Assembly: GCF_900215325.1 (NCBI RefSeq)
Contig: NZ_OCMS01000006.1
Span: 1-64,000, forward strand
Direction of reading: 5' to 3'
Source of the DNA: Fibrobacter sp. UWB16
GTDB lineage: Bacteria > Fibrobacterota > Fibrobacteria > Fibrobacterales > Fibrobacteraceae
Length of the DNA: 64,000 bases
In this document: in pieces, positions 1-64,000 of the stretch
Numbering within the stretch: the stretch's first letter is position 1
How the letters are laid out: the number at the start of each line of letters is the position of its first letter
Made by a program: the position numbers and the translations under genes
The notes under the pieces: generated by a model
Database searches by the model: none
The model's input: the letters and a program-made list of their open reading frames with translations, nothing else
Told to the model about the DNA's origin: nothing

Positions 1-314
1 ACGAGGATAGCGCCGTCCATCTGAGCAGCACCAGTCACCATGTTCTTCACATAGTCAGCATGCCCCGGGCAGTCGACGTGTGCGTAGTGACGGTTTGCGG
101 TGGTGTATTCGACGTGAGAAGTATTGATCGTGATACCACGAGCCTTTTCTTCCGGAGCGTTGTCGATTTCATCGAAACGCTTTGCAGCGGCGAGACCCTT
201 AGCAGCGAGAGTCGTGCAGATTGCTGCAGTAAGAGTGGTTTTACCGTGGTCAACGTGACCGATGGTGCCGATGTTGCAATGCGGCTTACTTCTGTCAAAA
301 TGTTCTTTTGCCAT
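1..314 (-). CDS. tuf: Elongation factor Tu, N-terminal part (cut by window edge)
   Basis: Reading leftward from the ATG at 314, the protein begins [20 protein letters not shown] and continues with the G1 motif GHVDHGKTT, the switch I region with RGITI, and DCPGHADYV. These are the GTPase motifs of EF-Tu, which delivers aminoacyl-tRNA to the ribosome. Only about 104 residues are present because the gene runs off the left edge. A GGAG sequence lies about 10 bases upstream of the start. It follows three tRNA genes transcribed in the same direction, which matches the tRNA-tufB operon layout known from many bacteria. The family call is essentially certain; what follows at the 3' end is not visible. 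Confidence 0.97.
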
Positions 315-337
315 TATTCTATCTCCATTTTAGTGAG

Positions 338-409
<72 letters not shown>

Positions 410-412
410 ATA

Positions 413-443
413 AGCCCTACGATGCCTTAGACACCGTAGGGCT
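413..443. other. Hairpin between tRNA-Tyr and tRNA-Thr
   Basis: A 9-bp perfect stem (AGCCCTACG/CGTAGGGCT) is extended by TG/CA across one mismatch and closes a 7-base loop. It fills the spacer where many bacteria place tRNA-Gly in the Thr-Tyr-Gly-Thr-tuf operon. It may be an RNA-processing signal or a degenerate tRNA remnant; no cloverleaf can be drawn. Confidence 0.5.
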
Positions 444-451
444 GATTGTCG

Positions 452-534
452 TGGGCCGTCGTGGTTTCGAACCACGGTAGGCGTAAGCCAACGGATTTAC
501 AGTCCGTCCCCTTTAACCACTCGGGCAACGACCC
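452..534 (-). tRNA. tRNA-Tyr (anticodon GUA)
   Basis: The acceptor GGGTCGT pairs with ACGGCCC (one G-U pair), and the anticodon arm ACGGA-CTGTAAA-TCCGT carries GTA. The long variable arm (about 14 bases between the anticodon and T arms) marks a class II tRNA, as expected for bacterial tRNA-Tyr. The T arm CGTGG-TTCGAAC-CACG is intact. Confidence 0.96.
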
Positions 535-543
535 ATTATGTAA

Positions 544-616
544 AGCCAAAGATAGGAATCGAACCTACGACCGGCTGATTACAAATCAGCTGCTCTACCA
601 GCTGAGCTACTTTGGC
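544..616 (-). tRNA. tRNA-Thr (anticodon UGU)
   Basis: The acceptor GCCAAAG pairs with CTTTGGC, the D arm is GCTC-AGCTGGTA-GAGC, and the anticodon arm GCTGA-TTTGTAA-TCAGC gives anticodon TGT. This is the first tRNA of the tRNA-tuf operon and lies about 40 bases downstream of its promoter. Confidence 0.96.
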
Positions 617-657
617 GCTTCTCGCCTCAGTTCACTTGAGGAACTAAAGCGTGGCAA

Positions 658-686
658 ATTTAATAAGATTTACCTGGTCTTGTCAA
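658..686 (-). promoter_or_regulatory. Promoter of the tRNA-tuf operon
   Basis: The minus strand carries a perfect -35 TTGACA (681-686), a 17-base spacer and a -10 TTAAAT (658-663), placed about 40 bases before the first tRNA. This is near-consensus for the housekeeping sigma factor and fits a highly expressed translation operon. The remaining gap to the next gene (687-978) is AT-rich and holds only the palindrome at 862-885. Confidence 0.75.
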
Positions 687-861
687 CAAGAATCGCGTTT
701 TTTCTTGAAAAAAAATGAAATTTTTCAAAATACACGTAAACAAACTAGAGTAAAGAGTGTTAGTTGAGTGTTGATAGATTTTTAAGTGAAAAAATGAGCA
801 CTAATTTTTGGAAATTTTTCTATATTTGTCTCGTAAATTACACTAACACAAGGAAATGCCT

Positions 862-885
862 TCCCGGAACGGAGTCCGGGATGAC
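862..885. repeat. Dispersed palindrome with ATGAC tail
   Basis: CCCGGA and TCCGGG form a stem around a short loop, followed directly by ATGAC. The same arrangement recurs at many intergenic sites in the window; a close copy of this subtype is at 43808-43832. Confidence 0.7.
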
Positions 886-978
886 AAAGGCGGCAGGCAT
901 GACAGAGTACAATAAGCAAACCCTTTTAGCTTTTCTAATTTGTTGTTCGAACTTAATCCACCCCCTATATAATTACAC

Positions 979-1392
979 ATGGAAAACAATTTTTCTTTCA
1001 AGACCCGCATTCAAGTCCGCTATGCCGAAACCGACGCCATGGGCGTCGTACACCACGCCACCTACCCCATCTGGTTTGAACAGGCCCGCGTGGACTTTTT
1101 CCGCGCTGTAGGCGCCCCCTACGACGAAGTGGAACGCGAAGGGTTCGCAAGCCCCGTGCTCGAACTCAACGTACAGTACAAGCGCCCGTGCCGCTTTGGC
1201 GACTTTGTCGATGTCGAAACAAAGCTCGTACACGATGGACGCTGCAAGTACAAATTCCTCTACCAGGTGACTTTGAACGGCGAACTCTGCACAACCGGTT
1301 ATTCCGTACACGTATTCACGAAAGGCGGAGTCCCGACACGCGACAAGCCCGAATGTATCAAGAAAGTCGAAGACAAGATTTTTAGCGATTAA
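979..1392 (+). CDS. Acyl-CoA thioesterase, YbgC/4-hydroxybenzoyl-CoA thioesterase family
   Basis: The 137-residue protein is a single hotdog-fold domain. Near the N-terminus it has RYAETDAMGVVHHATY, the family signature with the catalytic aspartate and the G-x-V-H segment, followed by a YPIWFEQARVDFFR helix. Length matches the family (about 130-140 residues). Such enzymes hydrolyse acyl-CoA or acyl-ACP thioesters in the cytoplasm; in proteobacteria YbgC sits beside tol-pal, but that context is absent here. A TATAAT box at 968-973 lies only 5 bases before the ATG and no Shine-Dalgarno sequence is visible, so the mRNA may be leaderless. The substrate cannot be read from sequence. Confidence 0.88.
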   Translation: MENNFSFKTRIQVRYAETDAMGVVHHATYPIWFEQARVDFFRAVGAPYDEVEREGFASPVLELNVQYKRPCRFGDFVDVETKLVHDGRCKYKFLYQVTLNGELCTTGYSVHVFTKGGVPTRDKPECIKKVEDKIFSD

Positions 1393-1410
1393 TTTTTATA
1401 TAGTATAATC

Positions 1411-2706
1411 ATGGACGCCCCTTTAGCAGAACGCCTACGCCCGCAAAACCTGGACGAGTTTCTCGGACAGAACAAGATTCTTGGACAGCAGAGCCTGTTG
1501 CGCAAGAGTCTTGAAAACGACTCTATCCCCAGCATGATTTTCTGGGGACCTCCGGGTTGCGGAAAGACGAGCCTTGCCCACGTCATCAAGCAGCATACCA
1601 AGAAGCGTTTTGTCGCGCTCTCAGCAGTTGCAAGCGGCGTGAAGGAAGTCAAGGAAGTTCTCGCGGACGCTCGCCAAATGAAGCACGCGTTCATGGATAC
1701 AATCCTATTCATCGACGAAATCCACCGCTTTAACAAGGGGCAGCAAGACGCACTCCTCGGCGCCGTGGAAGACGGCACAGTGACGCTCATTGGCGCCACA
1801 ACGGAAAACCCGGGTTTCGAGGTGAACGGGGCTTTGCTCAGCCGTTGCCAGCTGATCCTTTTTGCGCCATTAAGCAAAGAAGATTTACGCACTTTGATTT
1901 TCAGCGCATTGCGCGACCACCCACGCGGTTTACAGCTCAAGGATGTTGAAGTCGAAGACGCCGTTGTAGATAAGCTCATTGCACAGTCCGAAGGCGATGC
2001 AAGATTCTTGCTAAACCAGCTTGAATGGATTGGCAAGAACCTCGGCGACAATAAGAAAATTGACGAGAAGCTTCTCGAAGAATTCCAGTACAAGAAGCCC
2101 CTGCGCTACGACAAAAGCGGAGAAGAGCATTACAACCTGATTTCGGCATTGCACAAGTCCGTGCGCGGTTCCGACCCGGATGCTGCTCTTTACTGGCTCC
2201 ACAGAATGTTACAGGGCGGCGAAGACCCGCGATTCATTTTGCGCCGTCTGATGCGCATGAGCATGGAAGATGTAGGCCTTGCAGACCCGAACGCACTTTT
2301 GCTTGCGACAAGCGCTCGCGAAGCATACGATTTTATGGGCATCCCGGAAGGCTTGATCGCACTCGACGAGCTCGCCATTTACTTGGCGCTTGCACCCAAG
2401 AGCAACAGCGTTGAACTTGCGGGAATGAAGGCCGATTCCATCGTGAAGCAGACCGGTACGCTCCCCGTGCCACGCGCCTACCGCAATTCCGTGACCCGCG
2501 TCGGGAAACAGCTCGGCTACGGGAACGGCTACGAGTACGACCACGACAGCCCGGGCGGATATTCTGCACAGGAGCACTTGCCCACGCAACTTGTCGGCAC
2601 GACGATTTACGAACCCAAGCCGTATGGACGCGAAAAGGCGCTCGGTGAAAAACTCGCGCAGTTGAAGCAACTTAAAAAGGAACGCAACGAGCGAGAAGGA
2701 AAGTAA
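1411..2706 (+). CDS. rarA: Replication-associated recombination protein A (RarA/MgsA), AAA+ ATPase
   Basis: The 431-residue protein begins PLAERLRPQNLDEFLGQ, the classic RarA/RuvB-like opening. It has Walker A GPPGCGKTS near residue 48, Walker B ILFIDEIHRFN near residue 97, sensor 1 GATTENPGF, and arginine-finger region GALLSRCQ. The C-terminal half matches the MgsA/RarA tetramerisation region (HKSVRGSDPDAALYWLHRML, then EDVGLADP). The family acts at stalled replication forks with SSB and the clamp loader. Length is typical. TATATA/TATAAT-like sequences abut the start codon and no ribosome-binding site is evident, so translation may be leaderless or coupled to the thioesterase 18 bases upstream. 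Confidence 0.95.
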   Translation: MDAPLAERLRPQNLDEFLGQNKILGQQSLLRKSLENDSIPSMIFWGPPGCGKTSLAHVIKQHTKKRFVALSAVASGVKEVKEVLADARQMKHAFMDTILFIDEIHRFNKGQQDALLGAVEDGTVTLIGATTENPGFEVNGALLSRCQLILFAPLSKEDLRTLIFSALRDHPRGLQLKDVEVEDAVVDKLIAQSEGDARFLLNQLEWIGKNLGDNKKIDEKLLEEFQYKKPLRYDKSGEEHYNLISALHKSVRGSDPDAALYWLHRMLQGGEDPRFILRRLMRMSMEDVGLADPNALLLATSAREAYDFMGIPEGLIALDELAIYLALAPKSNSVELAGMKADSIVKQTGTLPVPRAYRNSVTRVGKQLGYGNGYEYDHDSPGGYSAQEHLPTQLVGTTIYEPKPYGREKALGEKLAQLKQLKKERNEREGK

Positions 2707-2710
2707 GGGA

Positions 2711-2736
2711 GATGCCCGCTCAGTGGCGGGCATGAC
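2711..2736. repeat. Dispersed palindrome with ATGAC tail
   Basis: ATGCCCGC and GCGGGCAT form a perfect 8-bp stem with a 6-base loop, ending in ATGAC. It lies in the 43-base gap between rarA and the next gene, directly before that gene's ribosome-binding site. Confidence 0.7.
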
Positions 2737-2749
2737 AAGAGGAGGGAAA

Positions 2750-4375
2750 ATGGACTTAGCGACAATCAAGAAATACCCGAGTCAAATCTCGACAGCATTC
2801 AAGCGATTTCCGCTTGCATCGGCGATGGCGTTATTCACGTTTATCGCGCTGGTCACCGATACTGAATTTGCACGATTCGGCAATGACCATTTCACGCGGC
2901 TATTTGTATGGCTCGCCATCTACCCCATCGCGGCCATGCTCACGGCCCTTGCGACATCGCTCGTCCAGGAATCCCGAAAAAGCGCAAACGCGCGCCCACA
3001 AGCTATCGCGAGCGGCACATGGTTCTTGCTTTCCATTGCACTTGTTGCAGGCTTGTCATTTGACGACGATCCATTTTACTTTGGATGTACCGTCACCCTC
3101 GTTTACCTAATCGCCACCTTTGCAGTTTTTCTCGGACCGTTCTGGAAGCAGCCTAACGAAAACGGCTTCTGGAACTTTTTGCAAAAGAACATCAAATCAG
3201 CCATTATTGCCATTCTCGTCTCGGCAATTTTGCTCGGCGCCATTGAAGGGTTCGTCTTTGGCTTTGCTGAACTGCTCGATTCCGACCCCGGCGAAACCAT
3301 CTACCTTTACATTTTCTATTTCTGTGCCAGCGTTGTCGCCCCCATTCTTTATTTTTCGGGCATTCCGTCCATTGACGAATGCATCGAAGAACCGCCCGCC
3401 CTCAATAAGTTCGCATCAAGCACCATTCGGTTCCTGTTCATTCCGGTGCTCGCCATCGGCATCCTCCTCTTTTACGCCTATATTATCAAGTTCATCGTCT
3501 TGTGGGACATGCCCGACGAAGGAACCGTATCTGCATTCGTCTCGGGATTTATCATTTACTTGATAGCGCTCATTATTGCCATGCACCCGATGCGGCTCTC
3601 GACCGAGCAAACCACCGAAAAGAAGCTCCTGAAAATATTCCCCGCCGCATGCATCCCGCTCGTCGTCCTGATGTCCATCGACGTCATGCACATATTCATC
3701 CAAGAGAGCCTCTCGCCAGAAATCATCTGGGTCATCACGATCAACATCTACTTCTATATCATCATTGCCATCCTGCTGAAAGAAAAAATCCAGCACAAAT
3801 CAAGGTACATCGCCATCGTTTTCTGCGCACTGTTCTTCATCACCACCATCAGCCCGCTAAACGCACACAACATCGCTGATCTCGTAGAACCGAGCAAAAT
3901 CGAAAGCGAACTGGCCCAACAAAGCAACACCAAGACAACTCCAGTCAAAGAAGACACAACCGAAGCATTTGACTCCTTCGAAGCGGACATATCAAATTCC
4001 GACATCACTTCGTTCATCATTCCCGAAGGCACCAAGGAAGTCGCCATCTTGGACCATTATTTTGACAAAAGCGAATTTGAATACCGGGGCGACACGATTA
4101 CCTTCCGGATTACGCTCTCGGAAGATGACGAAAGCGACGAAAATGCTGCGGACTCAAGCGCTACGAATCCAAGCGCCGCGGACTCCAATGCCTCGGATTC
4201 CGCAAAAACAAAAAGCAAGGTTTACAGTTTCTACACGACAAAGCAAGAACTGAACGATTCGCTCGAGTCCATCGCCTCGGACCACGCCGCCATCGGAATC
4301 AAAGAACTGCATACGAGCCAATGGTCCAAAACAGGGCGCTCGCTCCGCATCAAGGGACTGTTGTTTACTGAGTAA
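2750..4375 (+). CDS. Multi-pass membrane protein, DUF4153-like
   Basis: The ATG at 2750 is chosen over an upstream in-frame ATG because GGAGGG sits 6 bases before it and the protein then starts MDLATIKKYP. The 541-residue product has roughly ten hydrophobic segments over its first 380 residues, including a segment like the DUF4153 core (LLFYAYIIKFIVLWDMPDEGTV, shown in part by the LFYAYIIK motif). A soluble C-terminal region of about 160 residues follows. This contains a low-complexity Ser/Ala/Asp/Asn linker (near 4120-4215) and a segment ending RSLRIKGLLF. DUF4153 proteins are inner-membrane proteins of unknown role. No functional residues can be assigned, and the soluble tail is not recognised. 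Confidence 0.7.
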   Translation: MDLATIKKYPSQISTAFKRFPLASAMALFTFIALVTDTEFARFGNDHFTRLFVWLAIYPIAAMLTALATSLVQESRKSANARPQAIASGTWFLLSIALVAGLSFDDDPFYFGCTVTLVYLIATFAVFLGPFWKQPNENGFWNFLQKNIKSAIIAILVSAILLGAIEGFVFGFAELLDSDPGETIYLYIFYFCASVVAPILYFSGIPSIDECIEEPPALNKFASSTIRFLFIPVLAIGILLFYAYIIKFIVLWDMPDEGTVSAFVSGFIIYLIALIIAMHPMRLSTEQTTEKKLLKIFPAACIPLVVLMSIDVMHIFIQESLSPEIIWVITINIYFYIIIAILLKEKIQHKSRYIAIVFCALFFITTISPLNAHNIADLVEPSKIESELAQQSNTKTTPVKEDTTEAFDSFEADISNSDITSFIIPEGTKEVAILDHYFDKSEFEYRGDTITFRITLSEDDESDENAADSSATNPSAADSNASDSAKTKSKVYSFYTTKQELNDSLESIASDHAAIGIKELHTSQWSKTGRSLRIKGLLFTE

Positions 4376-4410
4376 ATTGGCCGTTAGGGTCATTGCGCGA
4401 CCGATTTAAC

Positions 4411-4439
4411 TTGACTAAATCTATGCATATAACTATATT
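4411..4439 (+). promoter_or_regulatory. Promoter of ahcY
   Basis: TTGACT (4411-4416), a 17-base spacer and TATATT (4434-4439) form a near-consensus sigma-70 promoter. It predicts a transcript starting near 4446, giving a 5' leader of about 74 bases before the ahcY start. Confidence 0.7.
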
Positions 4440-4457
4440 TACGCATAAATAAGAAAT

Positions 4458-4504
4458 GCGCGGTTTGCGGCAATTACGAGATGGTCGCCAAAACCGTGCC
4501 GCAA
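4458..4504 (+). promoter_or_regulatory. Structured ahcY leader with two alternative hairpins
   Basis: Two stems compete for the same bases. Stem A pairs GCGCGGTTT (4458-4466) with AAACCGTGC (4491-4499) and continues inward as GCGGC/GTCGC (4467-4471 with 4484-4488). Stem B pairs TTGCGGCA (4465-4472) with TGCCGCAA (4497-4504). Both end just upstream of the AAGGA ribosome-binding site (about 4509-4513). Alternative pairing beside a ribosome-binding site, ahead of the S-adenosylhomocysteine hydrolase gene, suggests a translational switch. No known riboswitch consensus was matched by eye. Confidence 0.45.
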
Positions 4505-4519
4505 AAAAAAGGATTCTTT

Positions 4520-5980
4520 ATGGAATACAAAATTAAGGATATCAACCTTGCGATCGAAGGCCGCAAGGAACTCGACCTCGCCGAAACCGAAATGCCGGGC
4601 CTCATGGCTCTCCGCAAGGAATATGCAGGCAAGAAGCCGCTCGCGGGTGCGCGCATCATGGGTAGCCTCCACATGACGGTGCAGACCGCTATTTTGATTG
4701 AAACGCTCGTGGACCTCGGTGCAGACGTGCGCTGGGTCTCCTGCAACATCTTCAGCACGCAGGACAACGCCGCAGCCGCCGTCGTGGTAGGCAAGAACGG
4801 CAGCGTGAGCAATCCGCAGGGCGTGCCTGTTTTCGCATGGAAGGGTGAATCCTTGGAAGAATACTGGGAAAACACCGCCCGCGCACTCGTATGGCCGGAC
4901 GGCAAGACCGCAGACCTCATCGTCGATGACGGTGGCGACGCGACCATGCTCGTGACCTGCGGCGCAGAATTCGAAGACGCCGGCAAGGTGCCCGATTTCA
5001 ACCCGGAAACCGATAGCGAAGAATGGGGCGTGTTCCTCGCCACCTGCCGCAAGATTTTCGAAAAAGATCCGAAGCAGTGGACTCGCGCCCGCGAAGCATT
5101 GAAGGGCGTTTCCGAAGAAACCACTACCGGCGTGCATCGTTTGTACCAGATGGCTCAAGCCAAGCGCCTCAAGTTCCCGGCCATCAACGTGAACGATTCC
5201 GTGACCAAGTCCAAGTTCGACAACCTCTACGGCTGCCGCCACTCCCTCATCGACGGCATCAACCGCGCCACCGACGTGATGATGGCAGGCAAGATCGCAG
5301 TCGTGTGCGGCTACGGCGACGTGGGTAAGGGCTGTGCACAGTCACTGCGCGGTCAAGGCGCCCGCGTGATCATCACCGAAATCGACCCGATTTGCGCTCT
5401 GCAGGCCGCCATGGAAGGCTACGAAGTCAAGACTCTCGACGAAGTCGTTAGCTACGCCGACATCTTCGTGACCACCACCGGCAACACCGGCATCATCAGC
5501 GCTGCCCAGATGGAAAAGATGAAGAACCGCGCTATCGTCGGTAACATCGGTCACTTCGACAACGAAATTGACATGGCCGGCCTCAAGAAGATCCCGGGCA
5601 TCAAGCGCAACGAAATCAAGCCGCAGTACGACGAATGGATTTTCCCCGACGGTCACAGCATCCTCGTGCTCGCCGAAGGCCGCCTCCTCAACCTCGGCTG
5701 CGCTACTGGTCACCCGAGCTTCGTGATGAGTGCCTCCTTCACGAACCAGACCATCGCTCAGATCGACCTCTGGCTCAACGCTCAGGGCAAGGACACCGTC
5801 GCTGGCATCAAGTACGAAAGCGGCGTCGTCTATACGCTCCCGAAGATCCTCGACGAAAAGGTCGCACGCCTCCACCTCGAAAAGCTCGGCGTTCACCTCA
5901 CCCGCCTCACGCAGGCCCAGGCCGACTACATCGGCGTGCCGGTCGAAGGCCCGTACAAGGCTGATCACTACCGTTACTAG
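4520..5980 (+). CDS. ahcY: Adenosylhomocysteinase (S-adenosyl-L-homocysteine hydrolase)
   Basis: The 486-residue enzyme splits S-adenosylhomocysteine into homocysteine and adenosine with bound NAD, recycling the product of methyltransferases. It shows [16 protein letters not shown] near the N-terminus, the [16 protein letters not shown] segment, the NAD-binding loop [27 protein letters not shown], and the C-terminal end KADHYRY with its conserved Lys and Tyr. ATG 4520 is preferred over an in-frame ATG at 4481 because an AAGGA precedes it and 4481 lies inside the structured leader. The gene has its own promoter and leader. Codon use is strongly biased (AAG, CTC, GGC), consistent with high expression. 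Confidence 0.97.
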
Positions 5981-6136
5981 TCGAGAGGACGCCAGCTTCG
6001 CTGGCTACAGACGAAAGAAGTGTCATGCGAGAATCGCGGCCGGCAAGTGCCGCGAGACGCAAAAGCGAGAAGCGCCGCGCGTTAACGAGATGCACGTCAA
6101 ACGTGACTCGAGATGTGCGGCACTTTATACAAAACG

Positions 6137-6163
6137 GGGCTCCATACGGAGCCCTATTTTTTT
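6137..6163 (+). terminator. Rho-independent terminator after ahcY
   Basis: GGGCTCC-ATAC-GGAGCCC is followed by TATTTTTTT, a strong intrinsic terminator on the plus strand. Its T tract overlaps the stop codon of the convergent minus-strand gene. The 150 bases between ahcY and it contain no gene. Confidence 0.85.
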
Positions 6164-6374
6164 ACCGGTTCCAGCCGGAATGTCCATCGCCGTAGACAAC
6201 ACCACCGCCACCATCATCATAGCCACCAAACGACGAAGTACTTTTCACGCCCAACCAACCGCGCATCCGCTTGATGCGCGCAGAAGAAGGAGTCTGGGAC
6301 GAAGCGGCAGAGGCTTGCTCCGAGGAAACGACCTTATCGGCCGGGGATTGGTTATTGATTTCAAAATCGGGCAT
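6162..6374 (-). CDS. Small hypothetical protein with Gly/Asp-rich tail
   Basis: The 70-residue protein starts MPDFEINNQSP one base after the stop of the upstream gene, with GGAAAAG as a possible ribosome-binding site; a longer upstream start would overlap that gene. It is Ser-rich in the middle, has a basic patch (ARIKRMRGW) and ends with a Gly/Asp-rich stretch (GGYDDGGGG). No family is recognised. It is the last gene of a tight four-gene minus-strand operon (7785 to 6162), which is the main reason to consider it real. Confidence 0.5.
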   Translation of the reverse strand: MPDFEINNQSPADKVVSSEQASAASSQTPSSARIKRMRGWLGVKSTSSFGGYDDGGGGVVYGDGHSGWNR

Positions 6375-6375
6375 A

Positions 6376-6780
6376 TTACTTTTCCGCATTAACAATAGAA
6401 AATTTTCCAAGCTCTGCTACGAGCTCCAAGGAATCTTTCCTATAAATGTTCAGCCGAATTTCAGACGGACCATTCAACATCAAAGCAATACTCATCGGAA
6501 TCTGCAAATTTGACGCTCCGTCCTTCTTTATTTCAAGAGTCAATTCAGGAGTGTGAACCACGCCATTATCGACTTCAACCTTGACAGTATAAAAACCCGC
6601 ATCAATAGCGCGATCCACCTTTAGCGCAAAATAGACTCCGAAAAACAACGGGTTATTCCATCGATTTTCCTGCGGAATGTTATTTTCAATAACATCCGTA
6701 CCAAACACGCCAATAAGCATGAACTTGCCCGTGTTTTCCTGGCGAATCTGCTCGCACAACACAAAAGACTTTACTTGCAT
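6376..6780 (-). CDS. Hypothetical protein resembling DUF6941
   Basis: The 134-residue protein opens VKSFVLCEQIRQENTGKFMLIGVFGTDVI, a pattern like DUF6941 proteins, which start with a similar 'early strand, GK-x-x-L-x-G-V-F' segment. It is predicted to be mostly beta strand, with paired strands such as GFYTVKVEVD and EIRLNIYRKD, and has no signal peptide. The start codon lies one base after the stop of the HTH/zinc-finger gene, so translation is probably coupled. The role is unknown; the family resemblance was judged by eye and is moderate. Confidence 0.6.
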   Translation of the reverse strand: MQVKSFVLCEQIRQENTGKFMLIGVFGTDVIENNIPQENRWNNPLFFGVYFALKVDRAIDAGFYTVKVEVDNGVVHTPELTLEIKKDGASNLQIPMSIALMLNGPSEIRLNIYRKDSLELVAELGKFSIVNAEK

Positions 6781-6781
6781 T

Positions 6782-7366
6782 CTAAACCTCCATCAAAGCA
6801 GGCTGAGCAAAGGAAGACAACTCAGCTTTTTCGTTGCTTGCGGCATTATTGAATGCCACAATTCCGGCCGCTTTAAAAACGTCAGTATTCAAATAGAACG
6901 ATCTTACCGATGAATCCACCGCCTTTATTTTGTCCACGGTCTTTTTAAGAATTGCAGCTCGTGCGTATGATTCGTCAAAACCAGCCTCAGCCACAAGAGT
7001 TAACTCGGGCAATATCGAAACAAACCTAGACAAAGCAATTGCCGCAGCAGATACTTGAGTCCCCTGTTTCCAGCGATTAATCGTATGCGGAGCCAATCCC
7101 AAAGCACGCTCCAAACGACTGTCGGAATAGCCGCACTCGTTCACTTTTTTCAACAAGGTTGGGACACTCTCCTTTGCCCGTTCTAGGATTCTACTCTGCA
7201 CAACCTTTTTCGATTCGGAATCCAGCAAAATATCTGACATGCAATCCTTGCAATGACATACGGAAATTTCTTGTTGCACAGGTTCCGCCAGTGGAACAAT
7301 CAGGGTCCGAAAATCCTTCTTGATTTCAATATTTTCTGAATCGCATACAGGACATTTTGTAATCAT
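6782..7366 (-). CDS. Zinc-finger plus helix-turn-helix regulator (MqsA/YgiT-like architecture)
   Basis: The 194-residue protein begins with two CxxC pairs (CPVCD near residue 5 and CHCKDC near residue 38), a YgiT-type zinc-binding N-domain. A helix-turn-helix follows near residues 80-105 (SRLERALGLAPHTINRWKQG). The C-terminal 80 residues are helical and unassigned. In MqsA-type antitoxins the same order of zinc domain and HTH lets the protein bind its own promoter. The palindrome TTTACACA-TTA-TGTGTAAA at 7796-7814, just ahead of this operon, is a natural operator candidate. The gene lies 8 bases after the stop of a 136-residue partner. Whether the pair is a toxin-antitoxin module cannot be decided, because the partner shows no known toxin motif. 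Confidence 0.75.
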   Translation of the reverse strand: MITKCPVCDSENIEIKKDFRTLIVPLAEPVQQEISVCHCKDCMSDILLDSESKKVVQSRILERAKESVPTLLKKVNECGYSDSRLERALGLAPHTINRWKQGTQVSAAAIALSRFVSILPELTLVAEAGFDESYARAAILKKTVDKIKAVDSSVRSFYLNTDVFKAAGIVAFNNAASNEKAELSSFAQPALMEV

Positions 7367-7374
7367 AAAAACCT

Positions 7375-7785
7375 CTATAACATCGGGAAACGGTTATCTA
7401 ATTTCAAGGACTTGATAAACATTATCGTGATAATCTTTTCCGCCTTTTGATTCACCTTTTCGCATAAAGCCAAATAGTAATGTTGATCATCGTAAGGAAT
7501 ACTATAAGCATACACCGGAGTGCCGATTACGCCGACCTCAGGCCTGCGCAAAGGTTTTACTCCCAGACATTCAGGAACATCCTTGATTTGCAACAGCCAT
7601 CGGCAAATATCCTCGCGGGGATTGATGATATTTAACCGGTAACTTACTTCTTCCGTAGGGGCCTTGGCATACAATTGTATTAAGGCACGCTTCTTTTTGC
7701 AGTAACTCAGTAACTGTAGCCATATTTCAACAGGGTCCTTCGGAGGCGAAGAAAAGGCAACGATTTCATCGTTTTGCGCTTCCAT
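7375..7785 (-). CDS. Hypothetical protein, first gene of the zinc-finger/HTH operon
   Basis: The 136-residue soluble protein has no signal peptide and no motif I recognise. Visible features are WLQLLSYCKKKRALIQLYAK near the N-terminus, a middle stretch with RREDICRWLL-like character, and a C-terminal helix rich in Lys and Ile. It starts 11 bases downstream of the palindromic operator and is followed after 8 bases by the HTH regulator, so the two are probably co-regulated. Position and size would suit a toxin of an MqsRA-like pair, but the sequence does not support a particular nuclease fold. Confidence 0.6.
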   Translation of the reverse strand: MEAQNDEIVAFSSPPKDPVEIWLQLLSYCKKKRALIQLYAKAPTEEVSYRLNIINPREDICRWLLQIKDVPECLGVKPLRRPEVGVIGTPVYAYSIPYDDQHYYLALCEKVNQKAEKIITIMFIKSLKLDNRFPML

Positions 7786-7795
7786 ACGCCCCCTA

Positions 7796-7814
7796 TTTAC
7801 ACATTATGTGTAAA
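7796..7814. promoter_or_regulatory. Palindromic operator overlapping the promoter of the 7785-6162 operon
   Basis: TTTACACA-TTA-TGTGTAAA is a perfect 8-bp inverted repeat. On the minus strand a TTGTCA (-35) about 18 bases upstream of CATAAT (-10) places the palindrome across the -10 element, 11 bases before the first start codon. The encoded HTH protein is the obvious candidate ligand for autorepression. Confidence 0.6.
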
Positions 7815-8046
7815 AATATAAAACTTTGACAACAAAAAGACAACCTCAAAGGGGATAAAAGCCTCCAAAACCGCATTGTCCAGAGAAATTGATGAAGCGC
7901 CCACCTCAAGGCAAATAATTCAACAAGCATATACATCCTTTCCGCCTACAAGCAAAAAAAAAGCGGAGTAAATCGTTCACTGACAAATATAATTTCACTC
8001 AAATGTCAAAAGATGACAAATTGAAATTTTAAGTCATTTTTGGGAC

Positions 8047-8194
8047 CAACTTTGCAGTTGCCGAGTTTTCCTCGGTAGCAGAACTGTTTCCAAAATGGAA
8101 ATAGTTGAAAAATCTACTATAAGCTAAATTGTGCAGTTGTTAACTGCAAATTTTTTTCAATTCTTCCGCAGCTGTTCGGAATTTCCGAACAGCT
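8047..8194 (+). ncRNA. Candidate structured RNA: five consecutive hairpins in a gene-free gap
   Basis: The 500-base gap 7786-8279 has no gene. Within it lie CAACT-TTGC-AGTTG (8047-8060), CCGAG-TTTTC-CTCGG (8061-8075), TTTCCA-AAA-TGGAAA (8087-8101), TGCAGTT-GTT-AACTGCA followed by AA and seven Ts (8132-8157, terminator-like), and a perfect 12-bp palindrome centred on 8182 (8170-8194). The first two stems abut. This density of hairpins ending in an intrinsic-terminator-like element suggests a small RNA or the end of a mobile element. No promoter was assigned. Confidence 0.4.
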
Positions 8195-8279
8195 CAAATC
8201 AAATTTAAACATTCTGTCCCAAAATACTTGTATTTTGTCCCGTAATTATTTATATTACGAAATAAGGTAGGTCAAGTCC

Positions 8280-9416
8280 ATGAAAAAGAAGAATGTCATC
8301 AATCTGATTCGCTATTACGCCGAGAAAAACGATCCCGCTTTCCGCGAGGAGGCATACGAAATTGCTCGGGATTTTGACGCTAGCGGCGATTTTCAGCTTT
8401 CGGAATACATCATGGCCCTTATGTCCAGCGCGAACGCCTTTGTGCCGCAAATGCACGAAGACCAGATGACTTTTTTCCGCAAGATCGCACCTTCGCACGA
8501 TTCTTTGCCGCTCCCCACGCCTATTGAAAAGGATGTCATCGGGATTATCAACGCCATCCAGCGGAATATGGGAATCAACAAGTTCCTTTTCCAGGGCGCA
8601 CCCGGGACGGGCAAGACCGAATCCGTACGGCAAATCGCCCGCATTCTAGAGCGCGACCTGTTCTGCGTCAATTTCGACACCATCATCGACAGCAAGCTCG
8701 GCCAAACACAAAAGAATATCGTCACACTGTTCGATAAAATCAATCACTTCACCTGCCCCGAGAACACAATTGTCTTGTTTGAAAAAATGGATATTATGGG
8801 TCAAGTGCAGCCCGCAATGTTAAAAGGTCTTGACAACCTCAAAGAACAAATTACCATTATCGCCACAACGAACCATTTCAAACATTTTGACAAGGCTCTT
8901 TCCCATCGTTTTGATTTAATCGTTGATTTCAACAGATACACGCAAGAAGACCTGCAAGAAATCGCAGAATCCATCCTAAACAACTTCCTCGATGATCTCA
9001 AAATTGCAGGCCGAAACCCACGCCTATTCCGAAAGATTCTCGGCTTGAACAAGAAGTTGCCCAGCCCCGCTGACCTGAGAAAAATCATCAAAGCAGACGT
9101 AACATTCAGCGAAGCAACCATTGAATGCGATTATCTCAAGAATATTTACAAGTCATTTGTCGGCAGCGCCCCCGATGACTTGCATAAACTGCAAACGCAG
9201 GGCTTCACCGTCCGCGAAATCGAAATACTCTCCGGCATTTCCAAAAGCCAAGTTTCACGAATCTTGAACGGCGACGGACAAACAAAAAACGCCTTCAAGG
9301 AACACCAGAAATGCCATTCCTTGAACGCAACCAATTTACTCTTTCACAAGCCCAAAAAGAAAATCAACCTCGCAGAAGTGTACCGCAAGGCTGAAGAAGA
9401 AATCGTGTGGAGGTAG
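8280..9416 (+). CDS. AAA+ ATPase with C-terminal HTH and degenerate Walker B
   Basis: The 378-residue protein has Walker A GAPGTGKT (residues 106-113), a Walker B position reading IVLFEK instead of hhhhDE (164-169), sensor 1 ATTN (195-198) and an arginine-finger segment SHRFD (208-212). Near residue 313 the sequence FTVREIEILSGISKSQVSRI forms a resolvase/sigma-like helix-turn-helix. In the related AAA+ family often found beside subtilisin-like proteases, the normal sequence here is FDEID followed by an Arg-rich insert. Both are altered or missing, and no protease gene is adjacent. ATP binding looks possible, while efficient hydrolysis is doubtful. A DNA-linked or defence role is only an inference from its position next to a restriction island. 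Confidence 0.75.
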   Translation: MKKKNVINLIRYYAEKNDPAFREEAYEIARDFDASGDFQLSEYIMALMSSANAFVPQMHEDQMTFFRKIAPSHDSLPLPTPIEKDVIGIINAIQRNMGINKFLFQGAPGTGKTESVRQIARILERDLFCVNFDTIIDSKLGQTQKNIVTLFDKINHFTCPENTIVLFEKMDIMGQVQPAMLKGLDNLKEQITIIATTNHFKHFDKALSHRFDLIVDFNRYTQEDLQEIAESILNNFLDDLKIAGRNPRLFRKILGLNKKLPSPADLRKIIKADVTFSEATIECDYLKNIYKSFVGSAPDDLHKLQTQGFTVREIEILSGISKSQVSRILNGDGQTKNAFKEHQKCHSLNATNLLFHKPKKKINLAEVYRKAEEEIVWR

Positions 9417-9499
9417 AGATTTACGACCCCATGGGCAGGGGTTCTTAAGATGTAGGCTTCCCCCAATTATTGTCCTACACCATTTCACAAGATATAGCA

Positions 9500-10252
9500 T
9501 TATTTTTCCGAAGACCACTTTCTTATCTTTTTCGAGACATCTCTTTTTAATTTACCTAAGGATGTTTTACTTATATCACAATCAATATCAGGGAATAATA
9601 ACCTTTGTATTACAAGAGCTTTTTCGAAGTCATTTTTTAAGGAATCATCCTTATCATCTAGAGACTTCATTTTTAGCATAGAACCAATCTCACTAAGTCG
9701 GTAACGGTTATTTATATATCCATTTTTTATTATTCGTTGCACAACATCTTTATGAAAACTATAGCGTTGTCGTATTTTTAAATCCCGAATAGAGTTTTTA
9801 GCTCTTGTATTACATGTATTACATTTAATTGAAAAATTATTTTTATCCATAATATTCCCAACACTCTTTATATCAACAATAAATTCAACAAGGGAATCAA
9901 AATCATCATATATCGGATGTAAATGAGTTTTTCTAGAAAAGGGAATTCGAAGTTTAATACGAGAATTACACTGCTGACAACAAGGAATAAGATTATCCCA
10001 AATAAGTTGTCGCCCTGTCGCAACCGATTTCATTTCAAAATGATCAAAATCTGGCCTGCATGTCAAATCTTCTTCTACTGTATACGCATAATTAATATTA
10101 CAATAAGGACAAATCCTAACATTATATAGAGAAGCAACTTCAAACGCATCTTTCCTATTTTGAGTTTGAGTAAAGACATCATAGCTACTATATTTACTTA
10201 AAATACGTTCTATTTTTTTTACGCATTCTTCTGAAATTTCTATTTTTTTCAT
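9500..10252 (-). CDS. HNH endonuclease, PtuB-like (Septu-type pair)
   Basis: The 250-residue protein has CPYCN (residues 48-52), DFDHF (68-72, with the catalytic-type His 71) and IPCCQQCNSRIK (89-100), a zinc-stabilised HNH nuclease core; a further CNTCN lies near residue 144. Its ATG overlaps the stop of the upstream ATPase by one base (TAATG), so translation is coupled. An AAA ATPase followed by a small HNH protein is the gene arrangement of the Septu anti-phage system (PtuA/PtuB). The DNA is very AT-rich compared with the surrounding chromosome. The nuclease call is strong; the Septu assignment rests on architecture alone. Confidence 0.8.
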   Translation of the reverse strand: MKKIEISEECVKKIERILSKYSSYDVFTQTQNRKDAFEVASLYNVRICPYCNINYAYTVEEDLTCRPDFDHFEMKSVATGRQLIWDNLIPCCQQCNSRIKLRIPFSRKTHLHPIYDDFDSLVEFIVDIKSVGNIMDKNNFSIKCNTCNTRAKNSIRDLKIRQRYSFHKDVVQRIIKNGYINNRYRLSEIGSMLKMKSLDDKDDSLKNDFEKALVIQRLLFPDIDCDISKTSLGKLKRDVSKKIRKWSSEK

Positions 10253-12435
10253 TAGGATTCTCGCTCTAATTTTTCAATTAACAGATGCTTCAGTATTGAA
10301 TCAGATACACCATCAATTATTTTTTTCACTTCAAGATATCTGACCGGCTTTTTTTTAAGCCCCTTAAATTCAGAAATCAACTTGTTCAATTTTCGCTCCG
10401 CATATTGGCCAACCGTATTCTTCATAAACATCGATTCATAAAACATTTCACCAATATTCCCTGCAAAAGTACTTTTCTTTGACAAATTGTAATTTGGCAC
10501 ACCATTTTCTTCCAAAAATAAAGTTCGGCCAGGTTGAATATCCGATAGAATAAAAGGCGAATGCGTAAGAATCATTACATTAAAAAAGCATTTCCAATCT
10601 TCTCCTTTAGCCTTGCCTCTTTTTTTATAATCATTTATAAAGGTTTCAAGCATAACCACCAATCTATTGATGAATTGACGTTGAAATTCTGGGTGAAAGC
10701 ACAATTCAACTTCATCAAAGATCAAATTTATATTATCGTACTTAATTCTATTATGAGGAACCGACAACAAATTGGATATATGATATGCATGAACAGACAA
10801 TGTTTGCAGCATCTGCGTTTCACCTGAGCTAATCTGACGATAATTTACATCTTTTTCAATAACAGAAGAATACTCGTCTTTTTTATCCATGTACAATTCA
10901 TATTCAAAAAAAGGAGGTGCTAGACAATCATTTAAGTCATCAACAGTTAAGCAATCTCTATTTTTCCCTGTTAAGAAAATGGAATTGTCCATAAAGTCAA
11001 ATCGAGCGAAAAAGGCATCCTCATCCCATGTATAAGACGTATCAAACACATTATTCGCTAATGCTAAAAAATTCACCGTGCGACGGATTTTTCTTGTTAT
11101 ATGGGAATTGTCTATTTTAATAAAATTAAGTAAATCTTTTAAACGGGATTCATCAATTTTAAAAGCATTTCGTGAGTAATCATATTCAATTATATCATTG
11201 TAGCTTTTAAATGACGAATAATTTCCAGTAATTTTTAAAATTTTCTGTTGCAAATAAATATAAGCTGTTTTTACAATTTCGTTATTCTCTACATAGTTCA
11301 ATCCAAATTCGCACAGTATCATTTGTAAAAAAGCATTATTTTTGCTAACAAAATACTTTTCAAATTCATTAAATACGTCTGTTGCGGAAGGGATTGTCGC
11401 AGCACTAAAAGCATCCTTCGCTGATTCGATTCTTTTACTCGTTTCTTCAGTGATTATTTTTTTTATCCAATTATCACATAAATCGTTAAATTTTAAATTA
11501 ATCCTAACGGGATTATACGTTACTTTCACTTTTTTAAATACATAAGGAAATAACACATTCTCTTTGTTTTTAGTATAAAAAATAAGCAAAGCGGTCAATC
11601 GATCCATTGATAAATTTAGTTCATTGTTCCATATTACCATACCATCGTTATCACGGAATGGATTTAAAACAACAGGTTTACAATACCCATCATTTTTATG
11701 AAAAATTGATTTAATCCAAGATTCCGTGGGGGACACAGCCTCCACTCTATTAACTATTGTATTACTACCATCACATTCATTTATTAAATCATAGTATGTA
11801 GAAAGATAGTTTTGATAAACAAATGATTGAATTGAATAGTTCGAAGCGATCGTATAAAAAAAATTTCCTAGACACCGTTTTCGTTTTTCATTGGTTGAAA
11901 GCCCACATTTGTACTCGTTAGTTAAAACCTTCTCATCTTTTGGATCAAAATAAAAAGAAATGTCATTAATACGATTACGAATTATAGCACTTTCATCTAG
12001 AATAGCTTCACCACTCAAAATAGACAAATACACTTCTTTATCCTTAATAGTCAACACATAATCCGAAGTCTGACGTGTATAGAATATTCTCACATACAAA
12101 TCAGCAAGATATAGAGCACTAGAATCTGTGTCCGCATTTTCTTTTCTTTCTATCATATAAGCAAAATTATTTGCAGCAGCGAACAACAAATCCATTAAAG
12201 TACTTTTGCCACACCCATTTTTACCAACAATAGCTTGAATATTAATCCCTTTCTCATAAAAGGATGATGACGATAAAAATTTCTTATTTTTCGTCAAATT
12301 ACTATTGTCGTTGTCCAGTTTGTAATAATCATTTAAAAGATACTTTCCTGCTTTCAAATTTTTATATAGAGAATGGTTCGCAATCCTATCTGCTTCTGGT
12401 AAAATCTCTATACAATTTATCATAAATTGTTCCAT
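10252..12435 (-). CDS. AAA/ABC-type ATPase, PtuA-like (Septu-type pair)
   Basis: The 727-residue protein has Walker A GKNGCGKST (residues 71-79), an ABC-type signature SSGE (about 536), Walker B NLIFDEVE (about 568-576) and a switch-histidine segment LTHSP (about 624). About 450 residues lie between Walker A and the signature, without obvious long heptads. This OLD/RecF-like layout matches PtuA ATPases that sense or bind phage-related signals and act with the HNH protein PtuB encoded next. The start is preceded by AAGGA. It follows the HNH gene at 12511 after a 75-base gap, the largest gap in the downstream half of the operon, so it may also have its own promoter. Confidence 0.8.
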   Translation of the reverse strand: MEQFMINCIEILPEADRIANHSLYKNLKAGKYLLNDYYKLDNDNSNLTKNKKFLSSSSFYEKGINIQAIVGKNGCGKSTLMDLLFAAANNFAYMIERKENADTDSSALYLADLYVRIFYTRQTSDYVLTIKDKEVYLSILSGEAILDESAIIRNRINDISFYFDPKDEKVLTNEYKCGLSTNEKRKRCLGNFFYTIASNYSIQSFVYQNYLSTYYDLINECDGSNTIVNRVEAVSPTESWIKSIFHKNDGYCKPVVLNPFRDNDGMVIWNNELNLSMDRLTALLIFYTKNKENVLFPYVFKKVKVTYNPVRINLKFNDLCDNWIKKIITEETSKRIESAKDAFSAATIPSATDVFNEFEKYFVSKNNAFLQMILCEFGLNYVENNEIVKTAYIYLQQKILKITGNYSSFKSYNDIIEYDYSRNAFKIDESRLKDLLNFIKIDNSHITRKIRRTVNFLALANNVFDTSYTWDEDAFFARFDFMDNSIFLTGKNRDCLTVDDLNDCLAPPFFEYELYMDKKDEYSSVIEKDVNYRQISSGETQMLQTLSVHAYHISNLLSVPHNRIKYDNINLIFDEVELCFHPEFQRQFINRLVVMLETFINDYKKRGKAKGEDWKCFFNVMILTHSPFILSDIQPGRTLFLEENGVPNYNLSKKSTFAGNIGEMFYESMFMKNTVGQYAERKLNKLISEFKGLKKKPVRYLEVKKIIDGVSDSILKHLLIEKLERES

Positions 12436-12510
12436 AAGAATATCCTTATTTTATATATTTCAAAATAAAAGAATTAAACAATCTTAATGAAATGACTCTA
12501 ATTATAATTA

Positions 12511-13743
12511 TCATTTCAATAACGAATTTTTCAAAATATAATTACACATCAATTTAAATTTCATAGAACCATATTCTTTTATCATTTCAGGATTAGATTG
12601 CATCACATCAATCATTTCATGGGGGTAAAACTTTACTTGCCCATCACCATCTATAAAATACTGTCTAAAATTATTTTCAATCAGATTATCATTTTCATCA
12701 AAATAGAATGAAAAATTATGATATAAATTAATTTTTCCAGTATCAGATGAATTTTTCAACAAATCAACAAACTCTACCATGCCACCGATATTTACTAAAT
12801 CGCTCAAACTAGAAACAACACTCTCTTTGCGTATTTTTTCATTGATGATACGACGGATTAATGAAAAATCGTCCTCGCCTTCTTTTCGCTGAGCCTTACA
12901 CTCTTCATAAGTTACTCCGAAAATAGTCAATAAAGCAGATATATGCTTTGGTTTAACATAGTGAAGATCTTCCACATAATGCTTTTCAGACAATGGAATT
13001 TTCTGGCATTTTTGTGCGTAAATCCTTAAAACCTTTTCAGATGATTCAAATTTTTCGGACAACAATACATAAAACTGGAATACATTAAATAAATCAACAT
13101 AACACCATAATTCCTTTCCATTGCTAAACAAAATCAAATTATGATACAGCTGGATTTCATCGCGAAATTCAATTTCAGAATCAACAATATTTAAAGGACA
13201 AAAAGGAACAACTAAATTTTTAAATTTGATTGAAGTTACATTAAAACCATTTTTTTCAACATTAACAAAATCTTTCAAAAAAACAGGATTTATGCCTGAG
13301 TGAACAGCAAAATTAAACGCGATTTTAGAAATTCCACTTTTAAAAACTTCATTCTGTAGATTAAAGTAGAATTGTTTTGGAACAATACCTTTAATCTTAG
13401 CAAGCCCACACTTCCGTTCCTGTTGCAATTTCGGAACAGAAATTATTTTACGACCTTTAAATTTCGCATCATAGAATCGTCCAGCATACATCACTTGACC
13501 ATCATAAGAAGATTCTGTTGACGATCTTTTAGGCAAATAGTCAATATTATTCGTTATAGGACTGAATATTTTTACAAAATCCTTATCGACAAATTTTTCT
13601 ACCGCAAGATTACATTCTGGACAACAAATATTCTCAGATTCCAAAATGCCCCCTATGGCATTCTGAATAACATGTTCACTGCTTTTAACAAAGATTTCTT
13701 TTTTGCAATAAACGCATCTCATATAGAGAATATTTGCACTCAC
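12511..13743 (-). CDS. HNH-type endonuclease (HNH_5-like) of the inserted three-gene cassette
   Basis: The 410-residue protein opens with a compact zinc/HNH motif: CVYC (residues 10-13), SSEHVIQNAIGG with Glu 23/His 24, and CPECN (41-45), the pattern of HNH_5 nucleases. The remaining 360 residues have no recognised domain. The annotated start is a GTG whose last bases form the TGA stop of the upstream ATPase (GTGA overlap); an ATG seven codons in (13722) is the alternative. The coupling suggests it works with the SMC-like ATPase. AT-rich composition marks it as part of the imported block. Nuclease activity is inferred from the motif only. Confidence 0.7.
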   Translation of the reverse strand: MSANILYMRCVYCKKEIFVKSSEHVIQNAIGGILESENICCPECNLAVEKFVDKDFVKIFSPITNNIDYLPKRSSTESSYDGQVMYAGRFYDAKFKGRKIISVPKLQQERKCGLAKIKGIVPKQFYFNLQNEVFKSGISKIAFNFAVHSGINPVFLKDFVNVEKNGFNVTSIKFKNLVVPFCPLNIVDSEIEFRDEIQLYHNLILFSNGKELWCYVDLFNVFQFYVLLSEKFESSEKVLRIYAQKCQKIPLSEKHYVEDLHYVKPKHISALLTIFGVTYEECKAQRKEGEDDFSLIRRIINEKIRKESVVSSLSDLVNIGGMVEFVDLLKNSSDTGKINLYHNFSFYFDENDNLIENNFRQYFIDGDGQVKFYPHEMIDVMQSNPEMIKEYGSMKFKLMCNYILKNSLLK

Positions 13744-15431
13744 TTTAAGTCAACATTTCCAACCTCTACAATTTCTTTAGAAACTGTCAGGTCATTTGTA
13801 GATTCAATCCATTTCGCTTTTTTTGAATCATACACAACAGAATATAAATCTAACACAGCTTTACCAAAATCCTCTGCTTCTGATTGCGATAATGACAAGC
13901 TCCATTCATTAAAATGACATCCAACAAGATTGCGCAAATACAACAAATCTTCCACTTTTTTAAAAGTATCTGCACAAGCCGTTTTCTTACATTCCTTATA
14001 AATGCCTGGCCACAAATCACCAATTGTGTAACGATCACCTTTTTTTCGATGGATTGATGTAGACAAAATTGCACTCAAATTTTCACATATATATTCCAAA
14101 AGAAAACCTGCAGAAGAGCATATATCAACAACATTTCCTGACGTTAAATCTCTTTTTAACTTATCATCAAACATATTTGTAGAGTTGACGAGAACAGGCC
14201 CTTCCGTAAAAGACCATTGTTTCATTTCTGACAATAACAATACATGCCCTTTTCTCTGAAATAACTGCTGTAGCTGTTCTTTCCACAAGCGATCATGGGT
14301 GGTCATAATAATTTGCCACCCCATAAATTTTTCTAAAATAAAAACCATAATACGATATCTAAATGCAGAATCGACACTTTGAAAAATATCATCAAGAACA
14401 AGAACCTTTGATTGGCCAAATTGGGCAGAATCATATGTAAATTCCAAATAAATCAATAAAGCCAATAAATCTTGATTAGCTTCCGAAAAAACATATTGCG
14501 GATTTAAAAACAACCCGTTCTTCAGTTTTACATTAATTGAAAGAGAAATTTCACTTTGGACGCCAATATCTAAAAAAATTTGTTCAATATGCTCCGTTCT
14601 TGTAGACAGTTTAAAAAAATCATTTGTCACATTTGTAGATATCTCTCTTAATCTTTTTCTTAACGGCGACAACCGTCGTCCATCGATAGAATTATTTCTA
14701 CAGGCACCAATTTCTTTCTTCACTTTTTTTATTTCTAACTCCATACATTGAGCATCTTTTACTAAAGGAAGAATATTCCTTGGGTACTTTTTAAAATTTG
14801 AAAAATAAGTATCATTATATTTCTTTTTATATTCTGATAGAAAATCATCCACTTTCAAGACGGAGTCTTTGTCAAGCTTAAAATAAGAACACAATGTTTT
14901 TAAATTCTTTGAGCGTTTGAAAGTTAACGTTTCATATTTTTTTCCCAAAGATAACAACTTCTGACTTTTTTCAGATTTTAAGGATGTATTATCAAATCCT
15001 AAAAAAATTTTTAATCGTTGAACAGCTTCAGTTGCCCAAAATGTTAAAATATCAGACCTTCTTAAAATAAACGGAGCTTTACCAAACTGAATTAATCTTG
15101 TCGATTCATTTACAAGTTTTCTATTTCCATAATCATTTGTTTCATATTTCAATCGAGCCACATTTTTTGATTCATCTGTTAATTCAACTGTAATTTCAGA
15201 ATTAACATCAAGATTTTCATATGATACAGAAGATGAAAGAATTCCCTTTAAATTAATCGAACCCAGCAAACACAACTCTATTGCGTCTACAACTGAAGAC
15301 TTTCCACTCCCATTTTCACCATAGATTAGATGGCTACAGGCTACATTTTTTTTGTGGAAATCTACACGAAGTTCCTTCGTAATCCCACGGAAATGTTGTA
15401 TCGTTATATTCTTTATTTTTAAATCTGACAT
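13740..15431 (-). CDS. SMC/RecF-like ATPase with C-terminal HEPN-like domain
   Basis: The ATG at 15431 is chosen because GGAG precedes it. The 563-residue protein has Walker A YGENGSGKSS (about 37-46), a short coiled region (about 165-280), a signature-like SEANQDLLALL, Walker B VLVLDDIFQSVD (about 343-354) and a switch histidine TTHD (about 379). The last 150 residues are helical and contain LRNLVGCHFNEW, an R-N-x4-H motif (about residues 500-506) of the kind found in HEPN ribonucleases. An ABC-type ATPase followed by a HEPN domain, encoded inside a type I restriction operon, is the architecture of the anticodon nuclease PrrC and of RloC. Overall similarity to these was not tested. It lies six bases (15438-15443) after the GHKL gene. 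Confidence 0.7.
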   Translation of the reverse strand: MSDLKIKNITIQHFRGITKELRVDFHKKNVACSHLIYGENGSGKSSVVDAIELCLLGSINLKGILSSSVSYENLDVNSEITVELTDESKNVARLKYETNDYGNRKLVNESTRLIQFGKAPFILRRSDILTFWATEAVQRLKIFLGFDNTSLKSEKSQKLLSLGKKYETLTFKRSKNLKTLCSYFKLDKDSVLKVDDFLSEYKKKYNDTYFSNFKKYPRNILPLVKDAQCMELEIKKVKKEIGACRNNSIDGRRLSPLRKRLREISTNVTNDFFKLSTRTEHIEQIFLDIGVQSEISLSINVKLKNGLFLNPQYVFSEANQDLLALLIYLEFTYDSAQFGQSKVLVLDDIFQSVDSAFRYRIMVFILEKFMGWQIIMTTHDRLWKEQLQQLFQRKGHVLLLSEMKQWSFTEGPVLVNSTNMFDDKLKRDLTSGNVVDICSSAGFLLEYICENLSAILSTSIHRKKGDRYTIGDLWPGIYKECKKTACADTFKKVEDLLYLRNLVGCHFNEWSLSLSQSEAEDFGKAVLDLYSVVYDSKKAKWIESTNDLTVSKEIVEVGNVDLK

Positions 15432-15443
15432 ATTCACTCCAAA

Positions 15444-16823
15444 CTACACATATCCATCAACGAATTCAATGGCATCTCTAACTTTTGCATTTGCGCCCTC
15501 AATAAACAAAGTACATTTTCTTCTTCTAGCTTCGACAATCAACCGTTTTAATAGAGAATGAGCGAAACTTTGCGTAGCAATAGAAACGCCTGTAAAATTT
15601 AGACAAAGATTCTGTTTATTTCTTAATATTGGGAGCAACAATTCATCTACACTCTGTTTCGCCTTAGTGACATTTTCAGCACAAGCTTTAACTAAAAATT
15701 TCTTACATTCACCCATAGAATTTGTATCAAAATTAATAACTGGTATTCGATGTTTTTTCTTTTGAGAACGTTCTTCCGCCTTCGCATAAATACGTTTCAG
15801 CATTTCATTATAATCAGCCAACGTACAATTTACTGGAATCTCAAAAACAACAAATGTTCCATCAAACGGAGCATCTTTGATTGCAGTGGTATTATTCTCA
15901 TCCCCATTACCTTTTATTGATAAAAGTTTTCCGCTAGAACAAATAGCCATATAACCGCCCAACTCTTTTGCTATCTCAGAAATCATAAAAAGACCAAGAC
16001 CAGCATTGACATCCGTTCCACCAATTCGTTCTTCTGGAAACGCTCCCGAAAAATGAGGCTTTACAGATGCTAACAAAGCTCTTTCAGGGTCATCGATTTT
16101 ATGAAATGTCTGTAATGATTTCAATATTCCAATACCATTATCAACAACCGTTATTTGAACACAGGGTTTAGAATCTCCAAAATAGCCTGAACGCATTTTC
16201 TGTGCAATCAAAAGTCCGCCATCAGGGTCCTCACTATGTTGAATAACATTTCTCATCAATTCATTAAGTACATAGTAAATTGTATCTTTTAAATCAGTTG
16301 CATCGGTATATTGTAATTCATCGGCATCAACACTTTCAATTAGTAATTTTGATATTTCAGAAGCTTTTCGTTCGTAATTTGAACCTTTTTCTATAGACGA
16401 TAATTTTACAGTACGTTTGTACTCTGTATAAACACAATTTTGTTCAATTCCACAATAGGGTCCTAAACCCATTGCATTTGCAAATCTAGAAGGATTTTTG
16501 TCGCCTGAAATAATTTTAGGCCCTTTCTTTTTTCTCAAAAGTGCCGCTATCACCGTAATCAACCAAGGTTGTAAAACTATAAAATCGTCTAGGCGAATAA
16601 CAGATTCAGAATTTATCCATGCCATAATCTCAGGGATAGATTCCAAATCAGAAGTCATAATTTTAGCATCCTCTTTTTTGGATTTTAGTAGAGAATTTTT
16701 GATAGGATCTTTTTTTATTTCCTCTATTTTGGCTTTTAATGCGTGATCAAAACTTGTTCCTCCTAGAACAGCATTATCACGACGTTTTTTTGCAAAATCT
16801 CTAAATTCTTTAGATAATTTCAT
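15444..16823 (-). CDS. GHKL ATPase with C-terminal STAS-like (DUF4325-type) domain
   Basis: The 459-residue protein carries a Bergerat-fold ATPase in its middle: N box NELMRNVIQHS (residues 187-197), G1 VDNGIGI (227-233) and G2 GLGLFMI (275-281). The C-terminal 90 residues include LNFTGVSIATQSFAHSLL, typical of STAS-like DUF4325 domains that accompany ATPase partners. A strand-rich N-terminal part (about 60-120) may be a second STAS-like unit. No histidine-kinase phosphoacceptor domain is seen, so it is not an ordinary sensor kinase. It starts 12 bases after the hsdS stop and is followed within six bases by the SMC/HEPN ATPase, so it belongs to the restriction operon. Its role may be sensing or switching; this is inference. 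Confidence 0.75.
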   Translation of the reverse strand: MKLSKEFRDFAKKRRDNAVLGGTSFDHALKAKIEEIKKDPIKNSLLKSKKEDAKIMTSDLESIPEIMAWINSESVIRLDDFIVLQPWLITVIAALLRKKKGPKIISGDKNPSRFANAMGLGPYCGIEQNCVYTEYKRTVKLSSIEKGSNYERKASEISKLLIESVDADELQYTDATDLKDTIYYVLNELMRNVIQHSEDPDGGLLIAQKMRSGYFGDSKPCVQITVVDNGIGILKSLQTFHKIDDPERALLASVKPHFSGAFPEERIGGTDVNAGLGLFMISEIAKELGGYMAICSSGKLLSIKGNGDENNTTAIKDAPFDGTFVVFEIPVNCTLADYNEMLKRIYAKAEERSQKKKHRIPVINFDTNSMGECKKFLVKACAENVTKAKQSVDELLLPILRNKQNLCLNFTGVSIATQSFAHSLLKRLIVEARRRKCTLFIEGANAKVRDAIEFVDGYV

Positions 16824-16835
16824 TTTGACAACCCT

Positions 16836-18092
16836 CTATTCCACCTCAACTTGTCCGTTCATCAATAGTGGCAAAAGTTTGTCTCTTAGTTTTGTGAGGC
16901 GATAGATTTTTTGTTTATTCTTCGTGATAAGATTTAGAATGCTATCAAATTTTTCTGATAGTCGCGGATTATTCGGCACAAGGATATTAATCTGCTTCAT
17001 ATCCTTATCACTCAAATGTCCAACAGTTGACCCTTTCGCCTGATCTTCCTTGAACTTGATAAACGGGGCAATTTGATGATAAATTATCATAACAGACAAC
17101 TCTTTTTGTCGAATACGAGTGATTCGCTGATTTACGTAATCATCATTTCTAGGCCAAAAGCTCATATGGAAGTAGCCGTCCATACCAATTAAAAGGTCAT
17201 TCACTTTCGTCCTATACTTATCATCAACGGTTTCTGTTGTTTTGGCAGAAATTGTATTGTCCTTTATGTCACGAATGCGAATTACAGGATATGGTTTCGT
17301 TGATGTATCCAGATTCTCTTCATCAAACGGCTCTGTCGCATACGGAAATCCGTATAAGACATCAGAGCAATCAAAAAGGCTTTTCACTCCCCACCCCTCT
17401 GGTATTTCCCTTTTGAGGGTGGGGTTGTAGGTCATGGGGCCGCCGGTGGTTTTGTAGGGGCGGCCGTTTTTGTCGGGGAAGTCGTATTGGACGAACCAGT
17501 AGTCGTATAGGCGTTTTGCCATTGCTTCGAGTTTCTGGTTCATCTTTTTGTTCAGGGCGATTTTGTCGTCTAATGCGGAAAGAACGGACACTATTTTTTT
17601 CTGATTATTTTCATCAACATCTGGCAGAAGTACATTACGAATCGCTTCCATTGTAATATTCTTTTGTATTCCACCTTGTTCATCTTTCAACAAAACAGTT
17701 TGTCCACGTGGTGACTTTAAATAGTAATAAATAAATTCTTCAGAATATCCACAATTAGGATTCAATTCGATTTTTGCAATGTTACTTCCTAGCAAGGCAT
17801 CATACGAAGCATCAAAAACAGCAAGGTCGCCAATGGTTCCAACATAAGGCAATACAAGACATTTTCTTTTCAAAAAACTTCTTGGCAATTGATCAGCAAT
17901 ACTCTTGGGAATATACCAATCGAAGTTTTTATCAATTCTGCCATCTCTTACAGTTTTACCAATAAACAATGGAATAAAAGAATCATCTTTTCTTTCGTGG
18001 GTACAATTACCCTGAATATATTTAGTATGTTCAAAGCCAGCAAGCTTTGTAACAAAAGCAATATCACCTATAGTTTTATTCGTCCATTCCAT
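16836..18092 (-). CDS. hsdS: Type I restriction enzyme specificity subunit HsdS
   Basis: The 418-residue protein has the two-repeat layout of HsdS. A first target-recognition domain is followed by the conserved helical spacer (NQKKIVSVLSALDDKIALNKKMNQKLE), then a second recognition domain and a second helical segment ending KLRDKLLPLLMNGQVEVE. It directs the HsdM/HsdR complex to its bipartite DNA site. ATG 18092 is chosen; an upstream TTG at 18101 is possible. The central spacer DNA (about 17390-17580) is clearly GC-richer than both recognition domains, a mosaic that suggests the recognition domains were exchanged. It follows a small gene rather than hsdM directly. Confidence 0.93.
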   Translation of the reverse strand: MEWTNKTIGDIAFVTKLAGFEHTKYIQGNCTHERKDDSFIPLFIGKTVRDGRIDKNFDWYIPKSIADQLPRSFLKRKCLVLPYVGTIGDLAVFDASYDALLGSNIAKIELNPNCGYSEEFIYYYLKSPRGQTVLLKDEQGGIQKNITMEAIRNVLLPDVDENNQKKIVSVLSALDDKIALNKKMNQKLEAMAKRLYDYWFVQYDFPDKNGRPYKTTGGPMTYNPTLKREIPEGWGVKSLFDCSDVLYGFPYATEPFDEENLDTSTKPYPVIRIRDIKDNTISAKTTETVDDKYRTKVNDLLIGMDGYFHMSFWPRNDDYVNQRITRIRQKELSVMIIYHQIAPFIKFKEDQAKGSTVGHLSDKDMKQINILVPNNPRLSEKFDSILNLITKNKQKIYRLTKLRDKLLPLLMNGQVEVE

Positions 18093-18172
18093 TTTTCTCA
18101 AACCTGCATTTAGATTGCTTCGTCTCTATCAATCCTCGCAATGACTAGTCAAACCACCTTCTTCTTATTAAA

Positions 18173-18484
18173 TCAACCTCTTCCACGTAGTATTCTTTCC
18201 GAGCGAATAATCCTATACTCTTCTTCTATACGATCTTTCATAGTTCCTTCAGTAATAGGAAATGGAGAGGCATGGGCTCTTCTTTCTGCTTCTTGCCAAT
18301 CAAGCTGTTCTTGACGTTTTTCGCGTTTACGCTTTTCTTCTGCTAATTTCTCTTTTTCTTCTCTTCTTTTTTCTGCTTTTTCCTCATATTCCAATTGCAT
18401 TTTAGCAATATCTTTAGAAACTCTAATAGCCCTTATTGACACAATAAGAGACGCTAAACTAATGACAATTGCGATTATTTCCAT
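18173..18484 (-). CDS. Small membrane-anchored coiled-coil protein in the hsd operon
   Basis: The 103-residue protein starts with one hydrophobic segment (IIAIVISLASLIVSIRAI, about residues 3-20). A highly charged helical stretch rich in Lys, Glu and Arg follows (about 30-70), likely a coiled coil, with a short basic C-terminus ending ILRGRG. It lies between hsdM and hsdS on the same strand, separated from hsdM by two dispersed palindromes. No family is recognised. Because it sits inside the operon it may be cargo or an accessory factor; the sequence gives no catalytic motif. Confidence 0.6.
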   Translation of the reverse strand: MEIIAIVISLASLIVSIRAIRVSKDIAKMQLEYEEKAEKRREEKEKLAEEKRKREKRQEQLDWQEAERRAHASPFPITEGTMKDRIEEEYRIIRSERILRGRG

Positions 18485-18498
18485 AATAGTCCTTTACT

Positions 18499-18574
18499 AG
18501 ATCCTTCGACTCCACTTTGTTGCGCTCAGAATGACACTTGCTCTTTAGATCCTATCGCTACGCTCCAGGATGAC
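18499..18574. repeat. Two dispersed ATGAC-tailed palindromes
   Basis: Two elements of the 'GATCC...CAG(A/G)ATGAC' subtype lie at 18499-18535 and 18547-18574, both in the gap between hsdM and the small coiled-coil gene. They resemble 35487-35515 and 36246-36277. Confidence 0.65.
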
Positions 18575-18580
18575 ACAGCC

Positions 18581-20230
18581 TTAATTGAATTTCAAGTTGC
18601 TCAACTGTTTCTGGATTTCCTTTTCGAGTTTGTGGCTTTCGGCGAACATGGCGGCGAGTTCTTCAGTGTCGGCTTTCATTTGGGCGTTGAATTCGTCGAC
18701 GGTTATGTCCACGTAGTCTATCTTGATGTCGAAATACTGGCCGGCGCTCAGGCTGTAGCCTTTTTCCTTGACTTCGCTGTAGGTCACGACTACGCTGAAG
18801 TCTTCGACGGCTTTGGCCTTGCGGAAGGTGGTCACGATTTTCTCGATTTCGTCGTCTTCGAGGCGGACTTTCTTGAGGCCGTTCGCGTCCTTGTATTCCT
18901 TGCCGAGTTTGCTTGCGTCAACGAGGGTGACCTTGTCGTTGTCGGTCTTTTTGCGGGTCTTGTCGAAAAAGAGCACGCTCACGTTGGTGCCGGTGTTCGC
19001 GAATACGTTGCTCGGCATGCTGACCACGCCATAGACGATGTGTTCGTCAACGACGCGTTCGAGGATTTTGTGTTCGATGCCGGATTTCGCGGTGATGAAC
19101 CCGGTGGGGATGACGATGGCGCCCTTGCCGCCTGCCTTGATGCTGTTCACCACGTGCTGGATAAAGCAGGTGTAAATGGCCATGCTCTCCTTTTTCTTGT
19201 TCGGGACTTTCGGCACGCCTGCCCAGAAGCGGGCATTCCATTTCTTCTCGATGTCGTCGCGGGTGTCGCTGAAGTCCATCTTGAAGGGCGGATTGCTCAC
19301 AACGTAATCGAACTGCTTGAGGTTCTTGCCGTCGTCGCTCTTGTGGTAGGGTTCCAGGAGGGTGTCGCCCTGCACGGCGTGATCGAGGCTCGAAACGAGT
19401 CCGTTCAAGAGCAGGTTCAGCTTGAGCATTTTGTTACTGCGCTGCGAGATGTCCTGCGCAAAGATGGTGCAGCGGTCTTCGCCAATCTGGTGGCTGAGCG
19501 CCATAAGCAATGTGCCGGTACCTGCACTGGGGTCGTAACATTCTACGTTGTGCAAGTCGGCGTTGTCGCCCACCAAGAGGCGCGCCATGATCTTCGCGAT
19601 GGCCTTGGGCGTGTAATATTCGGCGTACTTGCCGCCGCCTGCGGTGTTGTAGTCCTTGAGCAGGTATTCAAAGATGTCCGAGAAAAAGTCGTAGTGTTCG
19701 GCGAAGGCGTCTTCGAAGCTGAAGTTCACGAGTTTATCGACAAGGGCGCGGGCGAAGTTTGCACGCTGGGCATCGTCGGTCACGAAGATGGTGAGTTTTT
19801 CGAAGATGGGAATTTTCGTTTCTTGCGCGGTCTTGGTGTAGAATACATCCAAGTTGTCCTTCGCGATGGCGACCATGGTCTCGTCAAAAATCACATCGAA
19901 ATCGCCCTTGGCCTGCTTGTTCCAGAGGTTTGCAATCAGGTAGTCGGGCTTGAACACCGGGACTTCGGGCGGCAAGAAGAGGCTCACCTTTTCGCGGTCG
20001 GCCTTGGAGAGTTTTGCGTATTCCTCTTCCCACTTGTCGGATTTTTTGAGGGCCTTCAGGCAAGGGTCGTTAATTTTCTTGAGTTCGTAGCCGAACTTGT
20101 CGGCCATAAACTTGTACAGAAACACCTGTGTGATAATCTTGTATTCGTTGCCGTCATTGCCCATGCCGTACGTCTGGCAAGTGGCCTTGAGAGAGTCAAT
20201 AAGGGCAATGGTCTTGTCTTTGATGTTCAT
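18581..20230 (-). CDS. hsdM: Type I restriction-modification DNA methyltransferase HsdM
   Basis: The 549-residue enzyme has the helical N-terminal HsdM domain, the Ser/Tyr hinge YYTPKAIAKIMARLL, the AdoMet motif DPSAGTGT (residues 233-240) and the N6-adenine catalytic motif NPPF (313-316). It methylates adenine in the host's recognition sites together with HsdS and forms the core of the restriction complex. Its ATG directly abuts the hsdR stop (TAA-ATG), so the two are translationally coupled. Unlike the downstream accessory genes, composition here is host-like and GC-richer. A long open frame on the opposite strand (18632-20476) is a codon-bias shadow. Confidence 0.96.
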   Translation of the reverse strand: MNIKDKTIALIDSLKATCQTYGMGNDGNEYKIITQVFLYKFMADKFGYELKKINDPCLKALKKSDKWEEEYAKLSKADREKVSLFLPPEVPVFKPDYLIANLWNKQAKGDFDVIFDETMVAIAKDNLDVFYTKTAQETKIPIFEKLTIFVTDDAQRANFARALVDKLVNFSFEDAFAEHYDFFSDIFEYLLKDYNTAGGGKYAEYYTPKAIAKIMARLLVGDNADLHNVECYDPSAGTGTLLMALSHQIGEDRCTIFAQDISQRSNKMLKLNLLLNGLVSSLDHAVQGDTLLEPYHKSDDGKNLKQFDYVVSNPPFKMDFSDTRDDIEKKWNARFWAGVPKVPNKKKESMAIYTCFIQHVVNSIKAGGKGAIVIPTGFITAKSGIEHKILERVVDEHIVYGVVSMPSNVFANTGTNVSVLFFDKTRKKTDNDKVTLVDASKLGKEYKDANGLKKVRLEDDEIEKIVTTFRKAKAVEDFSVVVTYSEVKEKGYSLSAGQYFDIKIDYVDITVDEFNAQMKADTEELAAMFAESHKLEKEIQKQLSNLKFN

Positions 20231-23200
20231 TTAGTTTCCGTAGTAGGCGTTATACTGGTTAATATACTGCTTGGCGATGCGCTGTTGGATAAACAGGTAA
20301 TCGGGCATTTCGGGCTTGATTTGCGGGAAGTGCGCAAGTCCGTCTGCGATTTCTTTCATCACGGTCTTGCCGAAGTAAGCGTCCTGCTTCAGGATGTCGT
20401 TGCGGTCGAAAACCTTCGCGTCAATCGTTCCCTTGATAGTCAAAAGAGCCTGCACAATTTCTTCGTCGAACTTTGAGATAATCGGGGCCTGATGCTTAGG
20501 TTCGCGAGCCTTGTTCTCTTCGCGAATGCGCTTGTGGACGTAGGCGAATTTCGTGTCGCCGTTGTACTTGCGCAAGAGGGCGTCGTTTGATTTGCGGAGT
20601 TCTTCAAGGCGTTTCAGAATGTCGTTCATCGCCTGGTTCTGCTCGTTATAAACGGCAAGGTTTTCCGGAGTAAAGCCGTGCTTGTCAAAAATGCGTTTGA
20701 ACTCCTGTTCCAATTCAACAAACACAGGGTCTTCGTGGTCGAAGTTATCCAGAAATCCGCGGAGTGCGCGCTTGTATTTTTCACGCAGTTCCGTGCCATT
20801 GTCGATGATTTTCAGTTCTTCAGTGCCGATGCAGCTAAAGTTGAACTCGATGTTCATCATGGCTTCGTTCACGGCAAACTGAGTCGCTTCGCTATTGGTC
20901 CATGCCTCTTTCTGGTTAATCATCGCAATGCGGTGATTCACTTCCGAAAGCATGAGCGGCAACTTTTCGATGTTCAGCTTTTCAAAGTCCTTTTTAAGGG
21001 CATCGTCACCGAAGGTGCGCACAAGGTTCATCGCATCTTTCGCGAGTTCCAAAGCCTTGCGCAGTTCAATCAAAACCTTCTTGTCTTCAAGGCTAGAAAT
21101 TTCGGTAGAGAAAACTTCCGCATTGTCGGTGGTGTAACTGAACAAAGCCTGGCGAGCCACCTTCATGTGGTTGATAAGGGCGTCCTTATCTTCCATGACT
21201 TGGTTGTACATGTCGGGCAAGTTATCGTCTGGGTCAGCATCTGCATCGTTGTAGCGGTTCAGTTCCTGCAAATACGCGGCATTGGTCTCGTCGAAATTCT
21301 TCTTGATGTCGGCAAAGTCGATCAAGAATCCGCGTTTCATGTTCTTGTACGGGCGATTCACGCGCGTAATTGCCTGCAACAAATTATGATCTTCGATTTT
21401 GCGACCGAAATACAATCGCTTGAGGCGCGGTGCATCAAAGCCCGTCAGCAACATGTTGTAAACAATCAGAATATCAATCGTGTAGTTCTTCTTGAAATCG
21501 TTGATAATCTGCTTGCGGGTTTCCTTGTCGTCGCTATCGAAGAGAATCAGGCCCGCTTTCAAGTTGATTTTCTGGATGCGGTTTTCATTGAGTTCGTCCT
21601 GAATCTCATTGAAGAACTTGTACAAGTTTCGTGCCTGCTCCGAAGATTCAGCAATAATCATGCCGCCAAGGTCGTTGTCGCCCTGCATGGCACGGAACTT
21701 CGCCAAATCGTTGATGATGTAGCGGAGCAACGCCTTAACGTATGTGGGGTGCCGAATAATCATGTCCTTCGAGACAGAACCCTTCTCCACCAGTTTCTGC
21801 ACGCTTTCGTAAGCATCGTTCAGTTTTTTGCGGTAACTGGTTTCGATATCTTCGCGGATAATCTTTAGCGTATAGCCGTCTTGAATGGAACGGTCATAAT
21901 AATACGTGTGGAAGTAATCGCCAAAGACCTTGCAGCTCGCCTTTTCGCTCCCGATGAGCGGCGTGCCGGTAAGTGCAATCTTGATGGCGTTCTTGTCGGC
22001 ATTGAAGAGGTTCGAAAGGAAACATCCGCCCGATTTGTAGCCGCGATGCGCTTCGTCCATAATGAACACGCGTTGCAAATTCGTGGCGTAATTCGGGATT
22101 TCCACTTTCTCGGTGTCATTTTCAAACTTCTGGATGTTCACCACGGTAATTTCATCGACACCGGCGTTGCCCTGCAAGGCCTGCTGCGTGCGGAACTGTT
22201 CCATGAGTTCCGTGCGGGAATTTGCCGTTGTCACCTTGAGGCCGCGGTTGCTCAATTCTTCGGTTGCCTGCTCCAGCAAATCCAGGCGGTCCACAATAAA
22301 GTAGAATTTGGCAACCTTGTTCTGCTTGGCGTAATAGTCCTTGAGGACTTTGCTCAAGTGGAAAGAAAGCGCCGTCTTGCCCGAACCCTGCGTATGCCAC
22401 ACAATGCCGGATGTCGCACCCGCTGCCAGTTTTTCACGGATAATCATGGCCGCAAAAAATTGCTGGTAACGCATGATGTGCTTTTCGTGGCGGCTCTCGA
22501 TTTGGCCATCCTTCTCTTTTTCGACATGCAAGTAAGCGATGCCGTACTTGAGCAAAAAGAGCAAACGCTCCGGGCTCACCATAGAAGTAAGCACGCGGTT
22601 CGTGGGCGTGTTGATATCGAGATTCGTCTTGTATTCCGGATTCTCTTTCAAGACCGGAACATTGAAATCCATCAGCACTCTCTTTTCGAGATCCGCAGGA
22701 ATCGGCAAATAAGGATAATTGGCGTGGAACGGCGCAATGGCCGCACGCTTAGGGTTCTCTTCCCTGAAGCAGTTGAAACGCGCTTCGTTTTTCGCAGCTG
22801 TGCAATAGAATACGCCTTCAATCGGGACAACACCGCCCTTGGCATCGTACTCCATGTTGTTGGAGAAAATCATCAACTGCGTGATGTTGATAAAATGGCG
22901 GAACTTTTTCTTCGGGAAGCGTTCGTCATTCATCCGCTTGCTTTCGGCCACCATGCCGCCTACGTTGTTCGGCTTCTTGACCTCGATAAACACGAGCGGA
23001 AGCCCATTGATGAACAACGTAATATCGGGGCGAAAACTTTCATCGCCATTCTTGCAAGTGAATTCCGCCGTACAATGATAAGTGTTATTTTCCGGATGTT
23101 CAAAATCAATCAAGCGAAGCGGAGAATAGCTAGTAAGTCGCTTGTAGAACTGCTGACCCAAATCATCGTCATCCAGTTCCTTTTGAATATCCGAAAGAAC

Positions 23201-23407
23201 GCTCTGCGCAGAAACAGTTGCAGCCGGATTCAGCTTCTTGAACTGTTCCGCAAAAATGTCCACAAGGATGTTCGTCTCTGGGTCGTAGGGAATCGCCGGC
23301 GTTGCGCCAGACTCTGAAATTTTTCCCAAATACGTATAGCCAATGCGAGCCAAATGCTGAATCGCAGTCAGTTGAACGCGCGTCGCTTCCGTAAAAAGAT
23401 TAGGCAT
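20231..23407 (-). CDS. hsdR: Type I restriction enzyme endonuclease/translocase HsdR
   Basis: The 1058-residue subunit has the nuclease motif PD (residues 127-128) with FIEVKK (140-145), Walker A TQGSGKT (near 345), the DEAH box MDEAHRG, and helicase motifs such as ALTGTPLI, VYNMLLTGFDAPRL and QAITRVNRPY, in the order of superfamily 2 translocases. HsdR pulls DNA and cleaves unmodified targets once bound to HsdM/HsdS. Length is normal. It is the first gene of the operon; the 200 bases upstream are AT-rich and contain the divergent promoter of the 54-residue gene. No sign of disruption is seen, so restriction is probably functional. Confidence 0.96.
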   Translation of the reverse strand: MPNLFTEATRVQLTAIQHLARIGYTYLGKISESGATPAIPYDPETNILVDIFAEQFKKLNPAATVSAQSVLSDIQKELDDDDLGQQFYKRLTSYSPLRLIDFEHPENNTYHCTAEFTCKNGDESFRPDITLFINGLPLVFIEVKKPNNVGGMVAESKRMNDERFPKKKFRHFINITQLMIFSNNMEYDAKGGVVPIEGVFYCTAAKNEARFNCFREENPKRAAIAPFHANYPYLPIPADLEKRVLMDFNVPVLKENPEYKTNLDINTPTNRVLTSMVSPERLLFLLKYGIAYLHVEKEKDGQIESRHEKHIMRYQQFFAAMIIREKLAAGATSGIVWHTQGSGKTALSFHLSKVLKDYYAKQNKVAKFYFIVDRLDLLEQATEELSNRGLKVTTANSRTELMEQFRTQQALQGNAGVDEITVVNIQKFENDTEKVEIPNYATNLQRVFIMDEAHRGYKSGGCFLSNLFNADKNAIKIALTGTPLIGSEKASCKVFGDYFHTYYYDRSIQDGYTLKIIREDIETSYRKKLNDAYESVQKLVEKGSVSKDMIIRHPTYVKALLRYIINDLAKFRAMQGDNDLGGMIIAESSEQARNLYKFFNEIQDELNENRIQKINLKAGLILFDSDDKETRKQIINDFKKNYTIDILIVYNMLLTGFDAPRLKRLYFGRKIEDHNLLQAITRVNRPYKNMKRGFLIDFADIKKNFDETNAAYLQELNRYNDADADPDDNLPDMYNQVMEDKDALINHMKVARQALFSYTTDNAEVFSTEISSLEDKKVLIELRKALELAKDAMNLVRTFGDDALKKDFEKLNIEKLPLMLSEVNHRIAMINQKEAWTNSEATQFAVNEAMMNIEFNFSCIGTEELKIIDNGTELREKYKRALRGFLDNFDHEDPVFVELEQEFKRIFDKHGFTPENLAVYNEQNQAMNDILKRLEELRKSNDALLRKYNGDTKFAYVHKRIREENKAREPKHQAPIISKFDEEIVQALLTIKGTIDAKVFDRNDILKQDAYFGKTVMKEIADGLAHFPQIKPEMPDYLFIQQRIAKQYINQYNAYYGN

Positions 23408-23541
23408 ATATCATCCCATCAACAAAACTTGTATGTATATACTTACCAAACAAGAATATAAGTTTTTACAGTGTCAATAAAACGACATTCAACGAAAAAA
23501 CGCCCACTTTTAAGCAATTTTAAAAAACACAGACGCACCCC

Positions 23542-23570
23542 TTGACAAATACTGCACAAAAGTATAGTTT
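23542..23570 (+). promoter_or_regulatory. Promoter of the 54-residue gene
   Basis: A perfect TTGACA (23542-23547), a 17-base spacer and TAGTTT (23565-23570) lie 61 bases before the start codon at 23632. The region is divergent from hsdR, whose start is at 23407. Confidence 0.6.
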
Positions 23571-23631
23571 TAAATAGTCTTTGATAAAACATCTGCGTTT
23601 GAAAAAGCATGTACGCAGAAAGGAGAAAATA

Positions 23632-23796
23632 ATGTACAATACCGCCAATGGCACCGTCACCGATGCTGAAGCCGCCGAAATCGATTCCCTCAACAACGAA
23701 ATTTGGAAAAACTTTTGGAACATCCCCCGAGAAAAGCGAGCCAAAGCCGATTGGGAAAAGTTGCTTGATATCCAGATATTGGTGAAAAAGCAGTAA
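23632..23796 (+). CDS. Small acidic hypothetical protein (54 aa)
   Basis: The ATG at 23632 is selected because AAGGAG lies 8 bases upstream; an upstream in-frame ATG lacks this. The protein has an acidic helical start (TVTDAEAAEIDSLNNEI) followed by a Trp-rich segment (WKNFWNIPREKRAKADWEKLL). No family is recognised. A near-consensus promoter and ribosome-binding site argue that it is expressed. An imperfect hairpin with an 'AGCC/GGCT' core follows the stop but lacks a T run. It is separate from the restriction operon, which is transcribed the other way. Confidence 0.65.
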   Translation: MYNTANGTVTDAEAAEIDSLNNEIWKNFWNIPREKRAKADWEKLLDIQILVKKQ

Positions 23797-23902
23797 AAAA
23801 ATTCTCCGGCTCCCTCCAAAGCCAGAGAATGAAATGTTGTACCCAGTGCCGGCGCATCCCGCGCGCAATCCCGTCACGAATCTCGCGAGCATTCTCGCCG
23901 CC

Positions 23903-24010
23903 GCATTGTCCTTTGCGTTGCAGCACTCGCTGCATCTCGCGGCATTTTCCGCGACGCATCTCGATGCATTATCCTTAGCATTGCAGCACTCGCCGCATCT
24001 TGCGAGCATT
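23903..24010. repeat. Imperfect 63-bp tandem repeat with GCAT periodicity
   Basis: The segment starting GCATTGTCCTTTGC at 23903 recurs as GCATTATCCTTAGC at 23966, a 63-base period covering about 1.7 units. Inside each unit the words GCATCT and GCATT recur every 12 to 24 bases, and each unit contains TTGCAGCACTCG. It lies between the 54-residue gene and the vWA gene and reaches that gene's stop codon. No gene is evident from 23797 to 24010. Confidence 0.6.
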
Positions 24011-25723
24011 TTACTCTACATATTTCTTAATCAGTTTCACCATCAGTTTAGCGAGTCGTTCCACTTTGTGGTCACCCACCGTTGCCTTGATATGCGATTC
24101 GCCAATGCCGCTGTCATCCGTGAGGAACACGTACGTGCCGCCTGTTGCAAGGTCAAAGAATCTCAGCATAAATTCAGTATCCTTGTCAACACCGCTTGCC
24201 GCCACAGGAATCAATTTGATGCCGTTTAAAGCAAAAAGCGTGATGGACTTCTGGAGACTTTCGATAACGTCATCCTCATGGTGCGCGGGAGCATCGAGAA
24301 TCAGGAACGCAACGCGCGCACGGGCTGACTCATCCCAAGAAAGCTTTTTCAGCGCGGTTTCAAGCGCAGAGTGCACTGCTTCAGGATAATCGCCGCCATC
24401 ATCAGCATCCTGCTCAGCAACGAAATCTCGAGTCACGGAAACATTCTTGGAGAAGTCATGATGTCGAGTGAGGTAATCATCGCCCTTGTCGCGGTAGAAC
24501 ACGGCAGCCGTACGCAGCGGGATATTGCTTTCCGAGCTCGCGTGGTCAATGATATAGCTAAGATCCGATTTGAGGAACTTAATCTCGTCTTTCATTGAAC
24601 CTGTCGCATCTACGATAAATGCAACATCGGCACTGGCTTTGGGGCGTTTCACGTTCTTGTGCATAACAACGTTCATGTTGAGTCTTTCATCGCCTCTAGA
24701 AGTAATTTGGATTTGCTCCTTGATTAGCGCCCCATCGACAACCAACATGAGATCCCTTGCTCTGACTTCATCGAACTCGCCGTCCATCAGGCCAATCCAA
24801 CAATAGGCACGCCCGGCATTATCTGTCTTTGTGACAAATTCAACTTTTCTGCCATTGAGGAGAATCACGGAAACATTTGCAGCGCCTCTGCCATTTTGGT
24901 CAACCACTTTAACGGCTACAAGTTTCTTCGGGAAGAACTGCCAATAATCGGTTTTGTCGCTGAAGTTTTCGTCATTGATGACATCGTCCCAGAAATACCA
25001 ATGTTCCAAATCGTTCCACTCGCCAGCGGTGAGGAGTCCCGACCTGCGTTCATTGGATTCGCCGTAGTGTCTTCCGGTTCTTCTAGGAGCAGGTTCGTCA
25101 CTACTCCATTCACTACTTCCGTCGCTATCCGACATCAGATAAACTTCACTTGTCGAGGCTTCGGCAAATTTACGGCTTGCTCTCGGTGCAGACTTTGCTT
25201 TTACCGTTGATTTTTTGGCGGCACTTCTTGATTCTGAAATTCGCGAAGCACTCCCGGCCATCAGCCCGGCCAATGCATCACCGATTCCGCCAGAGCCTGC
25301 AACACCTTCGTTAAACCCAGCGGCGACTTTTCCGCGTCGGCCACCGAGAGTTGTTTTTTCCGTCGAGCGTATACCTTCTACTTTTTTAAGAACTTTATCT
25401 ATATCCTTTGCGTATTTAGCATCCGTCGGAAACGTCGCGGGCTTTGATGATGAAGCCATCAACTTCAGCGCACCGCCCGCAGGAGCCGCCCGCTTGGCCT
25501 TTACCATCGCCTTTTCTTTGCGACTAGATTCAGACAATCTGGAACCGTCAATAGTCATCATAGTCGTTAAGGCAACTTCTGATTCACTTGCGAGAGAGAC
25601 TTTGTCTTCTTTGGACTTTTCGACTTTTGTCTTTTCCGTTTCTTCTGTTTTGTTAGCTTCGCCACAGTTCATGCAGAACAATGCACATGCGACTACTGCG
25701 ATTAAATAGAATTTGTTTTTCAT
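24011..25723 (-). CDS. Exported von Willebrand factor A domain protein (probable lipoprotein)
   Basis: The ATG at 25723 is chosen over one 43 codons upstream because AAGGAGG lies ideally before it and the protein then begins with a signal sequence (KNKFYLIAVVACALFCMNCG). The lipobox before Cys is atypical, so lipidation is likely but not certain. A 250-residue Ser/Ala/Lys-rich, low-complexity region follows. Next come a carboxypeptidase-regulatory-like beta segment (AVKVVDQNGRGAANVSVILL) and a C-terminal vWA domain of about 200 residues with MIDAS motif DATGS and later LDAPAHHED. vWA domains bind partners through a metal ion. The layout resembles YfbK-type surface proteins; ligand and role are unknown. 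Confidence 0.8.
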   Translation of the reverse strand: MKNKFYLIAVVACALFCMNCGEANKTEETEKTKVEKSKEDKVSLASESEVALTTMMTIDGSRLSESSRKEKAMVKAKRAAPAGGALKLMASSSKPATFPTDAKYAKDIDKVLKKVEGIRSTEKTTLGGRRGKVAAGFNEGVAGSGGIGDALAGLMAGSASRISESRSAAKKSTVKAKSAPRASRKFAEASTSEVYLMSDSDGSSEWSSDEPAPRRTGRHYGESNERRSGLLTAGEWNDLEHWYFWDDVINDENFSDKTDYWQFFPKKLVAVKVVDQNGRGAANVSVILLNGRKVEFVTKTDNAGRAYCWIGLMDGEFDEVRARDLMLVVDGALIKEQIQITSRGDERLNMNVVMHKNVKRPKASADVAFIVDATGSMKDEIKFLKSDLSYIIDHASSESNIPLRTAAVFYRDKGDDYLTRHHDFSKNVSVTRDFVAEQDADDGGDYPEAVHSALETALKKLSWDESARARVAFLILDAPAHHEDDVIESLQKSITLFALNGIKLIPVAASGVDKDTEFMLRFFDLATGGTYVFLTDDSGIGESHIKATVGDHKVERLAKLMVKLIKKYVE

Positions 25724-25875
25724 GATGTCCTCCTTGTTTTCTCTCAAACTAGCACATTCATTTTTGCGAAACCAACAAATCAGCTTCGAATCTGGATAAA
25801 TGTTTTTTACGTTCTGCAACGAAAAAATTTTTTTCATAAAACTATGATGCACCGCTATTTACTATAATTTGGAAT

Positions 25876-27054
25876 ATGCCAAAAAAATTTTCAAAATGGG
25901 TCGCATGCTGGGGCAACGCCACCTCCATTACAGACCGCAAAGAAGCGACTTACGCTAAAGACTTGACACTCCGCTATCCGATTCGCGCCTGCTTTTCAGG
26001 GAGCAAGTTGCGTTTTCATTTTTCTAACCTCACGGGTACAGACTCCGTACAAATTAGCGAAGCGTACATTGCAAAGTCCGCGCAGTCCACTGCCAGCGAA
26101 ACAAGTGCCGCGCAGTTCGAGTACGCACCTACAGCAATTACGTTCGGCGGTCGTACTTCTGCCACCATCCCCGCGGGCGAAGAAATCTTGAGTGACGAAA
26201 TTGCATTCAACGTGACCGCAGGTGAGACATTTGATGTGAGCCTCTACTTTGCTAATTTCACACAAATGAACGCAGGCACAGCTATCACGGGCCCGCTTTC
26301 TGGCGGCAAGTACAGCTACGGCAATTTTGCCAAAAGCGCGACTCTCCCCGATGATCTCACGCGCAAAACGAACTGGATTTATTTCCTCAACACGATTGAC
26401 ATTTTCACCGAAGAAAAGAACTTTGCGCTCGTCTGCTTTGGCGATTCCATCACGGCACAGGATTGGCCCGATTACCTGACGCTCCGTTGCGCACGCGAAG
26501 GTTTCAACAACGTCGCCATCATCCGTCGCGCTGTGAGCGGCACACGCATTCTCCGTGAATACAGTTGCATCACCTACGCGGCTTACGGTCTCAAAGGCGC
26601 TACGCGTTTCCCGATTGAAATGAATGTCGCAGGCGCCCGCACGGTCATTGTACAACACGGCATCAACGACATCATCCACCCTGTCGGCGTGGAAGTCAAC
26701 AAGTTCCGTCCGTGGAGCGACATGCCCACCGCAGACGACCTCATCAACGGCGTGCGCTCGCTCTACATCACGCATGCACGCAAGCTCGGCCTCAAGATTT
26801 ACAGCGGCACGCTCCTCCCGATTTACGGCTGGCGCACCTACAACGAAAACCGCGATATCATCCGCACGGCATTCAACGAATGGCTCCGTACCGCACCAGA
26901 TTTCGACGGTTGCGTAGACTTTGACAAGGCTGTGCGTGGTCACGATGATCCGAAAGCATTTGCCGCCGGATTCGACTCGGGCGATCACTTGCACCCGAGC
27001 GCCAAAGCGTACGAAGCCATGGCCGAATGCGTCCCCGAAGAATTATTGAAATAA
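25876..27054 (+). CDS. SGNH/GDSL-family hydrolase, cytoplasmic-type
   Basis: The 392-residue protein has an N-terminal beta-rich domain of about 170 residues (KWVACWGNAT at the start). An SGNH esterase domain follows: block I FGDSIT (near residue 192), block III HGINDI with its Asn/Asp, and block V DHLHPS with the catalytic Asp and His. Such two-domain SGNH enzymes often remove acetyl or other acyl groups from carbohydrates. No signal peptide is visible, which is unusual for a polysaccharide esterase of a fibre degrader. A TATAAT at 25863-25868 is only 7 bases before the ATG, suggesting a leaderless transcript. It diverges from the vWA gene. Confidence 0.85.
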   Translation: MPKKFSKWVACWGNATSITDRKEATYAKDLTLRYPIRACFSGSKLRFHFSNLTGTDSVQISEAYIAKSAQSTASETSAAQFEYAPTAITFGGRTSATIPAGEEILSDEIAFNVTAGETFDVSLYFANFTQMNAGTAITGPLSGGKYSYGNFAKSATLPDDLTRKTNWIYFLNTIDIFTEEKNFALVCFGDSITAQDWPDYLTLRCAREGFNNVAIIRRAVSGTRILREYSCITYAAYGLKGATRFPIEMNVAGARTVIVQHGINDIIHPVGVEVNKFRPWSDMPTADDLINGVRSLYITHARKLGLKIYSGTLLPIYGWRTYNENRDIIRTAFNEWLRTAPDFDGCVDFDKAVRGHDDPKAFAAGFDSGDHLHPSAKAYEAMAECVPEELLK

Positions 27055-27092
27055 ATTTGACACCTAGCGCGTTAATTATTTATTTTAAAAAC

Positions 27093-28109
27093 ATGAGCTT
27101 GAAAGATTCCATTAAGCAACTTCAAAAAAGGGAGCACATGACGCAAGACGAACTCTTGCGTCGTCTCGGCTGTTCCCGTAGTAGCCTTATGGATCACGCG
27201 ACAACCGAAGCGCAAGCCGCATTCCAGCTCGCTTTCGGGAACAATTCCGGACGCATCTCCGAAGCCCCGTCATTCAAGAACGAAGAAGAGCTCGAAAAAA
27301 TTTTAACGTGGGTTCGCAAGTTCCCAATCCGCGCATTGCAAAAGATGGGGCATATTCCCGAGAACGCCAAAGACGCAGACCTCGTTCGCGCCGTGTTCAA
27401 GTTCATGCAAATCGGGAGCGTCGCCGGATTCGAAAACTATTACTGCGCCACATTGCAATCTGCAAATCCACAGACTTACGCCGCCTGGATCCGCCTTGGC
27501 GAACTTCAAGTCAAGCGCTTAGCAACGGACTTCGTGCCTGATCGCAAAGCGATTCTTGCGAACTTGAGATTTTTGCGAACAAACGTATTTTTGCGCAACC
27601 AAGGCACCCGCAGCATCGCTCGCGAAGCACTCCGCGCTTGCGGTATCGAGCTCATCGAAGTAGAACCGTTCCTCACGGCACCCACGCCCATTTGCGCATT
27701 CTTCTGGAGAGGCTCACGCCCCGTCATCCAGTTCCCGACAACCAAGATGGAAGATTCCAAATTCCTGGAAGCTTTGTTCCACGCGGTCGGGCACTTGCTT
27801 TTGCACGCGAAGCACACTTCGTGTCTGCAACTCGGCGCACTCTCGCAACAAGCAAAAGTTTCTGAAATGCACGCGGCACGCCCTGAAGAAATTATCGAAA
27901 TTGAAGCCGACCGTTTCGCGCAAGACATTCTCCTTTCCGAAGCCGAAGAATGCGAGCTCATCTGTTGCGGTCGCTTTTACGAACGCCGTTGCATCCAGCA
28001 TTTTTCCGGCGTATTCCATGTGCGCCCGGGCATCCTTGTCGAGCGTTTACAGCAACAGGGCAAGCTCAACCGCCGCACGCTTTTAAACGATTTCAAAATC
28101 GCGGTATAA
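27093..28109 (+). CDS. HTH plus ImmA/IrrE-like (DUF955) protein lacking the catalytic Glu
   Basis: The ATG at 27093 gives a 338-residue protein beginning with a helix-turn-helix-like segment (TQDELLRRLGCSRSSLMDH). The C-terminal half resembles the ImmA/IrrE metallopeptidase domain, including EIEADRFAQDILL with the conserved Glu and Ala. The expected HExxH zinc motif reads HAVGH (codons at 27780-27794), so both histidines are kept but the catalytic glutamate is replaced by alanine (valine follows). ImmA/IrrE proteins cleave repressors in mobile elements or stress pathways; this one may bind rather than cleave. It follows the SGNH gene after 38 bases on the same strand. Confidence 0.75.
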   Translation: MSLKDSIKQLQKREHMTQDELLRRLGCSRSSLMDHATTEAQAAFQLAFGNNSGRISEAPSFKNEEELEKILTWVRKFPIRALQKMGHIPENAKDADLVRAVFKFMQIGSVAGFENYYCATLQSANPQTYAAWIRLGELQVKRLATDFVPDRKAILANLRFLRTNVFLRNQGTRSIAREALRACGIELIEVEPFLTAPTPICAFFWRGSRPVIQFPTTKMEDSKFLEALFHAVGHLLLHAKHTSCLQLGALSQQAKVSEMHAARPEEIIEIEADRFAQDILLSEAEECELICCGRFYERRCIQHFSGVFHVRPGILVERLQQQGKLNRRTLLNDFKIAV

Positions 28110-28137
28110 AAACGCGCGCATCTCGTATAAAAAGGAG

Positions 28138-28162
28138 AAGCCCGCTCGGAGGCGGGCTTGAC
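28138..28162. repeat. Dispersed palindrome (variant tail TTGAC)
   Basis: AAGCCCGC and GCGGGCTT form an 8-bp stem followed by GAC. It lies between the convergent genes ending at 28109 and 28213 and is preceded by AAGGAG, a lead-in seen at other copies. Confidence 0.6.
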
Positions 28163-28212
28163 AACAAAAAGTCGCGCGCGTCTCGTAAAACGCTCGCGGG
28201 TTCTTTTACAAA

Positions 28213-28782
28213 TTAATAGTTCACACCGAAGAACAGATTCCAGCTCTTGAAGCTCTTCTTAAAGTCTACCTTCGTAGCAAGGATGTTGAAACCAAAACCA
28301 GCTTCAAGCTGAACGGCAGAATTGTGGAAGAAGTTCAAACCGACTTCACCACCCAAGCACATACCGAAAGCACCAATCCAGTCATCAAAGAATGCGTCAA
28401 CTTGGAAACCAAGACCAATACCGGCGCCGATAAACGGAGACATGACTTCATCAAGTGGAGAATAACGTCCACCGAGAAGCATATTGCCTTCAAGTTCCCA
28501 ATCCGTGCCAAATTCGGCATGCCAGTTCGAAATCGCCGTAATAGCGCCATGAGTCGTCATTTCCCAAATGTGACCATAGCGGATAAGCGGGAAAGCCGTG
28601 ACCTTGTCCTTTTCAGGATTCTTCACGTCGTCTTTATAGTTACTCCAGAAAGAAAGGCCAAACGCAGCCGTCTGGAAACTATAGACCGGACGTTGGAGTT
28701 TCTTCTCCGGTTCAACAGTATCATAGTTCTGGGCAAATGCCGCAAGGGCGAGGAAAGTAATGAGTACTAATATCTTTTTCAT
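28213..28782 (-). CDS. Small exported beta-barrel-like outer-membrane protein
   Basis: The ATG at 28782 gives MKKILVLITFLALAAFAQN, a clean signal peptide with an AFA-Q cleavage site; a longer start would bury it. The mature 170 residues alternate polar and hydrophobic positions with many aromatic and Gly residues (PFIGAGIGLGFQVDAFFDD, and a terminal strand WNLFFGVNY ending in an aromatic). This is the pattern of an 8-strand outer-membrane barrel. No named family is recognised. It diverges from murJ with only 29 bases between the starts, so the two share a promoter region. Confidence 0.65.
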   Translation of the reverse strand: MKKILVLITFLALAAFAQNYDTVEPEKKLQRPVYSFQTAAFGLSFWSNYKDDVKNPEKDKVTAFPLIRYGHIWEMTTHGAITAISNWHAEFGTDWELEGNMLLGGRYSPLDEVMSPFIGAGIGLGFQVDAFFDDWIGAFGMCLGGEVGLNFFHNSAVQLEAGFGFNILATKVDFKKSFKSWNLFFGVNY

Positions 28783-28811
28783 GGTAAGAAATATATAAAT
28801 TTTCAATCAAC

Positions 28812-30404
28812 ATGAATAAAGCCGCTATTATTGTTGCCGTTTCGATGCTCCTGAGCCGCGTACTCGGGATTTTCCGTGAAATGCTCCTCGCCCACGCCGC
28901 CGGCGTGTCGCTCGAAAAAAACGCTCTCGACCTCGCTTTCATGATTCCGGACATCCTGAATCACGTGGTCAGCACCGGATTTTTGTCGATTATCTTCATT
29001 CCGATTTTCACAGGCTACAAAGTCGCAGGTGACGAGAAGGCGGGCTGGAAGTTCTTCAGCAACGTGCTCAACACGTTCGGACTTGCACTTTTGATTCTCG
29101 TGATTCCGGCGTTCATCTGGATGAAGGAACTCATCTCGCTCTTGACCGTCGATGGCGTGACGCCTGAGCTCTTGGAACGCGCAACTTACTACGGACGCAT
29201 TATTCTGCCGGGGCAGATTTTCATCTTTGTCGGTAGCATCCTCGTTGCCGTCCAGCACACTCGCAAGCAGTTCCTGATCCCCTCCCTCACGGGCCTTATC
29301 TACAACATCGCCATTGTGGGCGGCGGTGCCGCAGGCCTTTGGCTCAGCAACCACACAGGCAACGATTACGGTCTCGCCGGATTTGCCTGGGGCGTTCCGG
29401 TCGGCGCATTCATCGGATTTTTCGCACTCCAGATTTTTGGCGCCAAGCGCGGCGGTGTCCATTATGAATTTATCATTGAACCGAAGCATCCGGATATCGC
29501 ACGTTACTTCAAGATGATGCTCCCGATGTCTCTTGGCGTGGGCTCCATGTTCGGCCTTGAATTTATCATCCGTAGCTTTGGTGCAAACTTTGGTACAAGT
29601 GGCATTTCGAGCCTCAACTACGCCTACCGCGTCATGTACACGCTCGTTGCCGTATTCGGATTCTCGGTCAGCGTCACGAGCTACCCCGACATGGCGCGTC
29701 TTGTGAAGGAAGGCGACTTCCCGCAGCTCAACCGCAAAATATGGAAAAGCCTCTCGCGCATGTTCTGCATCTTGATTCCGGCAGTTGTCGCCGTGTGGGC
29801 TTTGAGCTTCCCGGCCGTGCGCATTCTCTTTGAACGTGGCGCATTCCACCGCGAAACGACCGAAGCGATTTCTGAAATTCTCCGCTGGTACTTGCCCGTA
29901 AGCCTTGGACTTTGCCTGCAGGCAGTTCTCGTCCGCAGCTTCTACGCTTGCGAACGCATGTGGGTCCCGACACTTTTGAACACCGGCATTTTTGCGGCAA
30001 CCATCCCGGCCTACATTTTGCTTGGCGCCCCCGAAGTGGGTCTTGGCATCAAGAGCGTCCCGATTATCGGCGCTACAGGCGCTATTTTGCAAGTGATTTC
30101 AATGATTTTCATGTGGGCTAAAAAGAACGGCACCGACGGCATGAAAGAGGCCATTTTCAACATGGCACGCGCACTCGTCGCATTCGGTATCATGATTGCA
30201 GCCGCCGTCGGCCTTGATCACATTTCAGGAGATTTCGTCCGCAACGCAAGCTTTGTAACACTCGTCGTTTACGCCTGCGCCGCAGGGATTGCGCTCTTTA
30301 CACTCACGCTCATCATCCAGCGTTACCTCGGCAGTAAAGACGCGAAGGACATCCTGAACGAGCTCTTAGGAAAGGTCCTCCGCAAGCTGCACCTCGCACG
30401 TTAA
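28812..30404 (+). CDS. murJ: Lipid II flippase MurJ (MviN)
   Basis: The 530-residue integral membrane protein has about 14 hydrophobic segments. It begins NKAAIIVAVSMLLSRVLGIFREMLLAH, the MurJ opening with the conserved Arg-rich SRxLGxxRE motif. Later family features include PFRM-like SLNYAYRVMYTLVAVFGFSV and ILFERGAFHRETT. MurJ moves the lipid-linked peptidoglycan precursor across the inner membrane. Length matches the family. It is divergent from the small barrel gene and followed by several dispersed palindromes rather than a clear terminator. Confidence 0.95.
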   Translation: MNKAAIIVAVSMLLSRVLGIFREMLLAHAAGVSLEKNALDLAFMIPDILNHVVSTGFLSIIFIPIFTGYKVAGDEKAGWKFFSNVLNTFGLALLILVIPAFIWMKELISLLTVDGVTPELLERATYYGRIILPGQIFIFVGSILVAVQHTRKQFLIPSLTGLIYNIAIVGGGAAGLWLSNHTGNDYGLAGFAWGVPVGAFIGFFALQIFGAKRGGVHYEFIIEPKHPDIARYFKMMLPMSLGVGSMFGLEFIIRSFGANFGTSGISSLNYAYRVMYTLVAVFGFSVSVTSYPDMARLVKEGDFPQLNRKIWKSLSRMFCILIPAVVAVWALSFPAVRILFERGAFHRETTEAISEILRWYLPVSLGLCLQAVLVRSFYACERMWVPTLLNTGIFAATIPAYILLGAPEVGLGIKSVPIIGATGAILQVISMIFMWAKKNGTDGMKEAIFNMARALVAFGIMIAAAVGLDHISGDFVRNASFVTLVVYACAAGIALFTLTLIIQRYLGSKDAKDILNELLGKVLRKLHLAR

Positions 30405-30413
30405 GCACCTTTG

Positions 30414-30511
30414 TGTCATGCCCGCTACCAATCTTGTCATGCCCGCCACTGAGCGGGCATCTCCTTCTTGTAAGGCTTAAAAAGGAGATTCCCGATCAAG
30501 TCGGGAATGAC
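30414..30511. repeat. Cluster of three dispersed palindromes in opposite orientations
   Basis: GTCATGCCCGCT (30414-30425) is a partial copy, and 30436-30460 is a full copy in reverse orientation (GTCAT first). 30488-30511 is a full copy in forward orientation (ATTCCCGA/TCGGGAAT then GAC). The cluster separates murJ from the convergent lipoprotein genes. Confidence 0.65.
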
Positions 30512-30517
30512 ATCGTA

Positions 30518-30901
30518 CTACAAATTATCCCCGTTTTCGTCACTTTTCACGGGTGGATAAATTTCTTCGGGCAACGATCCGTAGCTAGAGACTTTATCAC
30601 CTTCAAATCCATTGATCATCCATTTGACGAACCCCACAGTTCCGCCAAGCACGGCACCAGTTGCAAAGCCTACCCCAGCAGCACTCAGTGCAACAAGTTT
30701 GAGAGGAAACAGGCGAATATCCATTACATCCACTGCACGGAGATGACCACTACCATTCGTAGCCATGAACCAACCGGGTATTGCCAATGTTGTTCCCGTA
30801 TTCGCACCATAACGAATCATGGGGTTCGGGTTCTTACTCGCCGCACAACCAACAAGACTCAACACAAGCAACATGCAAACAACAAACTTCAAAAAACTCA
30901 T
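30518..30901 (-). CDS. Small lipoprotein, paralogue A
   Basis: The 127-residue protein has a lipoprotein signal sequence with lipobox LVGC at residues 16-19, followed by AASKNPNPMIRYGANTG. The mature part contains a Gly/Ala-rich hydrophobic segment (VGFATGAVLGGTVGFVKW) and ends with an acidic tail. It is clearly related to the gene at 30939-31382: both share the SKNPNPMIRYGANTG block and the GTVGF-KWM-NGF segment. The central region differs and is shorter here. No known family is recognised; the tandem copies are 37 bases apart on the same strand. Confidence 0.7.
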   Translation of the reverse strand: MSFLKFVVCMLLVLSLVGCAASKNPNPMIRYGANTGTTLAIPGWFMATNGSGHLRAVDVMDIRLFPLKLVALSAAGVGFATGAVLGGTVGFVKWMINGFEGDKVSSYGSLPEEIYPPVKSDENGDNL

Positions 30902-30938
30902 ACTCGCAATATAGATTTCTAATCCCAGGATTCTGAAT

Positions 30939-31382
30939 TTACCTTATTTTTGCTCCGTATTCAGAATCAGAATTTGCGGGTGGTAAAATTTCTTCTGGCA
31001 AAGGACCGATTTCCTCAATGTCATCATTTTTAAATCCGTTGAACATCCACTTGAAAAAGCCAACGGTCCCACCTAATATGGCTCCAATTACATAACCGGC
31101 ACCCGCAATACCTAGCGATATTCCAAGAACCGTTATGTAATCATCCTCAGCTTTCTTTTGGCTTTCGGTCTTACAGCTATAGCTATGACAATCGTCGTCA
31201 TCATCGTCATCCAACGCGGCAGCAAGCGCTGTAACGCCCACAGCACCCACCAAACCAGGAACCGCCAAAGATGCACCCGTATTTGCCCCGTAACGAATCA
31301 TGGGGTTTGGATTCTTGCTCACGGCACAGCCTACAAGGCTAAGCGCAAGCAACATACATATGACGGCTCTCATTAAACTCAT
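30939..31382 (-). CDS. Small lipoprotein, paralogue B
   Basis: The 147-residue protein has signal and lipobox LVGC, then the same SKNPNPMIRYGANTG block as its neighbour. It differs by an inserted hydrophobic segment and a run of aspartates followed by HSYSC (ALDDDDDDDCHSYSC), which could bind metal or form disulfides. The Gly-rich hydrophobic segment AGYVIGAILGGTVGF may cross or touch the membrane. The last residues parallel the neighbour's PLPEEILPP tail. This is a recent tandem duplication followed by divergence in the centre; the function is unknown. Confidence 0.7.
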   Translation of the reverse strand: MSLMRAVICMLLALSLVGCAVSKNPNPMIRYGANTGASLAVPGLVGAVGVTALAAALDDDDDDDCHSYSCKTESQKKAEDDYITVLGISLGIAGAGYVIGAILGGTVGFFKWMFNGFKNDDIEEIGPLPEEILPPANSDSEYGAKIR

Positions 31383-31469
31383 ACTCGTAATATAAAGCCA
31401 CGACTTTATTTCGCCAATAGCACAATAAAATTTTTTGATAATCTAGCAAAAATTAAGGATAAAGCGCAA

Positions 31470-31498
31470 TAAAAAAATCCGGCAGATTTCCGCCGGAC
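31470..31498 (-). terminator. Terminator downstream of the secreted SGNH gene
   Basis: On the minus strand TCCGGC-8-base loop-GCCGGA is followed by eight Ts. It lies 22 bases after the stop of the SGNH esterase gene and ahead of the lipoprotein pair. Confidence 0.8.
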
Positions 31499-31519
31499 TC
31501 ACCTAATTTACAGAACCTT

Positions 31520-32941
31520 CTATTTTATCAAAATTTTCGTCGAGTAATTGCTATTTGCACCGCGAATATTCACGAAGTAATTTCCCGCGCGCACTTTCGG
31601 CAAAACTTGCGACGTTCCAAATGAAACGTTCGCCGAACCGTTCCATACAACGTGTCCCATCGCATCCATAACCGTCACGCGGTCATTCTCGCGCAATCCA
31701 GAAATCGAAATTTCACGACCGTTCACACTCACTTTCGGCAATGCAAAATTCACGTTGTGCATTTTCGGAAGCGAAGTAGCTCCACAGCCAACAACATCTG
31801 GCAAACCAGCGCAAGGATCGTACTTGTACAAAGGCGCCACCGCCTCTGCCCACAAGCGGTGCATCGACTGTCCGCCCTTAGGTTCTGCCGGGTGCACTCC
31901 ATCGCTTGTAGAAAGTTCTTCAGGATGTTCTAAGAAGTAGCTGTAGAAATCAGGACCGGCAGGCAATTCGTTATCTTTCGTGAGCTTGTCGATGGCATCG
32001 AGGTAATCCTGATGTACCTGCCACTTTGCAATTTCAGGGTTCGTTGCAATCATGCGGGCAATAATCGGAGTAATACCATGAGCTTTTGCCGTATCGATAA
32101 TCGTCTGCAAGTTCTTCGTGAATGTTTCGACATTCGCATTGCTGCCGCCCCAGGCATCGTTTGTTCCCATTTCAATTGCCCAATACCTCACGTTCCCTAC
32201 GTATTCTGCATAATACTTGAGCGCATCGACAACTCCCTGACTCGTGACGCAACCAATGCCACCGCGAAGCATCGCCGGGTAGTAATCTGCAAAACGCGCG
32301 TGTATCAACTGCGCAAAATTCGAATCGACTGCAAATTGCTTCATGCCCATCTGGCTGATGCTCGTGCCCATGAAGAACCACGTATCATTTGCGCCATCGC
32401 TAATGTCGTAAGCGCCGACTTCCTCGAGATTTTTCACCGGGGATTCCGCCACGATGCGGAACCAGGACTTCCCAGCAAAATCAATTGCAAGCCCACGGGA
32501 CATGGCACCGCTCTCGCCCACCTCGGCAACAGTCTCCCAGTCGCCATCTACGCCGTTTGTCGAATTCGCAGACGTCATCACCTTGAAATTCTGGAGGCTC
32601 GCCGATGCATCCACGGAATGCTGGCAGCTTGCCGCGTGGACATATTTTTCGCCAGCCCAAGATTCGTCACCGCGCGTCTCCCACGTGATGAACAGCTTTG
32701 TCGGACCCTCGCCCACGTTCAACGCAAAATCCGACACCGACGAGACCTGGTTAAAGTCGAGCTTTCCATCGGTATAGACTTCCGGTTTCCAGTTGGAATT
32801 GACAGCGCCCGCCACGTAGAGATTCTTGCCCAGACTCACGTTCGGACTCGATGTAGCTGCAAATGCCCCAAAGGAGGCTCCACTCAAAGCAGAAACAAGC
32901 GCGGCATTCAAAAATACGCGCGCAAACTTTTGTTTTTCCAT
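31520..32941 (-). CDS. Secreted SGNH/GDSL esterase with T9SS-type C-terminal sorting domain
   Basis: The 473-residue protein has an N-terminal signal peptide (ALSGASFGAFA-A), a beta-rich carbohydrate-binding-like region (about 30-190) and an SGNH catalytic domain. The catalytic motifs are GTSIS (block I, about 193), MGTNDAW (block III) and SDGVHP (block V). The C-terminal 75 residues form an Ig-like sorting domain ending VRAGNYFVNIRG...ILIK, the pattern of type IX secretion substrates. In a cellulolytic Fibrobacter such enzymes commonly deacetylate plant polysaccharides. Substrate is not determinable. The Ser of block I is kept, although the usual Asp (GDS) is Thr. Confidence 0.85.
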   Translation of the reverse strand: MEKQKFARVFLNAALVSALSGASFGAFAATSSPNVSLGKNLYVAGAVNSNWKPEVYTDGKLDFNQVSSVSDFALNVGEGPTKLFITWETRGDESWAGEKYVHAASCQHSVDASASLQNFKVMTSANSTNGVDGDWETVAEVGESGAMSRGLAIDFAGKSWFRIVAESPVKNLEEVGAYDISDGANDTWFFMGTSISQMGMKQFAVDSNFAQLIHARFADYYPAMLRGGIGCVTSQGVVDALKYYAEYVGNVRYWAIEMGTNDAWGGSNANVETFTKNLQTIIDTAKAHGITPIIARMIATNPEIAKWQVHQDYLDAIDKLTKDNELPAGPDFYSYFLEHPEELSTSDGVHPAEPKGGQSMHRLWAEAVAPLYKYDPCAGLPDVVGCGATSLPKMHNVNFALPKVSVNGREISISGLRENDRVTVMDAMGHVVWNGSANVSFGTSQVLPKVRAGNYFVNIRGANSNYSTKILIK

Positions 32942-33048
32942 ATTTTCACCCCAAAAACTTAAATACCTTTTCGGAAAAATAAATTATTATGGGGCAAATA
33001 TCTCAAAAAATTGATTCAGGTGTGGACATTTTTGTCGAGAGATGTTCC

Positions 33049-34785
33049 TTACCTTCCGTTATCTCGCAGACGATAGAGCACGCACGCAATGTCGATAGGG
33101 CGCGGCAAGCTCATTTCACGACTCAAGCCTTGCGGCAAGTTGCGGAACCCGACGTTCTTGATTTTTTCGCAGAGCGCATTGATTCGCTCCATGATTGTCG
33201 CCTTCGCAGACTCGCCATTAGCATCGTTGTTGCTTGCGGCATTTTGGCAAAGGTTCAACAACATGAAGCCTGCACCGAATCGCTGTTGCTTATCCACAAG
33301 CGCACCCGCCTTGGACGTATCCGAGACGAGGAAACCGATTTGCAGTAATGTATCGCCCGAGATTTTCACTTTCACCTGACGCTCTACAGCAGACGCAGGG
33401 CGGAGTGACGGGAGCAATGGCTTCACGTATTCCGCAAAGTCGCGGCACTGCGGTTCTACAAACGCAGGCAATCCCGGCACGATTTTTGCGCCATCCCCGC
33501 CAACCAATCCAGCAGCCACATTCTTTCCATTGATTCTTGCGCATTCCGCCTTGTACGATGCCATCACGATGATGTTGTCCGCCAAGTCCAAAAAGTCTCC
33601 GCAGGCACCCGCCACCAGAATAAAGCTACGTCCCTTGATTTCACGGATGCGGTCCGTCAACGGGATAAGCGGTTCGCGGTCATCGCCCAAAAGCTTACGC
33701 ACGCGCACATCGCGAATGAGGAAGTTCACGGCAGAAGAGTCTTCGTCAATCAAGAAGACATCGCTCCCCGCTTCCATTGCTTCCATCAAGTTCGCGGCCT
33801 CGCTCGTCGAGCCCGACGCACAGGCAGTCGTAAAGTTCTTTGTCGAAATTCCACCCGGCAGGTCACGCACAAACTGCGAAAGGTCCGTGCCACGCACGCT
33901 GCGGCCATCTTCGACGCCTACGCGCACAGCCGATTCGCTCACGACAATGCCTTCGCGACCGTCTCCCGGGATATGCGGGTAAACAGATTTCGTCAAAGCC
34001 TGCAACAAAGTCGATTTTCCATGGAACGCCCCGCCCGAAATCACGGTAATGCCTTTCGGGATTCCCATGCCACGAATCTCGCGGCCATTCGCAACAAACG
34101 TCACCGCCATTTCTTCAGGCGATACAAACGGGACAGCCCCATCCATCGGGAGTTCACTCAAACCCGATGCACGCGGAAGCACGGCGCCATCCGGCACAAA
34201 CGCACAAAGTCCACGTTCCTCGAGCTGCGACAAAATTTCCTTGCGCTCGGCAAGCACGCGGTAATGCTCGACAAGTTCCGGCTCCACGCCATCCTTCTTC
34301 GATTCGCCCGAATTGTACAGCGCAGCCGACACCAAGTCCGGCAAGACCATCGTCAAAATTTCGGCAGCAGCTTCCGCCTGAATCTTACGGCCATCGCCCG
34401 GCAAGCGCACCTGCAAACAAGCACGCAGCTCGCCATTATCCACCCAGAGCGCATTTCGCACTAGCATTTCAGGTCCAGCAGTGTCAAAGACGACCGCAGC
34501 ATCCCTGTCGGGGTACTTCTCGCGCACAAGCGCCGAAAGCCTACGGTAAAGGTAATCGCTCAATGCCAGGCGGCGTTCAAAAGTGCCACCCCATTCGCTC
34601 GGGAACCCAAGCATCAGCAAACTCGCCTTGATCATCACGCGAGATGCCGGCGCATACGGGTCCCCCTGCACATGCAGGAATTCCAGCACAAAGTCTCCAA
34701 AATCCCATGAGCGGTCCGCCAAGGATTTGTAAAGACCGTAATTTTTCCCTTGTAAACTGCGAATTTTTTGGTAAAGAGCTTTCAT
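33049..34785 (-). CDS. Predicted P-loop ATPase of the ABC_ATPase (PF09818-like) family
   Basis: The ATG at 34785 begins MKALYQKIRSLQGKNYGLYK, which matches the family opening, and gives 578 residues. The Walker A region reads GGAFHGKSTLLQAL and is followed by the family's conserved IPGDGREG segment. A later VFLIDEDSSAVNFLIRD contains the Walker B-like motif, and FILVAGACGDFLDLAD follows. These cytosolic ATPases are widespread but their function is unknown. Family features are complete. The gene stands alone, divergent from the PEGA gene, with no operon partner. Confidence 0.88.
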   Translation of the reverse strand: MKALYQKIRSLQGKNYGLYKSLADRSWDFGDFVLEFLHVQGDPYAPASRVMIKASLLMLGFPSEWGGTFERRLALSDYLYRRLSALVREKYPDRDAAVVFDTAGPEMLVRNALWVDNGELRACLQVRLPGDGRKIQAEAAAEILTMVLPDLVSAALYNSGESKKDGVEPELVEHYRVLAERKEILSQLEERGLCAFVPDGAVLPRASGLSELPMDGAVPFVSPEEMAVTFVANGREIRGMGIPKGITVISGGAFHGKSTLLQALTKSVYPHIPGDGREGIVVSESAVRVGVEDGRSVRGTDLSQFVRDLPGGISTKNFTTACASGSTSEAANLMEAMEAGSDVFLIDEDSSAVNFLIRDVRVRKLLGDDREPLIPLTDRIREIKGRSFILVAGACGDFLDLADNIIVMASYKAECARINGKNVAAGLVGGDGAKIVPGLPAFVEPQCRDFAEYVKPLLPSLRPASAVERQVKVKISGDTLLQIGFLVSDTSKAGALVDKQQRFGAGFMLLNLCQNAASNNDANGESAKATIMERINALCEKIKNVGFRNLPQGLSREMSLPRPIDIACVLYRLRDNGR

Positions 34786-34928
34786 ATACATAAAAGTAAT
34801 TAATCTAGACCAATAATACACCTAATATTTACGCACATTTTACGGCACTTTAACATTTGTCCTGTAAAAAAAGAATTAAATTCTAGAAGTGAACTAACTC
34901 TTTTACATGCAAATCAGGAGTACAACCC

Positions 34929-35471
34929 ATGAAAAAGCTTTTCTTTTTTGCCTTGATGATGGCATTCCTCTTCACGACCGCCGTCGCTGACGAAGAAGAT
35001 CCACCTCCGCGTGGCAAGTCCGCAATTGTCAACATCGTTACCGAACCGCCTAACAGCGACGTGTTCCTCGGTGGCGAACCTCTCGGCAAAAGCCCGATTA
35101 AGGATAGAGAAGTCAAGTCTGGCCGCCAGACGCTCGTCGTCATTGACCAGGGCTTCGAACTCGTCAACAAGCGCGTGAACATTTGGCCGGGCAAGGACAG
35201 CCGCAACAATCTCGACTTCAGCACCAAGATTCCGAAGGGCAACATCAAGATCACGACGAATCCGCCGCGCTGCCTCATCTTCGTTGACGGTGAACAGGCC
35301 GACAAGACTGACGGTGCCGAACTCGTTGTCCGCAGCCTCGATGCTGGTGACCACGTTGTGCGTGCCCAGTGCAGCAACCGCAAGAGCGCCGAAGCCCTCG
35401 TGAAGGTCGTTGGCGAAGAAACGGTCGACGTCCATCTCGACGCTACCAGCGGCAAGAAGAAAAAACGCTAA
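34929..35471 (+). CDS. Exported PEGA-domain protein
   Basis: The 180-residue protein has a signal peptide (KKLFFFALMMAFLFTTAVA-D). Two PEGA-type beta repeats follow: one with TEPPNSDVFLGGEPLGKSP, and one with TTNPPRCLIFVDGEQADKT ending in DAGDHVVRAQC. A basic tail GKKKKR closes the protein. PEGA domains are small surface-protein modules with no catalytic role. An AGGAG ribosome-binding site precedes the start by 9 bases. The gene ends before a strong terminator at 35539-35564, so it is probably monocistronic. Partners cannot be inferred. Confidence 0.8.
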   Translation: MKKLFFFALMMAFLFTTAVADEEDPPPRGKSAIVNIVTEPPNSDVFLGGEPLGKSPIKDREVKSGRQTLVVIDQGFELVNKRVNIWPGKDSRNNLDFSTKIPKGNIKITTNPPRCLIFVDGEQADKTDGAELVVRSLDAGDHVVRAQCSNRKSAEALVKVVGEETVDVHLDATSGKKKKR

Positions 35472-35486
35472 TAGCAATTCGAAATT

Positions 35487-35515
35487 CCTGGATCCTTCAC
35501 TGCGTTCAGGATGAC
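35487..35515. repeat. Dispersed palindrome with ATGAC tail
   Basis: CCTGGATCCTTCAC...GTTCAGGATGAC belongs to the 'GATCCTTCAC' subtype. It sits between the PEGA stop codon and its terminator. Confidence 0.6.
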
Positions 35516-35538
35516 GAAAAAAGCGACTTTTTTCAAAG

Positions 35539-35564
35539 AACTCCCCTTTTGGGGAGTTTTTTTT
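35539..35564 (+). terminator. Terminator after the PEGA gene
   Basis: AACTCCCC-TTTT-GGGGAGTT followed by six further Ts is a textbook intrinsic terminator. It lies 68 bases after the PEGA stop. Confidence 0.88.
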
Positions 35565-35615
35565 ATGTTTTTTTTGTATGTTTATAACATAATGTTTTAA
35601 TTCTAGGAGAAAAAA

Positions 35616-36224
35616 ATGTCAAAAATTTGGCTTTTCGCCCTTTGTGTAAGCTTTGCTCTCTTTACCGGTTGCGCCAGTGATGGTGGCAAAAAAGTCTCCC
35701 GCCTCGATGCAAATTCCGTTACCGATCTCTCTGGCAGCTGGAACGATACTGATTCCCGCCTTGTTGCCGACGAAATGATCAATGACTGCCTTGGCCGTCC
35801 GTGGTACAGCCAGTTTGCCGCACAGAAAGGTTCTGTGCCGACCATCGTGATTGGCAAGGTCCGCAACAAGAGCCACGAGCACATCCGCGTCGAAACCTTC
35901 ATCAAGGATATCGAACGCGCCCTCATCAACTCCGGCAAGGCTGAATTCGTCGCCAACTCCAACGAACGCGAAGATCTCCGCAACGAACTCGCCGACCAGC
36001 AAGGCAACACCACCGAAGAAACCACCAAGGATGCCGGCATGGAAATCGGTGCTGACCTCATGCTCACCGGTACCATCAACTCCGTCATCGACCAGGAAGG
36101 TGGCGAACAGGTGGTCTTCTACCAGATCGACATGGAACTCACTGACATCCAGAGCCACCGCAAGGTTTGGCTTGGCGACAAGAAGATCAAGAAATACGTA
36201 GCCAAGAGCAGCGTGAAGTTTTAG
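35616..36224 (+). CDS. LpoB-like penicillin-binding protein activator lipoprotein
   Basis: The 202-residue protein has a lipoprotein signal (lipobox FTGC at about residue 19) and the LpoB family pattern: DLSGSWNDTDSRLVADEMI, then TIVIGKVRNKSHEHIRVETFIKDIERALINSGK, and ADLMLTGTINSVID. LpoB proteins are outer-membrane lipoproteins that activate penicillin-binding proteins across the periplasm. AGGAG lies 9 bases upstream of the start. The next gene encodes a companion lipoprotein of the kind seen beside lpoB in some bacteria, but a terminator lies between them here. The partner enzyme is not in the window. Confidence 0.85.
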   Translation: MSKIWLFALCVSFALFTGCASDGGKKVSRLDANSVTDLSGSWNDTDSRLVADEMINDCLGRPWYSQFAAQKGSVPTIVIGKVRNKSHEHIRVETFIKDIERALINSGKAEFVANSNEREDLRNELADQQGNTTEETTKDAGMEIGADLMLTGTINSVIDQEGGEQVVFYQIDMELTDIQSHRKVWLGDKKIKKYVAKSSVKF

Positions 36225-36245
36225 ACTTAATCAGACACCGTCATT

Positions 36246-36277
36246 CTGAACTAGATCCTTCACTTCGTTCAGGATGA
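36246..36277. repeat. Dispersed palindrome with ATGAC tail
   Basis: CTGAAC pairs with GTTCAG around AGATCCTTCACTTC, and the element ends in GATGAC. It is the same subtype as 35487-35515. Confidence 0.6.
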
Positions 36278-36312
36278 CGTATTCTAAGCTCAAAGTTCTA
36301 ATAACTGAGAAA

Positions 36313-36335
36313 GCTCGCACCAGCGAGCATTTTTT
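36313..36335 (+). terminator. Terminator between the LpoB-like gene and the next lipoprotein gene
   Basis: GCTCGC-ACCA-GCGAGC followed by ATTTTTT forms an intrinsic terminator. Its T run merges into TATATA (36335-36340), which may be the -10 box of the next gene at 36352. Confidence 0.75.
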
Positions 36336-36351
36336 ATATAAATTTGCCTAT

Positions 36352-37749
36352 ATGAGACGACTTATATTATTCCTTGCAGCGACTTTGTTTTTTACGGCTT
36401 GTGCAAACAAGTCCATGACCCGCTACGAAGCCCTTGCACCAGTCTTTGAGCACAACGGCTACGATGCCACGATTTCCGAAATCAAGAAACAGCAAGACGA
36501 TCTTTACGGCGAAAAGACCGAGTTCCTCTATTACTTTGACCTGGGCGTGCTCTACCACTACAACGGGAATTACGCAGAAAGCGCAAAGAACTTCGATAAG
36601 GCAGACAAGATTTACGACGACCTCTACACTCGATCCATAACAAACGAAGCGGCCGCCATCGTCACAAACGACAACATCCGCCCCTACAGAGCCCGCCCCT
36701 TTGAAATACTCGTACTTCACGAGATGCAAATCATGAACTATCTCGCGCAAAAGAATGTCGACGGGGCTTTGGTCGAAGTGAATCGCGCCCTAAAGGCAAT
36801 GACGGAGCTTTATCAAAAGGATAACGACAAGACAAACGACAACGGATTCTTGCGCTACCTCACGGCAATCGTCTACGAAATGGCTGGCGAACCGGACGAA
36901 GCCGCAATCGCCTACTACAAGACGGTCAAGGCCTACGATGAAAACATCCTGAACCTCCCCAAAGAAGCCCGCGAATTTGTCATTGAAAATTTAAAGCGCT
37001 CCGACCGCGAAGACGATCTCAAGGCACTCAAGCTCGACAACTCCATCGAAACGCCAAAAGCCAAAGCCGCTTACGATCTCGGCCAAGAAATCATCGTCGT
37101 TGGTTATGCAGGCCACGGCCCCATCCTCACCGAACTCAAAATGTCAGGTACTTACGTGAGCGGAGGGCTTCTGAACCTCACCTACAAAGACAGCAAGACG
37201 GGCCAAATTACAAGCACCAATCTCGGCGCCCCGCCAGTCGCAGGAGCAAGCAACGGCGAGACATTCCATATAAGCTTTGCCCTCCCCGAAGCCCATTCAT
37301 TCAGAAGTCAGGTCCAGCGCTTTAACGTCACTGTGGACAACCAGTCCGGCATACGCCCCGAAAAGGTGATGGCGCTCGACAAGGAACTCGAAATGAACCT
37401 CAAGGACGACTTTGCAAACACCATGACACGCACAGCCATCCGAGTCGTGCTCCGCACCATTGCCGCTCAGGCTGCCAAGAAGGCCATGGAAACGGACAAC
37501 GCCCTCTTTAACCTTTTCACAAACATCGGTACAGACATCGCACAGGACCAGATGGAAAAAGCAGACCTCCGTATAGCCCTCTTCTTGCCGAATTCCTTCC
37601 AGATGACAAGAATTCCTGTAGAACCGGGTTCACACGAAGTCTCCGTCGCAGCCGAAGGCGACAGCGGCACAGTCAAGGTATTCAATTTTGGCAGTATCCC
37701 CGTAAAAAAAGGCGAAAAGAAGTTCATATTTGTACCGGCAATCAAGTAA
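36352..37749 (+). CDS. TPR-rich outer-envelope lipoprotein (COG3014-like)
   Basis: The ATG at 36352 begins MRRLILFLAATLFFTACANK, a lipoprotein signal with lipobox FTAC; upstream in-frame starts would destroy it. The 465-residue protein has helical repeats in its first 220 residues (YYFDLGVLYHYNGNYAESAKNF is partly TPR-like). A beta-rich region with AYDLGQEIIVVGYAGHGP, a helical segment rich in Ala, and a beta C-terminus ending FIFVPAIK follow. This matches COG3014-type proteins that neighbour lpoB-like genes in other bacteria. A direct role in peptidoglycan synthesis is plausible from the neighbourhood but unproven. Confidence 0.7.
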   Translation: MRRLILFLAATLFFTACANKSMTRYEALAPVFEHNGYDATISEIKKQQDDLYGEKTEFLYYFDLGVLYHYNGNYAESAKNFDKADKIYDDLYTRSITNEAAAIVTNDNIRPYRARPFEILVLHEMQIMNYLAQKNVDGALVEVNRALKAMTELYQKDNDKTNDNGFLRYLTAIVYEMAGEPDEAAIAYYKTVKAYDENILNLPKEAREFVIENLKRSDREDDLKALKLDNSIETPKAKAAYDLGQEIIVVGYAGHGPILTELKMSGTYVSGGLLNLTYKDSKTGQITSTNLGAPPVAGASNGETFHISFALPEAHSFRSQVQRFNVTVDNQSGIRPEKVMALDKELEMNLKDDFANTMTRTAIRVVLRTIAAQAAKKAMETDNALFNLFTNIGTDIAQDQMEKADLRIALFLPNSFQMTRIPVEPGSHEVSVAAEGDSGTVKVFNFGSIPVKKGEKKFIFVPAIK

Positions 37750-37854
37750 CTTGGACATAAATAGGCGAAAAAGCACCATTTTCTGAATTGTAAACACCTT
37801 TTTTCTAAATAATTATTTAGTTTCAAGGCAAAACATCCTAGGAGCAATAAATCC

Positions 37855-38622
37855 ATGAATTTTAAAATCATTTTCGCAGCGGCAGCTTTGCTTGCCACCC
37901 AGTCCTTTGCCATTGCAGGTATCGGCGCCCACTACACCCCGGCTGTAGGAACTTCCCTCAATGAAGCTAAAAAATCCGAAATTTTCAAGGGCCAGGACAA
38001 ACTCCAGTTCAGCCATGGCAACTTTGACTATATCCAGGGTTTCGGCTTTAAGGCTTGGGTAGACCTCCTCCCGTTCATCGATATCGAAGGTACTTTCAAT
38101 ATCCAGTTCGCTTCTTACAACGCCTCTCTCTGGGCAATGCGTGACGACGGCACGTTCAAGGAAATCCCGATGGAAATCGAACTTGGTGGCACTCCGTTTG
38201 CAAAGGCTACCCCGAAGTACATCGCCATGAACGCAGACATTTCCGTCACCTACCCGTTCTCCATCCCGCTGTTCCCGATCCGTCCGTATGTTGGCGGCGG
38301 TCTCACGATGCACTGGAACACCTTCGTCTTGAACAAGGCCTTTGTGGCAAATGTCATCAAGGACGCTTATGGTGAAGCAGCAGCATCCAACGCAAATGAA
38401 ATTGACGTAAGCAAGCTTGCCGACAAGGTTGTCGACTACGCCAAGGACGAAGGCCTCACCAAGAGCATTGGCATCCACCTGCTCGCCGGTGTCCGCTTCA
38501 AGCTCCCGATCATCCCGATTGCAGCATACGCTAACGTCAAGTGCTACCTCGGTGGCGACTACGACGACGATATCGATGCAGGTCACTTTGCATTCGAACT
38601 CGGTGGCGGTTTCGCACTTTAA
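37855..38622 (+). CDS. Exported outer-membrane beta-barrel-like protein
   Basis: The 255-residue protein has a signal peptide (ALLATQSFA-I) and then a sequence dominated by amphipathic strands and Gly/aromatic residues. Examples are LPFIDIEGTFNIQFASYN and the late FPIRPYVGGGLTMHW. It ends with FAFELGGGFAL, a barrel-like last strand. TAGGAG lies before the start codon. A central Ala-rich helix (AYGEAAASNANEIDVSKLADKV, in part) is unusual for a simple barrel. No named family is recognised; it may be a surface channel or a structural protein. It lies upstream of the two-component genes but shares no overlap with them. Confidence 0.65.
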   Translation: MNFKIIFAAAALLATQSFAIAGIGAHYTPAVGTSLNEAKKSEIFKGQDKLQFSHGNFDYIQGFGFKAWVDLLPFIDIEGTFNIQFASYNASLWAMRDDGTFKEIPMEIELGGTPFAKATPKYIAMNADISVTYPFSIPLFPIRPYVGGGLTMHWNTFVLNKAFVANVIKDAYGEAAASNANEIDVSKLADKVVDYAKDEGLTKSIGIHLLAGVRFKLPIIPIAAYANVKCYLGGDYDDDIDAGHFAFELGGGFAL

Positions 38623-38676
38623 TCCATCAAATTTTGTATATAATATAATTGGTTAGAAGAGAGTAGGTATCCAAGA

Positions 38677-39405
38677 ATGACTCAGAATACAAGCAGCACC
38701 AACATCCTCATCATCGAAGATGAAATTGCCATTGCCGAAGGCCTCGTAGACCTCTGCGAGCTCAACGGTTACCGCGTCAAACACGTCATTGACGGCGAAA
38801 GCGGCCTTGCCGAAGCACTTTCCGGACAGTACGGACTTGTACTCCTGGACCTCATGCTCCCGGGCATGGACGGCTTTACCGTTTGCGACAAAATTCGCGA
38901 AAAAGACAAGAGCCTCCCGATCATCATTCTTTCTGCAAAGAATTCCGATGACGATATCATCAACGGGCTCAAGTTCGGCGCCGACGACTACATCCCGAAG
39001 CCGTTCTCCGTGCCGATGCTCCTTGCGCGTATCGAAGCTGTGCTTCGCCGTAGCCGCCAGACGATGGAAAATGAAGGCAAGCTTGTTGCCGGCAACCTCC
39101 GCGTGAACTTCCGTGAATACACGGGCGTCCGCGGTACAGAAGAACTGGCATTCACCCGCAAGGAAATTGAAATTCTTGAATACCTCTGGAACAACCGCGA
39201 CCATGCCATTCCGCGTTCCGAACTCCTCCGCAAGGTCTGGGGTTACGAAAATGCAGAATCTGTGGATACCCGTACGGTTGACATCCACATCACCAAGCTC
39301 CGCAAGAAGATCGAAGACGATCCGGCTCATCCGAAGCTGCTCGTCACGTTCCGCGGTGAAGGTTACCAGATGCGCTCGGCTCCAGAATGCGAGAAGTCAG
39401 TATAA
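38677..39405 (+). CDS. OmpR/PhoB-family response regulator
   Basis: The 242-residue protein has a receiver domain with the acidic pair ED at residues 14-15, phosphoacceptor Asp 58 in LLDLMLPGMDG, and Lys in PKPFS. A C-terminal winged-helix DNA-binding domain follows (FTRKEIEILEYLWNN, then VDTRTVDIHITKLRKKI and FRGEGYQM). It is the transcription-factor half of a two-component system. The kinase gene overlaps its 3' end by 19 bases, so both are translationally coupled. TATAAT sequences near 38639 may be the promoter. The target genes are not known. Confidence 0.95.
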   Translation: MTQNTSSTNILIIEDEIAIAEGLVDLCELNGYRVKHVIDGESGLAEALSGQYGLVLLDLMLPGMDGFTVCDKIREKDKSLPIIILSAKNSDDDIINGLKFGADDYIPKPFSVPMLLARIEAVLRRSRQTMENEGKLVAGNLRVNFREYTGVRGTEELAFTRKEIEILEYLWNNRDHAIPRSELLRKVWGYENAESVDTRTVDIHITKLRKKIEDDPAHPKLLVTFRGEGYQMRSAPECEKSV

Positions 39406-41303
39406 ATAAATTCTCTACATACCTCTCTAGCAAGTACAAGGCTCTTCGGAGCCTTATTCTTGCCTCTAAAGATCGTCTCATTTTTGTGGCGATTTTTATC
39501 GTTATTGCGATTCCCGTAATAATGCTTTTAAGCCATTCCTATGCACAGTTGCAAGCGTCGTCGCTCTTTGGCTACAAGGAACACGCGTTCTCTGTGCTCC
39601 AGAATTTAAACAAGAACATCACGGCTGACCTCGCCATCGAAGACAGGCGTTCTTATGCGGACTACCGCTTTATACGCTCGGTTCCTGTGTTTGGCGGCGA
39701 AGAAATCACGATGTCCGAGCTTGCGGAATTTCCGCAGAGGAGCCATTATGTTGGGCTCGTCGGGCATTTCCAGCTGGATCCCTCCGGAAAGTTGAGCACG
39801 CCCGTTCTCCCAGATGGCGTGCTTGAAAAGATCCCCATGGTCGACAGGGTCAAACGTGTCGCCATCCGTAACAAGATAAGCCTTATTCTCAACACCTCGG
39901 GATTTTCCGCCATCTCCTCGCCTGCAGTCGCATCGACATCGAGCAGCATGGAAAAAGCGGACTCGACGCAAAAGAACGACAGCAGACTTATCGACCAGAT
40001 TTACAAGCAGGACCTCGACATTGCGAGCACACGCAAAAAGAAAAAGAACAGCAAGCACCGTGTCGAACAAATTACCGAAACTGGCGACTTTGCGTTTGGA
40101 GTCGAATCCACAAAGCTCGATACGACCGGCCTTCTGGTCCGCTTGATCAATACCGAAACGACGCATTCCATGGAAGCTGAAATCGACTTCTTCCAGGCTA
40201 TTGTCGATTCGAACTACATCATCTTCCACCGCACAGTTAGACGCGGTACAGACGTGTTTATCCAGGGCTTTATCGTCGATGCACGAGCTTACCTCACGAA
40301 CCTCGTGAAAAACGAAATCGAGAAGTACAAGGGCGTTACAAAAGGCAATCAGCAAGACCCGCTCGTGCTCGCCTTCTTCCACAAGAACAAGTCCTTTGTC
40401 GCTTTTGGTGAACGCAACAACATCACGACGGAACTCCTCTCCGAATCGTTGCAGGCGCCTCTCTCGGATATCACTTTCAAGATGTACACCACACAGCGCG
40501 CCCCGGGCGGAGAATTCGTATTCTTCATCGGGTTCCTGATGCTTGCGGTACTTGGAATCGGCCTTATCTCGATTTACCATGTGACACAGAGCCGCGTGAA
40601 GCTCGCCGCGAAGCGCCAGGACTTTGTCTCCGCCATTACGCACGAACTTAAGACGCCTCTCACGGCCATCAAGATGTACGCCGAACTGTTGCAGAACTCC
40701 TGGGTGGCTAGCGAAGAAAAGAAGCAAAAGTATTACGGCCAAATCGCCAGCGAAGCCGACCGTCTCTCGAGACTTATCCAGAACGTGCTGAACCTCTCGA
40801 AGCTCGATGGCAATCGCTGGAACGTGCAGCTCCGCATGGACAAGCCAAAGCAGGTCCTCGACGACTTCGTCTCGACTTACAGCAAGAACGTCGAAAAGCA
40901 GGGTTTCGAGCTTACAGTTTCTTCGGACACGGATGCCGATAACATCAGCCTCATGATCGACCGCGACGCCATCATGCAGATTCTGATGAACCTCGTTGAC
41001 AACTCGCTCAAGTTCTCCAAGAACGCAGACTACAAGATGATCAACGTGGAACTGCGCATCAAGGGCACCGACATGTACCTCGCCGTACGCGACTACGGTC
41101 CGGGCATTCCGCCTTCCGAAATGAAGAAAGTCTTCCAGGAATTCTATAGAGTCGAAAACGAAATGACAAGACAGACGAGTGGCACAGGCATCGGACTTTC
41201 GATGGTAAAGAAATTGTGCACTTTATGTAATATGAACATAGAATTGGAAAACGCTAACCCCGGTTTGCGCACAAAAATACACTTCCCAAGTCTGTCCATT
41301 TAA
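39387..41303 (+). CDS. Membrane sensor histidine kinase
   Basis: The 638-residue kinase has one membrane segment near residues 30-50 (LIFVAIFIVIAIPVIMLL), a long periplasmic sensing region of about 330 residues and a second membrane segment (FVFFIGFLMLAVLGIGLI). The HisKA box ITHELKTPLTAIKMYAELL and a HATPase domain with N box LMNLVDNSLKFS, G1 VRDYGPGI, F box FQEFYRVE and G2 GTGIGLS complete it. No HAMP or PAS domain is evident. The start overlaps the regulator by 19 bases; a later start is possible. Its stimulus is unknown. The periplasmic part contains a basic patch (STRKKKKNSKH). Confidence 0.93.
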   Translation: MREVSINKFSTYLSSKYKALRSLILASKDRLIFVAIFIVIAIPVIMLLSHSYAQLQASSLFGYKEHAFSVLQNLNKNITADLAIEDRRSYADYRFIRSVPVFGGEEITMSELAEFPQRSHYVGLVGHFQLDPSGKLSTPVLPDGVLEKIPMVDRVKRVAIRNKISLILNTSGFSAISSPAVASTSSSMEKADSTQKNDSRLIDQIYKQDLDIASTRKKKKNSKHRVEQITETGDFAFGVESTKLDTTGLLVRLINTETTHSMEAEIDFFQAIVDSNYIIFHRTVRRGTDVFIQGFIVDARAYLTNLVKNEIEKYKGVTKGNQQDPLVLAFFHKNKSFVAFGERNNITTELLSESLQAPLSDITFKMYTTQRAPGGEFVFFIGFLMLAVLGIGLISIYHVTQSRVKLAAKRQDFVSAITHELKTPLTAIKMYAELLQNSWVASEEKKQKYYGQIASEADRLSRLIQNVLNLSKLDGNRWNVQLRMDKPKQVLDDFVSTYSKNVEKQGFELTVSSDTDADNISLMIDRDAIMQILMNLVDNSLKFSKNADYKMINVELRIKGTDMYLAVRDYGPGIPPSEMKKVFQEFYRVENEMTRQTSGTGIGLSMVKKLCTLCNMNIELENANPGLRTKIHFPSLSI

Positions 41304-41372
41304 GTTTTCATTATGTATTTTTAGGGCGTTCCGTCAGTATGGCGGAAACCCAAAAATTCAAAGAGGCGCGGT

Positions 41373-42710
41373 ATGACTCAGGACGATATCATCAAGAATC
41401 CGTTGGATTATGATCTTTCCATTGAAACCGTTGGCAAGGGTACGCTTAAGTCCCCGATGAACGGCGTTCCTTTCGTTTCGGAAAACGACAAGGTCAGCCT
41501 TACCACTGACGTCAATCTCATCTCTGAATACTTAGCGAAAGGCATTCCGGTACCTTCACTCGAAGTCGCCGGCCCTAGACAGACAATTTTCCACGACCCC
41601 GCCTGGACGCGCGCAGGTATCGTCACTTGCGGCGGTCTCTGCCCAGGCCTTAACAACGTGATCAAGGGCCTTGTACAAGTGCTCTGGTTCGACTACGGCG
41701 TGAGGAACATCTTCGGTATCCCGTACGGCTACCGCGGCCTGAACCCGAATTACGGTTACTCCCCCATCGTGCTTGACCCGGATGTGGTCGACGCCATTCA
41801 GGAAGACGGCGGTACGATTCTCGGTAGCTCTCGCGGCATGCAGGATCCGGCCATCATGGTCGATACGCTCATGCGCCTCAACATCAACGTGCTGTTCTGC
41901 ATCGGCGGTGACGGTACGCTCCGCGGCGCACATGCCATTGCCGAAGAAGTCAAGAAGCGTAAGCAGCCCATCTCGATTATCGGCATCCCGAAGACGATCG
42001 ATAACGACTTGAACTTGATCGACAGGACGTTCGGTTTTGAAACCGCCGTGCTCAGCGCCACAGACGTGATTACAAGCGCGCACATCGAAGCAAATGGTGC
42101 GTTCAACGGCCTTGGCCTCGTGAAGCTCATGGGTCGCGACTCCGGCTTTATCGCAGCGTATGCATCGCTTGCAACAACCGTTGTGAACATCTGCCTTGTC
42201 CCTGAAGTACCTTTCACACTGGATGGGCTTTTCAAGGCTCTCGAAAGCCGTTACGCCAGCGGCAAGACTCACGCCGTCATCGCCGTCGCCGAAGGCGCCG
42301 GACAGGAACTTTTCAAGAACCAGGAAGAACGCAGAGACGCAAGCGGCAACATCTTGAAGAACGATATCGGTGAATTCCTGACCCACAAGATTAAGGAACA
42401 TTTCGATAGCGTCGGCAAGGAAATCAACATCAAGTACTTTGACCCGAGCTACACGGTGCGTAGCATCCCCGCCAAGGGCACAGACGCCATTTTCTGCTTC
42501 CAGCTCGCAGAAAACGCAGTACATGCAGGCATGGCAGGCAAGACGGACATGGTCGTTGGCAGCATGAACAACGTATTCTCGCACGTGCCTATAGAATACG
42601 CCGTCAGCGAACGCAAGAAAATCAACCCCAATGGCCCCCTGTGGCATGCCGTTCTCGGTATCACACGCCAGCAGGACTATTTCTCCGGCAAGGGCAAACG
42701 CAGCAAGTAA
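41373..42710 (+). CDS. 6-phosphofructokinase, long-type (ATP-dependent signature)
   Basis: The 445-residue protein contains GGLCPGLNNVI, GGDGTLRGA, PKTIDND and MGRDSGFIA, the phosphofructokinase active-site motifs. The Gly in GGDGT normally marks ATP use, while the Lys in PKTIDND is typical of pyrophosphate enzymes. The combination GGDGT plus PKTIDND is known from the long ATP-dependent group that includes trypanosomal PFK. An N-terminal extension of about 90 residues before the catalytic core fits this group. The enzyme phosphorylates fructose 6-phosphate in glycolysis. The phosphate donor should be called ATP only tentatively. AGAGGCG precedes the start. Confidence 0.9.
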   Translation: MTQDDIIKNPLDYDLSIETVGKGTLKSPMNGVPFVSENDKVSLTTDVNLISEYLAKGIPVPSLEVAGPRQTIFHDPAWTRAGIVTCGGLCPGLNNVIKGLVQVLWFDYGVRNIFGIPYGYRGLNPNYGYSPIVLDPDVVDAIQEDGGTILGSSRGMQDPAIMVDTLMRLNINVLFCIGGDGTLRGAHAIAEEVKKRKQPISIIGIPKTIDNDLNLIDRTFGFETAVLSATDVITSAHIEANGAFNGLGLVKLMGRDSGFIAAYASLATTVVNICLVPEVPFTLDGLFKALESRYASGKTHAVIAVAEGAGQELFKNQEERRDASGNILKNDIGEFLTHKIKEHFDSVGKEINIKYFDPSYTVRSIPAKGTDAIFCFQLAENAVHAGMAGKTDMVVGSMNNVFSHVPIEYAVSERKKINPNGPLWHAVLGITRQQDYFSGKGKRSK

Positions 42711-42731
42711 TCCTTTTATTAATTTATCACC

Positions 42732-42875
42732 ATGCTCAAAAAAGAAGAAAAAGTCATCATCCGTACCGCACTCATGGAATACCGCAATCTCTTGTTCAAG
42801 ACATTCCACGGCACTGACGAAGAAAAGACTCGCATTGCCACGGTGAACAAGTTGCTCCAAAACTGGAAAGTCTAA
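42732..42875 (+). CDS. Small conserved-looking hypothetical protein (47 aa)
   Basis: The ATG at 42732 opens a 47-residue frame: MLKKEEKVIIRTALMEYRNL at the start, NKLLQNWKV at the end. It is charged, helical and has host-like codon use, and it fits exactly between the phosphofructokinase stop and the TPR gene (8 bases to the next start). No ribosome-binding site is obvious. No family is recognised. It is too small for standard gene callers, but its composition and spacing support it as a real gene. Confidence 0.55.
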   Translation: MLKKEEKVIIRTALMEYRNLLFKTFHGTDEEKTRIATVNKLLQNWKV

Positions 42876-42883
42876 GCGTATTC

Positions 42884-43723
42884 ATGAGAATTACGCGGAA
42901 CATTATTTTTGCATTGCTGCTTGCGATTAGTTTCGCAAGTGCAAACGACTATTTGCACATAGCAGATTCCTGCTATGCGGCAAGAGCCGTGCGCGCCAAC
43001 GGCGACAAGGCCGATGCAAAGAATGCAAAAATCATGAAGGAATCCTATCGCAAGGCGATGGAGGATTCTACCGTTCTGGAACAAGCGACTGAAGGCTATG
43101 TGAAGACGCTGTACTTCTGCTTCAGATTCGTGCAGTTCGACGAGAAGAAGCGCCAGCTCCATTTGGACACGCTGATGGAAGCAAGCAAGAGCGCCTACGA
43201 AAAGTTCCCCAAGAACAAAGAAATCGCACACGTTTACGCTTCGACGCTTTCGATGTGGGGCTCGGAACGCAACGTATTTTCGTCGATTAAGGAAGGCATT
43301 GCAGGTAAAGTCCGCGATGTCGCCACAGCCGCAGAAGACTGGCAGATTCTCGGGCGTGCGCATTTTGTGCTGCCGTATGTACCGCTAATTCTTTCGTGGC
43401 CTGATGAAAAGCTTGCAGACAAATACCTCACGATGGCACTCGAAAAGAACCGCAAGGACATTTACAACTACTACTTCCTTGCAGACTTGCGCTATGACCA
43501 AGACCGTTTTGATGATGCCGTAGAGCTGATTGTACAAGGTCTCGATGCAGGCGTGCGCCCTGGCTACATTCTTGAAGACAAGCGCGCCCGCTGGCATTTA
43601 AAAGAGCTCTGGAAGAAAATCGATTACAAGCACAGGGACAAGCTCTCGCCAAAACACCTTGAAGACGGCGAGAACATCCGAAAAGCGATCGAAGCGCTGA
43701 GAGCGAAGAATAAGAAAAAATAA
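42884..43723 (+). CDS. Exported TPR-like protein
   Basis: The 279-residue protein has a signal peptide (ITRNIIFALLLAISFASA-N). Helical repeats follow, with TPR-like segments such as ATEGYVKTLYFCFRFVQF, DKYLTMALEKNRKDIYNYYFLADLRY and DDAVELIVQGLDAG. The C-terminus is very basic (RAKNKKK). TPR proteins act as protein-protein scaffolds; no catalytic motif is seen. It starts 8 bases after the 47-residue gene and ends before palindromic and terminator elements, so the phosphofructokinase to TPR stretch could be one transcript. Confidence 0.75.
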   Translation: MRITRNIIFALLLAISFASANDYLHIADSCYAARAVRANGDKADAKNAKIMKESYRKAMEDSTVLEQATEGYVKTLYFCFRFVQFDEKKRQLHLDTLMEASKSAYEKFPKNKEIAHVYASTLSMWGSERNVFSSIKEGIAGKVRDVATAAEDWQILGRAHFVLPYVPLILSWPDEKLADKYLTMALEKNRKDIYNYYFLADLRYDQDRFDDAVELIVQGLDAGVRPGYILEDKRARWHLKELWKKIDYKHRDKLSPKHLEDGENIRKAIEALRAKNKKK

Positions 43724-43737
43724 TTTGTTATAAAGGA

Positions 43738-43761
43738 GATTCCCGCTTTCGCGGGAATGAC
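43738..43761. repeat. Dispersed palindrome with ATGAC tail
   Basis: ATTCCCGC-TTTC-GCGGGAAT is followed by GAC. An identical core occurs at 53545-53568. Confidence 0.7.
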
Positions 43762-43775
43762 ACACAAACAAAAAA

Positions 43776-43800
43776 ACGGACTTTGAAAGTCCGTTTTTTT
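43776..43800. terminator. Bidirectional terminator between the TPR gene and pta
   Basis: ACGGACTTT-G-AAAGTCCGT is flanked by a run of As on the left and Ts on the right, so it can stop transcription from both convergent genes. Confidence 0.88.
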
Positions 43801-43807
43801 AATGGTG

Positions 43808-43832
43808 ATCCCGGAACGGAGTCCGGGATGAC
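43808..43832. repeat. Dispersed palindrome with ATGAC tail
   Basis: ATCCCGGA and TCCGGGAT form an 8-bp stem with a 6-base loop, then GAC. It is the same subtype as 862-885. Confidence 0.7.
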
Positions 43833-43843
43833 AATGTAGAGAG

Positions 43844-45247
43844 TTATTTCTGGGCCTGCACAGCAGTCAAAGCGATCGTGTAAACGATGTCTTCGACGAG
43901 GGCGCCGCGGGAAAGGTCGTTCACCGGCTTGGCCAAGCCCTGGAGCATCGGGCCGATAGCGATCGTGCCGTGGGCAGAGCGCTGCACAGCCTTGTAACCG
44001 ATGTTACCGGCAGAGAGGTCCGGGAACACGAACACGGTAGCCTTGCCAGCGACCGGGCTGTTCGGGGCCTTGAGGGCGCCAACGCTCGGGACTGTTGCAG
44101 CATCGTACTGGAGCGGGCCATCGATGAGCATTTCCGGGCGGGCAGCCTTTGCAGCGGCAGTAGCGGCCACAACGAGGTCTGCATCCGGGCCCTTGCCCGA
44201 ATTGATGGTGCTGTAAGAAAGCATGGCAACGCGGCTCGGGAGGCCGAAAGCCTTTGCCGTGTCATCGCACTGGAGAGCGATATCGGCGAGTTCTTCGGCG
44301 AGCGGGTTCAGGTTGATGGCACAGTCGCCGTAGATGTAGGTCTTGTCCTTCATGCACATGAAGAACACGGAGCTCACGGACTTCACACCCGGAGCGGTAC
44401 GAATAATCTGGAGAGCCGGGCGGAGCGTGTCGGCGGTAGAGTGGATAGCGCCAGAAACGAGGCCATCGACTTCACCGAACTTGAGCATCATCGTAGCGAG
44501 CATAACGTTGTCAGAAAGAGCAACGCGTGCAGATTCCGGAGTCATGCCCTTTGCCTTGCGGAGTTCCACGAGAGTCGGCACATACTTTTCAGCAAGTTCT
44601 GCGCTCGGTTCGATAATTTCGATGTTAGCCGGGAGCTTTACGCCCACAGACTTTGCGGTAGCTTCGATATCGGCCTTCTTGCCGATGAGGACCGGCACGG
44701 CGATGTTGCGTTCGACAGCGAGGCAAGCAGCCTGCACGGTACGCGGTTCAGAGCCTTCCGGGAGCACAATGCGCTTCACGCACTTGGAAGCCTTGGAAAG
44801 GAGGCTTGCGCGGAACATGGCCTGGCTTACGCGGCGTTCAGCAGCCGGTTCTGCGAGGTCGCCAGCAACGCACTTTTCGCAACGGAGCAAGCGCTTCGGG
44901 CAGAAGAGTTCTGCATCTTCGCCATCGGCAAAAATCTTTGCATCGAGGGCAGAGGCGAGGTCGTCGTTAAACTTGTGAGCAATGACATCGTTCATGCCGG
45001 TTGCACCTTCGACGACAACAGCGTCGACATCGTCAAAATCCTGCTTGAGGAAATCGGCACAGATCTTTTCCATGAGCACGGCAGACTTGCCGGCCTTGAT
45101 TTCTGCAACGCTATCGGCAGCATTGAAAACTTCGAGCGGCTTGTAGACTGTAGCGATGAGACCAGCCTTGGTAACAGCGTCGACAAGTTCCTGGACTTTG
45201 GCTTCCATGTTGGAGGCAGCCGTGGCAACTAGGTAAACACGATTCAT
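43844..45247 (-). CDS. pta: Phosphate acetyltransferase
   Basis: The ATG at 45247, preceded by GGAGAT, begins [20 protein letters not shown] and gives 467 residues. The C-terminal 330 residues are a phosphotransacetylase domain with [53 protein letters not shown] and [17 protein letters not shown]. The N-terminal part is a shortened P-loop/DRTGG-like region compared with E. coli Pta. The enzyme interconverts acetyl-CoA and acetyl phosphate, giving acetate and ATP with acetate kinase, which is not in this window. Acetate is a main fermentation product of Fibrobacter. A bidirectional terminator follows. Confidence 0.95.
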
Positions 45248-45403
45248 TTTAATCTCCAATTTTGAATTTACGAGTGTAAAGGTAGGATTTTTTTGCTTGG
45301 CGGACAAGAATATTCATAGAATAACGAGACATGACTGGATGGTGCGACGCCCCTACTCCTTGGCTCGGTTATAAAAATGAGCCTCATTTTTGCAACACTC
45401 GCC

Positions 45404-45439
45404 TTCTGAGTAGTCTTCCGCCTTCGGCGTCAGAATGAC
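45404..45439. repeat. Dispersed palindrome with ATGAC tail in the pta/fibro-slime intergenic region
   Basis: TTCTGA and TCAGAA form the outer stem with CCGCC-TTC-GGCG-like pairing inside, and the element ends in ATGAC. The divergent 370-base gap 45248-45617 otherwise holds an AT-rich stretch with a perfect TTGACA near 45529, about 90 bases before the fibro-slime start, but no convincing -10 box at the usual distance. Confidence 0.55.
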
Positions 45440-45617
45440 GCAAGAAAAAATCATGTTAATTTCTGTTTACAATGCCAAAAATTTTCACAAACGAGCGGTT
45501 TTTCGATGTAATAACTATTTAAGCTCTATTGACAACATAATTTTATTGTTATCTTTGGCGTCGAAAGTGTATGGGAAAACACTGTGGGATAGGGGATTTA
45601 ATAATTAGGAGTCACGG

Positions 45618-48600
45618 ATGAGGATCAGTGGACTTTTTTACAGGGTCTTGGTGTGTTTGGCTATATTCAGTGCCTACGCCTTTGCGCAGACGGTTGCTGT
45701 TGCACACATCATTTACGAAGAAGGCAACGTCTTGTACTATGCCGACAACGAAAGCAATTTCGTGTACAAGGCCGTTGAAAAAAACGAAGATGGTACATTT
45801 ACCATCGAATTCACCAACGAGCGTCTTGCTAACGGCAAGAAAGATACTCGCAGACTTCAGTTCGGACAAGGCTGCAGCGGCAACACATGCCGCATCGACT
45901 TAAGTCCTGACAACAAGCCTCTATTGGGCGAACTTTTCCCGGAGTACACAGACGGAAGCTATACAGACGGTGTGACCCCGACAAAAAAACTGGAAGTCTG
46001 GATTGTCATCAACGAAGACAAGACGCTGACGATTTCCGACACGAAACCAGTGGTCGCGGTCAAGCCCAAGAAACATATCCGTTTCTTAACGCCATGGACA
46101 AACACGAACGCCATCATCTACATGAATGGCGCCGAAAGCTACATGAGCTCGCTCCCCTCGTACTGCGGATGGTTCGAGACAAAGCTTACAAAGCCTTCCA
46201 CGGCCAACGTTTACTTTAAGCAGACTATCGGTACAACATTTGTTGGCGCCGAAGGCACCACCGAAGACGAATCGACAATCACGCCGATCAATCTGGATTC
46301 TGCCCTTGCCATTAGCGACACGGTTTGGGTCGTTGCATACCAGTACGGCGCTCCTGAAGTTCATGCAACATACCCAGGCGTTCTTGGCGAATGCCTCCCG
46401 AAAATTCTCCCCGTGATGATGTTCGACTGGTATGACGGTTCCATGAATTCCGACGGCTCCAAGAACGGCCTCAACTACGGTTCTGGCGGCGCCGGACGTA
46501 CAGGATTCGACATGCGCGGAGTTCCCATGTTTGGAACAGGGGTAAGCCAGGACTTTGGTCAGGGCGGTTGCGAAGGTTCTCCGGTCACAGGGATGGTCGA
46601 AAAGCAGCTTGGCCCGAACGGCGTTCCTGTGATGGCAAAGAACTTCCCGCAGAACTGCAAGAATTCCACCCACCTGAACAGCTGGTTCCTCCCCGAAGAG
46701 CTCTATAACGACGGTACGAATTCTTACACAAACGTTACATGCCGCGATTTGGAACTCACGCTTACAGACGACGGATTCTGGCTTGGCCAAAAGGATGACG
46801 AAAGCCCGGAACACGGACTCTTCTTGCTCGACGATTTCCGCTGGCTAGACGAAGCCCAAAAGATTGAAAACCCCCACTACGATTCCATCAGCGGCGCAAG
46901 CGATATTCCGGGTTACCACAACTACGGATTCGCCATGAAGATCCAGGCTGAATTTGTCTACATCAAAGGCCAGTACTTCGAATTCAACGGCGACGATGAC
47001 GTTTGGGTATTCATCGACAACAAGCTCGTTGTCGATATCGGCGGTCAGCACAAAAAGATCAAGAAGTCCGTTAACCTCGACGATCTGGGACTTACGCCGG
47101 GTGAAACTTATCCGTTCCACATTTTCTATGCCGAACGCAAGCGCACTCAGTCGAACTTCATGATGAGAACGTCTATCGACCTGAAGGTAGAATCCAGCAT
47201 GCTTCTCACCGACCACTCGACAGATTCCACGCTTATCAAGAAGGAAGTTTGGCAGAACATTCGCGAAAAGACTCTCGCCTGCGACTTCTCCGCAAACTCC
47301 GAGACTAAGCGCACGGAACGCGGACCTTCGAACTTTACCTTGTTCGGAAAGAGCCTTTCGCCAAGCGGCTTTGCCATAAGCAAGCTCGATTCCGTCTACT
47401 TCAGCGGCATTACAGTCACAAACGACTATACGATGCTCACGATCAATACAAAAACAATTTCCCGTGCACAGGCACTCCCGCCGGGAACATACTTTGTACG
47501 CGTTTCGCTTAAGAACAATCCGAAGGAATACAAGGATGTCTACTTCACCATCCCGCCGACGGAACTTCCGAACATCGCCTATGCAAACATCATTGACTCC
47601 AGCTACTGCATTATGGCAGACGTCATCAACCAGGATACCGTCTGCTTTGAAAAGTACTGGAAGCCGCTCGGAAACGAAGCCAGCCGTGACGTCAGCAGCG
47701 ACACGCTCCCCATTACTTTGGACAAGAACGAAAAGCAGCTCTGGGCAGGCCGCATCTACCCCGTCAACGTCACCTACGTTGAAGACTGGGCCTCAAGCTA
47801 CACCGGAATTACAGTCCAGGTCGCGTCATCGGATCCGAACCTAGTCGCCTGCGACTCTCTCGGCACTCCGCTTGCGAATAGCGAATTTACGCTCATCGAC
47901 GGCAAGAACACGTTCTACATCAAGGCAAACGCCGCCATAACGAACGGCACCTTAACCGTATCGACAGCATCTGCCAAGAACAAAAGCATCAACTGGACGA
48001 ACATCAACATTATTGAACCTCCGGTCCCGCGCGTAGACACGGCATACATTTTCGACAAGAACGGCGACGGCCGTGGCGATAGCATCTGGGTGAGTTTCAA
48101 CAAGCCGCTTGGTGGCAACAGTGTCCTGAATTCCATTTCATTTATATTCGGCAATACCCGCTATGAACATTTAAAGCCAGATTACAAGGATGGCGACAGG
48201 TCACTTTCGTTTGTTGCAAGCGGCGACGGCTTTGGCATCGACATTTCTACAGGTGGCGCTTACGAGCCCTACTCCGGCAAAATCACAGCCCACTACACTT
48301 ACACCAACCCTGAAGACCACAAGGTATCGTACCCCTCCATGGACGGTATCCTTGGCGACAAGATCGGCCCCATCATCATGGCTGCAGAAATTGCATACAC
48401 CGATGACGGAAAGACCGTACTCTCGCTCACCTTCAGCGAAGGCCTCACCTCCGAAAATGCAAGTGCCGGCCTGTTCGGCTACCGCAGCTACGGCAGCGGC
48501 GCATTCTCCTCCATCGTCCAGGAAGCGGAATATATCACCACAACACCGGCAAACCGCTGGAAGCTGATCTTCTCCAAGAAATCCGCTTCGGATATCCTCC

Positions 48601-49517
48601 CCATCGTCGGCGACTCCATCCGCATCAAGCCTCCTTCAGAAGGCGGGCTTGCACTTGACCTCATCGGTAACCCGGCACACGAAATGAACCCGTGGGTACG
48701 CATCACCGGCGAGCAGCGCATTACAGTCACGACCCCTGCAGTCGTCACCATGCACAAGGATTCCCCGAACTTCGACAAGACCAAGGAAATTGTCAGCAGT
48801 CCAAACGCAACCGTCCCGATAATCGTCAACAGCGAAAGACCTCTCACCGCAAACCAGGTCGGCGAGATTTACGGTACGCAGGGCCACTACCTTGGCGACA
48901 TGAACATGTCCGAACTCGTCGAAAACGAAATCAGTGAAATCGTGAAGGTCGTCAAGAGCTCCACCAAGTTCGAAGACAAGGAAGCCGTCAAGAACGGAAG
49001 CCCATCGACATCTGTTTCGCTGGAGACGATCATTTCCATGCTGGACAGGAAGGAAATCACGACGAAAGAAGCCAAAAAGAGGTTCGGGCTCAACGAAACG
49101 ATCATCAAGGCCTACAACAATGGGCTCTTGAACAAGAACAACCTGAACAACTACTTGCACGGCACCACCGAAGACGTCAAGACGATTGCAGAATCCCTGG
49201 CCGACAGGACAGAACTTAGCTACAAGACCACTTACTATTCAAGCCTCGGCCACTACATCAACAAGGACGAAGGACGAATCGCCTGCAATGACGAGATTTT
49301 CAAGACAGAAGGCGCCACCAACTGCCTCGGAAACGAAGGTCACCTCTTCCTCGCCTGGAACATGCGTTCCAAGAAGGGTCGACTCGTCGGAACCGGCGTC
49401 TACATCGCCCGTCTCGAAATCCGCCTCATCGTAAACGGCAAGAAGATCACCAAGCGCACGCAGGACTTCATCCTGGGATTCCGCCATCCGAACCTTACGA
49501 TTGACGATTTCAAATAG
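45618..49517 (+). CDS. Giant fibro-slime domain surface protein, copy 1
   Basis: The 1299-residue protein has a signal peptide (RVLVCLAIFSAYAFA-Q) and a fibro-slime domain spanning about residues 255-530. This contains LPVMMFDWYDGS, a Cys-linked NC/TC pattern, GFWLGQKDDESPEHGLFLLDDF, QYFEFNGDDDVWVFIDNKLVVDIGG and FHIFYAERKRTQSNFMMRT. Further beta-rich modules follow. Near residue 810 a DKNGDGRGD segment resembles a dockerin-type calcium loop. The C-terminal block contains FLAWNMRSKKGRLVGTGVYIARL. An AGGAG precedes the start. Fibro-slime proteins are characteristic of Fibrobacter and have been linked to fibre attachment; that link is family knowledge. The protein is followed by a terminator and a paralogue. 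Confidence 0.9.
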   Translation: MRISGLFYRVLVCLAIFSAYAFAQTVAVAHIIYEEGNVLYYADNESNFVYKAVEKNEDGTFTIEFTNERLANGKKDTRRLQFGQGCSGNTCRIDLSPDNKPLLGELFPEYTDGSYTDGVTPTKKLEVWIVINEDKTLTISDTKPVVAVKPKKHIRFLTPWTNTNAIIYMNGAESYMSSLPSYCGWFETKLTKPSTANVYFKQTIGTTFVGAEGTTEDESTITPINLDSALAISDTVWVVAYQYGAPEVHATYPGVLGECLPKILPVMMFDWYDGSMNSDGSKNGLNYGSGGAGRTGFDMRGVPMFGTGVSQDFGQGGCEGSPVTGMVEKQLGPNGVPVMAKNFPQNCKNSTHLNSWFLPEELYNDGTNSYTNVTCRDLELTLTDDGFWLGQKDDESPEHGLFLLDDFRWLDEAQKIENPHYDSISGASDIPGYHNYGFAMKIQAEFVYIKGQYFEFNGDDDVWVFIDNKLVVDIGGQHKKIKKSVNLDDLGLTPGETYPFHIFYAERKRTQSNFMMRTSIDLKVESSMLLTDHSTDSTLIKKEVWQNIREKTLACDFSANSETKRTERGPSNFTLFGKSLSPSGFAISKLDSVYFSGITVTNDYTMLTINTKTISRAQALPPGTYFVRVSLKNNPKEYKDVYFTIPPTELPNIAYANIIDSSYCIMADVINQDTVCFEKYWKPLGNEASRDVSSDTLPITLDKNEKQLWAGRIYPVNVTYVEDWASSYTGITVQVASSDPNLVACDSLGTPLANSEFTLIDGKNTFYIKANAAITNGTLTVSTASAKNKSINWTNINIIEPPVPRVDTAYIFDKNGDGRGDSIWVSFNKPLGGNSVLNSISFIFGNTRYEHLKPDYKDGDRSLSFVASGDGFGIDISTGGAYEPYSGKITAHYTYTNPEDHKVSYPSMDGILGDKIGPIIMAAEIAYTDDGKTVLSLTFSEGLTSENASAGLFGYRSYGSGAFSSIVQEAEYITTTPANRWKLIFSKKSASDILPIVGDSIRIKPPSEGGLALDLIGNPAHEMNPWVRITGEQRITVTTPAVVTMHKDSPNFDKTKEIVSSPNATVPIIVNSERPLTANQVGEIYGTQGHYLGDMNMSELVENEISEIVKVVKSSTKFEDKEAVKNGSPSTSVSLETIISMLDRKEITTKEAKKRFGLNETIIKAYNNGLLNKNNLNNYLHGTTEDVKTIAESLADRTELSYKTTYYSSLGHYINKDEGRIACNDEIFKTEGATNCLGNEGHLFLAWNMRSKKGRLVGTGVYIARLEIRLIVNGKKITKRTQDFILGFRHPNLTIDDFK

Positions 49518-49544
49518 ACAAGGTTCAATACATTTAATCTTAGA

Positions 49545-49569
49545 AGCACCCCCTAAAGGGTGCTTTTTT
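49545..49569 (+). terminator. Terminator between the two fibro-slime genes
   Basis: AGCACCC-loop-GGGTGCT is followed by TTTTT. It lies 27 bases after the stop codon, so the two paralogues are probably separate transcripts. Confidence 0.88.
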
Positions 49570-49743
49570 AGTGGCTACAGACATTTATCCTGCAAAAAAC
49601 GGAACTTTTCACCCTAGCAACAAAAGCCCCATTCCCGTGTTGCAATCTTCGCAATTTATTTTACAATTTGGTTAAAAAAATTTGATAAAAATCACAATAA
49701 TGAGTGTATTTTCTATTAGGGTAACATCTTCAGGGAGTTGTGG

Positions 49744-52700
49744 ATGCGGTGTAAAAATATTGTCTTCAGTTTCATTTTATTACTCTTATGTGCAGTCATT
49801 CCTTCAATGGCCGCTGATTACAATATTCTTGTTAAAAACGAAACGACACAGAACAGTGGAGCAAAGCTCTACGTCGTCATGCAATACAAAGATGGCGCGC
49901 GCAACAGGACTTCGGACTGTACCCAGCTCAGAAGCTACAGCGAAGACATGTTCTACGTCGGCGTCAACGGCGTCGGTGCCACCAACACCCCAAAACTCAC
50001 CTTTTACACCAGCCGCTTTTGCAGAGCCACAGAAGCAATTGGCAGCATTTCGATTTTTGAAGGCCAGCAAGCTGTCGGCAGTGACTTAATCATTACCATT
50101 AACGACCTGACCGTCACGCAGGCGAACAGCCCCGATCCCATTACCCCGCCAGAAACAGGCACTCCTACAGCCGCAAAGAAAAAGGTCATCCGCTTCTTCG
50201 CTCCCTGGACAAACACCTCCGCCATTCTCCATATCGCTGGAGGCGACTCCGTCAAGATGACGACCGTCAAGAATTACTGCGGATGGTTCGAAGCTAAAAT
50301 TACACCGCCTAGCGGTTCACTGCAGGTCTACTTCAAGCAGACCATCGGGCATGAATACGTCACCGACAAACATTACTCCTCCAAGACAGCCCCTATAGCA
50401 CAGGCCGTTCTCCTGACGCTCGACGAAGCCGCCCAGAAAGACACCATCTGGGTCAAGGCAGGCAAGGAAATCGGCACAGCAACTACCATTTACGACAAGT
50501 ACCCGGGCATCCTCGGCGATTGCCCCACCAAGACGCTCCCGGTGATGATGTTTGACTGGCTCCACGGCACCAAGGGTGACGGCGCCGAAGCCGGCAAAAA
50601 CGGCGACCCCGCCAACGGCGTAAGCGCCGACTTCGGTTCCGGCGGATGCGGCGGAAGCAATGCCAGAGACGATAAGAACAGAGGCTACATGAAAGGCATG
50701 GTCGAGGAACAGCTCGGCGCCAACGGAGTCCCTGTACCGGCAGCCAACTTCCCCGAAAACTGCAAAATCACGACTCATCTCGACAAGTGGTTCTTGCCCG
50801 AAGTGGTCGCCCAGCAAGACGGCAAGCAGTACACCAACGCCACCTGCCGCTCAATCGAATTGCAACTCCAGGATGACGGCCTCTGGCTTGGCCAGAAAGA
50901 CGGTAACAGCCCCGAAGGTGGCCTCTTCTTGCTCGATGACTTCCAGTACCTCGATGCCGAAGGTAAAGTCCCGAACCCCTACTTCGACAATATCACTGGC
51001 CACAACAAGAAACACAATTACGGTTTCGCCATGAAGATCCAGGCAACGTTTGAATACGTTCCTGGGCAATACTTCGAATTCCTCGGTGACGATGACGTCT
51101 GGGTATTTATCAACAACCGCCTCGTTGTTGATATCGGTGGCCAGCATTCGCAGGTTTCAGGCGCAGTCGATCTCGATACGCTAAAGCTCGTCGAAGGTCA
51201 AAACTACCCGTTCCACATTTTCTACGCCGAACGCCACACGTCTTCTTCGAACTTCATGATGAGAACCTCCATCGACTTGAAGACCGAAGCTAGCCTTTTC
51301 TACAAGAACCTCTCTACAGCAACCATTCTCGACTACCAAATTTACCAGATCATCCGTGAACAGGCACTTTCCTGCGACTTCTCCGGCACGACCATCAAGG
51401 ACACTGTAGAAGCCCCCTCGAACTTCACGTTGATCGGTAGCGGCGCTTATTCCGAAGGCGTTGCCCTGGATAGCGTAGGCGTCTGGTACGGCGGCATAAC
51501 CATCAAGCCGGGCTTTACAGGTTTCACCATCGATACGGCCCTCATCAAGAGGGAACGCGCTCTCCCGCCGGGAACATACCAGTTGCGTTTCTCCTTGCAG
51601 AAGGACGAAACTCAGTACGAAGAAATCACCTTCGTCATCGACAAGTATGCATCGCCTCCCATCAATTACGCTAGAAGCGACTGGACTCTCCTCGGCGACA
51701 AGGTGGACGGCACTACGGAACCTATCGGCCAATGGGTGAACACCCGCTACCCCGTAAACATCGTGTTCGCCGACGGATCGGCATTTGACGATATCGTGTA
51801 TATCAAGACGAACAACGAGACAGTATTTATCCCTTGCGATGAAAACGGCAACAAGATTACCGCTATCACGTTGAAGAACGGCAAGGCGACATTCTACGTC
51901 AAGGCAATCGCCCCCAAGGACGGCTTAATACTCCTTGTCAGCAGCGCCGACGAAACGAAGCAAGCCATCTGGGAAAACATTTCGTTCCAGGAACCGCCGG
52001 TCCCGCAAATCACGTTTGCCTGCATCTTCGACAGAAATGGAGACGGCCGCGGCGACAGCGTTTACGCCAAGCTCTCCAAGCCGTATGGCACGCTGAACGC
52101 AAGCATGGTCCGCATGGATTCCGTGCAGCTGGAATTTGGCGAAAAGTTCCAGACGATTGTAGGCAACATTACGCCTAACGACATCGACAGCTCCATTGCG
52201 ATTGTCTCTTCTGAAGGCGGGTTTGGCACGGTTCCGTTTACCGGTGGCACAGACAAGGTCTATAGCGGAAAGATTACGCCGTACTGGCTGTACACAGAAG
52301 GACTTGGCAAGTCAACGCCCATCAGCCTCACAAGCGATGTGCTCGATTCCATCGGCCCTGTGATTACATCTGCCGACATCTCTTACAGTGACGACGGTTC
52401 GACAGTTCTCCTGCTCACATTCAGTGAAGGTCTGGACTGCGAAAACGATGCCGACGCCAGCGTATTCAGGTACTTCTTCAGACAATCTGGCACAGAAAGA
52501 TTCGATATCGTTCCGGATATTTATGCCAAGCTTTCGAAGGCCAAATGGAGACTCATCTTTAGAAGCACGAACAATGACAAGGCCAACATCCCTGTCATGG
52601 GCGACTCCATCAAGATGATTCCGGGCATCCACATGGACCTGCTCCACAGAAGCACTCCTGAAGAAAACCCGTATGTCCGCATCGCTGGCGAACAGAACGT

Positions 52701-53463
52701 GGTCATCACGAGCGCACCGGTCGTAACGATTGGCGAATCTGATTCTTCGAGAACGATTATCAGAAGCTCGAGCCCGACCGTTCCAAAGATTGTCCAGGAC
52801 GAAAGACCGCTTACCGCAAAGGAAGTCGCGACATCTTACGGCACGCAGGGCCACTACCTCGGAGAATTGAGCCTTTCGAGCCTTGTTAAGGATGAAGTCA
52901 CGAACCTCACCTCGGCCATCAAGAGCGTCAACAACAAGAACATTGAAAAGAACGGCAAAACGCTCGAAATGATTTTGACCGAAGTCCAGACAGGCGCCAT
53001 CAGCATCGACAACGCCAACAAGAAATACAAGCTTGGTGACGAAATCGTAAGCGCCTACAAGAGCGGAGTCATCAAGGCGACCGATGTTACCGGCATCGCA
53101 AATGGCAACGCGTCCATCATCGAAAAGGTTTCGAGGGAATATGCCAAGAGGACAACGCTCGAATACAAGACTCAATACTTCACAAGCCTTGGCGTGTTCG
53201 TGAACAGCACTTCGAACAAGATCAGTTGTGTTGACAGCCTGTTCAATGGCAACTGCCTTGACGACGACAATGATGGCAAGATATTCCTCGCCTGGAACAT
53301 GAAGTCGAAAAACGGACGACTGGTCGGTACTGGAGTTTACATCGCTAGACTTACGTACAAGATTCAAATCGGCCGAAAGACCGTCGCTGACCGCACGCAA
53401 GACTTCATCTGGGGTGTGCGTCACGGAAAGACCAAGGGCTTTACCATCGACTTGAATGAATAA
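49744..53463 (+). CDS. Giant fibro-slime domain surface protein, copy 2
   Basis: The ATG at 49744 is chosen (AGGGAG six bases upstream); a TTG at 49738 directly abuts that site and is unlikely. The 1239-residue product has a signal peptide (IVFSFILLLLCAVIPSMAA-D) and the same domain order as copy 1: an initial beta domain, the APWTNTSAILH segment matching PWTNTNAIIY, the fibro-slime core with QYFEFLGDDDVWVFINNRLVVDIGG, the calcium-loop-like DRNGDGRGD, and the C-terminal LAWNMKSKNGRLVGTGVYIARL block. Divergence between copies is substantial in the first 130 residues and moderate elsewhere, so the tandem duplication is old. Confidence 0.9.
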   Translation: MRCKNIVFSFILLLLCAVIPSMAADYNILVKNETTQNSGAKLYVVMQYKDGARNRTSDCTQLRSYSEDMFYVGVNGVGATNTPKLTFYTSRFCRATEAIGSISIFEGQQAVGSDLIITINDLTVTQANSPDPITPPETGTPTAAKKKVIRFFAPWTNTSAILHIAGGDSVKMTTVKNYCGWFEAKITPPSGSLQVYFKQTIGHEYVTDKHYSSKTAPIAQAVLLTLDEAAQKDTIWVKAGKEIGTATTIYDKYPGILGDCPTKTLPVMMFDWLHGTKGDGAEAGKNGDPANGVSADFGSGGCGGSNARDDKNRGYMKGMVEEQLGANGVPVPAANFPENCKITTHLDKWFLPEVVAQQDGKQYTNATCRSIELQLQDDGLWLGQKDGNSPEGGLFLLDDFQYLDAEGKVPNPYFDNITGHNKKHNYGFAMKIQATFEYVPGQYFEFLGDDDVWVFINNRLVVDIGGQHSQVSGAVDLDTLKLVEGQNYPFHIFYAERHTSSSNFMMRTSIDLKTEASLFYKNLSTATILDYQIYQIIREQALSCDFSGTTIKDTVEAPSNFTLIGSGAYSEGVALDSVGVWYGGITIKPGFTGFTIDTALIKRERALPPGTYQLRFSLQKDETQYEEITFVIDKYASPPINYARSDWTLLGDKVDGTTEPIGQWVNTRYPVNIVFADGSAFDDIVYIKTNNETVFIPCDENGNKITAITLKNGKATFYVKAIAPKDGLILLVSSADETKQAIWENISFQEPPVPQITFACIFDRNGDGRGDSVYAKLSKPYGTLNASMVRMDSVQLEFGEKFQTIVGNITPNDIDSSIAIVSSEGGFGTVPFTGGTDKVYSGKITPYWLYTEGLGKSTPISLTSDVLDSIGPVITSADISYSDDGSTVLLLTFSEGLDCENDADASVFRYFFRQSGTERFDIVPDIYAKLSKAKWRLIFRSTNNDKANIPVMGDSIKMIPGIHMDLLHRSTPEENPYVRIAGEQNVVITSAPVVTIGESDSSRTIIRSSSPTVPKIVQDERPLTAKEVATSYGTQGHYLGELSLSSLVKDEVTNLTSAIKSVNNKNIEKNGKTLEMILTEVQTGAISIDNANKKYKLGDEIVSAYKSGVIKATDVTGIANGNASIIEKVSREYAKRTTLEYKTQYFTSLGVFVNSTSNKISCVDSLFNGNCLDDDNDGKIFLAWNMKSKNGRLVGTGVYIARLTYKIQIGRKTVADRTQDFIWGVRHGKTKGFTIDLNE

Positions 53464-53482
53464 AGTTTCGTTCTCTCTAAAA

Positions 53483-53511
53483 GGCGCCTGCAACGCAGGC
53501 GTCTTTTTTTT
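53483..53511 (+). terminator. Terminator after fibro-slime copy 2
   Basis: A 9-bp stem (53483-53491 with 53495-53503, one G-U pair) with loop AAC is followed by eight Ts. It lies 20 bases after the stop. Confidence 0.88.
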
Positions 53512-53544
53512 GTGTGGAATTTTAAGGATAAGTGCTAAAAGGGA

Positions 53545-53568
53545 GATTCCCGCTTTCGCGGGAATGAC
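53545..53568. repeat. Dispersed palindrome with ATGAC tail
   Basis: The core ATTCCCGC-TTTC-GCGGGAAT is identical to 43738-43761, followed by GAC. Shorter degenerate relatives (GGGATGAC, GGATGAC) lie at about 53582 and 53657. Confidence 0.7.
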
Positions 53569-53592
53569 AAAGAGTAAAGCCGGGATGACAAT

Positions 53593-53625
53593 GCAAAAAG
53601 TCCCAGCGGAGCTGGGACTTTTTGC
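53593..53625. terminator. Strong bidirectional terminator before the rng 3' end
   Basis: A perfect 15-bp stem (GCAAAAAGTCCCAGC with its complement, loop GGA) provides A and T runs on both sides, so it can stop rng transcription on the minus strand and read-through from the left. Confidence 0.85.
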
Positions 53626-53667
53626 GTTTAACGCGGGAATGTCTGCGCGAGAATCGCGGATGACAAC

Positions 53668-55203
53668 TTATGCGAAGTTGTACAGGTCCGTGATGTCTTC
53701 GTTATTCTTGTCGTACATCCAGAACTGGTTGATGTGGGCATATTCATCTTCCACAAGGGAAATCTTGATGTTATGCTTGTATTCCAGATAGTTGAACATA
53801 CGGTTCAAGTCCTTGCAAAGCACATCGATGACCGGAGCGCTCACGACGAGGGTGACTTCGCGGAGACGGCCCTTGGTATGGGCGCGGGCGAGCCAGCGGT
53901 CGATCATGCCGAGCGTCGATTCGAGCGTTGCAATGCGGCCACTGCCGTTGCAAACCGGGCAGCATTCGGTCTTTTCGGTCATCAGGTTCACGCGGACGCG
54001 CTTACGGGTGACTTCCATGAGGCCGAACTGGCTGATCGGGGCCGGGCTAATCGGGGCCTTGTCGCGGCGGATTGCCTTGCGGAATTCCTGATAGACGGCT
54101 TCGCGGTCTTCATCGGTTTCCATATCGATGAAGTCGATGATGATGAGGCCGCCCACATCGCGGAGACGCAGCTGCTTTGCGATTTCGTGGCAAGCATCGA
54201 GGTTTGTCTCGAGAATGATCTTGCCCTGGTCCTTGCCATGAACCTTCGGACCGGTGTTCACGTCGATAGAGACGAGAGCTTCGGTCTGTTCGATAACGAG
54301 GTTGCCACCGCGCGGAAGCGGGACCTGACGCTGCAAGGAGCGAGCGTAGTCGTTTTCAATCTTGAAGTATTCGAACAAGCTTTCGCTAGAGCTCCAGAGC
54401 TTGACCTTGTCGAGCTTATCCGGAGAGAGAACCTTCAGGTAATCGCGGAGAGCAAAGTACTCGTCGCGGTTGTCGATATACACGTAGTCCGTGTTGTCGC
54501 CGAAGTATTCGCGAACCGTCTGTTCGATGGAATCGGATTCTTCGTAGATGCAGGTCTCGGGCGGCATGGTTTCGAAGTTGTACTTCGTCTGTTCCCACTT
54601 GCTTTCGAGTTCGCGCATCTGCTTGTTGATTTCGAATTCGGATTCGTTGAGGCCGTTGGTGCGGACGATGTAGCCCACGTCGCGACCCTTGAGGCGGCGC
54701 ACGACCTTCTTGAACTCGCGGCGCTTGACCGGATCGCGTTCACGCTTGGAGACGCCGACGAAATTTGTACCCGGCATGCAGACCAGGAAGCGGCCAGCAA
54801 AGCTCAAGTGTGTCGTCAAACGAGCACCCTTGGTGCTAATCGGTTCCTTGACCACCTGCACCATGATTTCTTGGCCTTCCTGAAGAATTTCGTCGATCGA
54901 AATTTCCTTAGAGGCATCGCCTTCATCATCATCGTCACCATATTCGCGGCGCAACAGTTCGTTGCGGTCCATGGCGTCTTCCTGATGCAAAAAGCCAGCC
55001 TTCTCAAGACCAATGTCAATGAATGCCGCCTTGAGTGCGGGGAGCACCTTCTGAACGACACCCTTATAAATATTGCCCAGAACTCGATTAGAGGAAACAC
55101 CTTCAACAACCAATTCCGCAAGTTCGCCATCTTCCATGATCGCGATGCGCTTTTCGTACGGTGTTTTGCTAATCAAGATTCCGCGCTTACACTTATTTGC
55201 CAT
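53668..55203 (-). CDS. rng: Ribonuclease G/E family endoribonuclease
   Basis: The ATG at 55203 (AGGAG nine bases upstream) gives 511 residues beginning ANKCKRGILISKTPYEKRIA. An S1-like domain (VLGNIYKGVVQKVLPALKAAFIDIGLEKAGFLH) follows. The catalytic DNase I-like part contains VSIDVNTGP and IIIDFIDME with the Mg-binding Asp residues, and the zinc-link region is CCPVCNGSG. Length and order match RNase G rather than RNase E, which has a long disordered tail. The enzyme processes rRNA 5' ends and decays mRNA. An acidic insertion (DDDDEGDASKE) lies in the S1 region. The gene appears to be monocistronic. Confidence 0.95.
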   Translation of the reverse strand: MANKCKRGILISKTPYEKRIAIMEDGELAELVVEGVSSNRVLGNIYKGVVQKVLPALKAAFIDIGLEKAGFLHQEDAMDRNELLRREYGDDDDEGDASKEISIDEILQEGQEIMVQVVKEPISTKGARLTTHLSFAGRFLVCMPGTNFVGVSKRERDPVKRREFKKVVRRLKGRDVGYIVRTNGLNESEFEINKQMRELESKWEQTKYNFETMPPETCIYEESDSIEQTVREYFGDNTDYVYIDNRDEYFALRDYLKVLSPDKLDKVKLWSSSESLFEYFKIENDYARSLQRQVPLPRGGNLVIEQTEALVSIDVNTGPKVHGKDQGKIILETNLDACHEIAKQLRLRDVGGLIIIDFIDMETDEDREAVYQEFRKAIRRDKAPISPAPISQFGLMEVTRKRVRVNLMTEKTECCPVCNGSGRIATLESTLGMIDRWLARAHTKGRLREVTLVVSAPVIDVLCKDLNRMFNYLEYKHNIKISLVEDEYAHINQFWMYDKNNEDITDLYNFA

Positions 55204-55360
55204 TAAAACTCCTAAAGGGTAAAGCAAAACTTGATAGAAATCCCCAAGACCAGTCCAAAAGTATGGACCGCATCCGAGCTCCCGATGTTTCTTGACGGAA
55301 AGTACCGCCCGCCTGCAAAGCAGAGCCTGGGGACCTAAAATATAATAAGTAGGAAGACTT

Positions 55361-55386
55361 GAGACGAGAGACGAGAGACGAGAGAA
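55361..55386. repeat. Short 7-bp tandem repeat
   Basis: The unit GAGACGA is repeated about 3.6 times in perfect phase. It lies in the 600-base gap between rng and the M23-like gene, which has no protein gene. Confidence 0.7.
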
Positions 55387-55493
55387 GGGAAAATGTAGGG
55401 AGAATTAGGAAGTAGGACAAATGCGTAGGTCGAGTATGCTCCAAGGCGAATGTTGCAGGGCCGCTTGCGGACCTATAACTGAGCCGTTTTGCA

Positions 55494-55656
55494 TGACGCA
55501 AAGCGTCAAAGTCGCGACAAAACTTGTTTTGGCATGACCGAGACCAGCATTTAACGCCGTTGGCGTTCGTGGCTGCGGTTATGCCATATCTGAATACAAG
55601 TATTCAGTTGCGTCATAACCTTGCACACTATTGGTACTTGAGCGAAGCGAAAGTAC
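55494..55656. other. Array of hairpins in the rng/M23 intergenic gap
   Basis: Consecutive inverted repeats are TGACGC-AAAA-GCGTCA (55494-55509), CAAAAC-TT-GTTTTG (55519-55532), a compound stem with outer GGCATGACC/GGTTATGCC, middle CAGC/GCTG and inner AACGCC/GGCGTT (55532-55586), CTGAATAC-AA-GTATTCAG (55591-55608) and GTACTT/AAGTAC (55634-55656). This may be a structured RNA or a miniature mobile-element relic. No terminator-like T run follows. Confidence 0.45.
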
Positions 55657-55674
55657 AAAAGTGGATGAAAGTCA

Positions 55675-55751
55675 CTGGATTCTTCGTTTCACTCAGAATG
55701 ACGAACAACGCGAGAGAAAAGTGGTGATGCCGGAACAGAGTCCAGCATGAC
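55675..55751. repeat. Two dispersed ATGAC-tailed palindromes
   Basis: Elements at 55675-55702 (GGATTCTTC...CAGAATGAC) and 55726-55751 (GATGCCGGAACAGAGTCCAGCATGAC; stem imperfect) lie side by side after the hairpin array and 50 bases before the M23-like gene's 3' end. Confidence 0.55.
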
Positions 55752-55799
55752 AATCAACCAATAACTAATGACTAACGACCAACAACCAATTACTAACGG

Positions 55800-56618
55800 C
55801 TATTTTGTAATAAAGTAATCTTCCGGGTTGACAGGCGTTCCGTTCACGCGGATTTCGTAATGCAGGCCGAGACTCGACTGAAGCCCGCTCTTGCCAATGA
55901 GAGCAATCGGGTCGCCACGGCGAACTTTAGCGCCTTGCTTCACAAGCGTTTCACCGAGATGCGCATAGAATGTCTTCACATGTTCCATGTGCTCAATCTT
56001 CATCGAAAGCCCAAAGCCACGATGCTTGCGAACCTCGACAACAGTACCGGCACCCGGCGCGTAGACCGTATCGCCTTCAGCAGCCAAAAAGTCCACACCT
56101 CTGTGCGGGAGTTCCTGATCCGTGAACGCATCGAAAACCATTTCAAAACGAGCCTTGATATCGTGATGATTCTTGAGCGGATGCAACACCGGGACATGCG
56201 CGGCAAGCGCAGAATCAGCCTCAAGCTTGTTCAGCGTCTTGCGGAATGTAGACCTCATTGCATGCAAATTCTTTTTCGGAGACTCGTCTTCAGGAACATT
56301 TTCAAGCGTGAAACCAAGGCCACCCAATTTGAGTGTACTATCGCGGACAACACGTGTTTCTTCAACCTTCAAAATCGTCGTATCGACCACGGTACGGATT
56401 TTCTTGATTTCGTCCTTGATGACCGAATTCTGGTGATAGACATCCATCAGGTTGCCGTTAGACAAATTCTCCACAATTTGCACTGGCGAGAACATAATGA
56501 ATCCAAGGATCGCACAGATAGTTAAGACAAAGTAAATAATTGCTTTTCTAACCGAGAAAGTAACAGTTTTCCCGCGCGAATCCTTGTTCGGATAAATGTG
56601 GACCTCAAGCTTTTTCAC
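55800..56618 (-). CDS. Membrane-anchored M23 (LytM)-like protein lacking one active-site histidine
   Basis: The 272-residue protein has a short cytoplasmic start, one membrane segment (AIIYFVLTICAILGFIMF, about residues 26-43), a coiled stretch and a C-terminal LytM domain. HRGVDF, YAHLGETLVKQGAKVRRGD and GLHYEIRVNG are visible. The first zinc pair (His and Asp of HxxxD) is present, but the HxH motif reads GLH (codon at 55866-55868 gives Gly), so one catalytic histidine is missing. Such proteins can be regulators of amidases, like EnvC or NlpD, instead of hydrolases. Its start overlaps the small upstream gene by 14 bases. Confidence 0.85.
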   Translation of the reverse strand: MKKLEVHIYPNKDSRGKTVTFSVRKAIIYFVLTICAILGFIMFSPVQIVENLSNGNLMDVYHQNSVIKDEIKKIRTVVDTTILKVEETRVVRDSTLKLGGLGFTLENVPEDESPKKNLHAMRSTFRKTLNKLEADSALAAHVPVLHPLKNHHDIKARFEMVFDAFTDQELPHRGVDFLAAEGDTVYAPGAGTVVEVRKHRGFGLSMKIEHMEHVKTFYAHLGETLVKQGAKVRRGDPIALIGKSGLQSSLGLHYEIRVNGTPVNPEDYFITK

Positions 56619-56886
56619 TAGAACCTTCGGATTTGTTCAATTTTTGCTCGAGTTCTGCAACCTGCTTTTGGATTTCGAAAATGGCACCTACCGTTTCGAC
56701 AGCGGACGGGTCGTCCTTGATTTCGTCCAGACGGCCTTCACGGATAGCCTCGTAAACCTTTTGCCCGAGCAATTGGAACTTGGTTTTGAGCTTGGACTGC
56801 ACCATGGACAGCTCCACGCGCGAAAGCACGTTGGATGCACAGCCTTTAGCCGTAATTTTCAGCTTATTTAGAGTATTTTCGTTCAT
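56605..56886 (-). CDS. Small helical coiled-coil protein upstream of the M23-like gene
   Basis: The 93-residue protein is almost entirely helical (LNKLKITAKGCASNVLSRVE, then QSKLKTKFQLLGQKVYEAIREG), with a Glu/Lys/Gln-rich C-terminal coiled coil (FEIQKQVAELEQKLN) and an SEGSSEKA tail. It has no signal peptide or membrane segment. The next gene, for the M23-like protein, starts within its last codons (14-base overlap), indicating translational coupling and probably a shared role in the envelope. No family is recognised with confidence. Confidence 0.65.
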   Translation of the reverse strand: MNENTLNKLKITAKGCASNVLSRVELSMVQSKLKTKFQLLGQKVYEAIREGRLDEIKDDPSAVETVGAIFEIQKQVAELEQKLNKSEGSSEKA

Positions 56887-56949
56887 AATTTCATCCGACT
56901 AGCCTTTAAAATAGTAGATTTTTCGATATAAAACAACGGAGATTTTTCT

Positions 56950-57099
56950 ATGAGTCGCAGCGATCGCAGAAGAGCAAAGCAAAACGTCAAAAAATTCGTT
57001 CCAAAGAAGTCAAACGCGCTGGATAAACGAGTCATCGTACTCCTCGCCATCATTGTCGTTGTGTTTTTCGTAGGAACAATGATCATCCAGAGAGGCTAA
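56950..57099 (+). CDS. Small basic single-pass membrane protein (49 aa)
   Basis: The frame from the ATG at 56950 reads MSRSDRRRAKQNVKKF at the start, followed by one hydrophobic segment (VIVLLAIIVVVFFVGTMII, about residues 28-46) and the end QRG. The positive-inside rule places the basic N-terminus in the cytoplasm. It ends three bases before the dnaN start, so the two may be co-transcribed. No ribosome-binding site is obvious. It is too short for default gene callers and no family is recognised. Confidence 0.6.
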   Translation: MSRSDRRRAKQNVKKFVPKKSNALDKRVIVLLAIIVVVFFVGTMIIQRG

Positions 57100-57102
57100 T
57101 TA

Positions 57103-58224
57103 ATGAAGTTCACTATCCAGAAGAATGTTTTGCAGGATGCACTGCAAGCGGCAATTAGCGCCGTTCCGAACAAGTCCACCATCCAGATCCTCAACAACTT
57201 TTCGCTCCGCCTCGAAGGCAACTTCCTCGAAGTGAGCGCTACAGACCTCGACCTCGGTATCAGGGTCAAGGTGGAAGTGCAGGGCGAACGTGATGGCGCA
57301 GTCGTCATCAACGCACGCAAGCTGTTCGATCAAGTGAAGAGCCTCGTGGACCCGAGCATCACGAACATCACTTTTGACGCACAGGATTACCTGGTGAAGA
57401 TCCAGTGGAGCGAACGCGGTAAGGCAAGCATCATCGGCTTTGACGCGAACGACTTCCCGCCGTTCCCGGAAATTGAAAATGGCGAAACATTGAACATCGC
57501 CGCAAGCGAACTTGCATTCCTCGCCGAAAAGACATTGTTTGCAACATCTACCGACTCCACACGCTTGAGCTTGAACGGCGTGTTCCTCGAAGCAAAGGAC
57601 GGCAAGATTTCCATGGTCGCAACAGACGGTCACCGTTTGGGCCGCGCCGCCATCGACCAGGAAGGCGCAGAACTTTCGAACGGCGTCATCATCCCGCACA
57701 AGGCTTTGCAGCACATCCTGCACATGGCTAAGGGCGATTCCACGGTTGAAGTCCGCACGTCTGCAACGCACATCCTCTTCAACACGGGTTCCATCCAGGT
57801 CATCTCGAAGCTCTACGAAGGACCGTATCCGAGCTACCGCTCTGTGATCCCGCAGCAGTTCGAACGTACCGCACAGGCCAACACCACGGAATTCCAGAAC
57901 AAGATCCGCAGCGTGATTTCTATGGCCAACGCTCGCACCCGCAAGATCCGCTTGCAGTTCGACGGTAACATCCTCGAACTCAGCGCAACGGACCCGGATG
58001 TCGGCGGCGATTCTCGCGAAGCACTCGCTATCACGCACAACGGCGAAGGCAGCTTCTGCATTGGCTTTAACGGCCAGTTCCTCGCAGAAATCCTCGGCAT
58101 GTGCAAGAGCGAAGAAGTCATCATGAAGATGAACAATCCGCTTGGCGCTTGCATCATCGAGCCGGTTGGCGAGAACATGAACTTCTCGTTCTTGTTGATG
58201 CCGACGCACCTCACCGACAACTAA
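57103..58224 (+). CDS. dnaN: DNA polymerase III sliding clamp (beta subunit)
   Basis: The 373-residue protein begins MKFTIQKNVLQDALQAAISA and has the three-fold repeated clamp domain. Features include LRLEGNFLEVSATDLDLGI, ATDGHRLG at the end of the first half (residues about 171-178), and the C-terminus PLGACIIEPVGE...FLLMP with the conserved MP/LMPTHL-like end (LLMPTHLTDN). The ring-shaped dimer tethers polymerase to DNA. Length is normal. It is not beside dnaA or recF here, so the classical oriC-side dnaA-dnaN-recF order is broken. A terminator follows. Confidence 0.95.
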   Translation: MKFTIQKNVLQDALQAAISAVPNKSTIQILNNFSLRLEGNFLEVSATDLDLGIRVKVEVQGERDGAVVINARKLFDQVKSLVDPSITNITFDAQDYLVKIQWSERGKASIIGFDANDFPPFPEIENGETLNIAASELAFLAEKTLFATSTDSTRLSLNGVFLEAKDGKISMVATDGHRLGRAAIDQEGAELSNGVIIPHKALQHILHMAKGDSTVEVRTSATHILFNTGSIQVISKLYEGPYPSYRSVIPQQFERTAQANTTEFQNKIRSVISMANARTRKIRLQFDGNILELSATDPDVGGDSREALAITHNGEGSFCIGFNGQFLAEILGMCKSEEVIMKMNNPLGACIIEPVGENMNFSFLLMPTHLTDN

Positions 58225-58246
58225 TCGTAGTTCGGAAAGATTTAAG

Positions 58247-58270
58247 GGCTCTCGCGAGAGAGCCTTTTTT
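58247..58270 (+). terminator. Terminator after dnaN
   Basis: GGCTCTC-GCGA-GAGAGCC is followed by six Ts, 22 bases after the stop codon. Confidence 0.9.
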
Positions 58271-58382
58271 AGTGGAATGTATCTGCAAATGGAAGTGCGC
58301 CAAGTTTAATCGGAATTGCCGAGAGAATTAATCGGGACTGCCGCGCGCAAAGAAAAACGCGCGCGTTTTGGATAAAGTAATT

Positions 58383-59105
58383 ATGTCGAGTCAAATACGC
58401 AAGAGAGTCAATAAGAAAATCACGAAAGCTATTCACGACTTCAATTTGATTGAAGACGGAGACCGCGTGCTCATTGCCACAAGCGGTGGCAAGGATTCAA
58501 GCGTGTTGTTGATGGAGCTCGCCGCGCGACTCGGCAAATTCGGGCCAAAATGCGAACTTGCCGCCATCCACATCCAAAGCGATTTTGCAGACAAGGCCCC
58601 CCGCGAATTTTTGCAACGAATGGCAGAAGAATACCCGCAAGTGCCATTTTACTTTAAGGATGTCGCCGTAGAAGCGCGCCTCAAGGAAGGTCGCAAGCTC
58701 AATTGCTACTGGTGCAGCACGCAGCGCCGCACGGAACTCATCAAGTTCGCAAGCGAAAACAACTTCAACAAGATTGCACTCGGCCACCACATGGACGACA
58801 TCGTCGAAACGCTTTTGATGAACATGCTATACAAGGGCGAGTTCAGCGGCATGCCGCCCATGGTGCCATACGAAAAGTACCCGTGTAGCATTATCCGCCC
58901 GCTCTGCTACTGCGAAGAAAGCGAAATCATCGCCTACGCCGAAGACGCAGACATTCGCAAGTTCACCTGCACCTGCGAATTCTCGAAAGCAAGCCACCGC
59001 AAGACCATCCGCGAAGAAATCAAGAGCTTGACGAAAGGAAGCTCCACGCTAAAAGCTAATTTATTCGAAAGCATGCGAAATATTAGAATGGATTATTTAT
59101 TGTAA
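58383..59105 (+). CDS. ttcA: tRNA 2-thiocytidine biosynthesis protein (TtcA-like PP-loop enzyme)
   Basis: The ATG at 58383 gives MSSQIRKRVNKKITKAIHDF; a start five codons earlier is possible. The 240-residue protein has the PP-loop SGGKDS (about residue 36), CYWC (the paired cysteines for iron-sulfur binding), LGHHMDDIVETLLMN and a late Cys (CTCEFSKASHRK). These mark the TtcA/TtuA class that thiolates cytidine 32 of tRNA. The size is slightly smaller than E. coli TtcA. The related TtuA group shares the motifs, so the exact target base is not certain. It stands alone between dnaN and a convergent gene. Confidence 0.85.
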   Translation: MSSQIRKRVNKKITKAIHDFNLIEDGDRVLIATSGGKDSSVLLMELAARLGKFGPKCELAAIHIQSDFADKAPREFLQRMAEEYPQVPFYFKDVAVEARLKEGRKLNCYWCSTQRRTELIKFASENNFNKIALGHHMDDIVETLLMNMLYKGEFSGMPPMVPYEKYPCSIIRPLCYCEESEIIAYAEDADIRKFTCTCEFSKASHRKTIREEIKSLTKGSSTLKANLFESMRNIRMDYLL

Positions 59106-59112
59106 GACCGCT

Positions 59113-60459
59113 TTATTGCAAGATTTCCCAACGTCCATTCTTTCGAGAACCAATGCGGGCAATGTACGATTTTTCCCGTAAAGCCTTCAAAGTTCTATTA
59201 ATCGTTGGTTCGGAATAACCCGTTTCATGCATAAGCAAGGGAACCGTAATAGACGGATTCCGTTTTATTTCTGCGTAAATCAGCGATTCTGTTTCCGTAA
59301 GATTTATCCTATCGTTTAACCTATCATTTATCCTATCATTTATCCTATCATTTATCCTATCACCCAACTTATCACCCAACCGCTGTTGACCTTCAAAATA
59401 GAACGAAGTCCGCATGAAATGATCCGTAAACGAAAAAGCTTTTTCGTCATAGGAGCGCAGAATACGCCGCATACCGCTCCCAAGCTGTTCGACCATATCT
59501 AAATCATGGAAAATACGCATAAGTTCGCGATTGCGCGGCATCGAGCAACAGTTGAAGAAATCTTCTTTCGAAAGGCCTTCCACTAACCCACCGTAGTTCG
59601 TTATTTCCATCCTGTCAGAAAAAATCTCAAACAGGGGCGGAACCTCTTTTGTGTAATCATTATGAACGACTGCATTGATTACAGCCTCACGCAAGGCAAC
59701 CGGATCAACCAAAGGCTTTTCGATACGCTCCATAGGAGTGATTTTTGCATGAGTAATGTTCGCCACTTTCAATCGCGTGAGCACCGATTTTACAGCCTTG
59801 ATAATACTACAATAGCCAAACTCTTCATTTTCAATAAGGTCGTACTTGTCCGCGCCTTTGTACCGCGCCACCTTTATCGACACACCGTTTTCATCAGCAA
59901 GGAGATAAGCGTTGTAATTGTATCTCCCATCGGGAGTAAGCAATTCTAGAGTCTTGGCAAATTGACTATTCAAGGGCTTTTTACTTTCTTCGTAGTAAAT
60001 TTTCAACTGGCTAAATGTCAAATCCTGCCGCGGGGCCGGAATTCTAGCAAGAGAAATCTTTGCGCGAGAGGCGAAAGTCTCTAGAATCATCTTTTCGCTC
60101 ATTCCATGGACTGAACTCCCCACACGCATAAAGCAACCTTCGGACGTCATACCAGCTTTTTTCAGGTAATACGGCTTTTCGGGACCACCAGAAATCGCCA
60201 CATGAACAATACCCTTGTCGTCTTTTTCCTCCGTCACGACTTCAAAGAGCCCAATAGCATTCGGCTTGATATTGTTCAAAATTCTATCAGCCACTTGACG
60301 CTGCACATGGTCTATATCCTTTACGCCATATACAGAGCCATCGTCATTGACTCCAATATAGATGTGTCCACCTGTAGAATTCAAAAAAGCGATTACAGAA
60401 CGCTCAAAGGTTTCGGACAATTCGCGCTTGTATTCAACAAGATGATTTTCTTTGTTCAT
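59113..60459 (-). CDS. Schlafen/AlbA_2-type transcriptional regulator with HATPase-like domain
   Basis: The 448-residue protein starts with an AlbA_2 domain (VEYKRELSETFERSVIAFLNSTGGHIYIGVNDDG). A GHKL-like domain of the RecG-related regulator family follows (LREAVINAVVHNDYTKE, then FEIFSDRMEITNYGGL). A linker rich in DRIN repeats comes next, then a C-terminal winged helix (VPLLMHETGYSEPTINRTLKALREK). The linker is encoded by six 12-base units (59303-59374). Such proteins are often annotated as ATP-dependent DNA helicases but lack helicase motifs. Target promoters are unknown. It is convergent with ttcA, 7 bases between stops, without a terminator. Confidence 0.85.
   Translation of the reverse strand: MNKENHLVEYKRELSETFERSVIAFLNSTGGHIYIGVNDDGSVYGVKDIDHVQRQVADRILNNIKPNAIGLFEVVTEEKDDKGIVHVAISGGPEKPYYLKKAGMTSEGCFMRVGSSVHGMSEKMILETFASRAKISLARIPAPRQDLTFSQLKIYYEESKKPLNSQFAKTLELLTPDGRYNYNAYLLADENGVSIKVARYKGADKYDLIENEEFGYCSIIKAVKSVLTRLKVANITHAKITPMERIEKPLVDPVALREAVINAVVHNDYTKEVPPLFEIFSDRMEITNYGGLVEGLSKEDFFNCCSMPRNRELMRIFHDLDMVEQLGSGMRRILRSYDEKAFSFTDHFMRTSFYFEGQQRLGDKLGDRINDRINDRINDRLNDRINLTETESLIYAEIKRNPSITVPLLMHETGYSEPTINRTLKALREKSYIARIGSRKNGRWEILQ
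59303..59374. repeat. 12-bp tandem repeat inside the AlbA_2 regulator gene
   Basis: Six tandem units of TTTATCCTATCA or close variants; three are exact (59327-59362), and the others differ by one to four bases. In protein terms each unit adds four residues (DRIN, DRLN or DKLG). Slippage would lengthen or shorten the linker without breaking the frame. Confidence 0.85.
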
Positions 60460-60642
60460 TACGCCTCCATTGGGCTGTTGAGGCGTCCCCTTATTCCAGA
60501 AACCCAGAATAAAAAAAGACGCGATTCTCCATTTGACAGAGAATCACGTGCTGCATTAATGTACCTAATATCGCCAGATGTGGCAAGGGGTGTGGGAAAA
60601 TTTTACAAATAGGATTATTTTGTTGACACCAATGCGCGGATT

Positions 60643-61312
60643 TTACCGGACACAGCGCACAGAACGATAGTCCTCTTTCGCGAACGCATTCAAACTCGCA
60701 GCATCACTGCTGAACGACAAGAACAAATAATACGCATTCGATTCTGGATTTTCAGGATCTTCGGTCGCGCTCCAAAAATACGCGTAACCGCCAAAGCCAT
60801 CGAACTTGCCACCCGTAATTGCACCATCATCTGCTTTCAAAACAGCGCTGCGATATCCCGCCGGGAGCGCGTTGAATCCGAATTCATCGGAGCCGTTACC
60901 TTTTTTTGAACCAACCATCCTTTGCCTTTAAAGCCGCGCCAACTTTATTCGGGACCACGCCGGAATTGCCAGCACGAGACGTCGCGGCATCCCCAGAAGT
61001 TGCGAGATTCACCGCAGAAATGAGTGCCGCAAAGTCCGCCTTCGTTGGGAGGCGCCATCCCTCAGGGCAAATCGTTTTCGCCTCCGCCCATGTATAGAGC
61101 CGCCCCAACCGTTTGCAATTGCGAGTATCACCATCTGGGCAAGCACTTGTTTCCGTTTCGTAATTCAGATTTTCCGCCATCCACGTGAGATCGCCAATCT
61201 TCACAACATCATAACTCTGCCCGTCACGCGAATCCGTGAAGGACTCGGAACAAGCCAAGAGGAGGAAGAAAAGAGAGGTGATAAAGAAAGAGGAATGAAA
61301 TGGGATGCGCAT
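60643..61312 (-). pseudogene. Fibrobacter major paralogous domain lipoprotein, frameshifted at an A7 tract
   Basis: The first part (61312 to 60896) starts with a lipoprotein signal (lipobox LLAC). It then has WMAENLNYETE, NCKRLGRLYTWAEAK and CPEGWRLPTK, the Fibrobacter succinogenes major paralogous domain. It stops with FKKR just after seven As (minus-strand sense; plus strand 60901-60907). The second part (60918 to 60643) resumes in another frame as SKKGNGSDEFGFNALPAGYR and ends RSVRCVR, the normal end of the domain. Removing one A would restore a continuous protein of about 220 residues. The join may reflect phase variation, slippage or a sequencing error. A cysteine-rich, Asp-rich surface role is typical for the family. 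Confidence 0.8.
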
Positions 61313-61360
61313 AGGGAGAATTTAAAAAATTTAGTTCCTAAACTTTTCAAACTCTTCTTA

Positions 61361-62089
61361 TCACACCTTTGGCATTGCTTGGTAAATTTTCCCATTTAAA
61401 AGTTTTCCATTTTCCTTCTTGGAACGGCGAACACCATCAACGCCCCATGCACCCCACTGTTTAAAGAAGAACGCAACATTCTGTTCCGAAGCTTGTTTCT
61501 GGATATTTTCAACCCATGCTTTTTGCATCAGCCTTGCCTTAGGGCCGCTTTCGCCTCCAACAATAACCCAATGGATTCCATCAAGGTTTATTTCACCAAG
61601 GTCACTCAACAAGGGCTCGCAAGAAAGAAAGCGAACTTTGGCATTTATTTTACGCAATACTGCTATACGACTTTTACGAACAGCATTTTCAACAGTTACT
61701 CCAATCCAAGCATTATCCGGCACACTTCGAGTTTTAAAAAACTCTTCCATTCGTTCCGCTCTTTTCGTGAGAATTTGGAAACGGTGGTTCGTGGCCTTCT
61801 TGATTGTTTTGAAAACCTTATCAATAAAAGTAAAAGGGACTTTTTCATTGAACAAGTCGCTCATGGAGCATACAAAGATATTGCTGGGATAACGCCAATG
61901 AAGAGGTTCATCTAAGGATTCTTCGTGTACTGTAACATCAAAGCCGTTTTTGTACTTATCAAGCCCCATATTCTGCAAACGCAAAGACATGGTAGCCGCA
62001 TAACAATTTGCACAACCTTCAGATAAACGGTCACACCCTGTAACCGGATTCCATGTCTGATCAGTCCATTCAATCTTCGTAGTCTTCAT
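61361..62089 (-). CDS. DUF5131 (phage Gp37/Gp68-type) three-cysteine protein
   Basis: The 242-residue protein begins TKIEWTDQTWNPVTGCDRLSEGCANCYA, a motif with three cysteines arranged as C-x5-C-x2-C, the DUF5131 signature. Later features are NIFVCSMSDLFNE, WIGVTVEN, SCEPLLSDLG and WVIVGGESGPKARLM. The fold resembles radical-SAM-like barrels, but whether it binds a cluster is unknown. Its ATG follows the stop of the TcmP gene directly (TAG-ATG). TcmP-type partners are named for occurring next to such three-Cys proteins. The pair is mobile and occurs in phages and islands. No terminator is evident after it. Confidence 0.85.
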   Translation of the reverse strand: MKTTKIEWTDQTWNPVTGCDRLSEGCANCYAATMSLRLQNMGLDKYKNGFDVTVHEESLDEPLHWRYPSNIFVCSMSDLFNEKVPFTFIDKVFKTIKKATNHRFQILTKRAERMEEFFKTRSVPDNAWIGVTVENAVRKSRIAVLRKINAKVRFLSCEPLLSDLGEINLDGIHWVIVGGESGPKARLMQKAWVENIQKQASEQNVAFFFKQWGAWGVDGVRRSKKENGKLLNGKIYQAMPKV

Positions 62090-63190
62090 CTAGATAGCCT
62101 TGACATATATTCTTTCCATTTTATCATCATCAAGATAAAATGCATTCTGTCTAATTTTTTTAGATTCATCGTATGCACAAACTTGAATTTTCCCTTGTTC
62201 GGCAAATTTTCTCAATGCCGCATTACCATGCTTAGGCATGGAACCATGTTCAAAGCAAAAATCTCGAATCTGTATATTTGTTTTTGAACCTGTTTTTAAG
62301 TAGGATATCAATTTATCTTCTAGACGATCCCTAAAGAATGATTCAAGAAATGATTCTTGCCCTTGGTTTCTCTTATCATATCCAGTTCCTTCTTCCTTGT
62401 CTATTTCCCATTTCGCTTCAACAAATTTTTCCAACCCTTTACGGTTACTAGAAAAATAAATCAAACAATTATGTCCCTTACCAGCATTATCTTGGATAAT
62501 GAAACTATCTACAAAAACCTTCAATTTGTTTCGAAGGGTATCTAAAATATTTCTAAGAAAGGCTACATCGCTTTTTATTGTATATAGTTCCGGTACAGAG
62601 ATGAATTCTTCTAAAAAAGTCTTTACGGCATTGGTCTCACCTTCATTACTTTTAAATCGGTAAATATGAGATAAGGGTAAAAAAAGCAAAAGTTCCGTAT
62701 CCCCATCACTTAAAATTTTCTTTATATCATTAAGATGTATACTCTTATAACCAAAAGGGTCTATAAAGAAAAACCTTTTGAAATAATTATGCGTTTTATG
62801 ATTTTCAATTATTAGAGGAAGAAAATCGGAATAATCCTGATTCTGAACATTTATCTTTACCCAACTTGTCTTTTGAATTTTGTGTTCTGCAACTAAAGCA
62901 TTCAATTTTTTGAAGTTTTCGGGGTTCATCTCATTAAAGCAAATCTTCACACGCAATCCATCCAAGAATGTTTGCGAAAGATAGTCCATCAATATCTTTG
63001 GACTACCAGGATTTCCATTTTCATCTTCGCCAGGGCCAGCAAACAAATCAGCTATATAAATTCGATCTTTTTTATTCCAGGGCAGTTTATACGCTTTACT
63101 TAATACCTTGAGATATCTTTTGATATACGCTTTATATATACTAAGCTTGGCTTTGGTCGAATCATTGAAACCTTCAAAAAATTCTGGCAT
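62090..63190 (-). CDS. tcmP: Three-Cys-motif partner protein (TcmP-like)
   Basis: The 366-residue protein starts MPEFFEGFNDSTKAKLSIYK and has IYIADLFAGPGEDENGNPGSP, a methyltransferase-like glycine loop, then FFIDPFGYKSI and ELLLFLPLSHIYRF. The C-terminal part (RNQGQESFLESFFRDRLED, then a winged-helix-like tail) fits the tcm_partner family. The GPG-like loop suggests AdoMet binding, but the family's activity is unknown. It follows the HNH gene after 3 bases and directly precedes the DUF5131 gene. The gene is AT-rich compared with neighbouring host genes, as expected for a mobile cassette. Confidence 0.85.
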   Translation of the reverse strand: MPEFFEGFNDSTKAKLSIYKAYIKRYLKVLSKAYKLPWNKKDRIYIADLFAGPGEDENGNPGSPKILMDYLSQTFLDGLRVKICFNEMNPENFKKLNALVAEHKIQKTSWVKINVQNQDYSDFLPLIIENHKTHNYFKRFFFIDPFGYKSIHLNDIKKILSDGDTELLLFLPLSHIYRFKSNEGETNAVKTFLEEFISVPELYTIKSDVAFLRNILDTLRNKLKVFVDSFIIQDNAGKGHNCLIYFSSNRKGLEKFVEAKWEIDKEEGTGYDKRNQGQESFLESFFRDRLEDKLISYLKTGSKTNIQIRDFCFEHGSMPKHGNAALRKFAEQGKIQVCAYDESKKIRQNAFYLDDDKMERIYVKAI

Positions 63191-63193
63191 ACT

Positions 63194-63949
63194 CTATCCC
63201 TTCCACACGTGTTCGCGGTGGTATTTCAGATATGGCAAGTGATGGGCGTCTATCCAGCGAAGACGCATATCGGGATAAATGCCTACCCTTTTCAGATTAG
63301 ATTCATTCAGCTGAGACGATAGCATAATGCAGCCGTTATCGTCAAAGGTGATTAGCCCCTTGTCAAAGAGTGCGTCCAGATTGGCACTCAATAAGAATCC
63401 GTTATACACATCGAGGCGTTCTTCAGCAGAGGTACATTCATTCCATGGCCTTGCATGGCTAGCACGAAGGATTTCTGGAATAATGCTGTTAGTGACGGCA
63501 CACGCACCTTTCCAGTAGTTCATTAGGGCTTCGCGATATACATCTTGGCCGACACGCTGTTTGACGGTTTCCTCGGTTTCGGTTGCAGGTAGGCCTCCAG
63601 CGACAATTTGTCGCCAACGCGTATTATATATTTCAATTGGTGTCGGCGGCAATGCAATGAACAGCTCTTGCATGCGGTGCAGTACACGGCGAAGCGACTC
63701 ATACTCACGTTCTTGCACTATGATTTTTTGAGATCCAACAACATCGAAAGCACCTCCGACATGGAGTTCCGATTCATTGAACGGAGCTGTAAAGGTCACA
63801 TCCATTTCGTGGTCGCAACACTTGATAGTGGCACGCTCGTTATGCGAGGCGCTACCAAGAGTGACGGAATCCAAGCCATCGGATTCCACGATGCTCCAGC
63901 CCGAATCGTCACCAGCCTTTTTAATCAGTTCCCGTTCAGTGAAGGTCAT
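63194..63949 (-). CDS. HNH endonuclease (HNH_2-like)
   Basis: The ATG at 63949 gives a 251-residue protein. A TTG at 63991 after an in-frame stop would overlap the presumed end of the previous gene, so it is less likely. The C-terminal half has RQRVGQDVYREALMNYWKGA followed by CAVTNSIIPEILRASHARPW and VYNGFLLSANLDALFDKGLI, the HNH_2 nuclease signature with its His and Asn/Asp positions. The N-terminal 100 residues form a separate domain with paired Cys (KCCDHEMDV). It precedes tcmP by 3 bases, so the three genes form an operon. Nuclease activity is inferred from the motif. Confidence 0.85.
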   Translation of the reverse strand: MTFTERELIKKAGDDSGWSIVESDGLDSVTLGSASHNERATIKCCDHEMDVTFTAPFNESELHVGGAFDVVGSQKIIVQEREYESLRRVLHRMQELFIALPPTPIEIYNTRWRQIVAGGLPATETEETVKQRVGQDVYREALMNYWKGACAVTNSIIPEILRASHARPWNECTSAEERLDVYNGFLLSANLDALFDKGLITFDDNGCIMLSSQLNESNLKRVGIYPDMRLRWIDAHHLPYLKYHREHVWKG

Positions 63950-63956
63950 AGTATTG

Positions 63957-64000
63957 TTAATAGGTTCCCGCGTTTTCGATAGCCTCTTCAATTAAATCGG
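63957..64000 (-). CDS. Possible 3' end of an upstream gene (cut by window edge)
   Basis: Reading the minus strand from the right edge, a frame gives DLIEEAIENAGTY and then TAA, ending 7 bases before the HNH start at 63949. Only 13 codons are visible, but composition and spacing suit the C-terminus of another gene in the same operon. Nothing can be said of its function. Confidence 0.3.
   Translation of the reverse strand, partial: DLIEEAIENAGTY

Follow-up and report, generated by a model that had tools for sequence, protein, structure and literature searches.

What are the three AT-rich genes that lie directly behind the specificity gene of a type I restriction locus in the rumen-type bacterium Fibrobacter sp. 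UWB16, and do they form a defence system? The window, i.e. the whole stretch of 64 000 nucleotides that was analysed, contains the following features around these genes:

20231-23407, minus strand: hsdR, restriction subunit of the type I system, 1058 aa (open reading frame; 94-95% nucleotide identity in genomes G147 and G145).
18581-20230, minus strand: hsdM, modification subunit, 549 aa, which forms the conserved scaffold of the locus (18 genomes with aa identities of 84-99%).
18497-18573, minus strand: short dispersed repeats (TCATCCTGGAGCG..., TCATTCTGAGCG...) immediately 3' of hsdM, bordering the variable block.
18173-18484, minus strand: small coiled ORF, 103 aa, in the hsdM/hsdS interval.
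16836-18101, minus strand: hsdS, specificity subunit, 421 aa (Methylase_S, 4e-21).
15444-16823, minus strand: predicted sensor kinase with the layout STAS-GHKL-STAS, 459 aa.
16389-16649, minus strand: its N-terminal STAS-like domain, aa ~59-145 (alignment; named by analogy to CapK/VapK, PMC13373217).
15819-16301, minus strand: its GHKL ATPase core, aa ~175-335 (HATPase_c, 5.1e-7; invariant alignment columns).
15447-15746, minus strand: its possible C-terminal STAS/DUF4325 domain, aa ~360-459 (DUF4325 E 0.0024, STAS E 0.011, both below the Pfam cut-off).
13740-15437, minus strand: SMC/Rad50-like ATPase, short and hook-less, 565 aa (SMC_N 8.8e-12, AAA_21 1.1e-11).
13914-13934, minus strand: HEPN-like motif R502-N503-x4-H508 at the C-terminus of the SMC protein.
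12511-13743, minus strand: HNH_5 nuclease-like protein, 410 aa (HNH_5, 4.7e-10).
10252-12435, minus strand: AAA/OLD-like ATPase, 727 aa, of the PDC-M62A or 'restriction system-associated AAA' family (PADLOC 3.7e-26; TIGR04435 4.4e-18, below its cut-off).
9500-10252, minus strand: HNH nuclease partner, 250 aa, PDC-M62B (PADLOC 2.7e-36).
8280-9416, plus strand: IetA-like AAA ATPase, right flank of the slot (PADLOC IetA 2.9e-28).

The genes hsdR, hsdM and hsdS adjoin on one strand, and the GHKL, SMC-like and HNH_5 reading frames follow intact on the same strand, with the spacing that a preliminary description of the locus had given: 12 bp between hsdS and the GHKL gene, 6 bp between the GHKL and SMC genes, and a GTGA stop/start overlap between the SMC and HNH_5 genes. 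That description had seen a three-gene cassette embedded in the restriction operon, and both its position and its extent have to be corrected. The trio sits 3' of a complete hsdR-hsdM-hsdS set, and the same-strand run extends by two genes, the PDC-M62A ATPase and the PDC-M62B HNH protein (12435-9500, overlapping by 1 base), so that the cassette comprises at least five genes. The AT-richness claimed for the trio was borne out (GC content of 0.30-0.34 versus 0.49 for hsdR and 0.53 for hsdM), but hsdS is also AT-rich (0.38) and is part of the variable block. No protease partner was seen adjoining the IetA-like gene on the far side of this block.

The region 3' of hsdM was then taken from 31 genomes, in 18 of which the slot was readable. 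Behind an hsdM that is 84-99% identical (aa) across these 18 genomes, nucleotide homology to the window ends in most relatives at the hsdM 3' end (18588-18606). Within hsdS, only a central stretch (17381-17603) is conserved in most relatives, sometimes together with the end of the gene near 16843, and matches in the cargo region amount to two short stretches of ~71-78% identity in the M62A ATPase gene (G004, G144). Homology otherwise resumes only in the right flank, at the IetA-like gene (9427 in G001; 9415 in G112; 9253-9270 in G004, G012, G150 and G166). From this pattern it follows that the replaceable block consists of hsdS together with every gene that lies behind it. The 18 genomes carry 14 distinct cargos, listed here with their PADLOC-DB matches, which are assignments at the family level and do not imply complete systems:

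Window and G147: the cassette described here.
G004 and G144: M62.
G012: PDC-S19 (2e-127) and HEC-06 (GmrSD-like).
G132 and G006: Avs2 (E 0) and M62.
G150: ThsB TIR of Thoeris (2e-66).
G159: LmuA (5e-21).
G001: PDC-S31 (6e-12).
G112: PDC-S15 (2e-25).
G027: SduA of Shedu (4e-30).
G020: M62 (the slot of G009 begins like this cargo, and its contig then ends).
G031: M62.
G149: PDC-S20 (1e-93).
G166: weak match only.
G019: Aga-like (1e-31) and Lit-like (1e-12).

Defence families were thus matched at E ≤ 1e-10 by 12 of the 13 alternative cargos, and M62 genes occur in five of the 14. As a control, ten proteins flanking the locus in the window were searched in the same database: two weak generic AAA matches were obtained, both with one protein, and nothing with the nine others. 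The cassette therefore occupies a slot in which each related species has a different antiviral module, and very probably represents a new phage-defence cassette that can be swapped for others; we give a probability of roughly 85% to its being one allele of the antiviral cargo carried by an exchangeable slot 3' of a type I restriction-modification scaffold. Accordingly, the link to restriction proposed in the preliminary description is real, and it reflects a slot that accepts many different defence modules.

Most members of the slot carry short dispersed repeats 3' of hsdM and 5' of hsdS. These elements (TCATTCTGAGCG, TCATTGCGAGGA, TCATCCTGGAGCG) cluster between the two genes (18110-18573 in the window; loci L107-L120), and in the window three of five copies fall within the ~460-bp hsdM-hsdS gap, the third of them at 18133-18144, shortly 5' of hsdS. 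As a pattern, they could mark the border of exchange. The scaffold itself appears to be mobile: in other genera of the family, hsdM is still 99% (G159, L113) and 97% (G166, L120) identical, and this near-identity across genera suggests that the restriction-modification scaffold was itself recently transferred. Unrelated defence modules inside or beside hsd genes are known from DarTG2 with RptR (PMC12255303) and from TgvAB (PMC11411939), and the site within type I loci has been termed a potential recombination hotspot (PMC12255303; PMC11411939). The present locus differs from these in that the module is appended after hsdS, in the order R-M-S, and in that 14 alternative cargos stand behind nearly the same hsdM. 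A nearly constant hsdRM scaffold with 14 cargos offers a natural series in which to study how restriction and back-up abortive systems combine and exchange, and the uncharacterised neighbours in the slot (e.g. the cargos of G166, G112, G019 and G149) provide a ready list for discovery through guilt by location.

The trio itself has a narrow distribution. Among 168 genomes of the phylum, it was found only in the window's own genome and in one other, G147 (Fibrobacter succinogenes MAG RUG14562), where the order is hsdR, hsdM, a Schlafen-type gene, hsdS, GHKL, SMC, HNH_5, PDC-M62A and PDC-M62B; the Schlafen gene (AlbA_2) stands in place of the 103-aa coiled ORF. Between the two, identity reaches 98% for the GHKL protein, 92% for SMC, 92% for HNH_5, 63% for M62A and 99% for M62B. 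Reading frames and gene order of the trio are retained, and dN/dS values of 0.085 (GHKL), 0.119 (SMC) and 0.149 (HNH_5) indicate that the genes are kept by purifying selection. Decaying foreign genes devoid of present function would agree with the AT-richness and the narrow distribution, but such intact frames and dN/dS values of 0.085-0.149 between two species make this explanation highly improbable.

Distant relatives of each protein were found singly: for SMC in Streptomyces (33% identity over the full length), for HNH_5 on Klebsiella plasmids and in two genomes of the phylum (G064, G054), and for the STAS-GHKL protein on viral contigs. The trio is thus a modular assembly, and neither the obligate unit implied by the preliminary description, which had itself named solitary occurrence as refuting evidence, nor a widespread conserved three-gene system is supported. 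Single-protein queries gave no match on viral contigs, where alignment queries did; the phage collection gave no SMC or HNH match; 396 genomes of Actinomycetota gave no additional SMC relative, and none was present in the nine viral records that carry relatives of HNH_5 or STAS-GHKL. A genome-wide scan with the SMC alignment, which used two patterns only and hence has low sensitivity, matched in G147 and Streptomyces only. The Streptomyces relative (S. kronopolitis, L024 1819-4230) has a ThiF/JAB gene set in its neighbourhood, which may be a conjugation operon of the Bub or CBASS type.

Given such solitary relatives, and since other cargos of the slot are likewise stacks of unrelated defence genes, one might regard STAS-GHKL, SMC-HEPN ATPase and HNH_5 as three independent defence genes, each acting alone, that a gene-capture slot has brought together by chance. 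We consider this unlikely: the junctions are tight, the order is the same in G147, and the 92% identity of both SMC and HNH_5 suggests joint inheritance.

The first protein of the trio was read as a GHKL sensor with a STAS-like C-terminus in the preliminary description. The GHKL assignment holds, while the C-terminal domain matches DUF4325 and STAS below the Pfam cut-off. In an alignment of 18 sequences, of which 16 are proteins of ~330-350 aa from viral contigs and the other two come from the window and G147, the N-box residues E188 and N192, D228xGxG, N273xGxGL (with GLGL at 275-278) and G322-T323 are invariant. The N-terminal STAS-like part is common to all 18 and also aligns with other STAS-GHKL homologues including the kinase of G101; it has no Pfam match of its own. 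Pro86 within it is invariant, and in 17 of 18 homologues the next residue is aromatic, a putative counterpart of CapK W68 and VapK F54. Within this set, the extra C-terminal STAS/DUF4325 part is restricted to the proteins of the window and G147, where a TQSFAHS motif is kept, with Ser419 as a candidate phospho-acceptor. When DUF4325 proteins and fusions are aligned, the serine column of the VapS protein of G101 is occupied by Gln418 in the window protein, and Ser419 lies one place later. Given this and the sub-threshold matches of the C-terminal STAS, Ser419 is at most a putative phospho-acceptor. The AlphaFold model is weak (mean pLDDT 61) and does not decide how the domains are arranged, and a PDB fold search placed GHKL ATPase folds on top without significant E-values, confirming nothing beyond GHKL. 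Judged by these alignments, the protein reads as a kinase of the CapK/VapK type fused to a VapS-like STAS substrate.

One PADLOC profile pointed elsewhere: aa 35-430 match positions 5-361 of the 1750 of DrmA (2.4e-11), but DISARM was rejected, as the cassette has neither the helicase part nor any other DISARM gene. The DrmA profile may itself include a kinase fusion, perhaps a sensor of the STAS-GHKL-STAS type fused to the DISARM helicase elsewhere.

In the systems to which the kinase compares, a STAS-GHKL kinase phosphorylates a STAS partner and thereby frees DNA or a toxin; CapK is activated by single-stranded DNA (ssDNA) and phosphorylates CapS, and VapKSC protects against phage (PMC13373217). 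The cassette resembles VapKSC in that a STAS-GHKL kinase, a candidate STAS domain of the DUF4325 type and a predicted nuclease are encoded together in an operon that has defence genes as neighbours. It differs in that kinase and STAS are fused in a single chain and in that its effectors are an SMC-HEPN-like ATPase and an HNH_5 protein instead of the PIN-domain VapC, with no PIN match in the cassette; the split kinase-STAS-PIN version is found elsewhere in the phylum (L072). With CapK and CapS, it shares a GHKL-STAS kinase module located directly behind a restriction-modification system (as are 88 of 443 capKS; PMC13373217) and before effector genes, but a STAS-wHTH repressor is lacking, the next gene being that of the SMC protein.

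One could nevertheless suppose a transcriptional switch, in which the GHKL-STAS protein regulates expression of the downstream or hsd genes in the manner of CapK/CapS instead of acting on effector proteins directly. CapKS does control downstream immune operons, often after restriction-modification systems (PMC13373217), and the N-terminal helical extension (aa 1-47) could, in the low-confidence structure model, be an HTH as in CapK. However, no STAS-wHTH partner is encoded, no wHTH follows the C-terminal STAS, which ends the chain at aa 459, and junctions of 12 bp, 6 bp and an overlap within one operon leave no room for a promoter ahead of the effector genes. We regard this alternative as distinctly unlikely. 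The cassette is not a member of VapKSC or CapKS, whose defining partner genes are absent; it probably works like them.

Relatives of the kinase module occur in other arrangements. A DUF4325 search of the phylum found STAS-GHKL-DUF4325 fusions in G121 and G125 (L070, L071), in G101 an operon of separate kinase, STAS and PIN genes that matches VapKSC (L072 5037-6788), and kinase-STAS-membrane-protein triples in G121, G076 and G057, the one in G076 lying between hsdR and hsdM; matches in G057:C32 and G133 were weak and judged to be due to chance. A STAS-GHKL gene lies directly behind hsdS in G167, free of SMC and HNH genes, another ~15 bp behind the BREX gene brxL on a viral contig (L036 2144-5337), and a kinase-STAS pair was found in a prophage-like region of Streptococcus. 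Within one phylum, then, the recently described ssDNA-activated kinase module seems to be associated with type I restriction in no fewer than three divergent forms.

Of the predicted effectors, the SMC protein has its ATPase motifs preserved: Walker A (GENGSGKS), Walker B (VLVLDD), the signature region (SE-x2-QD) and the H-loop (TTHD). It has no CPxC hook; the hook is present in long relatives of ~800 aa, one of which is located in a BREX-5 locus. The C-terminal R-N-x4-H motif announced in the preliminary description is present as R502 NLVGC H508, conforming to the R-x4-6-H of HEPN domains, and no HEPN Pfam family was matched. Its RNxVGxHxN form is kept in Streptomyces and, among Bacteroidota relatives, in Fibrella and Hymenobacter, and the arginine is lost in the long forms of Bradyrhizobium and Halorhabdus; since some relatives thus lack it, RNase activity is only presumed. 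The HNH_5 protein has C10, C13, E23-H24, C41 and C44, invariant across five homologues.

An SMC/RecF-type ATPase head with an HNH partner recalls Lamassu, Septu and Rad50-like systems. In PADLOC-DB, the SMC protein matched LmuB, AbiLi and mad3 best, the LmuB match (1.3e-15) lying mainly in aa 6-115 and the PtuA match (1e-9) being local as well, and it lacks the zinc hook. Lamassu was rejected, as LmuA-like and LmuC genes are absent from the cassette, and so was Septu, as the HNH_5 protein barely matches PtuB (E 0.18). The PDC-M62/TIGR04435 family is matched by the two genes behind the trio, and the SMC and HNH_5 proteins are not members. The finding that PADLOC-DB holds no named three-gene match agrees with the preliminary description; Menshen (Nsn) is, we presume, a candidate for such a match.

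SMC and HNH_5 have single-gene relatives elsewhere and may therefore act without the kinase. Along these lines, they could constitute an effective two-gene defence unit similar to Septu or PDC-M62, the GHKL protein being only an accessory of restriction. ATPase-HNH pairs are a common design in defence, one such pair lies directly downstream of the trio, and the gene of G167 shows that a STAS-GHKL protein can follow hsdS on its own. By its best-matching profile, the SMC protein is nevertheless not a Septu-type ATPase, and with its marginal PtuB score the HNH_5 protein does not fit either, so that we hold this explanation to be quite unlikely.

We tentatively prefer, at somewhat short of even odds, that a single-chain kinase-STAS sensor gates the SMC-HEPN-like ATPase and the HNH effector; the domains are observed, and the gating is modelled on CapKS and VapKSC. 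What the analysis shows is the order of the genes and their domains, the integrity of the ATPase and nuclease motifs, the action of selection, the link to a restriction-modification slot, and that kinase-STAS pairs exist in both split and fused form. In the resting state, the STAS end of the kinase would keep both the ATPase and the HNH protein switched off. The GHKL domain would respond to single-stranded DNA that arises through restriction or phage replication, the STAS domain would be phosphorylated and the effectors released, and the infected cell would be halted by cleavage of RNA and/or DNA, a second line of defence after restriction. In this scheme ssDNA sensing, phosphorylation, the identity of the inhibited partner and the nuclease activities are all inferred. 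The full version, a single-chain switch that senses the DNA damage of the neighbouring restriction enzyme, frees a hook-less SMC-HEPN RNase and an HNH DNase simultaneously, and is one of many second-line plug-in modules exchanged with hsdS among Fibrobacter species on a shared type I scaffold, is doubtful. The preliminary model of a GHKL sensor over an effector pair linked to restriction fits the CapK/CapS and VapKSC switches (PMC13373217), without its obligate unit. No description of an SMC/HNH effector pair was found in that paper, and the cassette adds a candidate kinase-gated defence system whose effectors are not described for CapKS or VapKSC.

A further gene pair in the window (61361-63190), encoding proteins of 366 and 242 aa, has starts near-identical to those of the last two genes of the G132/G006 cargo (L109, L111), which suggests a second defence locus at the window end.
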